A stretch of DNA of 41,448 nt from a virus. Shown here one piece after another: positions 1-41,448 of the stretch; position 1 is the first letter of the stretch, and every line of letters begins with the position of its first letter. The position numbers and the translations under genes are program-made. The notes beneath the pieces were generated by a model that did not search any database, was not told where the DNA came from, and saw nothing but the letters and a program-made list of their open reading frames with translations. The stretch is from the IMG/VR virus record IMGVR_UViG_3300023257_000052, positions 1-41,448 of that record, one strand, 5' to 3'.

Positions 1-1
1 T

Positions 2-196
2 CCAGCAATAGAATGGATTAGTGGTACTTTATCATGGTGGTATATGGGTATACGACATCGTATAGATGGACCAGCAATAGAATGGGTAGATGGTATTAAA
101 GAATGGTATATAGAAGGTAAACAATATACAGAACAAGAATTTAATGACCAAAAATTAAAGCAACAGTTGATACCACCAGAAATGTGGGAGATATGA
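2..196 (+). CDS. MORN-like repeat protein, C-terminal part (gene cut by window edge)
   Basis: Only the last 64 codons are in the window, read in frame from base 2. The visible part holds one and a half MORN_2-like units (pattern HRxDGPAIEWxDGxxxWY) followed by a spacer with TEQEFND and the tail QLIPPEMWEI. It is nearly the same protein as the next gene, so the two are tandem paralogues. MORN-type repeats in phages have no established role; protein or membrane binding is usual elsewhere. The stop (TGA, 194-196) overlaps the start of the next gene, and the last codons GTGGGAG supply its ribosome site. Confidence 0.85.
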   Translation, partial: PAIEWISGTLSWWYMGIRHRIDGPAIEWVDGIKEWYIEGKQYTEQEFNDQKLKQQLIPPEMWEI

Positions 197-435
197 AAAC
201 ATATAAAAATGATAAAGGACAGTATCATAGGACAGATGGTCCAGCAATAGAATGGGCAGATGGGACTAAAGAATGGTTTTGTATGGGTATGTTACATCGT
301 ATAGATGGACCAGCAATAGAATGGGTAGATGGTATTAAAGAATGGTATATAGAAGATAAACAATATACAGAACAAGAATTTAATGACCAAAAATTTAGGT
401 CAAGGCTGATACCACCAGAAATGTGGGTGATATAA
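193..435 (+). CDS. MORN-like repeat protein
   Basis: An 80-residue protein starting at ATG 193, inside the preceding stop codon (ATGA); a GTG nine bases upstream is in frame but sits within the ribosome site. It has the N-terminal motif MKTYKNDKGQYHRTDGPAIE, two MORN_2-like units (HRxDGPAIEW-x-DGxKEW), a TEQEFND linker and the tail RLIPPEMWVI. No catalytic residues are visible, so a binding or scaffold role is the most that can be inferred. It ends TAATG, sharing one base with the next start. Confidence 0.85.
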   Translation: MKTYKNDKGQYHRTDGPAIEWADGTKEWFCMGMLHRIDGPAIEWVDGIKEWYIEDKQYTEQEFNDQKFRSRLIPPEMWVI

Positions 436-686
436 TGTATAATAATATAGGTAAATTTAATATATCATATCATTTAATTAAGCATTATCCAGAAATTGTT
501 AAAATGATAACAAAGGATATGATAATAATATGTACTGCTAATAAAGAAGATTTTATAGAGTATATTGCAATAGGTAACATGTTTGAAGAAATTTCTGATA
601 AAACAGATATACCATATTACATGATAATAGTGCATACACAAGATAAAATAAAAAATAAGACTATAACATATGACAGAATATTTTAA
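435..686 (+). CDS. Hypothetical protein with a frameshifted copy of the shared C-terminal tail
   Basis: An 83-residue protein of unknown family, starting at ATG 435 in a TAATG overlap. It has no MORN repeats; it is a small alpha/beta-looking protein rich in Ile and Lys. Just after its TAA stop, the -1 frame from 683 reads LIIPNKMWEI and stops at 713-715. This is the same tail that ends its neighbours. The junction lies at a run of four T (681-684), so a one-base change, or possibly -1 slippage, separates the body from its tail. The function is unknown. Confidence 0.75.
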   Translation: MYNNIGKFNISYHLIKHYPEIVKMITKDMIIICTANKEDFIEYIAIGNMFEEISDKTDIPYYMIIVHTQDKIKNKTITYDRIF

Positions 687-711
687 TAATACCTAACAAA
701 ATGTGGGAGAT

Positions 712-966
712 ATGATGGGATATATGAAAGAATATAGAAATGATAAAGGTTTATTACATCGTATAGATGGACCGGCTGTAATATTCGTTGATGGATCTAA
801 AGGATGGTATAAAAATGGACATTTACATAGACTTAATGGACCGGCTATAATATATGCTTGTGGTACTAAATTTTGGTACATTAAGGGTAAAGAATTTACA
901 GAACAAGAATTTAATGATAAAATATTTGGGTCAAGGCTGATACCTAAAGAAATGTGGGATATATAA
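712..966 (+). CDS. MORN-like repeat protein
   Basis: About 84 residues with two MORN_2-like units (HRIDGPAVIFVDG and HRLNGPAIIYACG), a KEFTEQEFND linker and the tail RLIPKEMWDI. Three in-frame ATGs (712, 715, 724) are possible. 712 repeats the ATGA overlap used by the first gene pair, 715 has the best spacing to GGGAG, and 724 aligns with the start of the paralogue at 15384. The gene ends TAATG, sharing one base with the methyltransferase start. Probable structural or binding protein; no enzymatic residues seen. Confidence 0.8.
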   Translation: MMGYMKEYRNDKGLLHRIDGPAVIFVDGSKGWYKNGHLHRLNGPAIIYACGTKFWYIKGKEFTEQEFNDKIFGSRLIPKEMWDI

Positions 967-2297
967 TGAAACCGTATTATAAAGAAAAAAATATAACAAT
1001 ACATCAAGGAAAATGTGAAGAAGTATTAAAAATTTATCCTACTGAATGTTTTGATTCACTTGTAACAGATCCACCAAGCGGTATAAATTTTATGGGTAAA
1101 TCATGGGATAGTGATAAAGGTGGTCGTGATATGTGGATTGAATGGCTTACTGGTATAATGAAAGAATGTTATAGAGTATTAAAGCCTGGTGCTCATGGTC
1201 TTGTGTGGGCTTTACCAAGAACAAGTCATTGGACAGTTACCGCAATAGAAAATGCTGGATTTGAAATAAGAGATATTATAATGCATGTTTTTGGTACAGG
1301 ATTTCCAAAAAGTTTGGCAATTGGAAAGGCCATAGATAAAATAAATGGAACAGAAAAAATTATCGGCAAAGGTAAGGCTGGTAAAACAGCTCTTGGTCAG
1401 TCAAGTAATTGGAATAAAACATGTGATCCTCATGAATTTAATATAACAGAGCCAAATTCACCTGAAGCAAAACAATGGGATGGTTGGGGTACAGCCCTCA
1501 AACCAGCAGCAGAACATTGGATATTATGTAGGAAACCAATATCAGAGAAAAATATTGCTTTAAATGTATTAAAGTATGGTACAGGTGGTATTAATATTGA
1601 TGGGTGTCGGGTGGGGACCACAGACGACTTGAACGGCGGGAGCTATGGATCTACCACGAGAGACGTGGATACCTTTTTAAAAGGAAAGAAGCCCGCCGGT
1701 GCTGGAGTATTCGTACAACCCAAAGGCCGTTTTCCTGCAAATGTAATTCATGATGGTTCAGATGAAGTTGTGGGGTTATTTCTTAATAAAAAAACAACAT
1801 GGGTATCGCCAACACATGCTAATAATCGAAATGGTGAATTTCTTGGAAAATTAAAACATCCCGGACAACAAGGATTTAATGACTCAGGTTCAGCTGCAAG
1901 ATTTTTCTATTGTGCTAAACCATCAAAAGCAGAAAGAAATTTAGGTTTATCAAATGTAGAAGCTAAAAAGAAAGATGAAAGTAGAAAAGAAGGTAATCCA
2001 GGTGGTGATAATCCAAGAAATAGAGGTGTTAAAAAAGAAAGTAATAATCATCCAACAGTAAAATCAATAAAATTAATGCAGTATTTATGTAGACTTATAA
2101 CACCCACTTATGGTAGAATATTAGATCCATTTATGGGATCAGGAAGTACTGGATGTGCTGCAATAAAAGAAGGATTTAGTTTTGATGGTATTGAATCAGA
2201 AAACGAATACTGTAATATATCAAAGCATAGAATACAATATGTTATCAATAAAAATAAAAATGATAATACAAATAATATAGATAATTTTTTTACATAG
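966..2297 (+). CDS. Site-specific DNA methyltransferase (N6-adenine/N4-cytosine class)
   Basis: A 443-residue enzyme of the phage DNA-methylase family. Motif IV is DPPS at residues 35-38. The SAM-binding motif DPFMGSGSTG starts at residue 387, giving the motif IV-first (beta-type) order. The conserved phrases GCRVGTTDD, RFPANVIHDGS, ARFFYCAKPS and NHPTVKS typical of the family are present. It probably methylates phage DNA to evade host restriction; the target sequence cannot be read from the protein. Bases about 1600-1735 (residues about 213-257) are clearly more GC-rich than the rest and use different codons, as if that segment came from another source. It starts in a TAATG overlap with the MORN-like gene. 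Confidence 0.92.
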   Translation: MKPYYKEKNITIHQGKCEEVLKIYPTECFDSLVTDPPSGINFMGKSWDSDKGGRDMWIEWLTGIMKECYRVLKPGAHGLVWALPRTSHWTVTAIENAGFEIRDIIMHVFGTGFPKSLAIGKAIDKINGTEKIIGKGKAGKTALGQSSNWNKTCDPHEFNITEPNSPEAKQWDGWGTALKPAAEHWILCRKPISEKNIALNVLKYGTGGINIDGCRVGTTDDLNGGSYGSTTRDVDTFLKGKKPAGAGVFVQPKGRFPANVIHDGSDEVVGLFLNKKTTWVSPTHANNRNGEFLGKLKHPGQQGFNDSGSAARFFYCAKPSKAERNLGLSNVEAKKKDESRKEGNPGGDNPRNRGVKKESNNHPTVKSIKLMQYLCRLITPTYGRILDPFMGSGSTGCAAIKEGFSFDGIESENEYCNISKHRIQYVINKNKNDNTNNIDNFFT

Positions 2298-2304
2298 GAG
2301 TAAT

Positions 2305-2895
2305 ATGATAATTTTAACAGAAAAACAAAAAGAAATGTTAAAGAATATTGATACATCTGATATGAAAAGATGGCGCGAGTTTAAGGAACCTGATAAATTT
2401 ATTGACAGATGGGATACATTTTGGTATACAATATATAAAGGAGCGCCACATGATAGAATTTTAGATTATGGCTGTGGTCCAGGATATTGTGAATTCATAG
2501 GTCATTATAGAGGGTTTAGAGATATTACAAGTCTTGATATTGATAATGAAGAAGTTAGAAGATGCTTTAAAAAATATACTGACATATTAGATATTATAGT
2601 ACATTATTGGGATAACATAAAACTGCCTTTTAAAGATGGTTATTTTGATAGTATTGTATCTAAGTCATCTATACTTAAATTATCTCCTGCAGAAAATATA
2701 TTAACCGCAGATAATATATTTATTAATCAAATCAATGAGTTAGTTAGAGTTTCAAGAAAAAATTGTAAATGGTATATAGCTCCAGTACTTCATGCCGAAA
2801 GACTCACTAAAAAGTTAAAGGATACCTTAATGTCAAAAGTATTAAAAAATAAAGCAATCACTATAGTACCATGGCTTAAGGATTTGAAAGGTTAA
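2305..2895 (+). CDS. Class I SAM-dependent methyltransferase (type 11-like)
   Basis: A 196-residue protein starting at ATG 2305 behind AGGAG. The SAM-binding glycine loop is LDYGCGPG at residues 53-60, followed by an acidic LDID at the end of strand 2. A DSIVSKSSIL segment stands where motif IV lies in this fold. The substrate is not evident. Relatives act on small molecules, lipids or sugars rather than DNA, and the gene lies seven bases after the DNA methylase, so the two are co-transcribed. Confidence 0.75.
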   Translation: MIILTEKQKEMLKNIDTSDMKRWREFKEPDKFIDRWDTFWYTIYKGAPHDRILDYGCGPGYCEFIGHYRGFRDITSLDIDNEEVRRCFKKYTDILDIIVHYWDNIKLPFKDGYFDSIVSKSSILKLSPAENILTADNIFINQINELVRVSRKNCKWYIAPVLHAERLTKKLKDTLMSKVLKNKAITIVPWLKDLKG

Positions 2896-2896
2896 T

Positions 2897-3076
2897 ATGT
2901 TATATTGTAATGAAAAACGTAATGAACATGGCATGCTATATTGTATAACTGGCCCTGCTGTAATATATGCTAATGGTAGAATAGAATATTGGATCAATGG
3001 TAGACTTTTATCAAAACAAGAATTTAATAAGCTAAGAATAAAATTTTTAATACCACCAGAAATGTGGGAGATATAA
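2897..3076 (+). CDS. Short MORN-like protein with shared C-terminal tail
   Basis: A 59-residue protein with an ATG right after the preceding stop. It has a single degenerate unit (GMLYCITGPAVIYANG then IEYWING), the linker SKQEFNK and the tail FLIPPEMWEI. The HRxDGPA core is eroded to CITGPA, but the spacing matches the paralogues at 193, 712 and 15384. The tail codons again give GGGAG, though the next gene uses its own GGAG at 3077-3080. Confidence 0.75.
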   Translation: MLYCNEKRNEHGMLYCITGPAVIYANGRIEYWINGRLLSKQEFNKLRIKFLIPPEMWEI

Positions 3077-3084
3077 GGAGAGAT

Positions 3085-3906
3085 ATGAAGTGTTATTATC
3101 ATAATGATATGGATGGACATTGTGCTGGAGCAATAATTAAAGATGCTTTTCCAGCTTGTGAAATGATTGAAATGAGCTATGACAAAATTTTTGATTGGAA
3201 TGTTGTAACAAAAGGTGAAATGGTATTTATGGTAGATTTTTGTTTACAACCTTTCAGTGATATGATTAAACTTAAAGGAATGTGTGATCTTGTGTGGATA
3301 GATCATCATATAACAGCAATAAATGATTATATTAAAAGCGGTGAAGATATTTTAGGAATGTTGGGTACAGATAAAGCTGGATGTGAACTTACTTGGGAAT
3401 ATATTCATAATAAAAAATTACCACAAGCTGTTGAATTAATTGGAAGATATGATGTGTGGGATCATTCGGATAAAAAAACAATACCATTTCAATATGGTAT
3501 GAAATCTTTTAATACTATACCAGATAATCAAGAAATTTGGAAAGAATTATTTAAGTCGGATAAAATGATTGATAGCATATGTTTTAAAGGTAAATCAATA
3601 CTATCATATATAGAAAAAGAAAATGAAGTATTGATAGATAGTTCAGCATACTTTATTAATATTGAAGGATATAAAGCAGTTGTATTAAATGTTTTATATA
3701 AAAATTCACAAGTATTTGATTCTGTTAAAGATGATTATGATATTATGATATGTTATGGATATACCGGTAATTTATGGACTATATCATTATATACTACCAA
3801 AGATGATATAGATGTTTCAATTATAGCAAAGAAATATGGAGGTGGTGGGCATCATAATGCAGCTGGATGTCAAGTACATGATATAGGATTTTTATTAAAT
3901 GAATAA
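3085..3906 (+). CDS. DHH-family phosphoesterase (nanoRNase/RecJ-like)
   Basis: A 273-residue protein. The metal-binding signatures of the DHH superfamily are present: NDMDGHC (D8, D10), VDF near residue 51, and WIDHH with D73-H74-H75. The C-terminal DHHA1-type motif GGGGHHNAAG begins at residue 252. The size fits short oligonucleotide or cyclic-dinucleotide phosphodiesterases (NrnA/GdpP-C type) rather than full RecJ. It could recycle RNA fragments or degrade a nucleotide signal used in host defence; the sequence does not decide between these. ATG 3085 follows GGAG at four bases. Confidence 0.85.
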   Translation: MKCYYHNDMDGHCAGAIIKDAFPACEMIEMSYDKIFDWNVVTKGEMVFMVDFCLQPFSDMIKLKGMCDLVWIDHHITAINDYIKSGEDILGMLGTDKAGCELTWEYIHNKKLPQAVELIGRYDVWDHSDKKTIPFQYGMKSFNTIPDNQEIWKELFKSDKMIDSICFKGKSILSYIEKENEVLIDSSAYFINIEGYKAVVLNVLYKNSQVFDSVKDDYDIMICYGYTGNLWTISLYTTKDDIDVSIIAKKYGGGGHHNAAGCQVHDIGFLLNE

Positions 3907-4213
3907 TAAATATGGTGCTTCACAATATTGTCCTGTATGTAATGGTTATAATATAAGTGGTTTGAAATTACCTGAAGAATGTGTATGGTGTAATCCTTAT
4001 CTATTAAAAACGATTATGACCATAAAAGAAGCAATAGAAATAGCATGTAAAGAACCAACCTTACTTGATGCTTTATCATGGATATGTATTTGGGAATCTG
4101 AAAGAGTTGTTAAACAAGCTAAAAGAGGATTAAGAGGTCCAGATGGTCAAGGTTGGGACACTTGTTTTAAGTTTTGTTTAAATGAAGTGATGATAAAATA
4201 TAAAACAAAATAA
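3899..4213 (+). CDS. Small zinc-ribbon-like hypothetical protein
   Basis: A 104-residue protein whose start overlaps the end of the DHH gene by 8 bases. The N-terminus has CPVCNGY (residues 11-14) and a second pair CVWC about 17 residues later, a probable zinc ribbon. The rest (ALSWICIWESERVV...) is helical. A role in nucleic-acid or protein binding is possible, but no known family is recognised. Confidence 0.7.
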   Translation: MNNKYGASQYCPVCNGYNISGLKLPEECVWCNPYLLKTIMTIKEAIEIACKEPTLLDALSWICIWESERVVKQAKRGLRGPDGQGWDTCFKFCLNEVMIKYKTK

Positions 4214-4232
4214 ATTTTAATGGAGATAGTAT

Positions 4233-5057
4233 ATGGAATGTAAGATTGTAAGTGAAGTTGGAATAAATCATAATGGTGATATGAATGCTGCTAAAGATCT
4301 TATTGATATGTCAGCATTGTGTGGTATAAAGTATGTTAAGTTTCAAAAAAGGGATATTAATGAATGTTATACCGCTGAGTTTTTAGATTCACCAAGAGAA
4401 AGCCCTTATGGTACTACTCAGAGAGACCAAAAGGAAGGAATAGAGTTTGGTAAAGATGAATATGATGAAATAGACAAATATTGTAAAGATAAAAATATGC
4501 AATGGTTTGCAAGTCCTTGGGACCTTAAATCTGTTAACTTTTTATCTCAGTATGATATACCATACATTAAAATACCATCAGCTCTTATAACAAACAGTCC
4601 TTTATTACAGAGTATTAAAAAGACTAATATACCTGTTATAATAAGTACTGGTATGTCAACTAAAGAAGAAGTTGACGGCTGTATAAATGTTTTAGGTGAT
4701 CAGATAAAATATATCTTAGCTTGCACATCTACATATCCTACAGCATTAGAAGAAATGAATATGTCTTTTATTAATACTTTAAGAAAGGAATACTGTACAA
4801 AATATAAGATAGGGTTTTCTAATCATCATCCAGGAGTATTTTTTAGTGCGGTATCTATAGTGTATGGTGCTGAAATGATTGAAGTTCATATAACATTGGA
4901 TAGATCAATGTATGGGTCAGATCAAGCAGCTTCGATAGAACCATCTGGCTTAATGAAACTATCTAAATATGTTAAAGATTTTTGTATAGCAAGAGGTGAT
5001 GGTTTATGGACAGTATTTCCAAATGAACAAAAAATAAAAGATAAATTACGAAAATAA
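4233..5057 (+). CDS. neuB: NeuB-like N-acetylneuraminate/pseudaminate synthase
   Basis: A 274-residue TIM-barrel enzyme that would condense phosphoenolpyruvate with a 2-acetamido sugar to make a nonulosonic acid. Family signatures seen: EVGINHNGD (residues 8-16), YVKFQKR, FASPWD, IPYIKIPSA, VIISTGMST, CTSTYPT, GFSNHHPG and EVHITLDRSMYGSDQAASIEP. The C-terminal antifreeze-like (SAF) domain of cellular NeuB (about 340 residues in total) is missing. It is either a core-only variant or depends on a partner. No CMP-sugar synthetase is in the window. ATG 4233 follows GGAG. Likely used to alter host or virion glycans. Confidence 0.88.
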   Translation: MECKIVSEVGINHNGDMNAAKDLIDMSALCGIKYVKFQKRDINECYTAEFLDSPRESPYGTTQRDQKEGIEFGKDEYDEIDKYCKDKNMQWFASPWDLKSVNFLSQYDIPYIKIPSALITNSPLLQSIKKTNIPVIISTGMSTKEEVDGCINVLGDQIKYILACTSTYPTALEEMNMSFINTLRKEYCTKYKIGFSNHHPGVFFSAVSIVYGAEMIEVHITLDRSMYGSDQAASIEPSGLMKLSKYVKDFCIARGDGLWTVFPNEQKIKDKLRK

Positions 5058-5063
5058 TTTATC

Positions 5064-5092
5064 TTGACATGACATAATATCTATGATATATT
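5064..5092 (+). promoter_or_regulatory. Sigma-70-type promoter
   Basis: TTGACA at 5064-5069, a 17-base spacer and TATATT at 5087-5092, in the gap after neuB and ahead of the gene at 5120. The spacer and -10 form a 7-bp inverted repeat (5074-5080 with 5088-5094), a possible operator. Downstream AAACAATAAG (5098-5107) recurs after the promoter at 5954. Confidence 0.75.
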
Positions 5093-5119
5093 ATATTAAA
5101 CAATAAGAAAGGGAAAGAT

Positions 5120-5398
5120 ATGTCAATAAATTTAATAAGTAAAATGAGAACACTTGAAATTGACCATGAACCTGATGGGTGGCCAGCAGTACAAATGAAA
5201 GATATATCTGAATTATGCGATATGATTGACAAGCAGAAATGGCCTGCAGTAGATTTGCTTGAAAAATATTTGGCAAATTTTCATATCTTATTAAAACAAG
5301 ATAATAAGTGGTGGTTATTTGATATAGATGGTGAAGGAATTGCTTCCGGGAAATCATTGAGATCCTTGCTGTTAAATCTGATATTGGTTGATTGTTAA
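5120..5398 (+). CDS. Hypothetical protein
   Basis: A 92-residue protein, first gene after the promoter at 5064. Visible features are a WPAVQ/WPAVD duplicated phrase (residues about 21 and 42) and KWWLFDIDGEGIA in the C-terminal half. It is soluble with mixed alpha/beta character. No family recognised. ATG 5120 is preceded by AAAGGGAAAG. Confidence 0.7.
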   Translation: MSINLISKMRTLEIDHEPDGWPAVQMKDISELCDMIDKQKWPAVDLLEKYLANFHILLKQDNKWWLFDIDGEGIASGKSLRSLLLNLILVDC

Positions 5399-5414
5399 TA
5401 TAAAAGGATAGATA

Positions 5415-5660
5415 ATGACAAAAAATATAATAGAAGGGTTAAAAACATTAGCACCATTTTATAATAATATAGATGGTTATACTGTAGGTGCAGAACATGA
5501 TCAAATTTATAGTTATGCAACAGATAAGGCTCTTGATGATGTTACTATAAATCTTATGATATCTCTTGGATGGATTCAAGAATATAATGGTTTGGATTAT
5601 AATAAAGATTTTTCTATAGAAGATTATAGGGAATATGAGTCTTGGATTTATTATGTATAA
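5415..5660 (+). CDS. Hypothetical acidic protein
   Basis: An 81-residue acidic protein, ATG 5415 behind AAAAGGATAG. It contains HDQIYSYATDKALDD and ends with many acidic and aromatic residues (SIEDYREYESWIYYV). No transmembrane segment, no cysteine pairs, no known family. It is the second gene of the short operon that starts at 5064. Confidence 0.7.
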   Translation: MTKNIIEGLKTLAPFYNNIDGYTVGAEHDQIYSYATDKALDDVTINLMISLGWIQEYNGLDYNKDFSIEDYREYESWIYYV

Positions 5661-5675
5661 AGAAAGGTAAAAGAT

Positions 5676-5957
5676 ATGAATTCATCAATGAATGTTGTTT
5701 TACTTAGAGATAAAGAAGACTCTACATATAAAAAATATTTAAATATCTTATTATCATGTAAAGAATGTGATATAAATCCACCTGCAGAAGTTGATAAATA
5801 TTTTGGTGGTGGTGGTGCATATAATGATCCAGAATATCCACTTGAAATGGATTTTAAACTGAAAGAATGGGGTAATGACTATGTTCAAGGGTATGAAATA
5901 GATGTTACAGATTTACCTGAAGGTGTAAAAACAATTAGATTTTATATTTCATATTGA
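5676..5957 (+). CDS. Hypothetical protein
   Basis: A 93-residue protein, ATG 5676 behind GAAAGG. It has a glycine run (YFGGGGAY) in the middle and a C-terminal half predicted as beta strands (DVTDLPEGVKTIRFYISY). No known family. Its TGA stop lies inside the -35 box of the next promoter, so this operon ends as the next begins. Confidence 0.7.
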   Translation: MNSSMNVVLLRDKEDSTYKKYLNILLSCKECDINPPAEVDKYFGGGGAYNDPEYPLEMDFKLKEWGNDYVQGYEIDVTDLPEGVKTIRFYISY

Positions 5958-5982
5958 CATAACAAAAAATCTATGATATTAT
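5954..5982 (+). promoter_or_regulatory. Sigma-70-type promoter for the RNA ligase gene
   Basis: TTGACA at 5954-5959, 17-base spacer, TATTAT at 5977-5982. The spacer shares ATCTATGATAT with the promoter at 5064, and the transcript start region AAACAATAAG (5988-5997) is the same, leading straight into AGGAG and the ATG at 6006. The two promoters look like copies under shared control. Confidence 0.78.
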
Positions 5983-6005
5983 ATATTAAACAATAAGGAG
6001 ATATT

Positions 6006-6923
6006 ATGTCTGAAGATAAAAAATTTGTTAGATTTTCTGAAATTGAAAATTATAAATATATACCAAAAATTGTAGATAAATATACTGATGATATTGATTT
6101 AGCAAATGATGTTGAAGAATTTCATATTTCTGAAAAAATTCATGGTTCTTCAATTTGTATAAGCAATAAATACAAAGATGGACCAAGATACTTTACACGA
6201 AATGGCCATCTTTTACCTACAAAATATAAAGAAGTTATGGACGGGTATGATTGGAAGTCATTTTTTGATCTTAATACTGATATTGACTTTGCTTATGGTG
6301 AGATTGCCGGTCAGGGTATACAAAAAGGTGTAGATTATGGTGATAAAGCTTTTTATATCTTTGATTTTAAAGACAATGAAGGTAAATATCATACATTTCA
6401 GTATTATACCATTGATATTGCTAGTGAATTTAAACCATTTCAATATGCTCCAGTACATAGTATTGTAAAAACTACATTTAATAAACTTGTAGAGACTTTA
6501 ACAGCAAGTCTTGAAGGTGATCAGACTAAAATAGTTTCATTTATTAATCCTATTGAGGGTAACATAATTGAGGGATATGTTGTTAGATGTTTATCAAGAC
6601 CTAAATTAACAGGTCTTTCACGATACATTTTCAAAATAAAACATCAAAATTTTGATGAGATGGTAAGAAAACCAAAGAACAAAAAACCAAGAATTGAATA
6701 TGATTATAGTGATATAGATCCATATATTAATGAAAATCGTATTCAGTCAGCTATGAGTAAATTTCCTGGATATACAAAAAAACTTATAGGTGATGTTATG
6801 AGGGAGATTGTATTAGATGTTAAGAAAGATTCAGCAAAAGATGATATTGTATGGGAAAAACATTATTCTAAATACATTAACAAACAAGTACAAAAGACTG
6901 TTATAAAAGAATGTAGTGTATGA
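6006..6923 (+). CDS. RNA ligase, Rnl2 family
   Basis: A 305-residue nucleotidyltransferase. Motif I is KIHG (lysine 44 takes the AMP), an FYIFDF motif III segment follows, motif IV is EGYVVR from residue 189, and motif V is KIK at 210-212. Length and motif order match T4 Rnl2, which seals nicked RNA duplexes. A helical C-terminal domain follows, as in that family. It sits directly upstream of a tRNA-like gene and 1.5 kb from a second, Rnl1-like ligase, which suggests repair of tRNAs cut by host anticodon nucleases. It has its own promoter and a GGAG site five bases before ATG. The last five residues, KECSV, are repeated in the next gene. Confidence 0.88.
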   Translation: MSEDKKFVRFSEIENYKYIPKIVDKYTDDIDLANDVEEFHISEKIHGSSICISNKYKDGPRYFTRNGHLLPTKYKEVMDGYDWKSFFDLNTDIDFAYGEIAGQGIQKGVDYGDKAFYIFDFKDNEGKYHTFQYYTIDIASEFKPFQYAPVHSIVKTTFNKLVETLTASLEGDQTKIVSFINPIEGNIIEGYVVRCLSRPKLTGLSRYIFKIKHQNFDEMVRKPKNKKPRIEYDYSDIDPYINENRIQSAMSKFPGYTKKLIGDVMREIVLDVKKDSAKDDIVWEKHYSKYINKQVQKTVIKECSV

Positions 6924-6925
6924 TA
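6906..6925 (+). repeat. 20-bp direct repeat, copy 1
   Basis: AAAGAATGTAGTGTATGATA covers the last codons (KECSV, stop) of the Rnl2-like gene. An identical copy lies at 7198-7217, so the 83-residue gene between is bracketed by the pair. Confidence 0.85.
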
Positions 6926-6963
6926 AAGAGAATTAATAAATATGTAGTTATAAAAGGTATAAT

Positions 6964-7215
6964 ATGATAAGCAAAAAATTATTAAAAGAAATACAAGATA
7001 ATCAAAGAGATGAATTACACAGACTTTATCAAAGAATGCAAGATTTAGAAAATAAAACAGGTAAACTTAAATCAAATCAATCTATTCTTTTACAAGGAAA
7101 TTATAAAGAAATAACAACAAAAGAATTATTATTAGGAATGATTGAACAATTAAATTTTGAAATCATTCCTAATAAAGCAGATTTTAAATTACAAATTAAA
7201 GAATGTAGTGTATGA
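6964..7215 (+). CDS. Hypothetical helical protein
   Basis: An 83-residue, lysine- and glutamine-rich, probably coiled-coil protein (MISKKLLKEIQDNQRDELHR...). It ends in IKECSV, identical over the last five residues, and over 20 bases of DNA, with the upstream RNA ligase. It starts at ATG 6964 after AAAGGT. No family recognised. The flanking repeat suggests it was inserted between the ligase and the tRNA-like gene. Confidence 0.65.
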   Translation: MISKKLLKEIQDNQRDELHRLYQRMQDLENKTGKLKSNQSILLQGNYKEITTKELLLGMIEQLNFEIIPNKADFKLQIKECSV

Positions 7216-7217
7216 TA
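7198..7217 (+). repeat. 20-bp direct repeat, copy 2
   Basis: Identical to 6906-6925. It covers the end of the 83-residue gene and runs into the first four bases of the tRNA-like acceptor stem (GATA, 7214-7217). After copy 1 the sequence GATAAAG resembles that acceptor strand (GATAGAG). Confidence 0.85.
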
Positions 7218-7334
7218 GAGTGGCGAAATGGTAGACGCTAATATGTAAGGTACACTTTTCAGGGGTATTTTGATTAAGTATGTCCTGGAGTCACACAGAA
7301 ACGTACCATACAGGTTCGAGTCCTGTCTTTATCA
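7214..7334 (+). tRNA. tRNA-like gene, Leu/Ser (type II)-like but about 30 nt too long; anticodon not assignable
   Basis: A 7-bp acceptor stem pairs GATAGAG (7214-7220) with CTTTATC (7327-7333), followed by A at 7334; CCA is not encoded. The D arm is GCG/CGC (7223-7225, 7236-7238) with loop AAATGGTAGA, as in tRNA-Leu. The T arm ACAGG/CCTGT (7310-7314, 7322-7326) has loop TTCGAGT. Between D and T arms lie 71 nt, far more than usual. No clean 5-bp anticodon stem with a 7-nt loop is found; the best options, near 7251-7269, have a mismatch. GGTAC (7249-7253) pairs with GTACC (7303-7307). It could be an unusual tRNA, one with a small insertion, or a decayed gene. Confidence 0.55.
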
Positions 7335-7336
7335 TC

Positions 7337-7420
7337 AAACAATAAGTTGAGGGGTTAATGAAAAAAGACCTGTGGATTTGGGTGGTCCAAATTAGATAAG
7401 GCGGTGTAAGCTTATTGTTT
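7337..7420 (+). ncRNA. 84-nt structured element with terminal inverted repeats
   Basis: A perfect 10-bp inverted repeat, AAACAATAAG (7337-7346) and CTTATTGTTT (7411-7420), encloses a segment with a 7-bp hairpin GATTTGG/CCAAATT (7375-7381, 7387-7393, loop GTGGT). It starts three bases after the tRNA-like gene and has no open reading frame of note. AAACAATAAG also appears just after both promoters at 5064 and 5954. It may be a small RNA or processing element; the function is unknown. Confidence 0.4.
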
Positions 7421-7467
7421 AATAAAGGATATTATAAATGAAGTGATGAATTATAAAGGAGTATGTG

Positions 7468-7803
7468 ATGAAAAAAGAAAATTTTGTGAAAATGATATGT
7501 GGTATTATAGAACAAAATAAAAAAGAACATAATTTTTGTAACGCTTTAGAACCATTTTTTGATGGTTGGTTAGTACCGCTTATAACAAGTGATTTAACAA
7601 ATGGTATAATTGATGTATTGGAATCTGAAATGGAAGATGAATATGAAACAATAAGTTGGTGGTTATATGATGCTCCTGATGCTGGTAAATGTGAAGATTG
7701 TTGTTATATTATTTTGAAAGATGATTCAAAAGTACGATTAGATACTGTAGAACAATTGTATGATTATTTATTTAGTAATAAATCTGGGGTATATGATAAA
7801 TAA
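7468..7803 (+). CDS. Hypothetical phage protein
   Basis: A 111-residue protein, ATG 7468 six bases after AAAGGAG (the GTG at 7465 is less likely). The segment YETISWWLYD, then a Cys-rich CEDCCYIILKDD and LYDYLFS near the end recall a family of small phage and prophage proteins of unknown role with a WLYE...LYDYL pattern. Acidic and soluble. No function can be given. Confidence 0.75.
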   Translation: MKKENFVKMICGIIEQNKKEHNFCNALEPFFDGWLVPLITSDLTNGIIDVLESEMEDEYETISWWLYDAPDAGKCEDCCYIILKDDSKVRLDTVEQLYDYLFSNKSGVYDK

Positions 7804-7840
7804 TTGGTATAATATGTTAAAATAATAAGAAAGGAGTATT

Positions 7841-8092
7841 ATGGAATGGTCAAAAGAATGGCCTACAAAAGAAGGCACATATTGGTTTTACGGCTATAGA
7901 TATGGAAGAATATCATGTGGCTTTAAATGTGATCCTGAATATTGTTTTGTTCGTGTTTTTAAAGCCGCTAATGGCTTAATGTTTAAAGCAGATGGCCAAT
8001 TTTTATATAAATCAGAAACCGAAGAAGCTCATTTTAAGAAATATAAATTCCCAACACCACCGATATTAAAAAAATATAAGGAAGTATTATGA
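7841..8092 (+). CDS. Hypothetical phage protein (EGxYWFYG type)
   Basis: An 83-residue protein. The N-terminus WPTKEGTYWFYGYR is of a type seen in small phage proteins (P-x-EG-x-YW). It is rich in aromatic residues and probably a small beta domain. ATG 7841 follows AAGGAG, and TATAAT at 7808-7813 upstream might be a -10 box but has no matching -35. It ends in an ATGA overlap with the next gene. Confidence 0.7.
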   Translation: MEWSKEWPTKEGTYWFYGYRYGRISCGFKCDPEYCFVRVFKAANGLMFKADGQFLYKSETEEAHFKKYKFPTPPILKKYKEVL

Positions 8093-8469
8093 TAAACGAT
8101 AAATTAATAAATTTATTAGTAAATGAAGTAAAGCATTATCATCTTAAAGCATTAGAGTCTATTACCAGAAATAGCCATATGAATTGTTATAATGGTGGTG
8201 AATTATATCAGGAAACAATAGATGCTTTGTTAGTTGATTTTGTTAATACTGTAATTCAAGGACAGGGCGGTGACTTAGGACTTTATACAGATGACTTGTA
8301 TGAAAATAATGATACAATACCATCAGAAGAAAAATATAACAATGATATATTATATCATAATGTGGTTGATAGTATGGTCAATTTTATGAATAATAAAGAT
8401 GTTTCTAAAAATGAATTACAAGAAATGGCTGATATGGCAATAAAAATTTATGAAAAACACTATAGATAA
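8089..8469 (+). CDS. Hypothetical protein
   Basis: A 126-residue acidic, mostly helical protein (LINLLVNEVKHYHLKALE... and DKLINLL at the start). ATG 8089 overlaps the previous stop (ATGA), with AAGGAAG upstream. No recognisable motif. Its last 20 bases overlap the start of the Rnl1-like ligase gene, so translation of the two is probably coupled. Confidence 0.7.
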   Translation: MINDKLINLLVNEVKHYHLKALESITRNSHMNCYNGGELYQETIDALLVDFVNTVIQGQGGDLGLYTDDLYENNDTIPSEEKYNNDILYHNVVDSMVNFMNNKDVSKNELQEMADMAIKIYEKHYR

Positions 8470-9484
8470 CATACAATATGCTGTATTACATGATATAGAA
8501 TTTCCAGACACAGTATATATACGCCAAAAGGATGATTTATTGTTATTTAATTACAGACCAAAAGTTCAATATGATAATATGTGGACTAATTTAGAAATTG
8601 CATGTCGTGGTTTGATAATAAATAAAAATACTGCAGAGATTATAGCCAGACCTTTTGATAAATTTTTTAATTGGGGTGAAAATAATAAAACAACAACATC
8701 TAAAATAAAAAATGTCACTGAAAAAATGGATGGTAGTTTGGGTATCCATTATAGATTAAAAGATAAAATGATGATATCAACAAGAGGTTCATTTGATAGT
8801 GATCAAGCATTATGGGCTACTGAGCACTTAAATAAACATCATAATATAAAAGATATACCATATAATTGGACCATGTTATTTGAAATAATTTATCCTGATA
8901 ATAGGATTGTTATAGATTACAACAAATGGTCTGGTTTAGCATTACTTGGTATTAGAGATAGATTCACCGCATCTTATATACCTTATAACATATTATATGA
9001 TATTGCTAATTTATATAAATTTAGATTACCAAAAAGGTATACATTTGATACTGTAGATGATATTATAGGTGCATCAAAAATATTACCAGCAAATCAAGAA
9101 GGATGGGTTGTTGAATTTAAAAATGGCAAAAGATTTAAATTTAAAGGTGATGAATATAAAAAAATACATAAATTAATCAGTGGATTATCTTTTAAATATG
9201 CCTTAGAATGTCATAAGTCTGGTATAATTAATAAAGCAAAAGAATCTATACCAGATGAATTTTATGGTGAATTCGATGGTTGGGTTGATACCATAACAAA
9301 TACCATAACAAATATTACAGAACATGTTAATATCTGTTATAACACAGCACCAAAGACTTCAAGAAAAGAATATGCTGTGTGGGTTAAAAAATACCATCCT
9401 GATATAGCATCATATTTATTTGCTAAGATGGACAACAAAGATATTTTACCATTAATATATAAAAAAGCTTTTAAGGAGATGTGA
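8450..9484 (+). CDS. RNA ligase, T4 Rnl1 (RnlA) family
   Basis: A 344-residue ligase. Motif I is KMDG with lysine 92 as the likely AMP acceptor. Upstream stands ARPFDKFFNWGE typical of the family, then LFEIIYPDNRIVIDY, motif IV EGWVVEF from residue 217 and motif V KFK at 230-232. T4 Rnl1 (374 residues) reseals tRNA cut by the host anticodon nuclease PrrC. Pairing with an Rnl2-like gene and a tRNA-like gene within 1.5 kb supports RNA repair. ATG 8450 lies inside the previous gene with no clear ribosome site, so coupling is likely. No polynucleotide kinase/phosphatase is in the window. Confidence 0.88.
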   Translation: MKNTIDNIQYAVLHDIEFPDTVYIRQKDDLLLFNYRPKVQYDNMWTNLEIACRGLIINKNTAEIIARPFDKFFNWGENNKTTTSKIKNVTEKMDGSLGIHYRLKDKMMISTRGSFDSDQALWATEHLNKHHNIKDIPYNWTMLFEIIYPDNRIVIDYNKWSGLALLGIRDRFTASYIPYNILYDIANLYKFRLPKRYTFDTVDDIIGASKILPANQEGWVVEFKNGKRFKFKGDEYKKIHKLISGLSFKYALECHKSGIINKAKESIPDEFYGEFDGWVDTITNTITNITEHVNICYNTAPKTSRKEYAVWVKKYHPDIASYLFAKMDNKDILPLIYKKAFKEM

Positions 9485-9485
9485 T

Positions 9486-9899
9486 ATTAAAACAACAACA
9501 AAACAATTTGAGATGTTTAAAACAGAATGTATAAAATGGATTGATTATTTTGGTTTAAAGTGTTGGCAAATACATTATGAACATGAATTACTTAATGATG
9601 CAAGAGCTGAAATAAGATATAATTGTGTTGATGGTATAGCAGTTATAATACTGAATACGGAATGGGAAGAAAATGCAAATGATAAAAATATAAAGAAGTC
9701 AGCTTTTCATGAAGTATGCGAATTGTTACTTGGTAGATTAACAAATATGGCATCAAATAGATTTGATGTTACTATAGATAATGTTGAAGAAGAAACTCAT
9801 AGAATTATAAGAACACTTGAAAATACTATTTATGTGAATTTAAAAGTAATTAAAGCTGAGATAGTATCAGATAAGAAATGGACAGGCGGAGTAAGATGA
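9486..9899 (+). CDS. Metallopeptidase-like phage protein, probably starting at AUU
   Basis: The reading frame is open from 9486. ATT there lies seven bases after AAGGAG (9473-9478) and gives MKTTTKQFEMFKTE, while the first ATG (9513) has no ribosome site. The full product would be 137 residues. FHEVCELLLGRL (H75, E76, E79 from the AUU start) resembles the zinc-peptidase helix of SprT/phage metallopeptidases but has HExxE in place of HExxH, so activity is uncertain. Another phage metallopeptidase with intact HExxH is at 25796-26263. Confidence 0.7.
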   Translation: MKTTTKQFEMFKTECIKWIDYFGLKCWQIHYEHELLNDARAEIRYNCVDGIAVIILNTEWEENANDKNIKKSAFHEVCELLLGRLTNMASNRFDVTIDNVEEETHRIIRTLENTIYVNLKVIKAEIVSDKKWTGGVR

Positions 9900-10198
9900 T
9901 GAAAAAACCTGATAAATGTTGTGGTATGGGAACATACGAGTGTCAAATACCTATGCCAATTAAAGGTAGAATACAAGGGATTGATTTTTGTATTGCTGAT
10001 ATTGTGGCTGCTTTAAATGCTGCAAATATTATAACAGTAGCAAGTTGTTGTGGACATGGTAAAATACCGGCAAGGATTGATTTAGAGGATGGTAGAGAAA
10101 TTATGATTTATAGTACTTGTTATTATCCTGTAGGGCTAAATATTAACGATCCTGATGGAAACCGTCCTGATGATTTTATAGAGGAGAAAAATAAATGA
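9896..10198 (+). CDS. Hypothetical phage protein with CCGHG motif
   Basis: About 100 residues. It starts at ATG 9896 or 9899 after GGAG; 9896 overlaps the previous stop. The phrase IDFCIADIVAALNAANIITVASCCGHGK and LEDGRE recall a widespread small phage/prophage family of unknown role. The cysteines (CCGMGTYEC near the start, SCCGHG in the middle) could bind zinc. It ends in an ATGA overlap with the next small gene. Confidence 0.75.
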   Translation: MMKKPDKCCGMGTYECQIPMPIKGRIQGIDFCIADIVAALNAANIITVASCCGHGKIPARIDLEDGREIMIYSTCYYPVGLNINDPDGNRPDDFIEEKNK

Positions 10199-10368
10199 AA
10201 CCTAAAATGGCAAGAAGATTTTTAAGTCGAAATCAATGGAAAATTGTAGTAGCAAAACTTGATGATGATTGTAATAAAACTGGTAAATCATTGTTAAAAC
10301 ATGAAAAACTTTGTAAAGAAGTAATGATAAAACATTGGAAAGAAGTTCTTGAAAAGGAAAAGGAATAA
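10195..10368 (+). CDS. Small basic protein
   Basis: A 57-residue, lysine- and arginine-rich helical protein (MKPKMARRFLSRNQWKIVVA...). Its ATG lies within the preceding TGA (ATGA) behind GAGGAG, and it stops two bases before the next ATG. The tight packing is the main support. It may bind nucleic acid; no family is recognised. Confidence 0.6.
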   Translation: MKPKMARRFLSRNQWKIVVAKLDDDCNKTGKSLLKHEKLCKEVMIKHWKEVLEKEKE

Positions 10369-10370
10369 AA

Positions 10371-10607
10371 ATGACAACAAATAATCATACACCACCAATA
10401 AAAATAACAGAACGAAAAAATTGTTTAATATCTATAACAGAATTAGAAAAAGCATTTACTGAATGGGACCAAAGATATAGAGATAATCCAGAACAATTTA
10501 TATCAGAAGCATGCCATTTGTTAAAAGAAAATGCTAAAACTTATGGAGAAAAATGTGCTCCATATTTTATGAGTATAATAAATGAAATAAAACAAGGAAT
10601 AATATGA
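10371..10607 (+). CDS. Hypothetical protein
   Basis: A 78-residue protein with a disordered N-terminus (MTTNNHTPPIK) and a helical body (ELEKAFTEWDQRYRDNPEQF). ATG 10371 follows AAGGAA. It ends in an ATGA overlap with the HAD phosphatase gene. No known motif. Confidence 0.65.
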   Translation: MTTNNHTPPIKITERKNCLISITELEKAFTEWDQRYRDNPEQFISEACHLLKENAKTYGEKCAPYFMSIINEIKQGII

Positions 10608-10921
10608 TAATATATTGTGATATTGATAACACTATATGTTTTGAAGATAGAGAAGGTAAACATTATAATTCAGATCCTAAACCTAATAATATAAAAAAGA
10701 TTAATGATTTATATGATGAAGGTCATATTATAATCTATTATACTGCTAGGGGTACTGTAACTAAAATAGATTGGAAAGAAAAAACTTTAAATCAATTTAA
10801 AGAATGGGGTGTAAAGTATCATGATTTGGTACTATATAAACCATATTATGACTTATGGATAGATGATAAAGCTGTTAATATAGATTGTAAAGAATGTATG
10901 AAAAGACTTGAAAAGGTATAG
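10604..10921 (+). CDS. HAD-superfamily phosphatase-like protein
   Basis: A 105-residue minimal HAD domain without a cap. Motif I is DIDNT (D6, D8). Motif II is the threonine in YYTARG (T47). Motif III/IV is KPYYDLWIDDKA (K79, D87, D88). This matches the small capsule-biosynthesis/polynucleotide-phosphatase-like HAD proteins found in phages. The substrate may be a sugar phosphate or a nucleotide; an RNA-end phosphatase role beside the RNA ligases is conceivable but not shown. ATG 10604 follows AAGGAA. Confidence 0.82.
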   Translation: MIIYCDIDNTICFEDREGKHYNSDPKPNNIKKINDLYDEGHIIIYYTARGTVTKIDWKEKTLNQFKEWGVKYHDLVLYKPYYDLWIDDKAVNIDCKECMKRLEKV

Positions 10922-10954
10922 GTAATAAAATAAATAAAATTGCACAGGAGACTT

Positions 10955-11854
10955 ATGATAGATAAAAGCAATGTAGTAACCAATGTAGTAAATGGGCATG
11001 TAATGTATTTGTTAAAAAATGGTGCAGGTATCCATAGTACATTAAGAAATATGCCTACCGGAAATATGGATATTAGAGAGCCTGAATTTGCTTTCTTACA
11101 AAGAAAAGAAACTGATACAGATGCAACATTTGTTGATATTGGTGCTAATGTTGGTATTAATACATTTATTACAGCAGGAATGATCAAGAAACATAATGGA
11201 CGTGGTAAAGTTTATGCTATAGAACCCGATCCAAGAAATATAGAATTATTAAATATGTCAGTAAAAGCTAATAAATTTGATGATATAGTTAGTTCTTATC
11301 AAACTGCTATGGGTAATATTGTAGGAGATTTAACATTTTATACAGCAGATGCTACAAATCTTAATTCAACAGTACCCACTAAACATACATCTGGTAGTAT
11401 AACAGTACCATGTACTACGCTAACTGAATTTATGAAAGATAAACCATTTGAAAAACTTTTTATTAAGTCAGATACAGAAGGAGCTGAAGTAGAAATATTA
11501 GATGGTGCCATGGATTTGTTTGATAATAATTTTCCTTGTAAGATACTGATAGAAGTACATCCAGTATTCTATAACAAAGAAAGAGATTTTAAAAAACAAT
11601 TACATAATTTACTTGACAGAGGATTTAAAATAAAGTATGTTGCAAGTGCGGCTGTTGCTGTACCTGATAAATTTAAAGAGCATGGATATAAGCCAATAAA
11701 GGTTTTTCCATCAGGTAAATTTAGTAGAGGTGTTTATGATAACATTAAGCAAGATCATGCTATAGAATTTGCGTCAGGTATATTTAATCAACCTGTTAAT
11801 GGTACAGAAGTATCACCAAAAATTGTAAGATCAATATTAATAGAAAGGTTATAA
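10955..11854 (+). CDS. FkbM-family methyltransferase
   Basis: A 299-residue protein; ATG 10955 is chosen because CAGGAG lies four bases upstream. The SAM-binding loop is FVDIGANVGINT (residues 59-70), followed by YAIEPDPRN and, in the C-terminal half, FIKSDTEGAEVEILDGA, the hallmark of FkbM enzymes. These usually O-methylate sugars or small molecules. With NeuB and the glycosyltransferases elsewhere in the window it fits glycan tailoring. The last about 80 residues extend beyond the core fold. Confidence 0.85.
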   Translation: MIDKSNVVTNVVNGHVMYLLKNGAGIHSTLRNMPTGNMDIREPEFAFLQRKETDTDATFVDIGANVGINTFITAGMIKKHNGRGKVYAIEPDPRNIELLNMSVKANKFDDIVSSYQTAMGNIVGDLTFYTADATNLNSTVPTKHTSGSITVPCTTLTEFMKDKPFEKLFIKSDTEGAEVEILDGAMDLFDNNFPCKILIEVHPVFYNKERDFKKQLHNLLDRGFKIKYVASAAVAVPDKFKEHGYKPIKVFPSGKFSRGVYDNIKQDHAIEFASGIFNQPVNGTEVSPKIVRSILIERL

Positions 11855-11857
11855 AAA

Positions 11858-12025
11858 ATGAAAAAAATTTGTATATATTTGGGAATGATTATATTTTTAG
11901 GTTTTTTTATTTACGGGGGTTATTGGATCGCAAAAACAGTAAGTTATAAATTATTTTATAAGAATATGGTTCAAAATTCTATAATAGAAATGGTTAAATC
12001 TGAATCATTAAAAGAGGTACTATGA
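11858..12025 (+). CDS. Small single-pass membrane protein
   Basis: A 55-residue protein: lysines at 2-3, then a hydrophobic segment (ICIYLGMIIFLGFFIYGGYWIA split over residues 4-25), then a short polar tail. ATG 11858 follows AGAAAGG. It ends in an ATGA overlap with the next gene. Its start resembles that of the secreted protein at 12896. The function is unknown. Confidence 0.65.
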   Translation: MKKICIYLGMIIFLGFFIYGGYWIAKTVSYKLFYKNMVQNSIIEMVKSESLKEVL

Positions 12026-12276
12026 ATAAAATAATATCAGAAGAAAGTATTGCTAAAGCATTCAAAACATTAAAATTAGCAATGGAACAAGATGAACCAT
12101 CAGTCCAAGGTTCTTATGCTCATTCATGGCATTGTAATATAGCTATGATGTGTTTTGATGCAATAGGTATGGATAAAGCAACATCTTCATTGTCATTTGA
12201 AGATGCACATAGAATAGGAAATGAAGCAGCAACAAAGTTTATGAAACTTTGCTTTGATGTTGAAACAAATGCGTAG
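12022..12276 (+). CDS. Hypothetical phage protein (SWHCNIAM type)
   Basis: An 84-residue helical protein. The phrase YAHSWHCNIAMMCFDA and AHRIGNEAATKFMKLCFDV recall a common small phage protein family of unknown function. ATG 12022 lies in the previous stop. It is one of few genes here ending in TAG. Confidence 0.72.
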   Translation: MNKIISEESIAKAFKTLKLAMEQDEPSVQGSYAHSWHCNIAMMCFDAIGMDKATSSLSFEDAHRIGNEAATKFMKLCFDVETNA

Positions 12277-12305
12277 ATAAAGAAAGATGTTTTAAGGAGA
12301 AATAA

Positions 12306-12542
12306 ATGGAAACATTTTGTCAGTTTTGGATTATAATATTTGGATGTATTTCAATATGGTTTTTATCACGCAAAGAAAAATGGAGCAGATGGGGTTTTGT
12401 TTTTGGGTTAATATCTGAGCCTGCATGGGTTTATACAGCGTTTAAACATGACCAATGGGGCATTATGTTTCTTATTCTTTGGTACACTTACTGTTGGGCA
12501 AAAGGAATATGGAATTATTGGCTGGTTGATAAAGATAAGTAA
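12306..12542 (+). CDS. Small membrane protein
   Basis: A 78-residue protein with two or three hydrophobic helices (residues about 4-20, 29-45 and 51-70), rich in tryptophan; RKEKWSRWGFVFGL lies between the first two. This pattern is common in phage genomes, where the role is unknown. ATG 12306 is five bases after AAGGAG. Confidence 0.72.
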   Translation: METFCQFWIIIFGCISIWFLSRKEKWSRWGFVFGLISEPAWVYTAFKHDQWGIMFLILWYTYCWAKGIWNYWLVDKDK

Positions 12543-12632
12543 TTAAACATGCCATAAAGACATTTAAAGGGCTCATAATAACACTCAAATGATAACTATC
12601 TTAACATGATATTCATTATTGTAAGGATGGTG

Positions 12633-12658
12633 ATTTTATAGCTATTTCAATATAAAAT
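12633..12658 (+). promoter_or_regulatory. Hairpin in the leader of the next gene
   Basis: An 8-bp perfect inverted repeat ATTTTATA/TATAAAAT with a 10-nt loop, in the 132-base non-coding gap (12543-12674) and just ahead of GAGGAAAA and ATG 12675. It may affect translation of that gene. No T-run follows, so it is not a standard terminator. Nothing else was recognised in the gap. Confidence 0.3.
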
Positions 12659-12674
12659 AGAGGAAAATTAAATA

Positions 12675-12884
12675 ATGTGTGAATTTAATAAAGAAGATGT
12701 GTTGATTGTAGCAAAAGCTGTAACAGAAAATCCTTTAAGATATGTGGATAAAGATCTTGATTCATATTGGTATTGTGAATTTTGTAATAGTAAATTGGAA
12801 GAATATTTTGGTAATCCTGATGATTTTATACATGACATTAATTGTCCTGTTCTTATTGCTCAGGATATTTTAACAAGAACATAA
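12675..12884 (+). CDS. Small zinc-finger-like protein
   Basis: A 69-residue protein with YWYCEFCN (C34, C37) followed by FIHDINCPVLIAQDIL, giving a C-x2-C...H-x3-C zinc-binding pattern of a small phage family. The last helix packs against the finger in such proteins. The role may be nucleic-acid or protein binding. ATG 12675 follows GAGGAAAA. Confidence 0.7.
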   Translation: MCEFNKEDVLIVAKAVTENPLRYVDKDLDSYWYCEFCNSKLEEYFGNPDDFIHDINCPVLIAQDILTRT

Positions 12885-12895
12885 AAGGAGTTATT

Positions 12896-13711
12896 ATGAA
12901 AAAAATTTGTTTGGCAATAATTTGTGTTATTTTTTTATGTGCAATTTCAGCCAGTGCTTTTAATCTTAAAGATAGTTTAAAAAAATTGAATAAAATGACA
13001 GGTTCAAGATCATTAGAATCGGATATTGTATTTAAAAAAACTTGTGATGATATCATTACATTTTCAAATACATCATGGGATATGTCATATAATGATATTA
13101 AAAAAATATTATTGAAAAAAAATTATGATATAAGAATAGAAAGTCAGGATTTATATAAAATGAATGGCCATGTTCGTTATTATGATAAGTATTATATAGA
13201 ATCTACTAATGGATTTTATTTTCCAGGCACAACTAGTATAGATGATAGATTTGTTGGTTTTGATTCAGGACATTTAAAATTATATCCATATAGTGGAAAT
13301 CCAATATTAAGACAAGATTATATGATTTTTAACACTAACACTACTCTTTTTAGTGGTGGTAGTTTTCATTTTTCACAAAAAACAAAAAAATTATTGTTTA
13401 TACATATTTTTGGTTGTAATAAAAATCTTAATCTTGTTAAAAATAAATTTAATAAAAAATATGGTGAAGGCGTTCTAATATTAGAACCTGTATATAATAT
13501 GTTTGGAAAAAACATTAGTCAGACTTATCATATTTATAAATGGGGTAATAATAAAACTTCTGTAATATTAATAAATAACGATGAAAGATTTACATTAATA
13601 TATCTTAATTATGATAATCTTAAAGATTTAACAGCTAAGTATGTTATTTTTTTAGAAAAAATACATCAAAAAGTTAAAGATGATGTTAAAAATAATATGG
13701 AATCATTTTAA
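12896..13711 (+). CDS. Secreted or periplasmic protein of unknown function
   Basis: A 271-residue protein starting at ATG 12896 behind AAGGAG. It begins with a clear signal peptide: lysines, the hydrophobic run ICLAIICVIFLCAIS, and a cleavage-type SASA before FN at about residue 21. The mature part is basic with many Asn and Lys and repeated Tyr; WDMSYNDIKKIL near residue 61 resembles short motifs in bacterial exported proteins. No family assigned. A phage-encoded exported protein suggests action on the host envelope, for example on entry by other phages or in lysis control. Confidence 0.75.
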   Translation: MKKICLAIICVIFLCAISASAFNLKDSLKKLNKMTGSRSLESDIVFKKTCDDIITFSNTSWDMSYNDIKKILLKKNYDIRIESQDLYKMNGHVRYYDKYYIESTNGFYFPGTTSIDDRFVGFDSGHLKLYPYSGNPILRQDYMIFNTNTTLFSGGSFHFSQKTKKLLFIHIFGCNKNLNLVKNKFNKKYGEGVLILEPVYNMFGKNISQTYHIYKWGNNKTSVILINNDERFTLIYLNYDNLKDLTAKYVIFLEKIHQKVKDDVKNNMESF

Positions 13712-13712
13712 A

Positions 13713-14171
13713 ATGATTAATACTATTTATGGGGATCTAATTGAAAAGGCAAAAAATGGTGAATTTGATGTAATAATTCACGGTTGTAATTGTTTTTGTA
13801 CTATGGGTGGTGGGATAGCAAAAACAATTAAAAATGAATTTATAGAAGCATTTAATGCTGATAGAAAAACAATAAAAGGATCTAAAGATAAATTAGGTAC
13901 TTGCTCATTTGCAAATATAGAAAGAAATGGATTTAATTTTATTGTAGTTAATGCATATACTCAATTTAATTATGGGTATGGTAAAATGGCTGATTATGAT
14001 GCAATAGAACAGTGTATGAAATGGATTAAAGATAATTTTAAAGGGAAACGATTTGGTCTACCACTTATAGGTGCTGGTTTAGCTGGTGGTGATTGGAACA
14101 AAATTTTACAAATTATTAATGATGTGTTAGGTGATGAAGATATTACTATAATAAAATATAAAAGGATATAA
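13713..14171 (+). CDS. Macrodomain protein (ADP-ribose/Appr-1-p processing)
   Basis: A 152-residue macrodomain. The ligand-binding phrases are HGCNCFCTMGGGIAKTIK (from residue 23) and, near the C-terminus, LPLIGAGLAGGDW. The most likely activity is removal of the phosphate from ADP-ribose-1-phosphate or hydrolysis of ADP-ribose esters. ADP-ribose phosphates come from NAD-dependent RNA 2-phosphate removal and from toxin action, so the enzyme could serve RNA repair with the two ligases or oppose host ADP-ribosylation defence. ATG 13713 is the start that aligns with the family; there is no strong ribosome site. Confidence 0.85.
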   Translation: MINTIYGDLIEKAKNGEFDVIIHGCNCFCTMGGGIAKTIKNEFIEAFNADRKTIKGSKDKLGTCSFANIERNGFNFIVVNAYTQFNYGYGKMADYDAIEQCMKWIKDNFKGKRFGLPLIGAGLAGGDWNKILQIINDVLGDEDITIIKYKRI

Positions 14172-14172
14172 T

Positions 14173-14550
14173 ATGTCAGATTTAATAATAAAATCAACTG
14201 ATATTGCTGAACGTATTAGATTAAATGTACAGCAAAGTCTTATAAATATTGTGCCAACAGAACAATGGGATAAAGTAATTAAAGAAACCATTGATAATTA
14301 TATAACAACAGATTTACCGAATATTATTAAAATTGAAGTTCAAAAGAAATTTAAATCTATTATAAAAGAGTATTTAAATTCACCAGAATTTAATGTTGTA
14401 TATGGAAATAATGGAAAAATTATGGCAAGTAAGGCTGTGAAAGAAATGATGAAAGAAATGTCTGGTGATATATTAGCTTCATTATTTGGTGGTGCAATAC
14501 AACAAGCAGTTGATTCAGTTAAATATAATTTACAAAATTATGGTCAATAA
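14173..14550 (+). CDS. Hypothetical helical protein
   Basis: A 125-residue helical protein (ADIAERIRLNVQQSL-like amphipathic start; VKEMMKEMSGDILASLFGGAIQQAVD near the end). ATG 14173 follows AAAGGAT directly after the macrodomain gene. No cysteines or catalytic motif. The function is unknown; it may be structural. Confidence 0.7.
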   Translation: MSDLIIKSTDIAERIRLNVQQSLINIVPTEQWDKVIKETIDNYITTDLPNIIKIEVQKKFKSIIKEYLNSPEFNVVYGNNGKIMASKAVKEMMKEMSGDILASLFGGAIQQAVDSVKYNLQNYGQ

Positions 14551-14562
14551 AAGGAGGATAAA

Positions 14563-14784
14563 ATGAAAAATTGTATAGAAGATTATAATTTAAGGGATGA
14601 ACTGCAAATTTTATCAGATAATAGTAAGTACGATAATTCACAAATTTTAGCATAAATTGAGTTTTTTGAAAGCTCGATGATATTATCAATGAAAGAAATA
14701 GTTAATAATATTAAAGATTGTGAAAAAAATATTAAAAATATAATAACAAAAATAGAAGATTTATATAACAGAATTGAATTATAG
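14563..14784 (+). pseudogene. Small ORF interrupted by an in-frame TAA
   Basis: ATG 14563 follows AGGAGG and opens a frame that reads 30 codons (MKNCIEDYNLRDELQILSDN...), meets TAA at 14653-14655, then continues in the same frame for 42 codons to TAG at 14782-14784. The second half (MKEIVNNIKDCEKNIKNIITK...) is a clean amphipathic helix, so the whole looks like one 73-residue protein broken by a single nonsense change (for example GAA, CAA or AAA to TAA). Restart at ATG 14677 or 14689 is possible. No function recognised. Confidence 0.6.
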
Positions 14785-14794
14785 TTCTGTTATA
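14764..14794 (+). promoter_or_regulatory. 10-bp perfect hairpin ahead of a methyltransferase gene
   Basis: TATAACAGAA (14764-14773) pairs fully with TTCTGTTATA (14785-14794) around an 11-nt loop. The right arm runs into TATAAT (14791-14796), a possible -10 box for the gene at 14815, but no -35 stands at the right distance. There is no T-run, so operator or RNA-stability roles are likelier than termination. Confidence 0.4.
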
Positions 14795-14814
14795 ATACAT
14801 ATAAAAGGAGATAG

Positions 14815-15387
14815 ATGATTAAACTTAATATTGGTGCCGGAAAGGGGCACCCCGTAGTACCAGGATGGACTATAGTAGATATTGGTGGACCTAATACAGA
14901 TGTAAAAGTTAATATATCATGTACTGCTTTACCATTTGAAGATGATACAGTAAGTATCATCTTCACGTCACATATGCTAGAACATATATATCCAAAGGAT
15001 ATAAATTTTGTATTGTCAGAATTTTATAGAGTACTTAAACCAAAGGGTCTATTAAGGATTATAGTACCTGATATAAAGCAAGCATCAGAAGCTTATGTAA
15101 AAAATGATATTGAATTTTTTCATAAGGCTGATATGTCATATAGAAATCCTAAAGAACCTATAGGTGGATTATTTTGTAATTGGGTATATTCTATTAAAAA
15201 ACAACCAAGTATTACTAATGGACATGTTAATTGTTTTGATATGGAATATATGTCATTCTTATTAAAAAATGTTGGATTTAAAAATATTGTACAGAGTGGA
15301 TGGAAAAATAGTAGTCTAGAAGAATTAAGAACTACCGCGTTTGACAGGCATCGTATAGGAAGTCTTTTTATGGAAGCTATAAAATGA
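14815..15387 (+). CDS. SAM-dependent methyltransferase (type 11, COG4627-like)
   Basis: A 190-residue protein. The SAM-binding loop is KLNIGAGKG at residues 3-11, then VDIGG, and LPFEDDTVSIIFTSHMLEHIYP marks motifs III-IV. YRVLKPKGLLRIIVPD follows as in type-11 methyltransferases. Such enzymes are frequent in sugar and capsule clusters. ATG 14815 follows AAAGGAG. It ends in an ATGA overlap with a MORN-like gene, repeating the methyltransferase/MORN neighbourhood seen at 712-3076. Confidence 0.82.
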   Translation: MIKLNIGAGKGHPVVPGWTIVDIGGPNTDVKVNISCTALPFEDDTVSIIFTSHMLEHIYPKDINFVLSEFYRVLKPKGLLRIIVPDIKQASEAYVKNDIEFFHKADMSYRNPKEPIGGLFCNWVYSIKKQPSITNGHVNCFDMEYMSFLLKNVGFKNIVQSGWKNSSLEELRTTAFDRHRIGSLFMEAIK

Positions 15388-15695
15388 AAGAATATAGAAA
15401 TGAAAAGGGTTTATTACATCGTATAGATGGACCGGCTGTAATATATAATAATGGTGATATGTTATGGTATAAAGAAGGTGCACGACATCGTACAGATGGA
15501 CCAGCTATAGAATATATCTATGGTAAAAAAGAATGGTGGGTTATGGGTAAGTTACATCGTACAAATGGCCCAGCAGTAAAAGGATCTGATGGTTCTATGT
15601 TATGGTTTATTAATGGTGAAAAAATTACAGAACAAGAACATATAAATATAAGATTAAGGCGACAGTTAATACCTAAAGAAATGTGGGAGATATAA
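15384..15695 (+). CDS. MORN-like repeat protein (three units)
   Basis: A 103-residue protein with three MORN_2-like units: HRIDGPAVIYNNG, HRTDGPAIEYIYG, and HRTNGPAVKGSDG, each followed by a WY/WW turn. The linker ITEQEHINIR and the tail QLIPKEMWEI close it. It is the longest copy of the family in the window and begins MKEYRNEKGLLHRIDG, almost as the copy at 724. It ends TAATG, sharing a base with the next ORF. Confidence 0.88.
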   Translation: MKEYRNEKGLLHRIDGPAVIYNNGDMLWYKEGARHRTDGPAIEYIYGKKEWWVMGKLHRTNGPAVKGSDGSMLWFINGEKITEQEHINIRLRRQLIPKEMWEI

Positions 15696-15841
15696 TGGAA
15701 TTTAATAAACTATATGCTTTTATACAACAAATTAAGACATTATATAAAGGTAATGATTATGAAAGATTTATTGACAAGTTGATTGCTATATGTTATATTG
15801 AAAAAGATAAAATGAAAAGAAACATATTAACTAAGGAGTAA
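15695..15841 (+). CDS. Small hypothetical protein
   Basis: A 48-residue helical, lysine-rich protein starting in a TAATG overlap; the GGGAG in the MORN-like tail is its ribosome site. It reads MEFNKLYAFIQQIKTLYKG... and stops at 15839-15841, two bases before the next ATG. Support comes from packing and start context only. Confidence 0.55.
   Translation: MEFNKLYAFIQQIKTLYKGNDYERFIDKLIAICYIEKDKMKRNILTKE
15771..15799 (+). promoter_or_regulatory. Possible sigma-70 promoter inside a small gene
   Basis: TTGACA (15771-15776), 17 bases, TATATT (15794-15799), the same boxes and spacing as the promoter at 5064. It lies within the 48-residue ORF and 45 bases before the ATG at 15844. A chance match is possible in AT-rich coding DNA. 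Confidence 0.4.
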
Positions 15842-15843
15842 AA

Positions 15844-16032
15844 ATGTTTGAAGATATTTTAGGTAATGTTAAAAAAATTGAAGATAAACCTGTATTAACA
15901 AAAACTAATAAGGAATATAAACAAGAACATAATGAAGTATGGAATACTGGTAAAGTATGGTCAACTGATGGTGAAGCATGGTCAACTAAAAGAATAGATC
16001 CTGATGATATAGTAGATGATTCATTATCATAA
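15844..16032 (+). CDS. Small acidic hypothetical protein
   Basis: A 62-residue protein with a probable disordered, polar composition. WSTDGEAWSTK carries a duplicated W-ST phrase. ATG 15844 follows AAGGAG at five bases. It ends SDDS-like with an acidic C-terminus (DPDDIVDDSLS). No family recognised. Confidence 0.65.
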   Translation: MFEDILGNVKKIEDKPVLTKTNKEYKQEHNEVWNTGKVWSTDGEAWSTKRIDPDDIVDDSLS

Positions 16033-16050
16033 AACTTAATATTACTGGGG

Positions 16051-16188
16051 TGGCGGAATTGACAAAACAGAATAGGAAAATGATTTGCTGGTTTGTCATT
16101 GGCAAGTAGGCGGCGGAAGTGGCGGAATTGACAAAACAGAATAGGAAAATGATTTGCTGGTTTGTCATTGGCAAGTAGGCGGCGGAAG
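16051..16188 (+). repeat. Two perfect 69-bp tandem repeats, GC-richer than the genome
   Basis: Units 16051-16119 and 16120-16188 are identical, followed by a third start TGGCG (16189-16193). Each unit folds into an 11-position stem, TGACAAAACAG against CTGGTTTGTCA (one mismatch), with a 17-nt loop. The unit begins TGGCGGAATTGACA, like a tRNA-Leu D arm. TGGGGT (16046-16051) could pair with ACCCCA about 185 bases later, closing the whole region. It lies in the 234-base gap 16033-16266, where no convincing gene is seen on either strand. Confidence 0.85.
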
Positions 16189-16266
16189 TGGCGACATAGA
16201 TACGGTTAATCCGAGACTTGTTATTTGCTATCCAAAACCCCATCAATCATATTTAAAGGATAAAAT

Positions 16267-16512
16267 ATGGAAAAAATTATAGATGATCACGCAACAGAAT
16301 ATAAGTTATCAGTAAATAAAGCAAAAAGTATTTGTCGCTTAGGACAAGGAGATAAATGTTGTGCTTTCTTAACAATGTCATCAACTGGATTTGAATGCAT
16401 TAGAATGTCATATCCAACAAATGGCTCTATTTGGTCAAGACTTGAAGAAGGTACTATGAACGCTAAGGGAAAGGGTGGTTGGAAAGGATGTGCTTGGGAA
16501 GGTAAAATATAA
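16267..16512 (+). CDS. Hypothetical phage protein (GQGxxCCAFL type)
   Basis: An 81-residue protein. AKSICRLGQGDKCCAFL, GFECIRMSYP and AKGKGGWKGC form a conserved-looking cysteine-rich pattern (five cysteines) seen in small phage proteins of unknown role. ATG 16267 follows AAAGGAT. Zinc binding is possible. It ends TAATG. Confidence 0.72.
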   Translation: MEKIIDDHATEYKLSVNKAKSICRLGQGDKCCAFLTMSSTGFECIRMSYPTNGSIWSRLEEGTMNAKGKGGWKGCAWEGKI

Positions 16513-16772
16513 TGTCTGAATATAGAATATGTGAAAACAAATATGGATATTTCAAGATTCAAATGAAAGTTGTGTATAGAATATTTAGTATTGTATTATA
16601 TAGTAAATGGATAGATTGTTGTTATAAACAATGTTGTTATAAACAATGTTGTTATAAACAATATTGTTATAATACTAAAAAAGATGCTCAGTATCAACTA
16701 GATAATATGATAAAAACAGATAAAAAAAGAAATAATGATTGGACATGTGATGAAAATAAAAGACGTAGTTAA
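16512..16772 (+). CDS. Hypothetical protein with CCYKQ repeats
   Basis: An 86-residue protein starting in a TAATG overlap. The middle carries CCYKQ three times and a fourth diverged copy (residues about 36-53), encoded by a 15-bp DNA repeat. The flanks read VYRIFSIVLYSKWID and KKDAQYQLDNMIK. The latter resembles the middle of small phage proteins that show data-like beta-hairpin folds, but no family is certain. Confidence 0.6.
   Translation: MSEYRICENKYGYFKIQMKVVYRIFSIVLYSKWIDCCYKQCCYKQCCYKQYCYNTKKDAQYQLDNMIKTDKKRNNDWTCDENKRRS
16617..16672 (+). repeat. 15-bp tandem repeat, 3.7 copies, palindromic core
   Basis: TGTTGTTATAAACAA is repeated at 16617, 16632 and 16647, with a partial copy at 16662. 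Each unit contains the inverted repeat TTGTT/AACAA. It is in frame within the gene at 16512 and codes CCYKQ. Copy number is likely to vary by slippage. Confidence 0.85.
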
Positions 16773-16878
16773 ACCTAAATGTTGTGGTAAAACAATGGAT
16801 TTAATTGGTATAGATGATAGAAGAAGACTTAAATTTTATTGTACCATTTGTTTTAAGATTATTTTAGTGGATAAATAA
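16750..16878 (+). CDS. Small zinc-ribbon protein
   Basis: A 42-residue protein: KCCGKTMDL (C11, C12) and YCTICFK (C31, C34) form a four-cysteine zinc-ribbon pattern. It starts at ATG 16750 (GTG 16747 also possible), inside the 3' end of the preceding gene. Its last 20 bases overlap the convergent glycosyltransferase gene on the other strand. It is the last gene of the plus-strand block. Confidence 0.6.
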   Translation: MKIKDVVKPKCCGKTMDLIGIDDRRRLKFYCTICFKIILVDK

Positions 16879-16884
16879 AATCTT
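16855..16884. other. Imperfect hairpin at the convergent gene junction
   Basis: AAGATT (16855-16860) pairs with AATCTT (16879-16884) around an AT-rich centre, exactly where the plus- and minus-strand transcripts meet. It could slow both polymerases, but there is no T-run on either strand, so a bidirectional terminator is only a suggestion. Confidence 0.25.
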
Positions 16885-17521
16885 GTACTACATGTTTATG
16901 AGTAATAACATATTCTTCATTTGTTCCACAAGATATATCATTTTTAGTACTTATTGCTGTAAAATATCCATCCTTACATAACTTACCATAAAAACCATAC
17001 TTAAACATTTTTAGCCACATCGCCCAATCTGATAAGCGATGATATTTTTCCTCTATAACAAACCCACCAACTTTTTTAATACACTCTGTATTATATAAGC
17101 TATTAGATGATATATAATTTCCTCTAACCAATCTGTTAATATCATATTCTATTGGTGGGAACTTCATATTAATATGACCTTTATATTCAAATGGTGTATA
17201 TACAAATGCTATAATTTTATCTGATTTAACAGCTTCTTTTATCATAGTATCATATAACTTATCTATACAATTTTTACCAAGAATGATATCCCTATCAAGT
17301 ACAAAAATATATGGTGGTAAAATATGATCCTTTTCATAACTATCTAAAGCACCTTGTACATTTGCAGCATGCTTCATAGTACTTTCATAAGATATCCATA
17401 TATAATTTGCATTATTATGTTTAAGAGATTTTTTTGTCTCTTTAGATATTTTATGACCTGTATATAAAGGTGTTACAATTAATATATCAGCATTTTTATT
17501 ATTTTTTATTATTTTAAGCAT
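16859..17521 (-). CDS. Glycosyltransferase, GT-A fold (family 2-like)
   Basis: A 220-residue protein. It opens with a nucleotide-binding strand (ADILIVTPLY), has FVLDRDIIL with a DxD metal motif (D76, D78), and a later acceptor-side segment KVGGFVIEEKYHRLSDWAMW typical of family-2 enzymes. It likely adds a sugar to a phage structural protein, DNA base or host glycan. It is the last gene of the minus-strand block, with a 169-base gap upstream and no good ribosome site. Confidence 0.75.
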   Translation of the reverse strand: MLKIIKNNKNADILIVTPLYTGHKISKETKKSLKHNNANYIWISYESTMKHAANVQGALDSYEKDHILPPYIFVLDRDIILGKNCIDKLYDTMIKEAVKSDKIIAFVYTPFEYKGHINMKFPPIEYDINRLVRGNYISSNSLYNTECIKKVGGFVIEEKYHRLSDWAMWLKMFKYGFYGKLCKDGYFTAISTKNDISCGTNEEYVITHKHVVQDFIYPLK

Positions 17522-17614
17522 AATATGTGGTTGGGCCTTTTATGCTATCCCTTTAAGATATCATCCAGGGACATAAGGTTTTCTAATCCCACAGCCTTTA
17601 AAATTATTTGACTA

Positions 17615-17680
17615 TTAAAGATTTTCTAATGCTACTATTATAATAAATACAAAAAGAAAATCACAAATAAAACTAATCAT
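17615..17680 (-). CDS. Possible 21-residue hydrophobic peptide
   Basis: In the gap between genes ending at 17691 and starting at 17521, AAGGA lies seven bases before an ATG (17680) that opens a 21-residue, almost wholly hydrophobic peptide (MISFICDFLFVFIIIVALEN...). It could be a membrane peptide, or chance. The rest of the 169-base gap (17522-17690) is not coding and contains short G/C-rich blocks that may fold. Confidence 0.3.
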   Translation of the reverse strand: MISFICDFLFVFIIIVALENL

Positions 17681-17690
17681 AAATACATCC

Positions 17691-17996
17691 TTATATCAAA
17701 GTTGCTACATTCTTTGTTTTTATAGTATCTTCTGGTAACGGCACGTCTTGTGGTTCTGTTATTATCTGTACAAATACAGCAGAAAATCTTTTTTCCTTTT
17801 CATTAACATAAGATACTTTATATTGTATACTATCCCATATCATACTAGACCCGACATTTGGTGCTTTATCAACATAAGATGCAGTAAATCGTAACTTACC
17901 ATAATTTATATATAATACTTTATATTTACCTTCAATAATATCATATATTGGAGGCATAACAGTTTGATTGTATTGTTTTTTAGTAACTTTTTTCAT
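17691..17996 (-). CDS. Hypothetical protein
   Basis: A 101-residue basic protein with a beta-rich central part (KYKVLYINYGKLRFTASYVDK, MIWDSIQYKVSYVNEKEKRFSAVFVQI). ATG 17996 follows AAGGAC. Short beta-hairpin character and small size are all that can be seen. No family recognised; it may be a virion or regulatory protein. Confidence 0.65.
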   Translation of the reverse strand: MKKVTKKQYNQTVMPPIYDIIEGKYKVLYINYGKLRFTASYVDKAPNVGSSMIWDSIQYKVSYVNEKEKRFSAVFVQIITEPQDVPLPEDTIKTKNVATLI

Positions 17997-17997
17997 A

Positions 17998-18309
17998 TTA
18001 GTCCTTTTCAGAGAATTTTTTAATAAACATACCTATATCATCTTCATCTTTTCTAATGATATCAGTATAGTCTTTATATCCTATGTTATTAATTGTGGAC
18101 ATTTCATCAGATATTTTTAATGTCTCTAATGCTATAACAGAATCTATTAATTCAGTCAATTCCTCATATTCTTCTTGAAAATCCTTTCTGTCAATAGAAG
18201 TCTTTGTTATTGTAACAGATGGTTTAATACTACTATAATTTCCTGTGTTTATAGTATATGTTCTTGATAACGAAATATCCATTTTTTTATCATTTACATT
18301 ATTTTTCAT
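17998..18309 (-). CDS. Hypothetical protein
   Basis: A 103-residue polar protein: an N-terminal beta-like, Ser/Thr-rich part (LSRTYTINTGNYSSIKPSVT) followed by an acidic helix (DFQEEYEELTELIDSVIALE). ATG 18309 follows GAGGG. It ends one base before the start of the gene at 17996. A 94-base gap upstream (18310-18403) holds no clear gene or promoter. Confidence 0.65.
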   Translation of the reverse strand: MKNNVNDKKMDISLSRTYTINTGNYSSIKPSVTITKTSIDRKDFQEEYEELTELIDSVIALETLKISDEMSTINNIGYKDYTDIIRKDEDDIGMFIKKFSEKD

Positions 18310-18403
18310 TATTATCCCTCTTATTTTTGATAATTGATTTACTACTAAAAACTATTCTAGATTCTATAGGATCTATTCCATATATGATACATATCCCATC
18401 TCC

Positions 18404-19276
18404 TTATTTTATAAAAAATTTAATCATATCAACAGCATACTCTATCATCATTTCAGGATAATATTTTTTAATACGATCATGACAATCTATCAATAATCCT
18501 ATATCCAATTCATCATACAATGAAGTATAAAGTTCAGCTTCATTTATATTATTTACAGTAATCATACCATTATAATACCTATGTTCTGCTGGTATTAAAG
18601 GTAAACAATCTAATGCTAATGCTTCTACAAACCCTTGATTTAAATACCCTATATTATACTCTTGTTTAGACCCTATAATAATAGTAGATTTAGCATCTAT
18701 ATAAGATATTTTATTTTCTATAACATCAAATGTTTTATATTTCTGTCCACATTCTCTATCAATTATAGCATCATATGATACTATTTTTTCAGGATATTTC
18801 TTCTTAAACTCTATATAATAATTTTCAAACCATTTAGTCTTATCTGTTAGATTTCCTTTATATATAAGATCATATTTTCTTTTTTCTTTGGTTATAAAAT
18901 CATCATTAATATTTTTTATTTTAACAGGAAATGGCATATATGTAAACCCTGATCTATAATTTAAAGCTGGTTCAAATAATACAACATTCCTTTTTGTAAA
19001 CCATTTAAATTCATTAACAGTAATACCAAGATATCTATCAAAAATTATAACTTTTTTATTCTTTTTAATATACTTTTCAACAAGTTTAGTCTGGTCTATT
19101 AATTGTTTCTCTTTTCCAGGCCATTCACTAGGAATCCAATCTATTATTAACGCATCTAATTGTGTATCAGATGCGTTAATAGCTATATTTTGTCTCTCTT
19201 TTGTGCTAATAACAGTAAAGTCTTTAGATAACCAAGATTTAAGTAAATTGTCTATATTAAATGTATCAATTATCAT
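18404..19276 (-). CDS. Glycosyltransferase-like protein (GT-B type, CgeB-like)
   Basis: A 290-residue protein. The N-terminal half looks like a Rossmann domain (LDALIIDWIPSEW, KVIIFDRYLG). The C-terminal half carries NIGYLNQGFVEALALDCLPLIPAEHRYY, the kind of donor-binding segment seen in CgeB-like GT-B enzymes, where a GxxxR-EA-xxxG/D block precedes a change to a fixed position. No sugar specificity can be read. It overlaps the next upstream gene by four bases. With the family-2-like enzyme at 16859 it forms a second glycosylation gene in the minus block. Confidence 0.6.
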   Translation of the reverse strand: MIIDTFNIDNLLKSWLSKDFTVISTKERQNIAINASDTQLDALIIDWIPSEWPGKEKQLIDQTKLVEKYIKKNKKVIIFDRYLGITVNEFKWFTKRNVVLFEPALNYRSGFTYMPFPVKIKNINDDFITKEKRKYDLIYKGNLTDKTKWFENYYIEFKKKYPEKIVSYDAIIDRECGQKYKTFDVIENKISYIDAKSTIIIGSKQEYNIGYLNQGFVEALALDCLPLIPAEHRYYNGMITVNNINEAELYTSLYDELDIGLLIDCHDRIKKYYPEMMIEYAVDMIKFFIK

Positions 19277-19611
19277 TTTTTACCAATATTACCAATATTA
19301 ACTTTCTTGATTGTCTTTGATTTTTGCTTTGGTGTTGGTGCTTCTGGTACTTTTTCATCAGGTTTGCCTTTTACTTGTTTAACACCAACAGATCCAGCAG
19401 AACCAACTATAACAGACCTTAGACTATTAGATATAGCATCTAATCTACATGTAAAACCACATGTATTAATTCTTAAATTACCGCCTACTGTAGCGTGAAT
19501 ATAATCCACAGCTTCATCAGCACTATATGCAGCAATAAAAGCTGTCCATGACTGCTCCATACCAACTCTATCATACTCTACTCTAAATATACTTATTTTT
19601 TTCTTTTCCAT
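19273..19611 (-). CDS. Hypothetical protein with basic C-terminal tail
   Basis: A 112-residue protein. The N-terminal 60 residues look folded (ISIFRVEYDRVGMEQSWTAF, SADEAVDYI). The tail from about residue 78 is Lys/Pro-rich (GKPDEKVPEAPTPKQKSK), probably disordered. ATG 19611 follows GGGAGAG. A UvsW/UvsY-type role beside uvsX cannot be supported. Function unknown. Confidence 0.65.
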   Translation of the reverse strand: MEKKKISIFRVEYDRVGMEQSWTAFIAAYSADEAVDYIHATVGGNLRINTCGFTCRLDAISNSLRSVIVGSAGSVGVKQVKGKPDEKVPEAPTPKQKSKTIKKVNIGNIGKK

Positions 19612-19622
19612 TTTACTCTCCC

Positions 19623-19823
19623 TTATTCTAGTTTTTCATATTTTGGAACAAATTCATATTTTTTAGGATTATATACAGTAATGATTTCATAATATGATAC
19701 TATATCACCTTTATGCTTTGATGTTTTTTGGGATATCATATGTTCACCTTCTAAATATATTTGACCAATTTGTTTTCTATCTGGAAGGCTCTCAGGTAGA
19801 TTCAAAAAAGTACTTTCTAACAT
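19623..19823 (-). CDS. Hypothetical protein
   Basis: A 66-residue protein, ATG 19823 behind AAGGAG, between uvsX and the gene at 19611. DIVSYYEIITVYNPKKYEFVPKYEK suggests a small beta sheet. No known motif. Likely co-transcribed with uvsX. Confidence 0.65.
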   Translation of the reverse strand: MLESTFLNLPESLPDRKQIGQIYLEGEHMISQKTSKHKGDIVSYYEIITVYNPKKYEFVPKYEKLE

Positions 19824-19846
19824 AATACTCCTTAGTATAATATGTT

Positions 19847-20956
19847 TTATTTTTTAGTAATTTTTATTTTTTTACCATTTTTCTTAACAGTCGATTTATT
19901 TTCTTCAACTATTTCTGGTTTAAATACTAATTCTTCAGCTTCTTTAAAATTTTCATTAATATTAGAATATCCAGTAGCTTCTAACCATTGTTCAAGACTT
20001 TCTATACATTCTGGAAAGTCTTTTAATGCTTCTGATGCTTTTATAGCACCCTGTCCTAATCGTTGCTCTTTATATGAATACCATGCACCAGATTTTTCAA
20101 TTATATTAGCCTTTACCATCAAGTCTAATAAACCGGCATAAGGATTAATACCATTTTTATAATCTATAGCAACAGTAGCTTGTTGGAAAGGTGGATATGT
20201 TCTATTTTTAACAGTAGTTGCTGTAATCTCATTACCAACAATATTGCTATCTTTAGTAGTACCATCTTTGATAAGTTTTTTCTTTAGGCTTATCAAAATA
20301 CTTGGAAATAATTTCATAGCTTTACCACCACCAATTTGATCTGGTGTAAACATATCTGGTGAGCTATACATATGACCTGTTACAATAGCTATTGATTTTT
20401 GCTCAATAGTTATATTAAGAAGTAGTTTTAAGAGGGATCTGATACGTTTTTGAAGTTGGCCTTGGTCAGACTTAGGATCATCTTTAAGAGCGTCTGTATA
20501 CATCTTATACGAGTCCAGGCCACCTATGCTATCTATACCAATGATAAGTTTTTCCTCACCCGATTCTTTAATGCTAGCCAAAATACTTTTCACTTTATCT
20601 ACCCAGGGCGTATAAATATATCCTGTTTTATCTAAATCAAGACCCCATCGTTTACAAAATTCATCATTAACACCACGTTCAGTATCAATTATTATAGGCT
20701 TAAATCCCTGCTTTATTGCTTCAGACATACATAAAATCATAAAACTACTTTTCATAGTATGTTCTGGACCAACTATACCAACAAGATTTTTATCTGAAAT
20801 GCCTTTATGTAAACTACCTGATAATATTCTATTAAGATCTAATGATGGTGTTTTTATCCATCCTTCTGTTTTTGATACATCACTATCAGTTAAAGTTGAC
20901 ATATGAACACCTTTAACATTTTTGTTTATTGATTTTAAGATATCTTCTAATGACAT
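19847..20956 (-). CDS. uvsX: UvsX/RecA-like recombinase
   Basis: A 369-residue strand-exchange ATPase. Walker A is GPEHTMKSS at residues 63-71. The catalytic region DTERG follows near residue 91, and Walker B is LIIGIDSIGG with D142. GHMYSS and VKNRTYPPFQ occupy the L1/L2 and core positions of the family. It loads on single-stranded DNA to drive recombination-dependent replication with gp46/gp47. An acidic/basic C-terminal tail ends in KKNGKKIKITKK. ATG 20956 follows AGGAG. Confidence 0.9.
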   Translation of the reverse strand: MSLEDILKSINKNVKGVHMSTLTDSDVSKTEGWIKTPSLDLNRILSGSLHKGISDKNLVGIVGPEHTMKSSFMILCMSEAIKQGFKPIIIDTERGVNDEFCKRWGLDLDKTGYIYTPWVDKVKSILASIKESGEEKLIIGIDSIGGLDSYKMYTDALKDDPKSDQGQLQKRIRSLLKLLLNITIEQKSIAIVTGHMYSSPDMFTPDQIGGGKAMKLFPSILISLKKKLIKDGTTKDSNIVGNEITATTVKNRTYPPFQQATVAIDYKNGINPYAGLLDLMVKANIIEKSGAWYSYKEQRLGQGAIKASEALKDFPECIESLEQWLEATGYSNINENFKEAEELVFKPEIVEENKSTVKKNGKKIKITKK

Positions 20957-20967
20957 GTTATCTCCTA

Positions 20968-21549
20968 TTATTTCTTTTTATATGGTGGATTAAGATCTTT
21001 TTGTATTTGTTCAATTATATTAACTTGATTGTATTCCCTTGGATCAATATTATAATCCAATTGAGTACAAGCTAGGGCCCAAGTCCAACCTGCAGCTTCT
21101 AACCTAGCACCATTTACTAATTTTTCTAACTCATTAAAAGCTTTAGTTGTTTGATATAACCCACAACTATCTGGATTATCTAACATTTCACTCATAATAT
21201 GATAAATATGTTTTCTATCTTGTGTTATTATATCAGGTATATCATATCCTTCAACATCATTATTAAAAATATCTTCTTTATTAATTTTATCTATTAAATC
21301 TATTTTATCTAATATATCGGATATATACCCTGTTTTAGGTTTTAATTTATCTTCAGGTACTTCATTAGTATTTGATTTACTTATACCCAATCTAGCTCTA
21401 TCATCTTCATCTTGTATTAATGGTGCTATAACATCAATTAATGATTCAATTTGAGTGTTCATAAAATCACTTGAACCAGGTGTTTTTTTATCCATTCTTT
21501 TTTGAACAAGATATTTCAATTTTTTTCTTTTCAATTTATTTTCTCCCAT
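20968..21549 (-). CDS. Hypothetical protein
   Basis: A 193-residue protein directly upstream of uvsX. It starts basic (MGENKLKRKKLKYLVQKRMD), has acidic helical parts (DILDKIDLIDKINKEDIF) and a C-terminal block ARLEAAGWTWALACTQLDYNIDPREYNQ with aromatic residues. ATG 21549 overlaps the end of the small gene upstream. It may be a replication or recombination accessory given its place, but no family is recognised. Confidence 0.65.
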   Translation of the reverse strand: MGENKLKRKKLKYLVQKRMDKKTPGSSDFMNTQIESLIDVIAPLIQDEDDRARLGISKSNTNEVPEDKLKPKTGYISDILDKIDLIDKINKEDIFNNDVEGYDIPDIITQDRKHIYHIMSEMLDNPDSCGLYQTTKAFNELEKLVNGARLEAAGWTWALACTQLDYNIDPREYNQVNIIEQIQKDLNPPYKKK

Positions 21550-21682
21550 ATCTATTTTTTATTTTTTCTGGCCAACCTATTGATTTTATAATTAATCCAT
21601 CATTATATTTTATTTCAAAACTAAATACATTTAATGTTAATAAAGTAAATATAAAACAAAATATAAATCTAATTATTCTCAG
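21536..21682 (-). CDS. Small exported protein, probably starting at a non-AUG codon
   Basis: An open frame of 48 residues with no ATG, GTG or TTG in its upper part. Reading from CTG (21682-21680) gives M/L-RIIRFIFCFIFTLLTLNV, a textbook signal peptide, then FSFEIKYNDG and a basic C-terminus. AAGGAAG lies at the right distance upstream of CTG. ATA or ATT just after are alternatives. It overlaps the 54-residue gene upstream by 14 bases and the gene at 20968 downstream by 14, in keeping with the dense packing. Confidence 0.5.
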   Translation of the reverse strand: MRIIRFIFCFIFTLLTLNVFSFEIKYNDGLIIKSIGWPEKIKNRYGRK

Positions 21683-21833
21683 TTCTTCCTTTTTGATATG
21701 ATTTCCATGCCCACCACTTCACTACAATCAGCCAATCAGCTTCTTCTTCATTTAGAGGTTGATAATGATATCCCATATCATCCCACCATACATGAAAATC
21801 CTTATTTAATTCTATATCCTTTTTACTCCACAT
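21669..21833 (-). CDS. Small tryptophan-rich protein
   Basis: A 54-residue protein, start at ATG 21833 (ATG 21836 also possible) six bases after GGAGG. FHVWWDDMGYHYQPLNEEEADWL and KWWAWKSYQKG give it an unusual aromatic content. Relatives may exist among small phage proteins, but no family is named here. It stops with TAG, inside the next gene. Confidence 0.6.
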   Translation of the reverse strand: MWSKKDIELNKDFHVWWDDMGYHYQPLNEEEADWLIVVKWWAWKSYQKGRTENN

Positions 21834-21877
21834 CATCTACCTCCATAAAATTATCAACATGGTATCCTGAATGAATT

Positions 21878-22042
21878 TTACCAGTAATCCATTACAATAC
21901 AATGACCTAACATGTTTGGTATTTCTCCGAAGAAAATATATATCCTATCCTTTTCAAAGGGATATTTATTTTGCCACAATGGATCAAGACCATCAATATT
22001 AAATTTTACAAGACTGTATTGACGAATGAATACTTTATTCAT
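21878..22042 (-). CDS. Small hypothetical protein (FGEIPNMLGHC type)
   Basis: A 54-residue protein from ATG 22042, overlapping the end of the upstream gene by 8 bases. IYIFFGEIPNMLGHCIVMD looks like a conserved core also found in small phage proteins. The start has no strong ribosome site. Probably a small beta fold; function unknown. Confidence 0.6.
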   Translation of the reverse strand: MNKVFIRQYSLVKFNIDGLDPLWQNKYPFEKDRIYIFFGEIPNMLGHCIVMDYW

Positions 22043-22259
22043 TTTTTAAATCTCTTTCTTTTAGATACATAACAATATGATATGCAAAATGATCTATTAA
22101 TGCTTGAAAATAAGTATTTTCAAGCATATTATGTCCAAAATAATATTTTTGTAAAAAAACTGGTAACAGCTTTAATTTATCCATATCTTTAATAGAATCA
22201 ATTAAAGCTTCTTTTATATTATTAAATTCTTTTATATTATTAAATTCTTCATTATTCAT
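22035..22259 (-). CDS. Hypothetical protein with EFNNIK duplication
   Basis: A 74-residue, helical, charged protein. EFNNIK is repeated in tandem at residues 5-16, encoded by a matching 18-bp DNA repeat. The rest (LIDHFAYHIVMYLKERDLKNE) is helical. It lies 11 bases after gp46 stops. No known family. Confidence 0.6.
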   Translation of the reverse strand: MNNEEFNNIKEFNNIKEALIDSIKDMDKLKLLPVFLQKYYFGHNMLENTYFQALIDHFAYHIVMYLKERDLKNE

Positions 22260-22270
22260 AATACCACTTA

Positions 22271-24463
22271 TTATTGTAATTGTATATTACTAAACCCATC
22301 TTTTTTTGTAACCAAATAAATATTATCAACATCTATATTTTCTATCTCTTGTCTATGTGTTATTAAGAACACTTTACTATTATCTTCTTGCTGCCTTGTT
22401 TTAACAATGTTTAAAATACTCACAAGTCCTTTTGTATCAACAGATGAATCTAATAATTCATCAAGTAACAATATATCTGGATATACACCAAATTGAAGTC
22501 TTGATATATCTAAAAATGCAAATTGTAAAGATAAGTCAATACTTCGACTCTCACCACCACTTAAATTACCATAAGAACAATTGGTTATACCAGGCCCTAA
22601 TATCTCATCTTCAAGCCAATTGCTTATCTTAACATAAAAATTCATGCCACTCTCTGCTAAGTAATGATTTATCTGTTTATTAATATACGGTATCTTAGAC
22701 TTTATAGCATGCTGTTTAACATTTTCGTCTTTACATAAAATTTTAATGTAGTCAAAATAATCAATAATCTCATTAAGCTTATCAATCTTCTTTGTATAAA
22801 TTACAGAACCTTTCTTTAACTCTTTGATTTTATTAATATTATCATTAATAAGTAAAGTTAATTCATCTCGTATAACTTGTTCTTGTTTAACTCTCTCATA
22901 TAGTATATCAATTTTATTTTTAATCTCTTGTTGTTTGTCTATCTTAAGCTGGCACAATATAATATTTTCATCTATATCATCTATAACTACCTTCTTCTTT
23001 TTAATAACAACATCATGCTCTATTTTTTGCTTAATAATATTTTTGGTTATATCAAATAATGCAATATATTTATCTTTAAAATCATTATACTTAGTAATAT
23101 CACCAGTTTTAGATTCAAGATTAGTTACATCAACTAACATTTTTGATATTTTAAACATTTTAGTATTAAGGTCTTTTATGCTATCAGTTAATATTAATTT
23201 ATCCTTCATTAAATTATTAATTTTATTAGTTAAAATTAATTTATCATCTTTTAATTTTAAGATAGATTTAGATAATGATATACATTCATTGTCAAGATTT
23301 TTTAATACATCATTACCTGATAGCAATAAAGGACATCCACATAAAGGACATTTATTGTTATCTTTAAGTTTGTTATATCTATCTTTAGTAGATTTTAATG
23401 TGGTCATAAGACTTGATATAGTTATAACCATATCTTCATTTTTGGTCCTAAAATCTTTAATACTATTTTCTAAGATATTGATTTCATTCTCTTTTATTTT
23501 TATAAGTTCTTCAATATCTTTGGTAGCCCCTAAAATCTTTAATTCATCACGCTTTGTATTCAATTGATTTAAAATATTTTCATCTACTTTGTATTCATCC
23601 ATATACTTTTTAATATTTTTAAGCTCATTATTTTTAACAGATAATGTAGTGCATAGAGTATTATATTCTTCTTTAATGTCCTGTAGATCCTCTAATATTT
23701 CATTCTTTTTTATTTTAAAGTCTACAATATCACTATCTATTGTATCATCTGTATCTAAACTATTTTGTAATACATCAATATCATTCTGTGATGATACAAT
23801 ATTATCCAACTTTAATGTTAATGATAAATTTTGACTTTCAATCTCTTTTATAGTACTTTTATCTTTATCATTATTGACAGTTATCTTATATATGTTATCA
23901 TTTGTTTTCTTCAGTTTGCTATTACTTTTTTCATTAAGACTTGAAAAAAATCCAAGATTAAAGACGCGCTCAAGGAATTTTCTTTTCTGTGGTTTATCCA
24001 TCTTAAATATAGGTGTAAATGCATTTAGATTGACATATAATAGAGGCATAGATGAATTAAAATCCATGTTAAGAATTTCATTCTCTAAGGTTTTTTGATA
24101 TACTCTTACATCAGATGGTGGTGGAATTAAAACCGTGTTTTTATATATCTCTAATTTATCAGGCTTTAAAGCTCTTAATATCCTGTAATTATCAGATCCT
24201 TTTTTAAAATTTAACACTACTTCACAATTTTTTTTATTTTTCCAATTTATAATCTGTTTTTTGTTAATACCTCTATTGGTTTTACCAAAAAGGGCAAAGG
24301 GTATTGTTTCAAAAAATGAACTTTTACCGCTAGCATTTGATCTTCCTCTTAGTTCATCAGTACCAAGAATAAGATTTACACCTGGTCTAAATTCAATATT
24401 TTGTGGTATTTTACCATAAGACAAAAAGTTTTTAAACTCAACATTTTCAAATTCAATTTTCAT
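22271..24463 (-). CDS. 46: Recombination endonuclease subunit gp46 (SbcC/Rad50-like)
   Basis: A 730-residue SMC-like ATPase. ATG 24463 is chosen because it gives the family start (IEFENVEFKNFLSYG) and overlaps the upstream stop. Walker A is GRSNASGKSS (40-49), extended by an insertion before it. Long coiled coils flank a zinc hook CPLC (C372, C375). The ABC signature LSGGES is near residue 635 and Walker B DILLLDE near 665. With gp47 it resects DNA ends for UvsX-driven recombination and host DNA breakdown. Confidence 0.92.
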   Translation of the reverse strand: MKIEFENVEFKNFLSYGKIPQNIEFRPGVNLILGTDELRGRSNASGKSSFFETIPFALFGKTNRGINKKQIINWKNKKNCEVVLNFKKGSDNYRILRALKPDKLEIYKNTVLIPPPSDVRVYQKTLENEILNMDFNSSMPLLYVNLNAFTPIFKMDKPQKRKFLERVFNLGFFSSLNEKSNSKLKKTNDNIYKITVNNDKDKSTIKEIESQNLSLTLKLDNIVSSQNDIDVLQNSLDTDDTIDSDIVDFKIKKNEILEDLQDIKEEYNTLCTTLSVKNNELKNIKKYMDEYKVDENILNQLNTKRDELKILGATKDIEELIKIKENEINILENSIKDFRTKNEDMVITISSLMTTLKSTKDRYNKLKDNNKCPLCGCPLLLSGNDVLKNLDNECISLSKSILKLKDDKLILTNKINNLMKDKLILTDSIKDLNTKMFKISKMLVDVTNLESKTGDITKYNDFKDKYIALFDITKNIIKQKIEHDVVIKKKKVVIDDIDENIILCQLKIDKQQEIKNKIDILYERVKQEQVIRDELTLLINDNINKIKELKKGSVIYTKKIDKLNEIIDYFDYIKILCKDENVKQHAIKSKIPYINKQINHYLAESGMNFYVKISNWLEDEILGPGITNCSYGNLSGGESRSIDLSLQFAFLDISRLQFGVYPDILLLDELLDSSVDTKGLVSILNIVKTRQQEDNSKVFLITHRQEIENIDVDNIYLVTKKDGFSNIQLQ

Positions 24464-24609
24464 ATTTTTATCCCGTAAATAAATCCAGATATACAACCCC
24501 AAAAATATAATATAGCTGGATGCATAGTACGTTTTAATCCTTCATGATAATACCATGCAAAAAGATATGATCCTAAAAAAATACACATTCCTAAAATTTC
24601 ATAATTCAT
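24460..24609 (-). CDS. Small two-pass membrane protein
   Basis: A 49-residue protein with two hydrophobic helices (residues about 4-19 and 32-46) joined by a short HEGLKRTMH loop. ATG 24609 follows AAAGGAT. Its TGA overlaps the gp46 start (ATGA), so its translation is coupled with gp46. The function is unknown. Confidence 0.65.
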   Translation of the reverse strand: MNYEILGMCIFLGSYLFAWYYHEGLKRTMHPAILYFWGCISGFIYGIKI

Positions 24610-24643
24610 AATAAATCCTTTATACTACATATATTATATAATG

Positions 24644-25015
24644 TTAATCAATCATAAATAATTCTTTAGGTATCAATGGTTTAGAATAATTTCCGACTTT
24701 ACAATATCTTGGTGTAAGACCATATTTTTCTATATATTTTTTCATTTGATTTTCTATCCTATTTTTTCTTTCATCTCTCATATTATATATCATTCGATTT
24801 GTAGCATCATAAATTGTTTCTTCACCTGTACCTGATATAGAAGCACCTGTTCTTCCTTCACATATGTAATATTGTTTATTATTATTAACATAAGAAAAAA
24901 GATCTAATTCATAATTATTTTTTACAAAATGGCCATCAACTTTTTCATATTCTTTACCATAATCTTTTTGTTTATGAGCATAATAATTATTTGATACTTT
25001 TTTATATTTATCCAT
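24644..25015 (-). CDS. Hypothetical protein with the shared LIPKELF tail
   Basis: A 123-residue basic, tyrosine-rich protein without recognised domain; CEGRTGASISGTGEETIYDATNRM in the middle could be a loop-rich core. It ends PLIPKELFMID, matching the tail of the MORN-like genes on the other strand (LIPKEMWEI). The body shares nothing with MORN repeats. ATG 25015 lies within the 3' end of the 3D-domain gene. Confidence 0.7.
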   Translation of the reverse strand: MDKYKKVSNNYYAHKQKDYGKEYEKVDGHFVKNNYELDLFSYVNNNKQYYICEGRTGASISGTGEETIYDATNRMIYNMRDERKNRIENQMKKYIEKYGLTPRYCKVGNYSKPLIPKELFMID

Positions 25016-25526
25016 GTATAAGCCTTGTTACTGTTATATTACGTTTGATACCCAATTTATTTGCTATTTTTTTAGATGCTACACAAATATCAATCTGTAG
25101 TCCCTTAACAGATTTATCCATTTTATCTTCCATAATAAATACACCATAACCCGGAATATAGACATTAGCATCACCCCAACCCATGTTAGTTAATTCAGGT
25201 GATATTGCTACTGTTTTACCGGGTACAGGCTTTCTCATAAAAGCAGTATTATCTGGATCACTATCACTGTTTATACCGCCTGAGGCAGGGTGGTAAAATG
25301 AAATTGTTACCACCTGAGTTCTATTTAATTCTCTTTCTAAAGCCCTAATTTGATTAAGTCTATAATTAATTATAAAATTTTTAGAAGCTATTGTAATCTG
25401 TTGCTGTTTTACTAAATCCAATCTATCAGCTCTATCACATAATCTCACTACACCATATACAGATGTTAAAAAAATAAACAAGATGCCTATTGATACTATA
25501 ATTACAAGCGATCTAAATAATTTCAT
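25008..25526 (-). CDS. Membrane-anchored 3D-domain protein (probable cell-wall enzyme)
   Basis: A 172-residue protein from ATG 25526 behind GAGAGG. One N-terminal transmembrane helix (residues about 5-25) is followed by a short coiled part. The C-terminal half is a 3D (three-Asp) domain, the double-psi barrel shared with RlpA/MltA-type lytic transglycosylases: VTISFYHPASGG, VAISPEL, VYIPGYGVFIMEDKMD and LQIDICV carry the aspartates. It may cut peptidoglycan at lysis or entry, anchored in the inner membrane like a signal-anchor endolysin. Confidence 0.8.
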   Translation of the reverse strand: MKLFRSLVIIVSIGILFIFLTSVYGVVRLCDRADRLDLVKQQQITIASKNFIINYRLNQIRALERELNRTQVVTISFYHPASGGINSDSDPDNTAFMRKPVPGKTVAISPELTNMGWGDANVYIPGYGVFIMEDKMDKSVKGLQIDICVASKKIANKLGIKRNITVTRLIHG

Positions 25527-25536
25527 TATAACCTCT

Positions 25537-25809
25537 CTATTTTGTACTGGCTCCAAGAATACCATATCCAATAATATCATTATATGGATTCTCATTAAAT
25601 GCATCCTTTTGATTAGCTATTCTAAATAATTTATCAATTATTCTTACAACTGTCAACATATCATTATATTGTTCTGGTTTTATACCATTAGGATACATTT
25701 CTTTAAGTACTGTACCAGAACGACCAAAAGAATCACCATAAGCTATCTGTTTTTCTATAACAAGAGAGGCTATATTATCTGCTATTTTATGATAATCATT
25801 CTCTATCAT
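25537..25809 (-). CDS. DUF1599-like (nucleotide-modification-associated) protein
   Basis: A 90-residue helical protein from ATG 25809. The phrases IEKQIAYGDSFG, LKEMYPNGI, VVRIIDKLFRIA and ENPYNDIIGYGIL match a phage family related to DUF1599, linked by comparative genomics to nucleotide modification and to nucleotide-pyrophosphatase-like folds. It may act in dNTP metabolism. It overlaps the metallopeptidase gene upstream by 14 bases. Confidence 0.7.
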   Translation of the reverse strand: MIENDYHKIADNIASLVIEKQIAYGDSFGRSGTVLKEMYPNGIKPEQYNDMLTVVRIIDKLFRIANQKDAFNENPYNDIIGYGILGASTK

Positions 25810-26263
25810 CAGCTTCTTGGCCATACAAATCTTGACATAAATTAGCAAGCCTTTGTCTCCACATAGGCTCATTTTTGTTAAGCTCAATTTCTTCATGAAA
25901 ATCTTCTATATCATGTGGAATTAATTTATATGGCGTATTACTGTCAATATCAACTAATGTATGCCTCAATTCATGACGTAAAATTTTTATTTTTTCTTCT
26001 CTTGTTATATTATCAAAAATCTTTTTATCAATAAAAATAATATAATCATGACCTTCATTTTCTGCCGACTCATCTATAGTCAAATATCTTAATAAGTCAT
26101 TTGTCTTTTGTATCCTTGCTAATGTAATCTTACCATTTGATTGCCTTTTTTTCAAATCATAAAGAATCTTAATATTAGCATTTCTAAGTTCTGGGAAATG
26201 TTCTGCTCTAACTTCTCTAAAAATATCATTAATCTCTGTTGGGACATCTTCGAATCTTAACAT
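25796..26263 (-). CDS. Phage metallopeptidase
   Basis: A 155-residue protein. The zinc motif HELRH (H97, E98, H101) sits in KIKILRHELRHTLVD, followed by IPHDIEDFHEEI, the pattern of the putative phage metallopeptidase family. Possible jobs are virion maturation or destruction of a host protein. ATG 26263 follows AAGGAG and lies inside the 3' end of the epimerase gene (35-base overlap). Confidence 0.8.
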   Translation of the reverse strand: MLRFEDVPTEINDIFREVRAEHFPELRNANIKILYDLKKRQSNGKITLARIQKTNDLLRYLTIDESAENEGHDYIIFIDKKIFDNITREEKIKILRHELRHTLVDIDSNTPYKLIPHDIEDFHEEIELNKNEPMWRQRLANLCQDLYGQEADDRE

Positions 26264-27221
26264 ATTGTTTCTCCTTAAAATAATTTACATACCATTCAAT
26301 AAAATTTTGTACACCTTCTGATATACTTATCTTGGGATTATATCCAATTTCTTTACTTGCCTTATCTATAGTAGCTAAAGATGTTAATAATTCACCTTTA
26401 GGTAAAGATACCATTTTTTTCTTTGCTTGTAAATTAGTAATATCTTCAATGATTTCAATAACATCTAAAATCTTTACTGTCTCACCTCTGCCTAAGTTAT
26501 ATATTGCATATTTTTGAGGCTTATCCATAACTCTTATTATACCATCAACAATATCACCAACATATGTATAATCTCTAAACATTTCACCATTATTGTTTAT
26601 TATTAACTCTTTATCTTCAAATATAGCCTTTGTCCAGATATATATTGACATATCTGGTCTGCCCCATGGCCCATAGCATGTAAAAAATCTAAGACCTGTA
26701 CAATTCATACCAAATGACTCACTATAAGAATATGCTAACACTTCATTGTATTTCTTTGATGCAGCATAAATATTAAGAGGATGTTCTGTATCATCTTCTT
26801 CTTTAGTAGGCGACTTACTTTTACCATAAATACTACTAGATGAAGCATATATAAAATTAGACACTTCATATTTTTTTGATGCTTCTATAATGTTAAGGAA
26901 TCCTTCACAGTTTACATGCTCAAATATATAAGGGTTTTCCATAGAATATGGTATGCCAGCATATGCTGCTAAATTACATACTATATCAGGTCTTTCTATA
27001 TTAAATATATTATCAACATGCTTTTTATCAGATATGTCATTATAATAGCATGAAAAATTATTATATTTTTGTAATTGTTCATTTCTATCTATTTTAAGAT
27101 CTACATCATAATAATCATTCTGATTGTCTATTCCAACAACAAATTTACCCTCATCTAATAATCTCTTACATAGATGATATCCTATAAAACCCGAGCTTCC
27201 AGTTACTAAATATTTTTTCAT
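26229..27221 (-). CDS. NAD-dependent sugar epimerase/dehydratase
   Basis: A 330-residue extended short-chain dehydrogenase. The NAD loop is GSSGFIG (8-14), with SSSSIYG (127-133) supplying the active-site serine and YAASK (Y152, K156) the catalytic pair. The family is nearest to UDP-glucuronate/UDP-glucose 4-epimerases. It would make a nucleotide sugar for the two glycosyltransferases in this block or feed NeuB-linked pathways. Placed between gp47 and gp46 genes. ATG 27221 follows GAGG. Confidence 0.88.
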   Translation of the reverse strand: MKKYLVTGSSGFIGYHLCKRLLDEGKFVVGIDNQNDYYDVDLKIDRNEQLQKYNNFSCYYNDISDKKHVDNIFNIERPDIVCNLAAYAGIPYSMENPYIFEHVNCEGFLNIIEASKKYEVSNFIYASSSSIYGKSKSPTKEEDDTEHPLNIYAASKKYNEVLAYSYSESFGMNCTGLRFFTCYGPWGRPDMSIYIWTKAIFEDKELIINNNGEMFRDYTYVGDIVDGIIRVMDKPQKYAIYNLGRGETVKILDVIEIIEDITNLQAKKKMVSLPKGELLTSLATIDKASKEIGYNPKISISEGVQNFIEWYVNYFKEKQYVKIRRCPNRD

Positions 27222-27233
27222 TATATATCCTCT

Positions 27234-27809
27234 TTATTCTATTTTAAACAATTCATCAGGTACTAATCTCTTCTTTTTTGGTATATCAAATCTTTTGCCA
27301 AATCTCAAATCAAAATAATATTTAAATACATAAGAACTATTATGATCATTTGTATTATAACGAGTATTATATCCATTATATCCATCTATTATATTATTTT
27401 CCATATATATTAATATTTCATCTCTTTTTATTTGAAAATCATGTATAAATTTTTCATTTTTAAGAAAATACATTGTATTATATAACTTATTAGATAATTT
27501 ATCAATATTATATGATGCTTTATGAATATGGTACAGCATACGTTCTAATAATATAATTTTATCTTCTTGTCTCCACGATCTTTTACATCTATCGCATATA
27601 TAAAATGGATTATATATTATATCATCTTGTATAACATTTGTTGTAGCGTAATCACAAAATAAGCAACATACATCATATTTTTTTATATTAGCAGTATCAT
27701 TTGATTGATACGGATATTCAGATATATTGGCATCACCTCTACCATATCTATTTAAAAAATAAAAGGGATTAACAGCATTAGTAGTATTATTAGTAGTATT
27801 ATTACTCAT
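27234..27809 (-). CDS. Zinc-finger-like hypothetical protein with the shared tail
   Basis: A 191-residue protein. The N-terminus is Asn/Thr-rich and probably disordered. CCLFCDY (near residue 48) and YICDRCKRSW (near residue 73) form a four-cysteine zinc-ribbon pattern. The C-terminal end RLVPDELFKIE is a divergent copy of the LIPxE-M/L-W/F tail. ATG 27809 overlaps the upstream stop, whose tail codons supply the GAGG ribosome site. Confidence 0.7.
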   Translation of the reverse strand: MSNNTTNNTTNAVNPFYFLNRYGRGDANISEYPYQSNDTANIKKYDVCCLFCDYATTNVIQDDIIYNPFYICDRCKRSWRQEDKIILLERMLYHIHKASYNIDKLSNKLYNTMYFLKNEKFIHDFQIKRDEILIYMENNIIDGYNGYNTRYNTNDHNSSYVFKYYFDLRFGKRFDIPKKKRLVPDELFKIE

Positions 27810-28243
27810 ATATCCTCTAATTTAAATAATTTTTCAGGTATTATTCTATCTTTTTTTTCTTTCTTTTCTTTCTTATTAATCATATCAATAATATTAAAAT
27901 CATCTAGTGTTTCTTTTGATGATAATATTTTTAATATCCTTTCCATAAATGTAGACATACCATCTTTAATTATAACATTCATACATATTTCTAAAACGCT
28001 TAAAACAGAATAATTATAGGTATATGAACTTGGATTAATATAACTTGTACCAGTACTATCAATATAAGTAATACATGACGGATTTTCTGTTATGCCATAG
28101 TCAGCAATATTAACATTTGTTAATTCAGAAAGCATGGTTTTTAAATCATCATCATTTAATTCACGATTTGGTGAATTAACAAATGTACCGTCAGGATTAT
28201 CTAAATAATAATCTTCATCTGTTAAATTTTCATTATTTTCCAT
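27806..28243 (-). CDS. Hypothetical protein with the shared tail
   Basis: A 145-residue acidic protein. The N-terminus is acidic (ENNENLTDEDYYLDNPDG), a long helix is likely in LEICMNVIIKDGMSTFMERIL, and a KKEKKEKKDR linker leads to RIIPEKLFKLEDI, another divergent tail copy. Its last codons TTAGAGGATATATGA hold the ribosome site and ATGA start of the next gene, as on the plus strand. Unknown function. Confidence 0.7.
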   Translation of the reverse strand: MENNENLTDEDYYLDNPDGTFVNSPNRELNDDDLKTMLSELTNVNIADYGITENPSCITYIDSTGTSYINPSSYTYNYSVLSVLEICMNVIIKDGMSTFMERILKILSSKETLDDFNIIDMINKKEKKEKKDRIIPEKLFKLEDI

Positions 28244-29246
28244 ACATCATTTCATCCATTAAATGATCAATTATTTTTTTAAGAGTGTTTACTTTAATAT
28301 GATCAGGAACATCCACATTTTTTATTGTATCAAATAAAATCTCTTTATTGTCTTTTACTGTCATATCAGATTCATCATCTTTTATATCAACCTTTTCAGT
28401 AACATTACTAAAATCAGCATTAAATTGTAATGGACCAAAAGACTGTATTTTTTCTATCATATTATTGTTATCTGTTTTACCATAGTCTTTAGTAAATACA
28501 AAATTAACAATATTGTCTTTAATATCAGATTCAATGATATCATCACTATATATTTTAACAAACTTTGGGTATTTAGTAAACTCTATAAATTCTGTTTCAC
28601 CATTGTCATATATATAGTACCCTCTGATGCCATTAATATCATTAAATGTTTGTTGGAATGGTGCTCCAATATACGTTATATTTTTTTTGACTGATGGTAT
28701 ATGAAAATGCCCACTATATACCATATGAAAGTCTTCAAAATCTTTAGCACTTAATCTATCATGCTCTTTAAAAATATAATTACTTGACATCGGGAATCCA
28801 TTAAGCTCAAGATGTGCCATGACTATATCAAATTTCTTATATTTTTTTATATCATCTGATTTGTAACATGACCATGGCAACATAATTATGTTGCCATTAG
28901 CATAAGCATCATCTATTATGTTAATGTTATCCCATTTGTTATAGATAGAAACACTACATGGTTTTATCCTGTCTTTATAAAATGTATCATGATTACCTAC
29001 TATTATATTAACTTGATAGTCTTTAAGGAGGGCCATTATTTCATTGGAATATTGGAGAGTTTTAACATTGATTGATTTTCTGTTGTCAAACCAATCACCA
29101 AGAAATGTTATTGTTTTTATATTGTTACGTTCACATGTATCTATTATACTATTAATAAGATCTATAACAACAGTATGCCATATATCAGATGATTGATATA
29201 GACCAAGATGTATATCACTAAACAAAATCATTTTATCATTTAACAT
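28233..29246 (-). CDS. 47: Recombination endonuclease subunit gp47 (SbcD/Mre11-like)
   Basis: A 337-residue calcineurin-type metallophosphoesterase. Motifs in order: FSDIHLG (D11, H13), FLGDWFDNR (D51), GNHD (84-87), a histidine in AHLELNG, and SGHFHIPS. The C-terminal part is acidic and helical and would contact gp46. It acts as the nuclease of the gp46/gp47 complex in recombination-dependent replication. It starts five bases after the end of the sigma gene. Confidence 0.9.
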   Translation of the reverse strand: MLNDKMILFSDIHLGLYQSSDIWHTVVIDLINSIIDTCERNNIKTITFLGDWFDNRKSINVKTLQYSNEIMALLKDYQVNIIVGNHDTFYKDRIKPCSVSIYNKWDNINIIDDAYANGNIIMLPWSCYKSDDIKKYKKFDIVMAHLELNGFPMSSNYIFKEHDRLSAKDFEDFHMVYSGHFHIPSVKKNITYIGAPFQQTFNDINGIRGYYIYDNGETEFIEFTKYPKFVKIYSDDIIESDIKDNIVNFVFTKDYGKTDNNNMIEKIQSFGPLQFNADFSNVTEKVDIKDDESDMTVKDNKEILFDTIKNVDVPDHIKVNTLKKIIDHLMDEMMYGK

Positions 29247-29251
29247 TTTTA

Positions 29252-29662
29252 TTAACCTATCAATAATTCGTAATTTATCGCTTTTTTATTATAATCTTTT
29301 TGATCTTCAAATATAATATCATTGTTCTTATAACATATGTCTTTGATTTCTTTATGTTTTGTTTGTTTTTTTATGTAAGCTTTAAAAGAATTTTTACATA
29401 TCTGAGTAACATATGCAAAAGCATTATCAGATTTTTCAGAATTGAAATTCTTTAAGTATTTGATGCAGGTCAGTACCGCTTCACTTACCATATCTTCCCG
29501 CCATGTGTATCTGGCAAAACTGCCTTTAGAAGAATATCGTTTAGCTATATTGATTAACATTAAAGCAAGGGCATTTGAAGCAATGCCCTTTTTTTTAAAA
29601 TCAATAACTTCTTTGAGGAGGTCTTTGTTGTTTACATAATATTTTGCATGTTCTTTACTCAT
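29252..29662 (-). CDS. 55: Late-transcription sigma factor, gp55-like
   Basis: A 136-residue protein. KYYVNNKDLLKEVIDFKKKG, then YTWREDMVSEAVLTCIKYLKNFN and SDNAFAYVTQICKNSFKAYI follow T4 gp55, which binds host RNA polymerase and recognises TATAAATA. T4 gp55 is about 185 residues, so this copy is short, mainly at the C-terminus. A TATAAATA box stands ahead of the gp25 gene at 36589. The gene lies between structural and recombination genes, as 55 and 47 do in T4. Confidence 0.85.
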   Translation of the reverse strand: MSKEHAKYYVNNKDLLKEVIDFKKKGIASNALALMLINIAKRYSSKGSFARYTWREDMVSEAVLTCIKYLKNFNSEKSDNAFAYVTQICKNSFKAYIKKQTKHKEIKDICYKNNDIIFEDQKDYNKKAINYELLIG

Positions 29663-29675
29663 AAAGTATTGTTAG

Positions 29676-29705
29676 ATTATACAACATACTATATAATATT
29701 GTAAA
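29676..29705 (-). promoter_or_regulatory. Possible sigma-70 promoter before the gp55-like gene
   Basis: On the minus strand TTTACA (29705-29700), 18 bases, TATAAT (29681-29676). The start codon at 29662 would leave a leader of only a few bases and no ribosome site is seen, so the call is weak, or the message would be almost leaderless. Confidence 0.35.
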
Positions 29706-29707
29706 CA

Positions 29708-30061
29708 TTATATTATCTTTTCTACACATTTTTTTATTTTAGCTAATTTATTGTTAGCTTCAAATAACATAATCTTAAATCTCTTAACATATTTTTTATT
29801 TATCTTAATATTATCTATAGTAGTACCTTCTTCAAGACAAAATTCAAATCTAAATTTACCTTTATAAATATTTTTAAAATCATCATTAAGACTGTTCAAT
29901 ATACCATATATTTTATTAGAATCTATATCATATTTTTTGCATGTCTCTTGTATTATGTCTTTATAACATGTGTTATCATTAACAAGATTGATTCGTAATA
30001 TTCTAAATTTATTAGTATTCTCATCTAGTCCTGAGTATGATAAATATTTTAAAAATCTCAT
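29708..30061 (-). CDS. Hypothetical protein with CTS-like N-terminus
   Basis: A 117-residue basic protein. It begins MRFLKYLSYSGLDEN, close to the start (MRFIKYLQEA) of the repeat protein at 34558, and carries L-D-E at residues 12-14, a T4 prohead-protease-type site. The rest is Lys/Asn-rich and alpha/beta. It lies between a tail gene and gp55. It might be a packaged internal protein; not proven. Confidence 0.6.
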   Translation of the reverse strand: MRFLKYLSYSGLDENTNKFRILRINLVNDNTCYKDIIQETCKKYDIDSNKIYGILNSLNDDFKNIYKGKFRFEFCLEEGTTIDNIKINKKYVKRFKIMLFEANNKLAKIKKCVEKII

Positions 30062-30071
30062 ATTATACCTC

Positions 30072-30686
30072 TTATCCTATCACTGTAACATGACATGTTG
30101 GAGTATCGGTCTTCCATAATCTTACTGAATTAATTGTTAATGTTTCAACTTCTATGGTATCAGTTTTATTGTCAGCATCATTGTATAACATTACCAAAGG
30201 ATAGCTATTATTAAGATTATGAGTTAATTCATAATAATTATCACCTCCAGAAACTTGCCAACTAGCAGATGCTATAGCTGATGTCAGGGTATCTGTTTTA
30301 GCAGACCATCCTTTTGCTAGTAAATTACTAACAAATTTATTTTTTAAGGTATCTGTATCAGTTTCATCTACTTCACCTGGAACAGTTAATATTTCCATAT
30401 TATCTATTTCACCATCACTTATTGTACCAGGACTTGACCATGTGATTTTGAATTTTTGACCAGCATCATATCCATTAATTTCATTAGATGCTCCTATCCA
30501 AAACTCAAAAAATCCTTCATCATTTGTTGTTGTTTGTGGTGCTGTATTTGATGCTATACCACCACTTTCAACACTAAAAACATAAGCAGCAGTAGATGTA
30601 GTAGCTAAATATATTGTTATATTAGCTGCATCAACAGGCTGTCCTTCTTCATTTAATAAATAACTCCAATAATGTGCTCTTGACAT
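30072..30686 (-). CDS. Tail/baseplate accessory protein with beta repeat
   Basis: A 204-residue protein. The N-terminus (HYWSYLLNEEGQPVDAANITIYL) resembles the upper-baseplate or fibre-attachment domains of phages, a beta sandwich with NDEGFFEFWIG. The C-terminal 60 residues repeat a pattern W-x-V...YELTHNLNNSYPLVMLYN...TINSVRLW that occurs three times or more in the 719-residue neighbour upstream. It is probably part of the tail fibre or spike assembly. ATG 30686 follows AGGAG. Confidence 0.7.
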   Translation of the reverse strand: MSRAHYWSYLLNEEGQPVDAANITIYLATTSTAAYVFSVESGGIASNTAPQTTTNDEGFFEFWIGASNEINGYDAGQKFKITWSSPGTISDGEIDNMEILTVPGEVDETDTDTLKNKFVSNLLAKGWSAKTDTLTSAIASASWQVSGGDNYYELTHNLNNSYPLVMLYNDADNKTDTIEVETLTINSVRLWKTDTPTCHVTVIG

Positions 30687-30700
30687 TATATGCTCCTTGT

Positions 30701-32860
30701 TTAATTAGATTTTCTTTCTATTCTATACCATAATTTAAGATCAATAGTTGATTTTTTAAATAGTAAGTTATTAAATGTATAGAATATTATGTCATCAGAA
30801 GTATCAAATATACCAATTTCCGTTATATCCATATCTTCTGCTGTATTTATATTAGATTCAACATAATAATAATTATCATCTGAAGTTAATGTCGCTGTAT
30901 ATGTATATGTTCCTACAGGTGATTCTAAGTCATTATTAGTTATAGCATCCCATGCATTACTACCAGATGTGCCGACTTTAGCGTAACTAATATTTTCTGT
31001 TATAGAAGACATACTAAATGCACTTTTACTAATAGCTTTTATTACAGCATGACCTGCTTCGGCTGTAAAAAATGTTAATGTTACTATATTATTTGTTGTT
31101 ATAGTTACAGTAGCTGGATACATTAATTCATTACTAGAATTATAACACTGTACTTGAACAGCATAAGCATCTAAATCATGCTCAACAGTCCATAAAGTAC
31201 TTGCAGATGATTGAGTATGTGTGTATTCACCAGAAGCAACAATACCATATCCTGTAGTATCTTCTATAAATGTTACAGTCATATTATTAGCATCATCAGA
31301 TGTTATATTTAATGGAAAGAAATGACTATCTGTTAAATCTTCAATTTGTATTAATGGAAAATTATCTGCTAATGAATGTGTTATAGACCATGCTGAAGCA
31401 CCACTAGATTGAGTATGTGTATAATCTGGTAAAGTTATTACTGCAAGACCAGATGTAGCATATCCAAATGTAACTTTTATTGAATTCATTGTTAAATATT
31501 CAATATTAGATGGTATAATTTGTTCTAAATCTAAGCTAAAAAATTGAACTACAACATTTTTACTATCAAGATTATGTATAACATCCCATGATATACTAGC
31601 ACCTTCTCGTCTATATAATACTTTATCATCCAATATTGTTATTGGTTTACAACATTTAGTATCAACTGTAGCTCCAGTATCATAAAGAGCTATAAAAGAC
31701 CCTGTAAAATCTGATATTGGTGATAAAAGTAATGAATAATGAGCATATTTACATACAGGTCTTATTTCTTCCCATGCAGCTACAAGACGATCTGATAAAT
31801 CTTCATTAAAAATATAGTCATTACCATAAGATTCATTATTTAAATCTATTTCAGTTCTATAATGTGGTGATATTACTTTACTTGCAATATCAGGATATGT
31901 TCCAAATGATTCATAATATTCAGCACCAGCTCCGGCACTTAATGTTGCTGATCCATAATCAGGATAAGAAGTATATAAATGATCTTCAAAATTATCATTT
32001 ATATTTTCTGTTATTGACACATCATGCCATCTTTCATATACATTAAGATAATTAGATGTAAAGGGTATAACAGATCTAAAAACAATATATAATGATGAAT
32101 ATGTTCCTTTTCTTTTAAGTAAATCTGGTAATGCAGCAGCATATGATCTTCTATCTAAAATATCCAAATCACTTAAATAATTCATATCATAAATATCATA
32201 AATATATTCAAGATATTTTTCAGGAACTTCATCTGGATCAACCATAGACCATGTATTTTTTGACAAATTATAACATTTACTATATATCTTATCAAAAAAT
32301 AAGCTAAATAATTGTTTAAGATTAGTTGTTCTATTACCTATAGGAAGAGCTTTTAAAGCATTATTATTAAAATTATTACATACTATATTAAATTTACCAC
32401 TTCCATCGCTTAAAGGATATAATTTACCAAAATATAAAAATATCTTATTAATATTAACATAATCTTCATATTCAGATGTATTATTAATAAATTCACGAAT
32501 TTGATGCTCTTTTTTTATAAAATAAACATCATATCCAGCATATAATGCTAATTCATCTACAGTTAATATTGATGGTCTATAATTAGTAGTTTCAAGATGA
32601 AATTGATAAATGTTATCTGTTGGTGTACCACTTATAGGTATTCCTCTAATTTTATAATAACCATATTTATTAGTAGCTGCAGGTATATTATCATCTTGTT
32701 TATCTTTAATCCATAAATCAAGACCAAAACCATACTTTGCTGTTATTCCAGTTTTAGGACCTGTAAGATGGCCTGTTGTTGGGTAATCATATTCATATGG
32801 TTTAATAACATCTATAAAATCTTCCATTATAAAATATGGTATATCAATAAATTTACTCAT
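30701..32860 (-). CDS. Baseplate wedge/tail protein (gpI/gp7-like) with adhesin-type beta repeats
   Basis: A 719-residue protein, start at ATG 32860 sharing a base with the upstream stop. The N-terminal part (about 1-400) has the tail-protein-I-like segment ALPDLLKRKGTYSSLYIVFR and YLEYIYDIYDMNYLSD that fits a wedge protein next to gp6. The C-terminal half (from about 425) has three or four beta units of about 55-60 residues with W-x-I-x-H-x-L...PxxI...NxVxVTF...GxAxV, as in phage receptor-binding or fibre-attachment domains. It is likely the link between wedge and fibres. Confidence 0.7.
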   Translation of the reverse strand: MSKFIDIPYFIMEDFIDVIKPYEYDYPTTGHLTGPKTGITAKYGFGLDLWIKDKQDDNIPAATNKYGYYKIRGIPISGTPTDNIYQFHLETTNYRPSILTVDELALYAGYDVYFIKKEHQIREFINNTSEYEDYVNINKIFLYFGKLYPLSDGSGKFNIVCNNFNNNALKALPIGNRTTNLKQLFSLFFDKIYSKCYNLSKNTWSMVDPDEVPEKYLEYIYDIYDMNYLSDLDILDRRSYAAALPDLLKRKGTYSSLYIVFRSVIPFTSNYLNVYERWHDVSITENINDNFEDHLYTSYPDYGSATLSAGAGAEYYESFGTYPDIASKVISPHYRTEIDLNNESYGNDYIFNEDLSDRLVAAWEEIRPVCKYAHYSLLLSPISDFTGSFIALYDTGATVDTKCCKPITILDDKVLYRREGASISWDVIHNLDSKNVVVQFFSLDLEQIIPSNIEYLTMNSIKVTFGYATSGLAVITLPDYTHTQSSGASAWSITHSLADNFPLIQIEDLTDSHFFPLNITSDDANNMTVTFIEDTTGYGIVASGEYTHTQSSASTLWTVEHDLDAYAVQVQCYNSSNELMYPATVTITTNNIVTLTFFTAEAGHAVIKAISKSAFSMSSITENISYAKVGTSGSNAWDAITNNDLESPVGTYTYTATLTSDDNYYYVESNINTAEDMDITEIGIFDTSDDIIFYTFNNLLFKKSTIDLKLWYRIERKSN

Positions 32861-34548
32861 TATGTTTCCTCTGTAAATACACAATCATCTATAGATATTG
32901 CAGGATATTGATTACTACCTAGTGTTATTTTTCTTAACTTATTTTCACCTGTATATGTTGATGATGCTACAGTAAATTGAGGATCATTACCTATAGTGTT
33001 AGGTTCATATACTGTAGCATTAAGAACATCAATATTTCTTATTATAAGAGTTTGTATTCCCTTTGTTTGATCAAAATCATCTGTTGTTGATTCAATAGTA
33101 GTATCTGTTATGAATTCTATTATATCTATAAATGATATAGTTTCATTAAAGCTTCTATTTGTAGTACTAAAAAAGTATGTTAATTTATTTTTAACATCAT
33201 TAGATACATTAGCAAATGTATACGTTCTTTTAATTTTAATACCCATATCAATTTTAAAATAAATCAATTCAGGTAATTCATAAGCTTCATAAGCACTTAG
33301 CATTTTTCTTGGTTCAAGATATACTGAAAGAAGATCTTGATATGTTTCAGACCATTCATAAGGTTCTTCTATACCAGCACTTGCTGCTGATGTTTCTATA
33401 GTACTTGTTCCCCATTCATTAGGTATAACAGATACATAAACTTTATTATAATCAGTTACACTCCCAGATGGAGCTACTTCTTGCTCACCCCATACGTTAG
33501 CAACATCTACATCAGATCTTGATTCTAAATGAGATATATAATCTTTTGCTGTAACATTTCTATATTGTGAATGCATAACACCTGTTGAAGCATTTACAAT
33601 CTCTGTTATTGTTTCTGGATCAGCCGAACTTACTGTAGCATCTGTATTAGTTACTGTTAAATAATCATTAGAAGACCATGCTGAAGTAGTTTGATTATAT
33701 AAAAAATTGGTTTCCGGTAAAGTAATATTATCCGCACCTACAGTACCGGCAGCGCCTAAAGATTTTAATACTGTTACTGTAATATCTTCAGTAGAAGCAG
33801 GATAATTTCTTAATGATGAAAATTCTATTAAATATTTTTCATATTTATCATATTTGAACATAAAAACATCATCTTCTGTATAAAGACCTGATAAATTATC
33901 ATAAAAATCAGATATTCGGTCCCATATATCATCACCTATCTGAACCTGTATTGAAGGTGATTGATCATCTAAATCATTATCATAATCAAAATTTTCATTA
34001 GGTAAAAACAATTTATAATTAATAATATCATCACCAGTATATGTATATTCAGTAACATCACCTTGTCTAGCATATAATGAAATGGTATATGGAAATGATG
34101 CTGATAAAGGAATTGTTTCTGTATATTCTGCGGTAGTAGAAAATTTTATAACATTACCTGCTGTATCAGTAGCATCTGGACATGTTATTGTTTTCCAAGG
34201 TGATACTAAGATAGTATCACCTATAGACACACCAGCAGAAGCGCCTATAGATACTGTAACAGTAGTTGATGCTGATCTATAACCACTAGGATTATATCCT
34301 CTTAAATGTGATAACATATGTACTGTTTCGTATGTATCAGCAGTATCAATATAAATATTTTTTGCTAATTTATTTAAAAGAAATGTATTAATATCAGCAA
34401 GATATGCCATAAGTTCTATAAGAATTGCTATATTAGAACCTTCATAATTATAATCAGCAAATACAGGGTCAACTTGAAGTTGCTCTTTTATTTTTTGTAT
34501 ATATGTGTTGTAATCTATATCTAAATAACCTGGGACTAATGTAGTCAT
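32860..34548 (-). CDS. 6: Baseplate wedge protein, gp6/J-like
   Basis: A 562-residue baseplate J-like protein. The start (PGYLDIDYNTYIQKIKEQLQ) and YEGSNIAILIELMAYLADINTFLLNKLAKNIYIDTADTYETVHMLSHLRGY form the conserved helical head of T4 gp6 relatives, followed by beta domains and a helical C-terminal part (NRSFNETISFIDIIEFI). It forms the iris of the baseplate wedge. Downstream of gp25, as is standard, except that the repeat gene lies between. It begins ten bases before the end of that gene's neighbour region; ATG 34548 follows AAGGAG. Confidence 0.85.
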   Translation of the reverse strand: MTTLVPGYLDIDYNTYIQKIKEQLQVDPVFADYNYEGSNIAILIELMAYLADINTFLLNKLAKNIYIDTADTYETVHMLSHLRGYNPSGYRSASTTVTVSIGASAGVSIGDTILVSPWKTITCPDATDTAGNVIKFSTTAEYTETIPLSASFPYTISLYARQGDVTEYTYTGDDIINYKLFLPNENFDYDNDLDDQSPSIQVQIGDDIWDRISDFYDNLSGLYTEDDVFMFKYDKYEKYLIEFSSLRNYPASTEDITVTVLKSLGAAGTVGADNITLPETNFLYNQTTSAWSSNDYLTVTNTDATVSSADPETITEIVNASTGVMHSQYRNVTAKDYISHLESRSDVDVANVWGEQEVAPSGSVTDYNKVYVSVIPNEWGTSTIETSAASAGIEEPYEWSETYQDLLSVYLEPRKMLSAYEAYELPELIYFKIDMGIKIKRTYTFANVSNDVKNKLTYFFSTTNRSFNETISFIDIIEFITDTTIESTTDDFDQTKGIQTLIIRNIDVLNATVYEPNTIGNDPQFTVASSTYTGENKLRKITLGSNQYPAISIDDCVFTEET

Positions 34549-34557
34549 TTGTACTCC

Positions 34558-36096
34558 TTATTTCTTTTTTTCTTCTTCTGGATGATTTTCATAATATTGT
34601 TTTCTTATATAATGCCAATCATCTTTCATAGCATCCTTATCATTCGGATGATTATAATAATATAATTCTCTTATGCGAGTATTATCATCTTTCTTAGCAT
34701 TTTTATCTTCAGGGTTATTATGATAATATTGTTTTCTTACAATATTACCAGGATCTTTCATAGCATCTTTATCATTCGGATGATTTTCATAATATTCCAT
34801 TCTTATACTTTGATATTCATCTGTTTTAGCATCTTTATCATTCGGATGATTGTCATAATAAAATCTTCTTATATGAAGACTTTTATCTTTTTTAGCATCC
34901 TTATCATCTTGATTTTTTAAATAATATGCCTTTCTTATATTTACATTGTCATTTATTTTAGCATTAGGATCATTAGGATTATGTTTATAATATGTTATTC
35001 TTATTTCACTATCAACGTCTTTTATTGCATCTTTATCATTCGGATGATGGTCATAATATATCCTTCTTACATCATTATCACTATCTTTTTTAGCATCTTT
35101 ATCTTCAGGATGTTTTTTATAATATTCCATTCTTATACTTTGATATTCATCTGTTTTAGCATCTTTATCTTCAGGATGGTTATCATAATATCTTTTTTTA
35201 ATACCATAATCATTATCTGTTTTAGCATCAGGGTCATTTGGATGATTTTGATAATATTGTTTTCTTATAATATCAATAAATTCTTTTTTAGCATCTTTAT
35301 CATCTGGATTATTTTGATAATATAATCCCCTTATTTTAAAGTCAGAGCTATCTTTATAACCTAAACCTATAACATTTGTCCCTGTATCAACATATAATTC
35401 AGGATTTATTTCATATGTACCTTTAAACTTCTGAAAAGTCTTAAGCCATGCTATAATTCTTTTTCTAAATCCAGAGACATCAGATCCATAAACTTTTTTC
35501 TCTGGATAAAGTACCATATCCTTTTCATTATCTATATTTATAAATTGTTTTATAAGAATCCTTCCTATAGGCTTATTAATATTTTTATCATTTGTATTAA
35601 TAATATACGCTACTAAAGTACCGTATTTTATATCTTTATGTATATATTTTTGAAACATACCACCTTGTAAGTCCATACAACTTGTCCATCCACGGTCAGT
35701 ACTCATGCCAGCTAAATCATATGGATGTCTGGATATAACTATAAGCAAATCAGTTTTCTTACCACTAGTTCTTCTCTTGTCATTAATAAATACTTTTAAT
35801 AGATCTTGTTCTTTATTTTTAGACAACACTTTACCAAGTCTTAATATTTTTTTACCCGACTGTACAATACCTTTCTTATAATTAACAATCTTTAACTTAT
35901 TAGATTTAATAAAATTATCTATAGCCTTAGGAGGTTTAATGTCTTCTTTATTAGCATCAAAATCAAGGTATATCCTGTCTTCACCTTTAAAGACTTTATT
36001 AAGATATGTCTTATATTTTTTAGACAGTATAGCAGGTTTGATTTCTTTGACTTGCTTTAAAGTTAATGCTTCTTGTAAGTATTTGATAAATCTCAT
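34558..36096 (-). CDS. Repeat protein with capsid-targeting-type N-terminus
   Basis: A 512-residue protein between gp25 and gp6 genes. The start MRFIKYLQEALT resembles the T4 capsid-targeting sequence (MKTYQEFIAEA of internal protein III), with L-Q-E before A10 as a prohead-protease-type site. Residues about 120-245 contain RHPYDLAGMSTDRGWTSCMD, TLVAYIINTNDKNINKPIGRI and a YGSD phrase, a domain not assigned to a function. From about residue 257 there are twelve 22-residue units of the form IRxxYYxNHPNDKDAKxDxxxx, like a helical solenoid. It may be packed in the head and injected. Cleavage and location are inferred. Confidence 0.7.
   Translation of the reverse strand: MRFIKYLQEALTLKQVKEIKPAILSKKYKTYLNKVFKGEDRIYLDFDANKEDIKPPKAIDNFIKSNKLKIVNYKKGIVQSGKKILRLGKVLSKNKEQDLLKVFINDKRRTSGKKTDLLIVISRHPYDLAGMSTDRGWTSCMDLQGGMFQKYIHKDIKYGTLVAYIINTNDKNINKPIGRILIKQFINIDNEKDMVLYPEKKVYGSDVSGFRKRIIAWLKTFQKFKGTYEINPELYVDTGTNVIGLGYKDSSDFKIRGLYYQNNPDDKDAKKEFIDIIRKQYYQNHPNDPDAKTDNDYGIKKRYYDNHPEDKDAKTDEYQSIRMEYYKKHPEDKDAKKDSDNDVRRIYYDHHPNDKDAIKDVDSEIRITYYKHNPNDPNAKINDNVNIRKAYYLKNQDDKDAKKDKSLHIRRFYYDNHPNDKDAKTDEYQSIRMEYYENHPNDKDAMKDPGNIVRKQYYHNNPEDKNAKKDDNTRIRELYYYNHPNDKDAMKDDWHYIRKQYYENHPEEEKKK
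34561..35337 (-). repeat. Twelve 66-bp coding repeats
   Basis: The 3' two thirds of the gene at 34558 consists of about twelve units of 66 bp (22 codons), centred on HPNDKDAK. Units differ at several codons, and some are near duplicates (two units carry EYQSIRMEYY), suggesting growth by duplication. The spacing is exact and coding, so this is a protein repeat and not a CRISPR array. Confidence 0.85.
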
Positions 36097-36100
36097 ATAA

Positions 36101-36481
36101 TTAATCCTGTCTTAATATATAATCTACTGTTCTTGTTTCTGAAAGTGGAAAGTCTTTAATACCATAATCTATTTTTACCTCATATTGATTTGAATCATAG
36201 TTAGCATTAATATTTACATTACTAATAATAATTCTATCATCCCATTGCTCAATAGCTTCAAGAATTTTAGTACCTATAGTATAAGCTGTATTCTCATCCA
36301 TTGGTTCAAAAAGAGTTTGGTATATATTAACAGCAAATTCTGGTAACATTCTTCTACTTCCCTGCATTGTTGTTATTATGTTCTTTAATGAATTTTCAAC
36401 AGCATCAAATTCCGTATCTCTTGTTATATCACCATCTGTTGCTCTTGATAATTCAATATCTATATCTGAATAAACTGGCAT
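36101..36481 (-). CDS. 25: Baseplate wedge protein gp25
   Basis: A 126-residue GPW/gp25-family protein. AVENSLKNIITTMQGSRRMLPEFAVNIYQTLFEPMD is the conserved core, with the EPR-like LFEPM loop. It forms part of the inner baseplate with gp6 and gp53. ATG 36481 follows AAAAAAGGAAAA; the late-type promoter at 36589 lies 110 bases upstream. Confidence 0.88.
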   Translation of the reverse strand: MPVYSDIDIELSRATDGDITRDTEFDAVENSLKNIITTMQGSRRMLPEFAVNIYQTLFEPMDENTAYTIGTKILEAIEQWDDRIIISNVNINANYDSNQYEVKIDYGIKDFPLSETRTVDYILRQD

Positions 36482-36504
36482 TTTTTATTTTCCTTTTTTC
36501 TTAC

Positions 36505-36551
36505 ATCCTTTAATATCAATGGTTGAGTTAGGGTTTGAGCCCTACGGCATA
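36505..36551 (-). repeat. 47-bp direct repeat with hairpin, copy near gp25
   Basis: Identical to 36665-36711 except one base (36537), which falls in the 6-nt loop of a TAGGG/CCCTA hairpin. It ends AAAGGATG on the minus strand, just before the gp25 start. An 8-bp palindrome (36551-36558 with 36565-36572) adjoins it. Confidence 0.85.
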
Positions 36552-36588
36552 AGATTTATTATCTTAAATCTTATAATATATCCTATAA

Positions 36589-36596
36589 TATTTATA
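36589..36596 (-). promoter_or_regulatory. T4-type late promoter box TATAAATA
   Basis: The minus strand reads TATAAATA, the exact T4 late promoter -10, in the 230-base non-coding region 36482-36713 between the gp5-like and gp25 genes. A late promoter is expected here, as a gp55-like sigma is encoded. It would transcribe gp25, the repeat protein, gp6 and the genes that follow. The same octamer seen inside genes elsewhere is likely chance. Confidence 0.6.
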
Positions 36597-36664
36597 AAAT
36601 CTTTGTAAACTATTGATATATAAGGTCTTACAACATTCTCTTTAATCCCAACATAATATTGTAT

Positions 36665-36711
36665 ATCCTTTAATATCAATGGTTGAGTTAGGGTTTAAGC
36701 CCTACGGCATA
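36665..36711 (-). repeat. 47-bp direct repeat with hairpin, copy at the 3' end of the gp5-like gene
   Basis: Second copy of the 47-bp element, 160 bases from the first and three bases past the gp5-like stop. It has the same TAGGG/CCCTA hairpin with a loop change (C to T on the minus strand). The two copies bracket the late promoter. Confidence 0.85.
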
Positions 36712-36713
36712 GA

Positions 36714-37907
36714 TTAACTAGCTGTTGAATTTGCTGTCGCTTGCGTCAATGATGCTGATGTTGAATTTACAGCTCCTGTAGTATCTGTACCAGTTTGAAC
36801 ACCACTATGAGTATGATTGTTAAATATATCTATAAGATCTTCATTCATTAATTTTTTTTGTGGCCCTTGTTTTGATAATTCTGACGTACCACTTGTTGAT
36901 ATAAAATTTCCTGTTGCTGTAATCGTTGGAGCTGTTATAGTACAATTTCCTGTTACAGTGATATTCATTGTACCACCAATTGTTTCAGTATGACTTCCTG
37001 TAACACTTTTTGTTACAGCACCCTTTATAGTTATATTATCATTGCCTGTAACATCTTTTATCTTATTCCCAGCTATATTTATAGTATCATTACCACCAAT
37101 CTTTTTTGTCTTGTTCCCATCTATTGTTTTATTTTCATTTGATTTAATATGAATATTTTTATCATTTGTTACTATCTCATATTTATTATTATTATTCTTA
37201 ATTACAACATCTCCATTTTCAAAAACTTCTATATAAGTATTAGATGGATGATATATATGAAATCTTCTGTTATCTGGTGTATTGTCCATTTCTACAGTCA
37301 GACCACCATGTGTTGCTAGTACTATGTTATTTGGATATACTGAATTATATCCTGATGCTGGTTCGTCCCACGTACCACCACCAGCCTTTGATATTGCTAA
37401 ATCTCTTGCAGCATTTTTAGATTCGACTATAGTACTTGTAGTAACATCTCTTGCTAATTTATGGACATCAGCCTCATTTAATGCATTTGGTTTATGAGGT
37501 GCTAATATTTCTGATATTGGATATGTGCCATCAGGATCATTAAAACCTTGCTCTATATCTGGTGCAACAGATGGTATGCCAGGCACAGTAGCAAAATATC
37601 TTGGCTGCATTATATTTCCATTTTCAAAAAATAACATTACATGAGATCCCTGTAAAGGAACAGACCATAAACCAAATCCCGACACAGACCCCTCTAATAG
37701 ACCCATAACAGGCTCAGCCCAAGGTAAGTCATCTGTAGGTATACCTTCAATATCGGTCTTGATTTTAGTGGCTGTATGGACGCCAAAAACTCTTATTCTA
37801 CATCTACCAGCTTTTAAAGTGTCATCATTTGCTTCAATCACACCGCGATATATACCTTCAAGTTTTTGTCTTGCTAACTGATAATCTTGTGGTTCATTCT
37901 TTATCAT
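36714..37907 (-). CDS. 5: Baseplate central spike, gp5/gpV-like, without lysozyme domain
   Basis: A 397-residue protein. Residues about 15-115 are an OB-like domain (GIYRGVIEANDDTLKAGRCRIRVFG, DDLPWAEPVMG, GSHVMLFFENG). A linker follows, and from about 250 a series of short beta units (KTIDGNKTKKIGGNDTINIAGN..., TKSVTGSHTETIGGTMN) forms a beta-helix needle. The lysozyme domain found in T4 gp5 between these parts is absent. It pierces the outer membrane at contraction. ATG 37907 shares a base with the upstream stop. Confidence 0.85.
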   Translation of the reverse strand: MIKNEPQDYQLARQKLEGIYRGVIEANDDTLKAGRCRIRVFGVHTATKIKTDIEGIPTDDLPWAEPVMGLLEGSVSGFGLWSVPLQGSHVMLFFENGNIMQPRYFATVPGIPSVAPDIEQGFNDPDGTYPISEILAPHKPNALNEADVHKLARDVTTSTIVESKNAARDLAISKAGGGTWDEPASGYNSVYPNNIVLATHGGLTVEMDNTPDNRRFHIYHPSNTYIEVFENGDVVIKNNNNKYEIVTNDKNIHIKSNENKTIDGNKTKKIGGNDTINIAGNKIKDVTGNDNITIKGAVTKSVTGSHTETIGGTMNITVTGNCTITAPTITATGNFISTSGTSELSKQGPQKKLMNEDLIDIFNNHTHSGVQTGTDTTGAVNSTSASLTQATANSTAS

Positions 37908-39172
37908 TATGCACTCCTAACACCTGATATATTAGTCTTAACTGATTTAACAAGTGTCTTATGATGTATATCACTATAAGCATTTTTAATTAATACCATT
38001 TTATTTTTATATTGTGGTGTACCATTAGTAAAACTATGAGTTATAGACTTAATAAGATATTTTCCCTTAAGCAATAAATTTGTTTTCTCTTTACCACTAG
38101 TACTAAGCCAATTTATTTCTATCATACCACCAGCATATCTTCCTTCACATCCTCTTGTTACAATTGAAACACATTGCTGTAAACAATATTTCTTAATGAA
38201 TCTGCTATAATATATATTATCAATAATATTAGAATCACTTTCACCATCAAGTACATATCTTGTAGTACTATCACTTATATCAGTAAATAAGGTTTTTTTA
38301 CCTAACATAGTATATTTAGATATTGAAGTGGAATAATCATAACTATTATTGATAAATGTTTTAGTTTTAAAATTATAGCCTAGTCTATTACTTCCTTTTA
38401 AAACGCTAGCTCCTGTTAGATCAATGCTGCTAATATTCCATGATAATATTTTATTTCTAAGATAAAGATTAGCGCTCTCAAATACATACATACCATTATC
38501 TTTAGATATACCTGTACCAAAAGATGACATTAATTTTTTTTGTTGTAAAAGTTTTTCAAGTGTTACAAAATTAGTTCCTTTGGTGTTGTTATAAAATAAA
38601 TATCCAGCTTCACCTAATTGACTACTAGAACCGCGTCTCATCAACCATAATAAAGTTTCTTGCGGTGTCCAGTAAGGCATATAAAAATAATCAAGTGTTT
38701 CGTTAGTGTCTTCAAATTCTTCAAATTCTTCAATATCTAACATATCAGTTGCTACATCTGATACTATAGATGATATTTTAGTATCCTTCCATGACTTACT
38801 AAATTTTTTATTAGTCAAGTTCATAAAAGTGGTATCAACTATCAGCAATTCAATTGTATTAGCACTTGTTATTTGTGATCCCATATTTTGAGTTATATTA
38901 TTAACTTTATATATATCAAATTTTCTAATGATATCACTATCTTCACCATAAATAAGATGAATTTTTTCATTACCAGTGAAAGGACCAAATTCAAAAAGTC
39001 CTACCATATCATCAAATACAAGTTTACCAACAATACAGAATGACATTATATCTTCTATGAAATAAAAATTCTTGATATCTTTGTTATTTAATGTAACCAT
39101 TTGATTATCAAGCTCTATTATTATTGAGTATACCGACCCATGATCTTGTTTTTTACTAGTATCTACTGACAT
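37907..39172 (-). CDS. Baseplate hub protein, gp27/gpD-like
   Basis: A 421-residue protein just before the spike gene. The two-part beta fold start (SVYSIIIELDNQMVTLNN), GKLVFDDMVGLFEFGPFTGNEKIHLIYG, and the later WTPQETLLWLMRRG, with a barrel C-terminus (GGMIEINWLST, KGKYLIKSITHSF), fit a gpD/gp27-type hub that links the tube to the spike. Direct sequence likeness to T4 gp27 is low; synteny supports the call. Confidence 0.65.
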   Translation of the reverse strand: MSVDTSKKQDHGSVYSIIIELDNQMVTLNNKDIKNFYFIEDIMSFCIVGKLVFDDMVGLFEFGPFTGNEKIHLIYGEDSDIIRKFDIYKVNNITQNMGSQITSANTIELLIVDTTFMNLTNKKFSKSWKDTKISSIVSDVATDMLDIEEFEEFEDTNETLDYFYMPYWTPQETLLWLMRRGSSSQLGEAGYLFYNNTKGTNFVTLEKLLQQKKLMSSFGTGISKDNGMYVFESANLYLRNKILSWNISSIDLTGASVLKGSNRLGYNFKTKTFINNSYDYSTSISKYTMLGKKTLFTDISDSTTRYVLDGESDSNIIDNIYYSRFIKKYCLQQCVSIVTRGCEGRYAGGMIEINWLSTSGKEKTNLLLKGKYLIKSITHSFTNGTPQYKNKMVLIKNAYSDIHHKTLVKSVKTNISGVRSA

Positions 39173-39173
39173 A

Positions 39174-39551
39174 TTATAACTCCGATATACTTTCTATTTC
39201 TTTTAACAACATATACAAATAACTTTCTTTAAGAACTTTTATTTGATCACCTTCAGACAATTCTTCATATGGATTAATAATATTATTCATCATACATATA
39301 ACCCACCATAAATTAGATGATCCATAAATTTTAAATGATATCATATCCCACCAATCTTCGTTTTCAACATCATAAGTAAAGTAATATAGAGTATTATTAA
39401 GAATGTCATCATTAATGCTATATGATCTAAAAAAATTCATGTATTTAGTATTACTTTCTTCCAGTATATTAAATAGTTTTAAAAATGATACATTGCTGAG
39501 TCTATGATCAGTTAGAGTATAAAAATCAGTTGTTACTTTAGTTGCTGCCAT
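39174..39551 (-). CDS. 53: Baseplate wedge protein gp53-like
   Basis: A 125-residue protein, start taken at ATG 39551 behind AAGGAT. DWWDMISFKIYGSSNLWWVICMMNNIINPYEELSEGDQIKVL is the signature of gp53/LysM-like wedge proteins. It binds the wedge in the inner baseplate. Two bases separate it from the hub gene; synteny with gp48, gp5 and gp25 supports it. Confidence 0.82.
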   Translation of the reverse strand: MAATKVTTDFYTLTDHRLSNVSFLKLFNILEESNTKYMNFFRSYSINDDILNNTLYYFTYDVENEDWWDMISFKIYGSSNLWWVICMMNNIINPYEELSEGDQIKVLKESYLYMLLKEIESISEL

Positions 39552-39558
39552 AATATCC

Positions 39559-40527
39559 TTATGTTCTTGTAAATTTTTGTGATATAGCATTATAAGCTTT
39601 TGAACTAACTATATCTTTTTTTAATTGAGTTGCTTTTTTTGTTATCATATCTGCTTTACCACTAAATGTGATAGATAATTTACTTGTTTGTGTAAATGTA
39701 CTACTATATGTAGGTTCTAAATCAACAAATGATAATTGAAGAGTAGCTGATGTAGGATATCCCCATTTATATGGTCCATTATATGTTGCTGTTATCATTT
39801 CAAGAGCAGCGTATTTAACTTTTATCATATCACTAGGAAATGATGATATTCTAAACACATAAGGAAAATTAATTTTACCTGTTGGGCCAGCAGCAGCATC
39901 TCTTATTGCTTGAGCACTAGAATATTCTTCCAATTTTCTTATTGGCATCATTATATCACATCCAGGATCACCTTCATCAATTAAATTAAATTCAAAATCA
40001 TATTTTCTCCTATTTGAATCTTGATATACTAAAGGTGTATCTACCTTATATTTTACAGGAGATTCAACACCCATGCCTTGACGAACATTTGTCATAGCTG
40101 AATCTATATTTTCAGAAGATCCAAAACTTTTAACAACATCTTTTCCTGTTTTAAAAATTTGGCCTCCTTTTTTAACAAATGTTTTTCCTTGTTTAACCTT
40201 TTGTTGAGCCATAGATAAAATAGTCTCATAACTATCCCATGTATGACCTATAGCTTCTATTATAGAATTAGGTGCTAAGAAAGCAAATTGTGTTTTTGTT
40301 GTTAAATCACCACTATTAATATTTTTTTCGATACGACAAACAGAACTATCAGGTAATTTAAAAACATCTAAAACAATCCATAAAGACCCTATATGAAATG
40401 CATGAGGTACAGCTATTCCACGAGGTCTTCTAATAAAATTACTTGGTCGTAATTTTTCTTGAGCAGCATCAACAAGTCTATTTGCTCCTATCCCAGCTAA
40501 TCCTTTGACTGATGTACCTATATTCAT
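39559..40527 (-). CDS. Baseplate tube-cap protein, gp48/gp54-like
   Basis: A 322-residue protein. YDFEFNLIDEGDPGCDIMMPIRKLEEYSSAQ, FPYVFRISSFPSDMIKVKYAALEMITATYNGPYKWGYPTSATLQLSFVDLEPTY follow the pattern of the tube-like barrel in T4 gp48/gp54, at which tail-tube growth begins. The central part (about 110-160) is a Lys/Gly-rich linker. It shares a base with the upstream stop. Confidence 0.7.
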   Translation of the reverse strand: MNIGTSVKGLAGIGANRLVDAAQEKLRPSNFIRRPRGIAVPHAFHIGSLWIVLDVFKLPDSSVCRIEKNINSGDLTTKTQFAFLAPNSIIEAIGHTWDSYETILSMAQQKVKQGKTFVKKGGQIFKTGKDVVKSFGSSENIDSAMTNVRQGMGVESPVKYKVDTPLVYQDSNRRKYDFEFNLIDEGDPGCDIMMPIRKLEEYSSAQAIRDAAAGPTGKINFPYVFRISSFPSDMIKVKYAALEMITATYNGPYKWGYPTSATLQLSFVDLEPTYSSTFTQTSKLSITFSGKADMITKKATQLKKDIVSSKAYNAISQKFTRT

Positions 40528-41447
40528 TATGACATTCCTTTATTACCAATCAACAAACCAAAACTTTCTATTTCATCTTTAATTTCATCTGGTTGTATGT
40601 TTTGTTGATTTGAAGTTGATGATATTACATTAACCATAGATTTAGTACCTTCTTTACCTTCTTTAGTTTGCTCTTTAATTAATTTATTTGCTTTTTCTAA
40701 TTGTTCTGATGATTTTTTATTTAAATCAGCAACATCTTTTTTTTCTTTTGCCAACATTAATGCTTTTTCTTTTTCAATATCATCTATTTTATTTTGAGTT
40801 GATGGTACTTTAGTTTTTGTTAAATCTTGTATAGATTTCTTTTTTTCAACATTTTTTTCTTCTTCTTCTTTATCATTACCCCATGCCCAATTCCAAGCAT
40901 TTTTAACACCACCAGCAGCTTTTTTAGCACCGCTTGCTATAGCACCACCCGCTTTAGCAGCTAATTTAGCACCAGGTACATTTTCTAAAATCCAATCTTT
41001 AACTTTGCCTGGAAGTTCTTTAAGATAAGTCCAAAGTTGATCTAATATACTTGGTTCACCGCCTTCTGATGTAGCAAACCAATCAATAATTTTTTTAATA
41101 CCTTTATATAACATTCTGTATGGCCATGTTATAAAATCTATTGCTTGTTTAGACATATCAATTATAGTATCTAACACAGATTGTCCTGTATCAGATGCAG
41201 CAAATTCTGTTGCTTTACCAACTAACCATATAAGACCTTTATATAACATTCTATATGGCCATGTTATAAAATATAATGCCTGTTTAGACGCATCAATTAA
41301 TTTATCTAAAATACCTGGTCCTTCTTCTCCTTCTTTGCTTGAACTAAAAAAATCTATAATTTTTTTAATACCTTTATAAGCAAGATAATATGGAGCAAAT
41401 ACTATTTTAAGACCTAAAATAGCATATTCTTTAATTTTATCTAATAT
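40527..41447 (-). CDS. Tail tape-measure protein, C-terminal part (cut by window edge)
   Basis: The frame is open to the window end; 306 codons are visible. Two copies of a 65-75-residue unit (YRMLYKGIKKIIDWF...ILDxLxDxSKQAxxFITWP) are followed by a Gly/Ala-rich stretch (AKLAAKAGGAIASGAKKAAGG) and a charged coiled tail. The amphipathic repeats, Gly/Ala part and place just before the gp48-like gene suggest the tape measure (gp29-like), which sets tail length. The N-terminus is outside the window. Confidence 0.65.
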   Translation of the reverse strand: MLDKIKEYAILGLKIVFAPYYLAYKGIKKIIDFFSSSKEGEEGPGILDKLIDASKQALYFITWPYRMLYKGLIWLVGKATEFAASDTGQSVLDTIIDMSKQAIDFITWPYRMLYKGIKKIIDWFATSEGGEPSILDQLWTYLKELPGKVKDWILENVPGAKLAAKAGGAIASGAKKAAGGVKNAWNWAWGNDKEEEEKNVEKKKSIQDLTKTKVPSTQNKIDDIEKEKALMLAKEKKDVADLNKKSSEQLEKANKLIKEQTKEGKEGTKSMVNVISSTSNQQNIQPDEIKDEIESFGLLIGNKGMS

Positions 41448-41448
41448 A

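Follow-up and report, generated by a model that had tools for sequence, protein, structure and literature searches.

How do proteins of one virus that have little else in common, and that are encoded on both strands, come to end in the same short peptide? The question is raised by a virus contig of 41,448 bases, which in its full length is called the window here and which carries T4-type genes for UvsX, gp46, gp47, a gp55-like late sigma factor and a gp6-type baseplate protein. A preliminary description of this DNA had read such a tail at the end of five plus-strand MORN-like proteins and of three minus-strand proteins with different bodies, and all eight tails are indeed found where they had been placed (Table 1).

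Table 1. Tail-bearing genes of the window and an orphan tail, with the position of each tail.
Gene	Strand	Product	Tail	Tail position	Remarks
2-196	+	MORN-like	LIPPEMWEI	167-193	5' end cut by the contig
193-435	+	MORN-like	LIPPEMWVI	406-432	
686-715	+	Relic of a MORN-like gene	IIPNKMWEI	686-712	Orphan tail plus stop
712-966	+	MORN-like	LIPKEMWDI	937-963	
2897-3076	+	MORN-like	LIPPEMWEI	3047-3073	
15384-15695	+	MORN-like	LIPKEMWEI	15666-15692	Modelled: confident repeat body, then less confident C-terminal tail
24644-25015	-	123-aa protein	LIPKELFMID	24676-24647	No family assigned
27234-27809	-	191-aa protein	LVPDELFKIE	27266-27237	Two Cys pairs
27806-28243	-	145-aa protein	IIPEKLFKLEDI	27844-27809	Immediately downstream of the gp47/SbcD gene

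When the window proteins were searched against Pfam and PHROGs, the bodies on the minus strand matched nothing significantly and the MORN-like proteins showed weak similarity to DUF6745/phrog_14557. By blastp (E<=0.01) the three minus-strand bodies match neither one another nor the MORN-like bodies, which confirms that they differ and shows no homology to the MORN-like family at this threshold. The five MORN-like genes are a single paralogous family, and the independent tailed bodies in the window number four, not eight. A ninth copy, at 683-715, had been taken to be frameshifted; it is instead an orphan fragment beginning at the stop of the open reading frame 435-686. The related contig G012 has a MORN-like gene, intact there as in G011, to whose 3' end the window DNA at 675-717 is 91% identical over 44 nt, so that the orphan is the relic of a gene that has been replaced.

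As is expected of a docking motif, the tail is confined to the C-termini of unrelated bodies. Eight of the 72 window genes, called like all others here by a simple script of our own and not by a trained gene finder, end in the core motif [LIVMF]P.[EDKNRQS].[FW].[IVLM] with at most three residues left before the stop, as against none of the 12,182 internal window positions. When the last 15 residues were shuffled 5,000 times, C-terminal matches averaged 0.04 and never exceeded 1. The pattern originally put forward for the tail has seven C-terminal matches in the window and two elsewhere; the objection that the motif might be no commoner at C-termini than inside proteins falls, the core motif having no internal match.

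Further carriers of the tail were looked for in IMG/VR with back-translated tail DNA patterns. Within the window family, contig G002 (58 kb) is about 98-99.8% identical to window positions 5765-41448, G005 has 6.8 kb in common with it at 99.6% and prolongs it leftward, G003, G006 and G007 represent a second, related phage, and G011, with a split polymerase, and G012 are additional tail-carrying contigs. The bodies added by these relatives are a 118-aa P-loop-like protein, a 48-aa protein, extra MORN-like paralogues and an 84-aa protein adjoining a dUTPase-like gene, whose tail RLIPQDLFVI bridges the MW and LF types. The scans also located the tail in three more T4-like lineages, which have T4-type genes in common with the window family, namely G013 (155,948 bp) with about 30 tail proteins, many of them in tandem at 24-34 kb, G017 (204,431 bp) with 15 and G016 (98,256 bp) with four to five. 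Single pattern matches in L036, L037, L056, L058 and L061 were taken as chance, and short open reading frames ending in LIPPEMWEI in G004, G008, G009 and G010 (GC 0.46-0.49), a frame of 27-29 aa in one related contig set, were judged unrelated. L059 encodes one 440-aa protein with the C-terminus NIPEEFFKI.

All tail phages are known as metagenomic contigs. Even the best isolates have polymerases no more than 28-30% identical to that of G013, so that the group would seem to be uncultured, in so far as this collection shows. A search for isolated phages with the tail found none: in Atu_ph07 and P12053L the MORN-like relatives that were read end without it, the 145-aa body has no relative, neither the Cys-rich nor the L12-like bodies gave any match and an SH3-like body has only two, both weak. 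Bacterial genomes gave two pattern matches, neither being a called gene that ends in the tail.

Across the four lineages, the strict core terminates 17/264, 23/341, 15/337 and 2/201 proteins, where internal rates lead one to expect 0.03-0.07, and C-termini that were shuffled or permuted by column never gave a count above 3; the two strict tails of G016, to which about five relaxed ones correspond, are not significant on their own. The core expression was refined after the tails had been seen. A motif-free test, which was not so refined, counted every triple of residues among the final 12 positions; it recovers the tail motif in each of the four lineages, with P..MW (13 versus 0.09), P...F.I (15 versus 0.34), LF.I (5 versus 0.08) and P...F.M (8 versus 0.06) at the top, and in six isolate T4-like phages there are 0 C-terminal matches and no tail-like triple.

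The search of the C-termini of this phage and its relatives, as the preliminary description had proposed, yielded 66 distinct tails in four lineages. A hydrophobic residue is followed by P (61), D (4) or S (1) and a variable residue, then by a position that is mostly E/D/K and a hydrophobic one, the latter being E in 6/29 G013 tails, and finally by F/W (L twice), a variable residue and I/L/V/M, after which the protein usually terminates or runs on by one to three mostly acidic residues. Because P, D and S are residues that start helices, a short C-terminal helix is plausible for the tail. The consensus is lineage-specific, with preferences for W and I, F and I, or F and M, as would be expected if the tails of each phage followed a single receptor.

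The bodies in front of these 66 tails fall into 39 clusters (blastp E<=0.01), 35 of which are single, although some of the 39 could merge by remote homology that blastp misses. Among them are a NADAR enzyme (PF08719, 2.3e-21) and a ribosomal L7/L12-like protein (PF00542, 1.7e-9), both confirmed by Pfam, MORN-like repeats, Cys-rich and SH3-like proteins. The best argument that the tail may be a module comes from its presence and absence on homologous bodies, in that the NADAR protein of G013 ends ...QVRDEIRQEGIPKIDKELFKID and its homologues stop at ...QLREIFQKGGL (G017) and ...KIREYKK (G016), where the G013 tail starts. The tail is moreover better conserved than the bodies to which it is attached, with identities of 0.74 versus 0.50 in MORN-like and 0.53 versus 0.28 in Cys-rich proteins, and with no internal match in the window its position at the extreme C-terminus of differing bodies holds as first described. 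Of five structure models one is confident, the AlphaFold2 model of the MORN-like protein at 15384-15695, in which a confident body gives way to a pLDDT of 72 for residues 91-100 and of 48 for the final three; a structure search with it gave weak matches only, the top ones largely MORN proteins. The NADAR model, with a mean pLDDT of 57, was too poor for use.

How the tail came to stand behind so many bodies may partly be read from its codons. The same residue is encoded by the same codon more often than codon usage predicts (0.70 versus 0.52, 0.58 versus 0.46 and 0.64 versus 0.49), so that recent copying or recombination of 3' ends has probably contributed to the spread of the tail. This agreement would also suit a shared element kept at the DNA level, with the peptide incidental, either because it supplies the following gene with a ribosome-binding site and an overlapping start or because recombination there exchanges one body for another; tail DNA of the window family, GTGGGAGATAT(AA)TG, includes a GGAG of Shine-Dalgarno type and leads straight into the following start, and the orphan at 686-715 looks as if a body had been exchanged and its tail left in place. 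However, the LF-type tails of the window are without GGAG, the next start is at most 5 nt away in 36/66 tail genes as against 454/1240 other genes, P, E, L, F and I are encoded by widely differing codons and a ribosome-binding site leaves the conserved I-P and x-E unexplained. We consider a purely DNA-level explanation highly improbable; its ribosome-binding part would apply at most to MW-type tails, and the tail may even so owe some of its spread to recombination.

If it is the peptide that matters, a partner has to be sought that reads it. The sequence x-(E/D)-(L/M)-F recalls the motifs by which bacterial proteins bind the sliding clamp, among them QADMF, and three of the window's tail genes are sited among the gp46/gp47 genes. 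The tail could accordingly bind a gp45-like clamp of the phage or the beta clamp of the host, and bring small proteins to replicating DNA. T4 provides a precedent, as interchangeable hydrophobic and acidic clamp-binding motifs, read by one partner, occupy the extreme C-termini of three unrelated proteins, gp43, gp55 and gp33 (PMC2988020). The T4 motif is, however, of the form LDFL[FLY], with the C-termini LDFLFG, LDFLYEAND and LDFLL, and belongs to three core proteins only, whereas the tails read P/D/S-x-(E/D/K)-hydrophobic-F/W-x-I and those counterparts of the T4 proteins that were read in tail phages are without them. The two PolB C-termini identified by sequence are NLNLFF (window family) and LSLFFK (G013), a 274-aa G017 protein ending in CFDIFF may be the C-terminal part of a further PolB, and the sigma factors end in NYELLIG, YQKIKDEM and DYTLMR. 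The first position of a QxxLF-type beta-clamp motif is never Q in the tails, its place being taken by P, D or S in 66/66, and the residue preceding F is E in six of the 29 G013 tails. Pfam gp45 models gave no match to a phage clamp in tail phages. Because the sigma factors and the readable PolB C-termini lack the tail, we regard a clamp ligand as rather unlikely.

A capsid is another conceivable destination. Encapsulin cargo-loading peptides are short, C-terminal and common to different cargo proteins, as is the tail, but their sequences differ from it. T4 in turn loads its internal proteins by short tags on varied small proteins, the capsid targeting sequence (PMC9026906), and the tailed set is likewise varied and accessory, like injected proteins, so that the tail could be a C-terminal counterpart of either signal that directs proteins into the prohead. 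The targeting sequence of IPI-IPIII has in common with the tail that it is a tag of about ten residues on unrelated small phage proteins, but it is N-terminal and reads MKTYQEFIAEA in the T4 genome, and the tail stands at the opposite end and bears no such sequence.

Some 50 other proteins of the tail phages begin with a tag that does resemble the targeting sequence, M-(R/K)-(L/F)-x-x-(Y/F)-(L/I)-x-(E/D/S). The window family accounts for 18 of them, of which one or two may be chance (MKVPYIDSD), G013 for 18, G017 for 14 and G016 for 1, with one gene counted twice from near-identical contigs. The bodies behind this tag include a zeta-toxin-like kinase, a C39-type peptidase, NUDIX, a HAD phosphatase and a poly(A)-polymerase/CCA enzyme, and no protein in the N-tagged set of the tail phages also carries the C-terminal tail. 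Gene runs behind a T4-type late promoter (TATAAATA) include 25/51 N-tagged, 5/66 C-tailed and 211/1030 other genes, the C-tailed genes differing from the N-tagged ones with p 4e-7 and from the others with p 0.01, values which overstate the significance, as genes within one run are not independent. These counts suggest that the N-tagged set would be late, and perhaps packed, and that the C-tailed set mostly would not. With a different set carrying the tag that resembles the prohead signal and with C-tailed genes scarce behind late promoters, we think it unlikely that the tail loads cargo into the capsid.

A tail which is short, C-terminal and attached to small, probably early proteins could also be a degradation signal, read by a protease of host or phage that keeps these proteins short-lived. 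Yet signals of the ssrA type end in small non-polar residues such as LAA, and the last residue of the tails is I, M, L, V or an acidic one, their conserved P and F being internal and often followed by D/E; this reading appears about as improbable as that of capsid cargo. Closer in composition are the C-terminal tip of bacterial SSB and the C-terminal peptide of FtsZ, acidic-hydrophobic sequences with I/L-P and F that dock partners. Three residues separate P and F in the tail, however, compared with one in FtsZ and none in the terminal P-F of SSB, and those peptides belong to one hub protein, whereas the phage tail is found on many clients.

We therefore favour, with a probability of roughly 60%, a C-terminal docking tag that gathers varied small phage proteins on one common partner in the infected cell. 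Placed behind a folded body, the motif hydrophobic-(P, rarely D/S)-x-(E/D/K)-hydrophobic-(F/W)-x-(I/M/L) would form a short helix or turn started by P/D/S, and one candidate partner would read the tails of many small proteins. These proteins are probably expressed early and would act early in infection, and their partner seems more likely to be some complex, of host or phage, that exists before the late genes are expressed than the clamp or the capsid. A comparison of gene content gave many genes that the tail phages share and the controls lack, none of them clearly a peptide reader or receptor. The preliminary description had left the choice between sorting, docking and degradation: a tail fixed at the C-terminus of differing bodies stands, docking appears to fit best, degradation has gained no positive evidence and sorting to the capsid has become less likely. 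A literature search found no description of the tail, in agreement with the initial impression that no tag of this sequence was described, and the tail is a real and, it appears, undescribed tag of a T4-like phage group.

More tentatively, and with the odds rather against it, a large group of T4-like phages might address their proteins in two ways, one label at the N-terminus sending proteins into the head and another at the C-terminus bringing early effectors, dozens in number and interchangeable, to a single hub, which could be an assembly of the phage or a machine of the host, new bodies being recruited through acquisition of an eight-residue tail. Most small phage proteins are without an assigned role, and if a tag designates as many as some 30 of them per phage as clients of one partner, many questions turn into one, namely what reads the tail. 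The tail thereby offers a way to search by sequence for the proteins with which such phages take over the host and, together with the N-terminal tag resembling the capsid targeting sequence, suggests that some T4-like phages may sort their proteins via short labels at both ends.

The phages that carry the C-terminal tail have a second tag, M[RK][LF]xx[YF][LI]x[EDS], at the N-terminus of about 50 larger proteins, which belong to unrelated families; this tag is like the capsid targeting sequence of T4. Genes encoding the N-terminal tag are enriched behind late-type promoters in these phages, and among their approximately 50 N-tagged proteins the two tags were never seen on one protein. The C-terminal tail is present on nearly all of the about 20 small proteins encoded as a tandem array in G013, another T4-like lineage, most of which are Cys-rich with Cys/His positions whose invariance suggests that these proteins may bind metal.

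Adjoining baseplate genes, the window encodes a 512-aa protein with many degenerate YYxNHPxDxDAK-type repeats, the number of which seems to be unequal between the window and its close relative G002. At the DNA level, a 75-base repeat occurs in two exact overlapping copies offset by 69 bases, a pair present in G002 too.

Coordinates of the features (L numbers, sequence stretches)
Feature	Position	Genome
N-terminal tag sites	window 34558-36096 (-); L015, L018, L050, L052, L054, L067, L068 and others	
Tandem array	L048 4577-14337 (= 24474-34237)	G013
512-aa repeat protein	34558-36096 (-)	window
75-base DNA repeat pair	16050-16193	window
Split family-B DNA polymerase	L042 6315-8081 and 8327-9199	G011
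Family-B DNA polymerase frame	122896-124752	G017

In the window's phage family, which includes G011, the family-B DNA polymerase is divided between two reading frames, and the polymerase frame of the G017 lineage ends at the same place as the window-family frame. G013 and G017 also encode a small protein, about 90-110 aa long (G013|145 and G017|133), with a helix-turn-helix resembling sigma region 4, as recognized by eye only. Common to the tail-carrying phages, this protein is matched also in the window family and the G016 lineage and not in six isolated T4-like control phages devoid of the C-terminal tail; it may be the second half of a sigma factor that is split in two.
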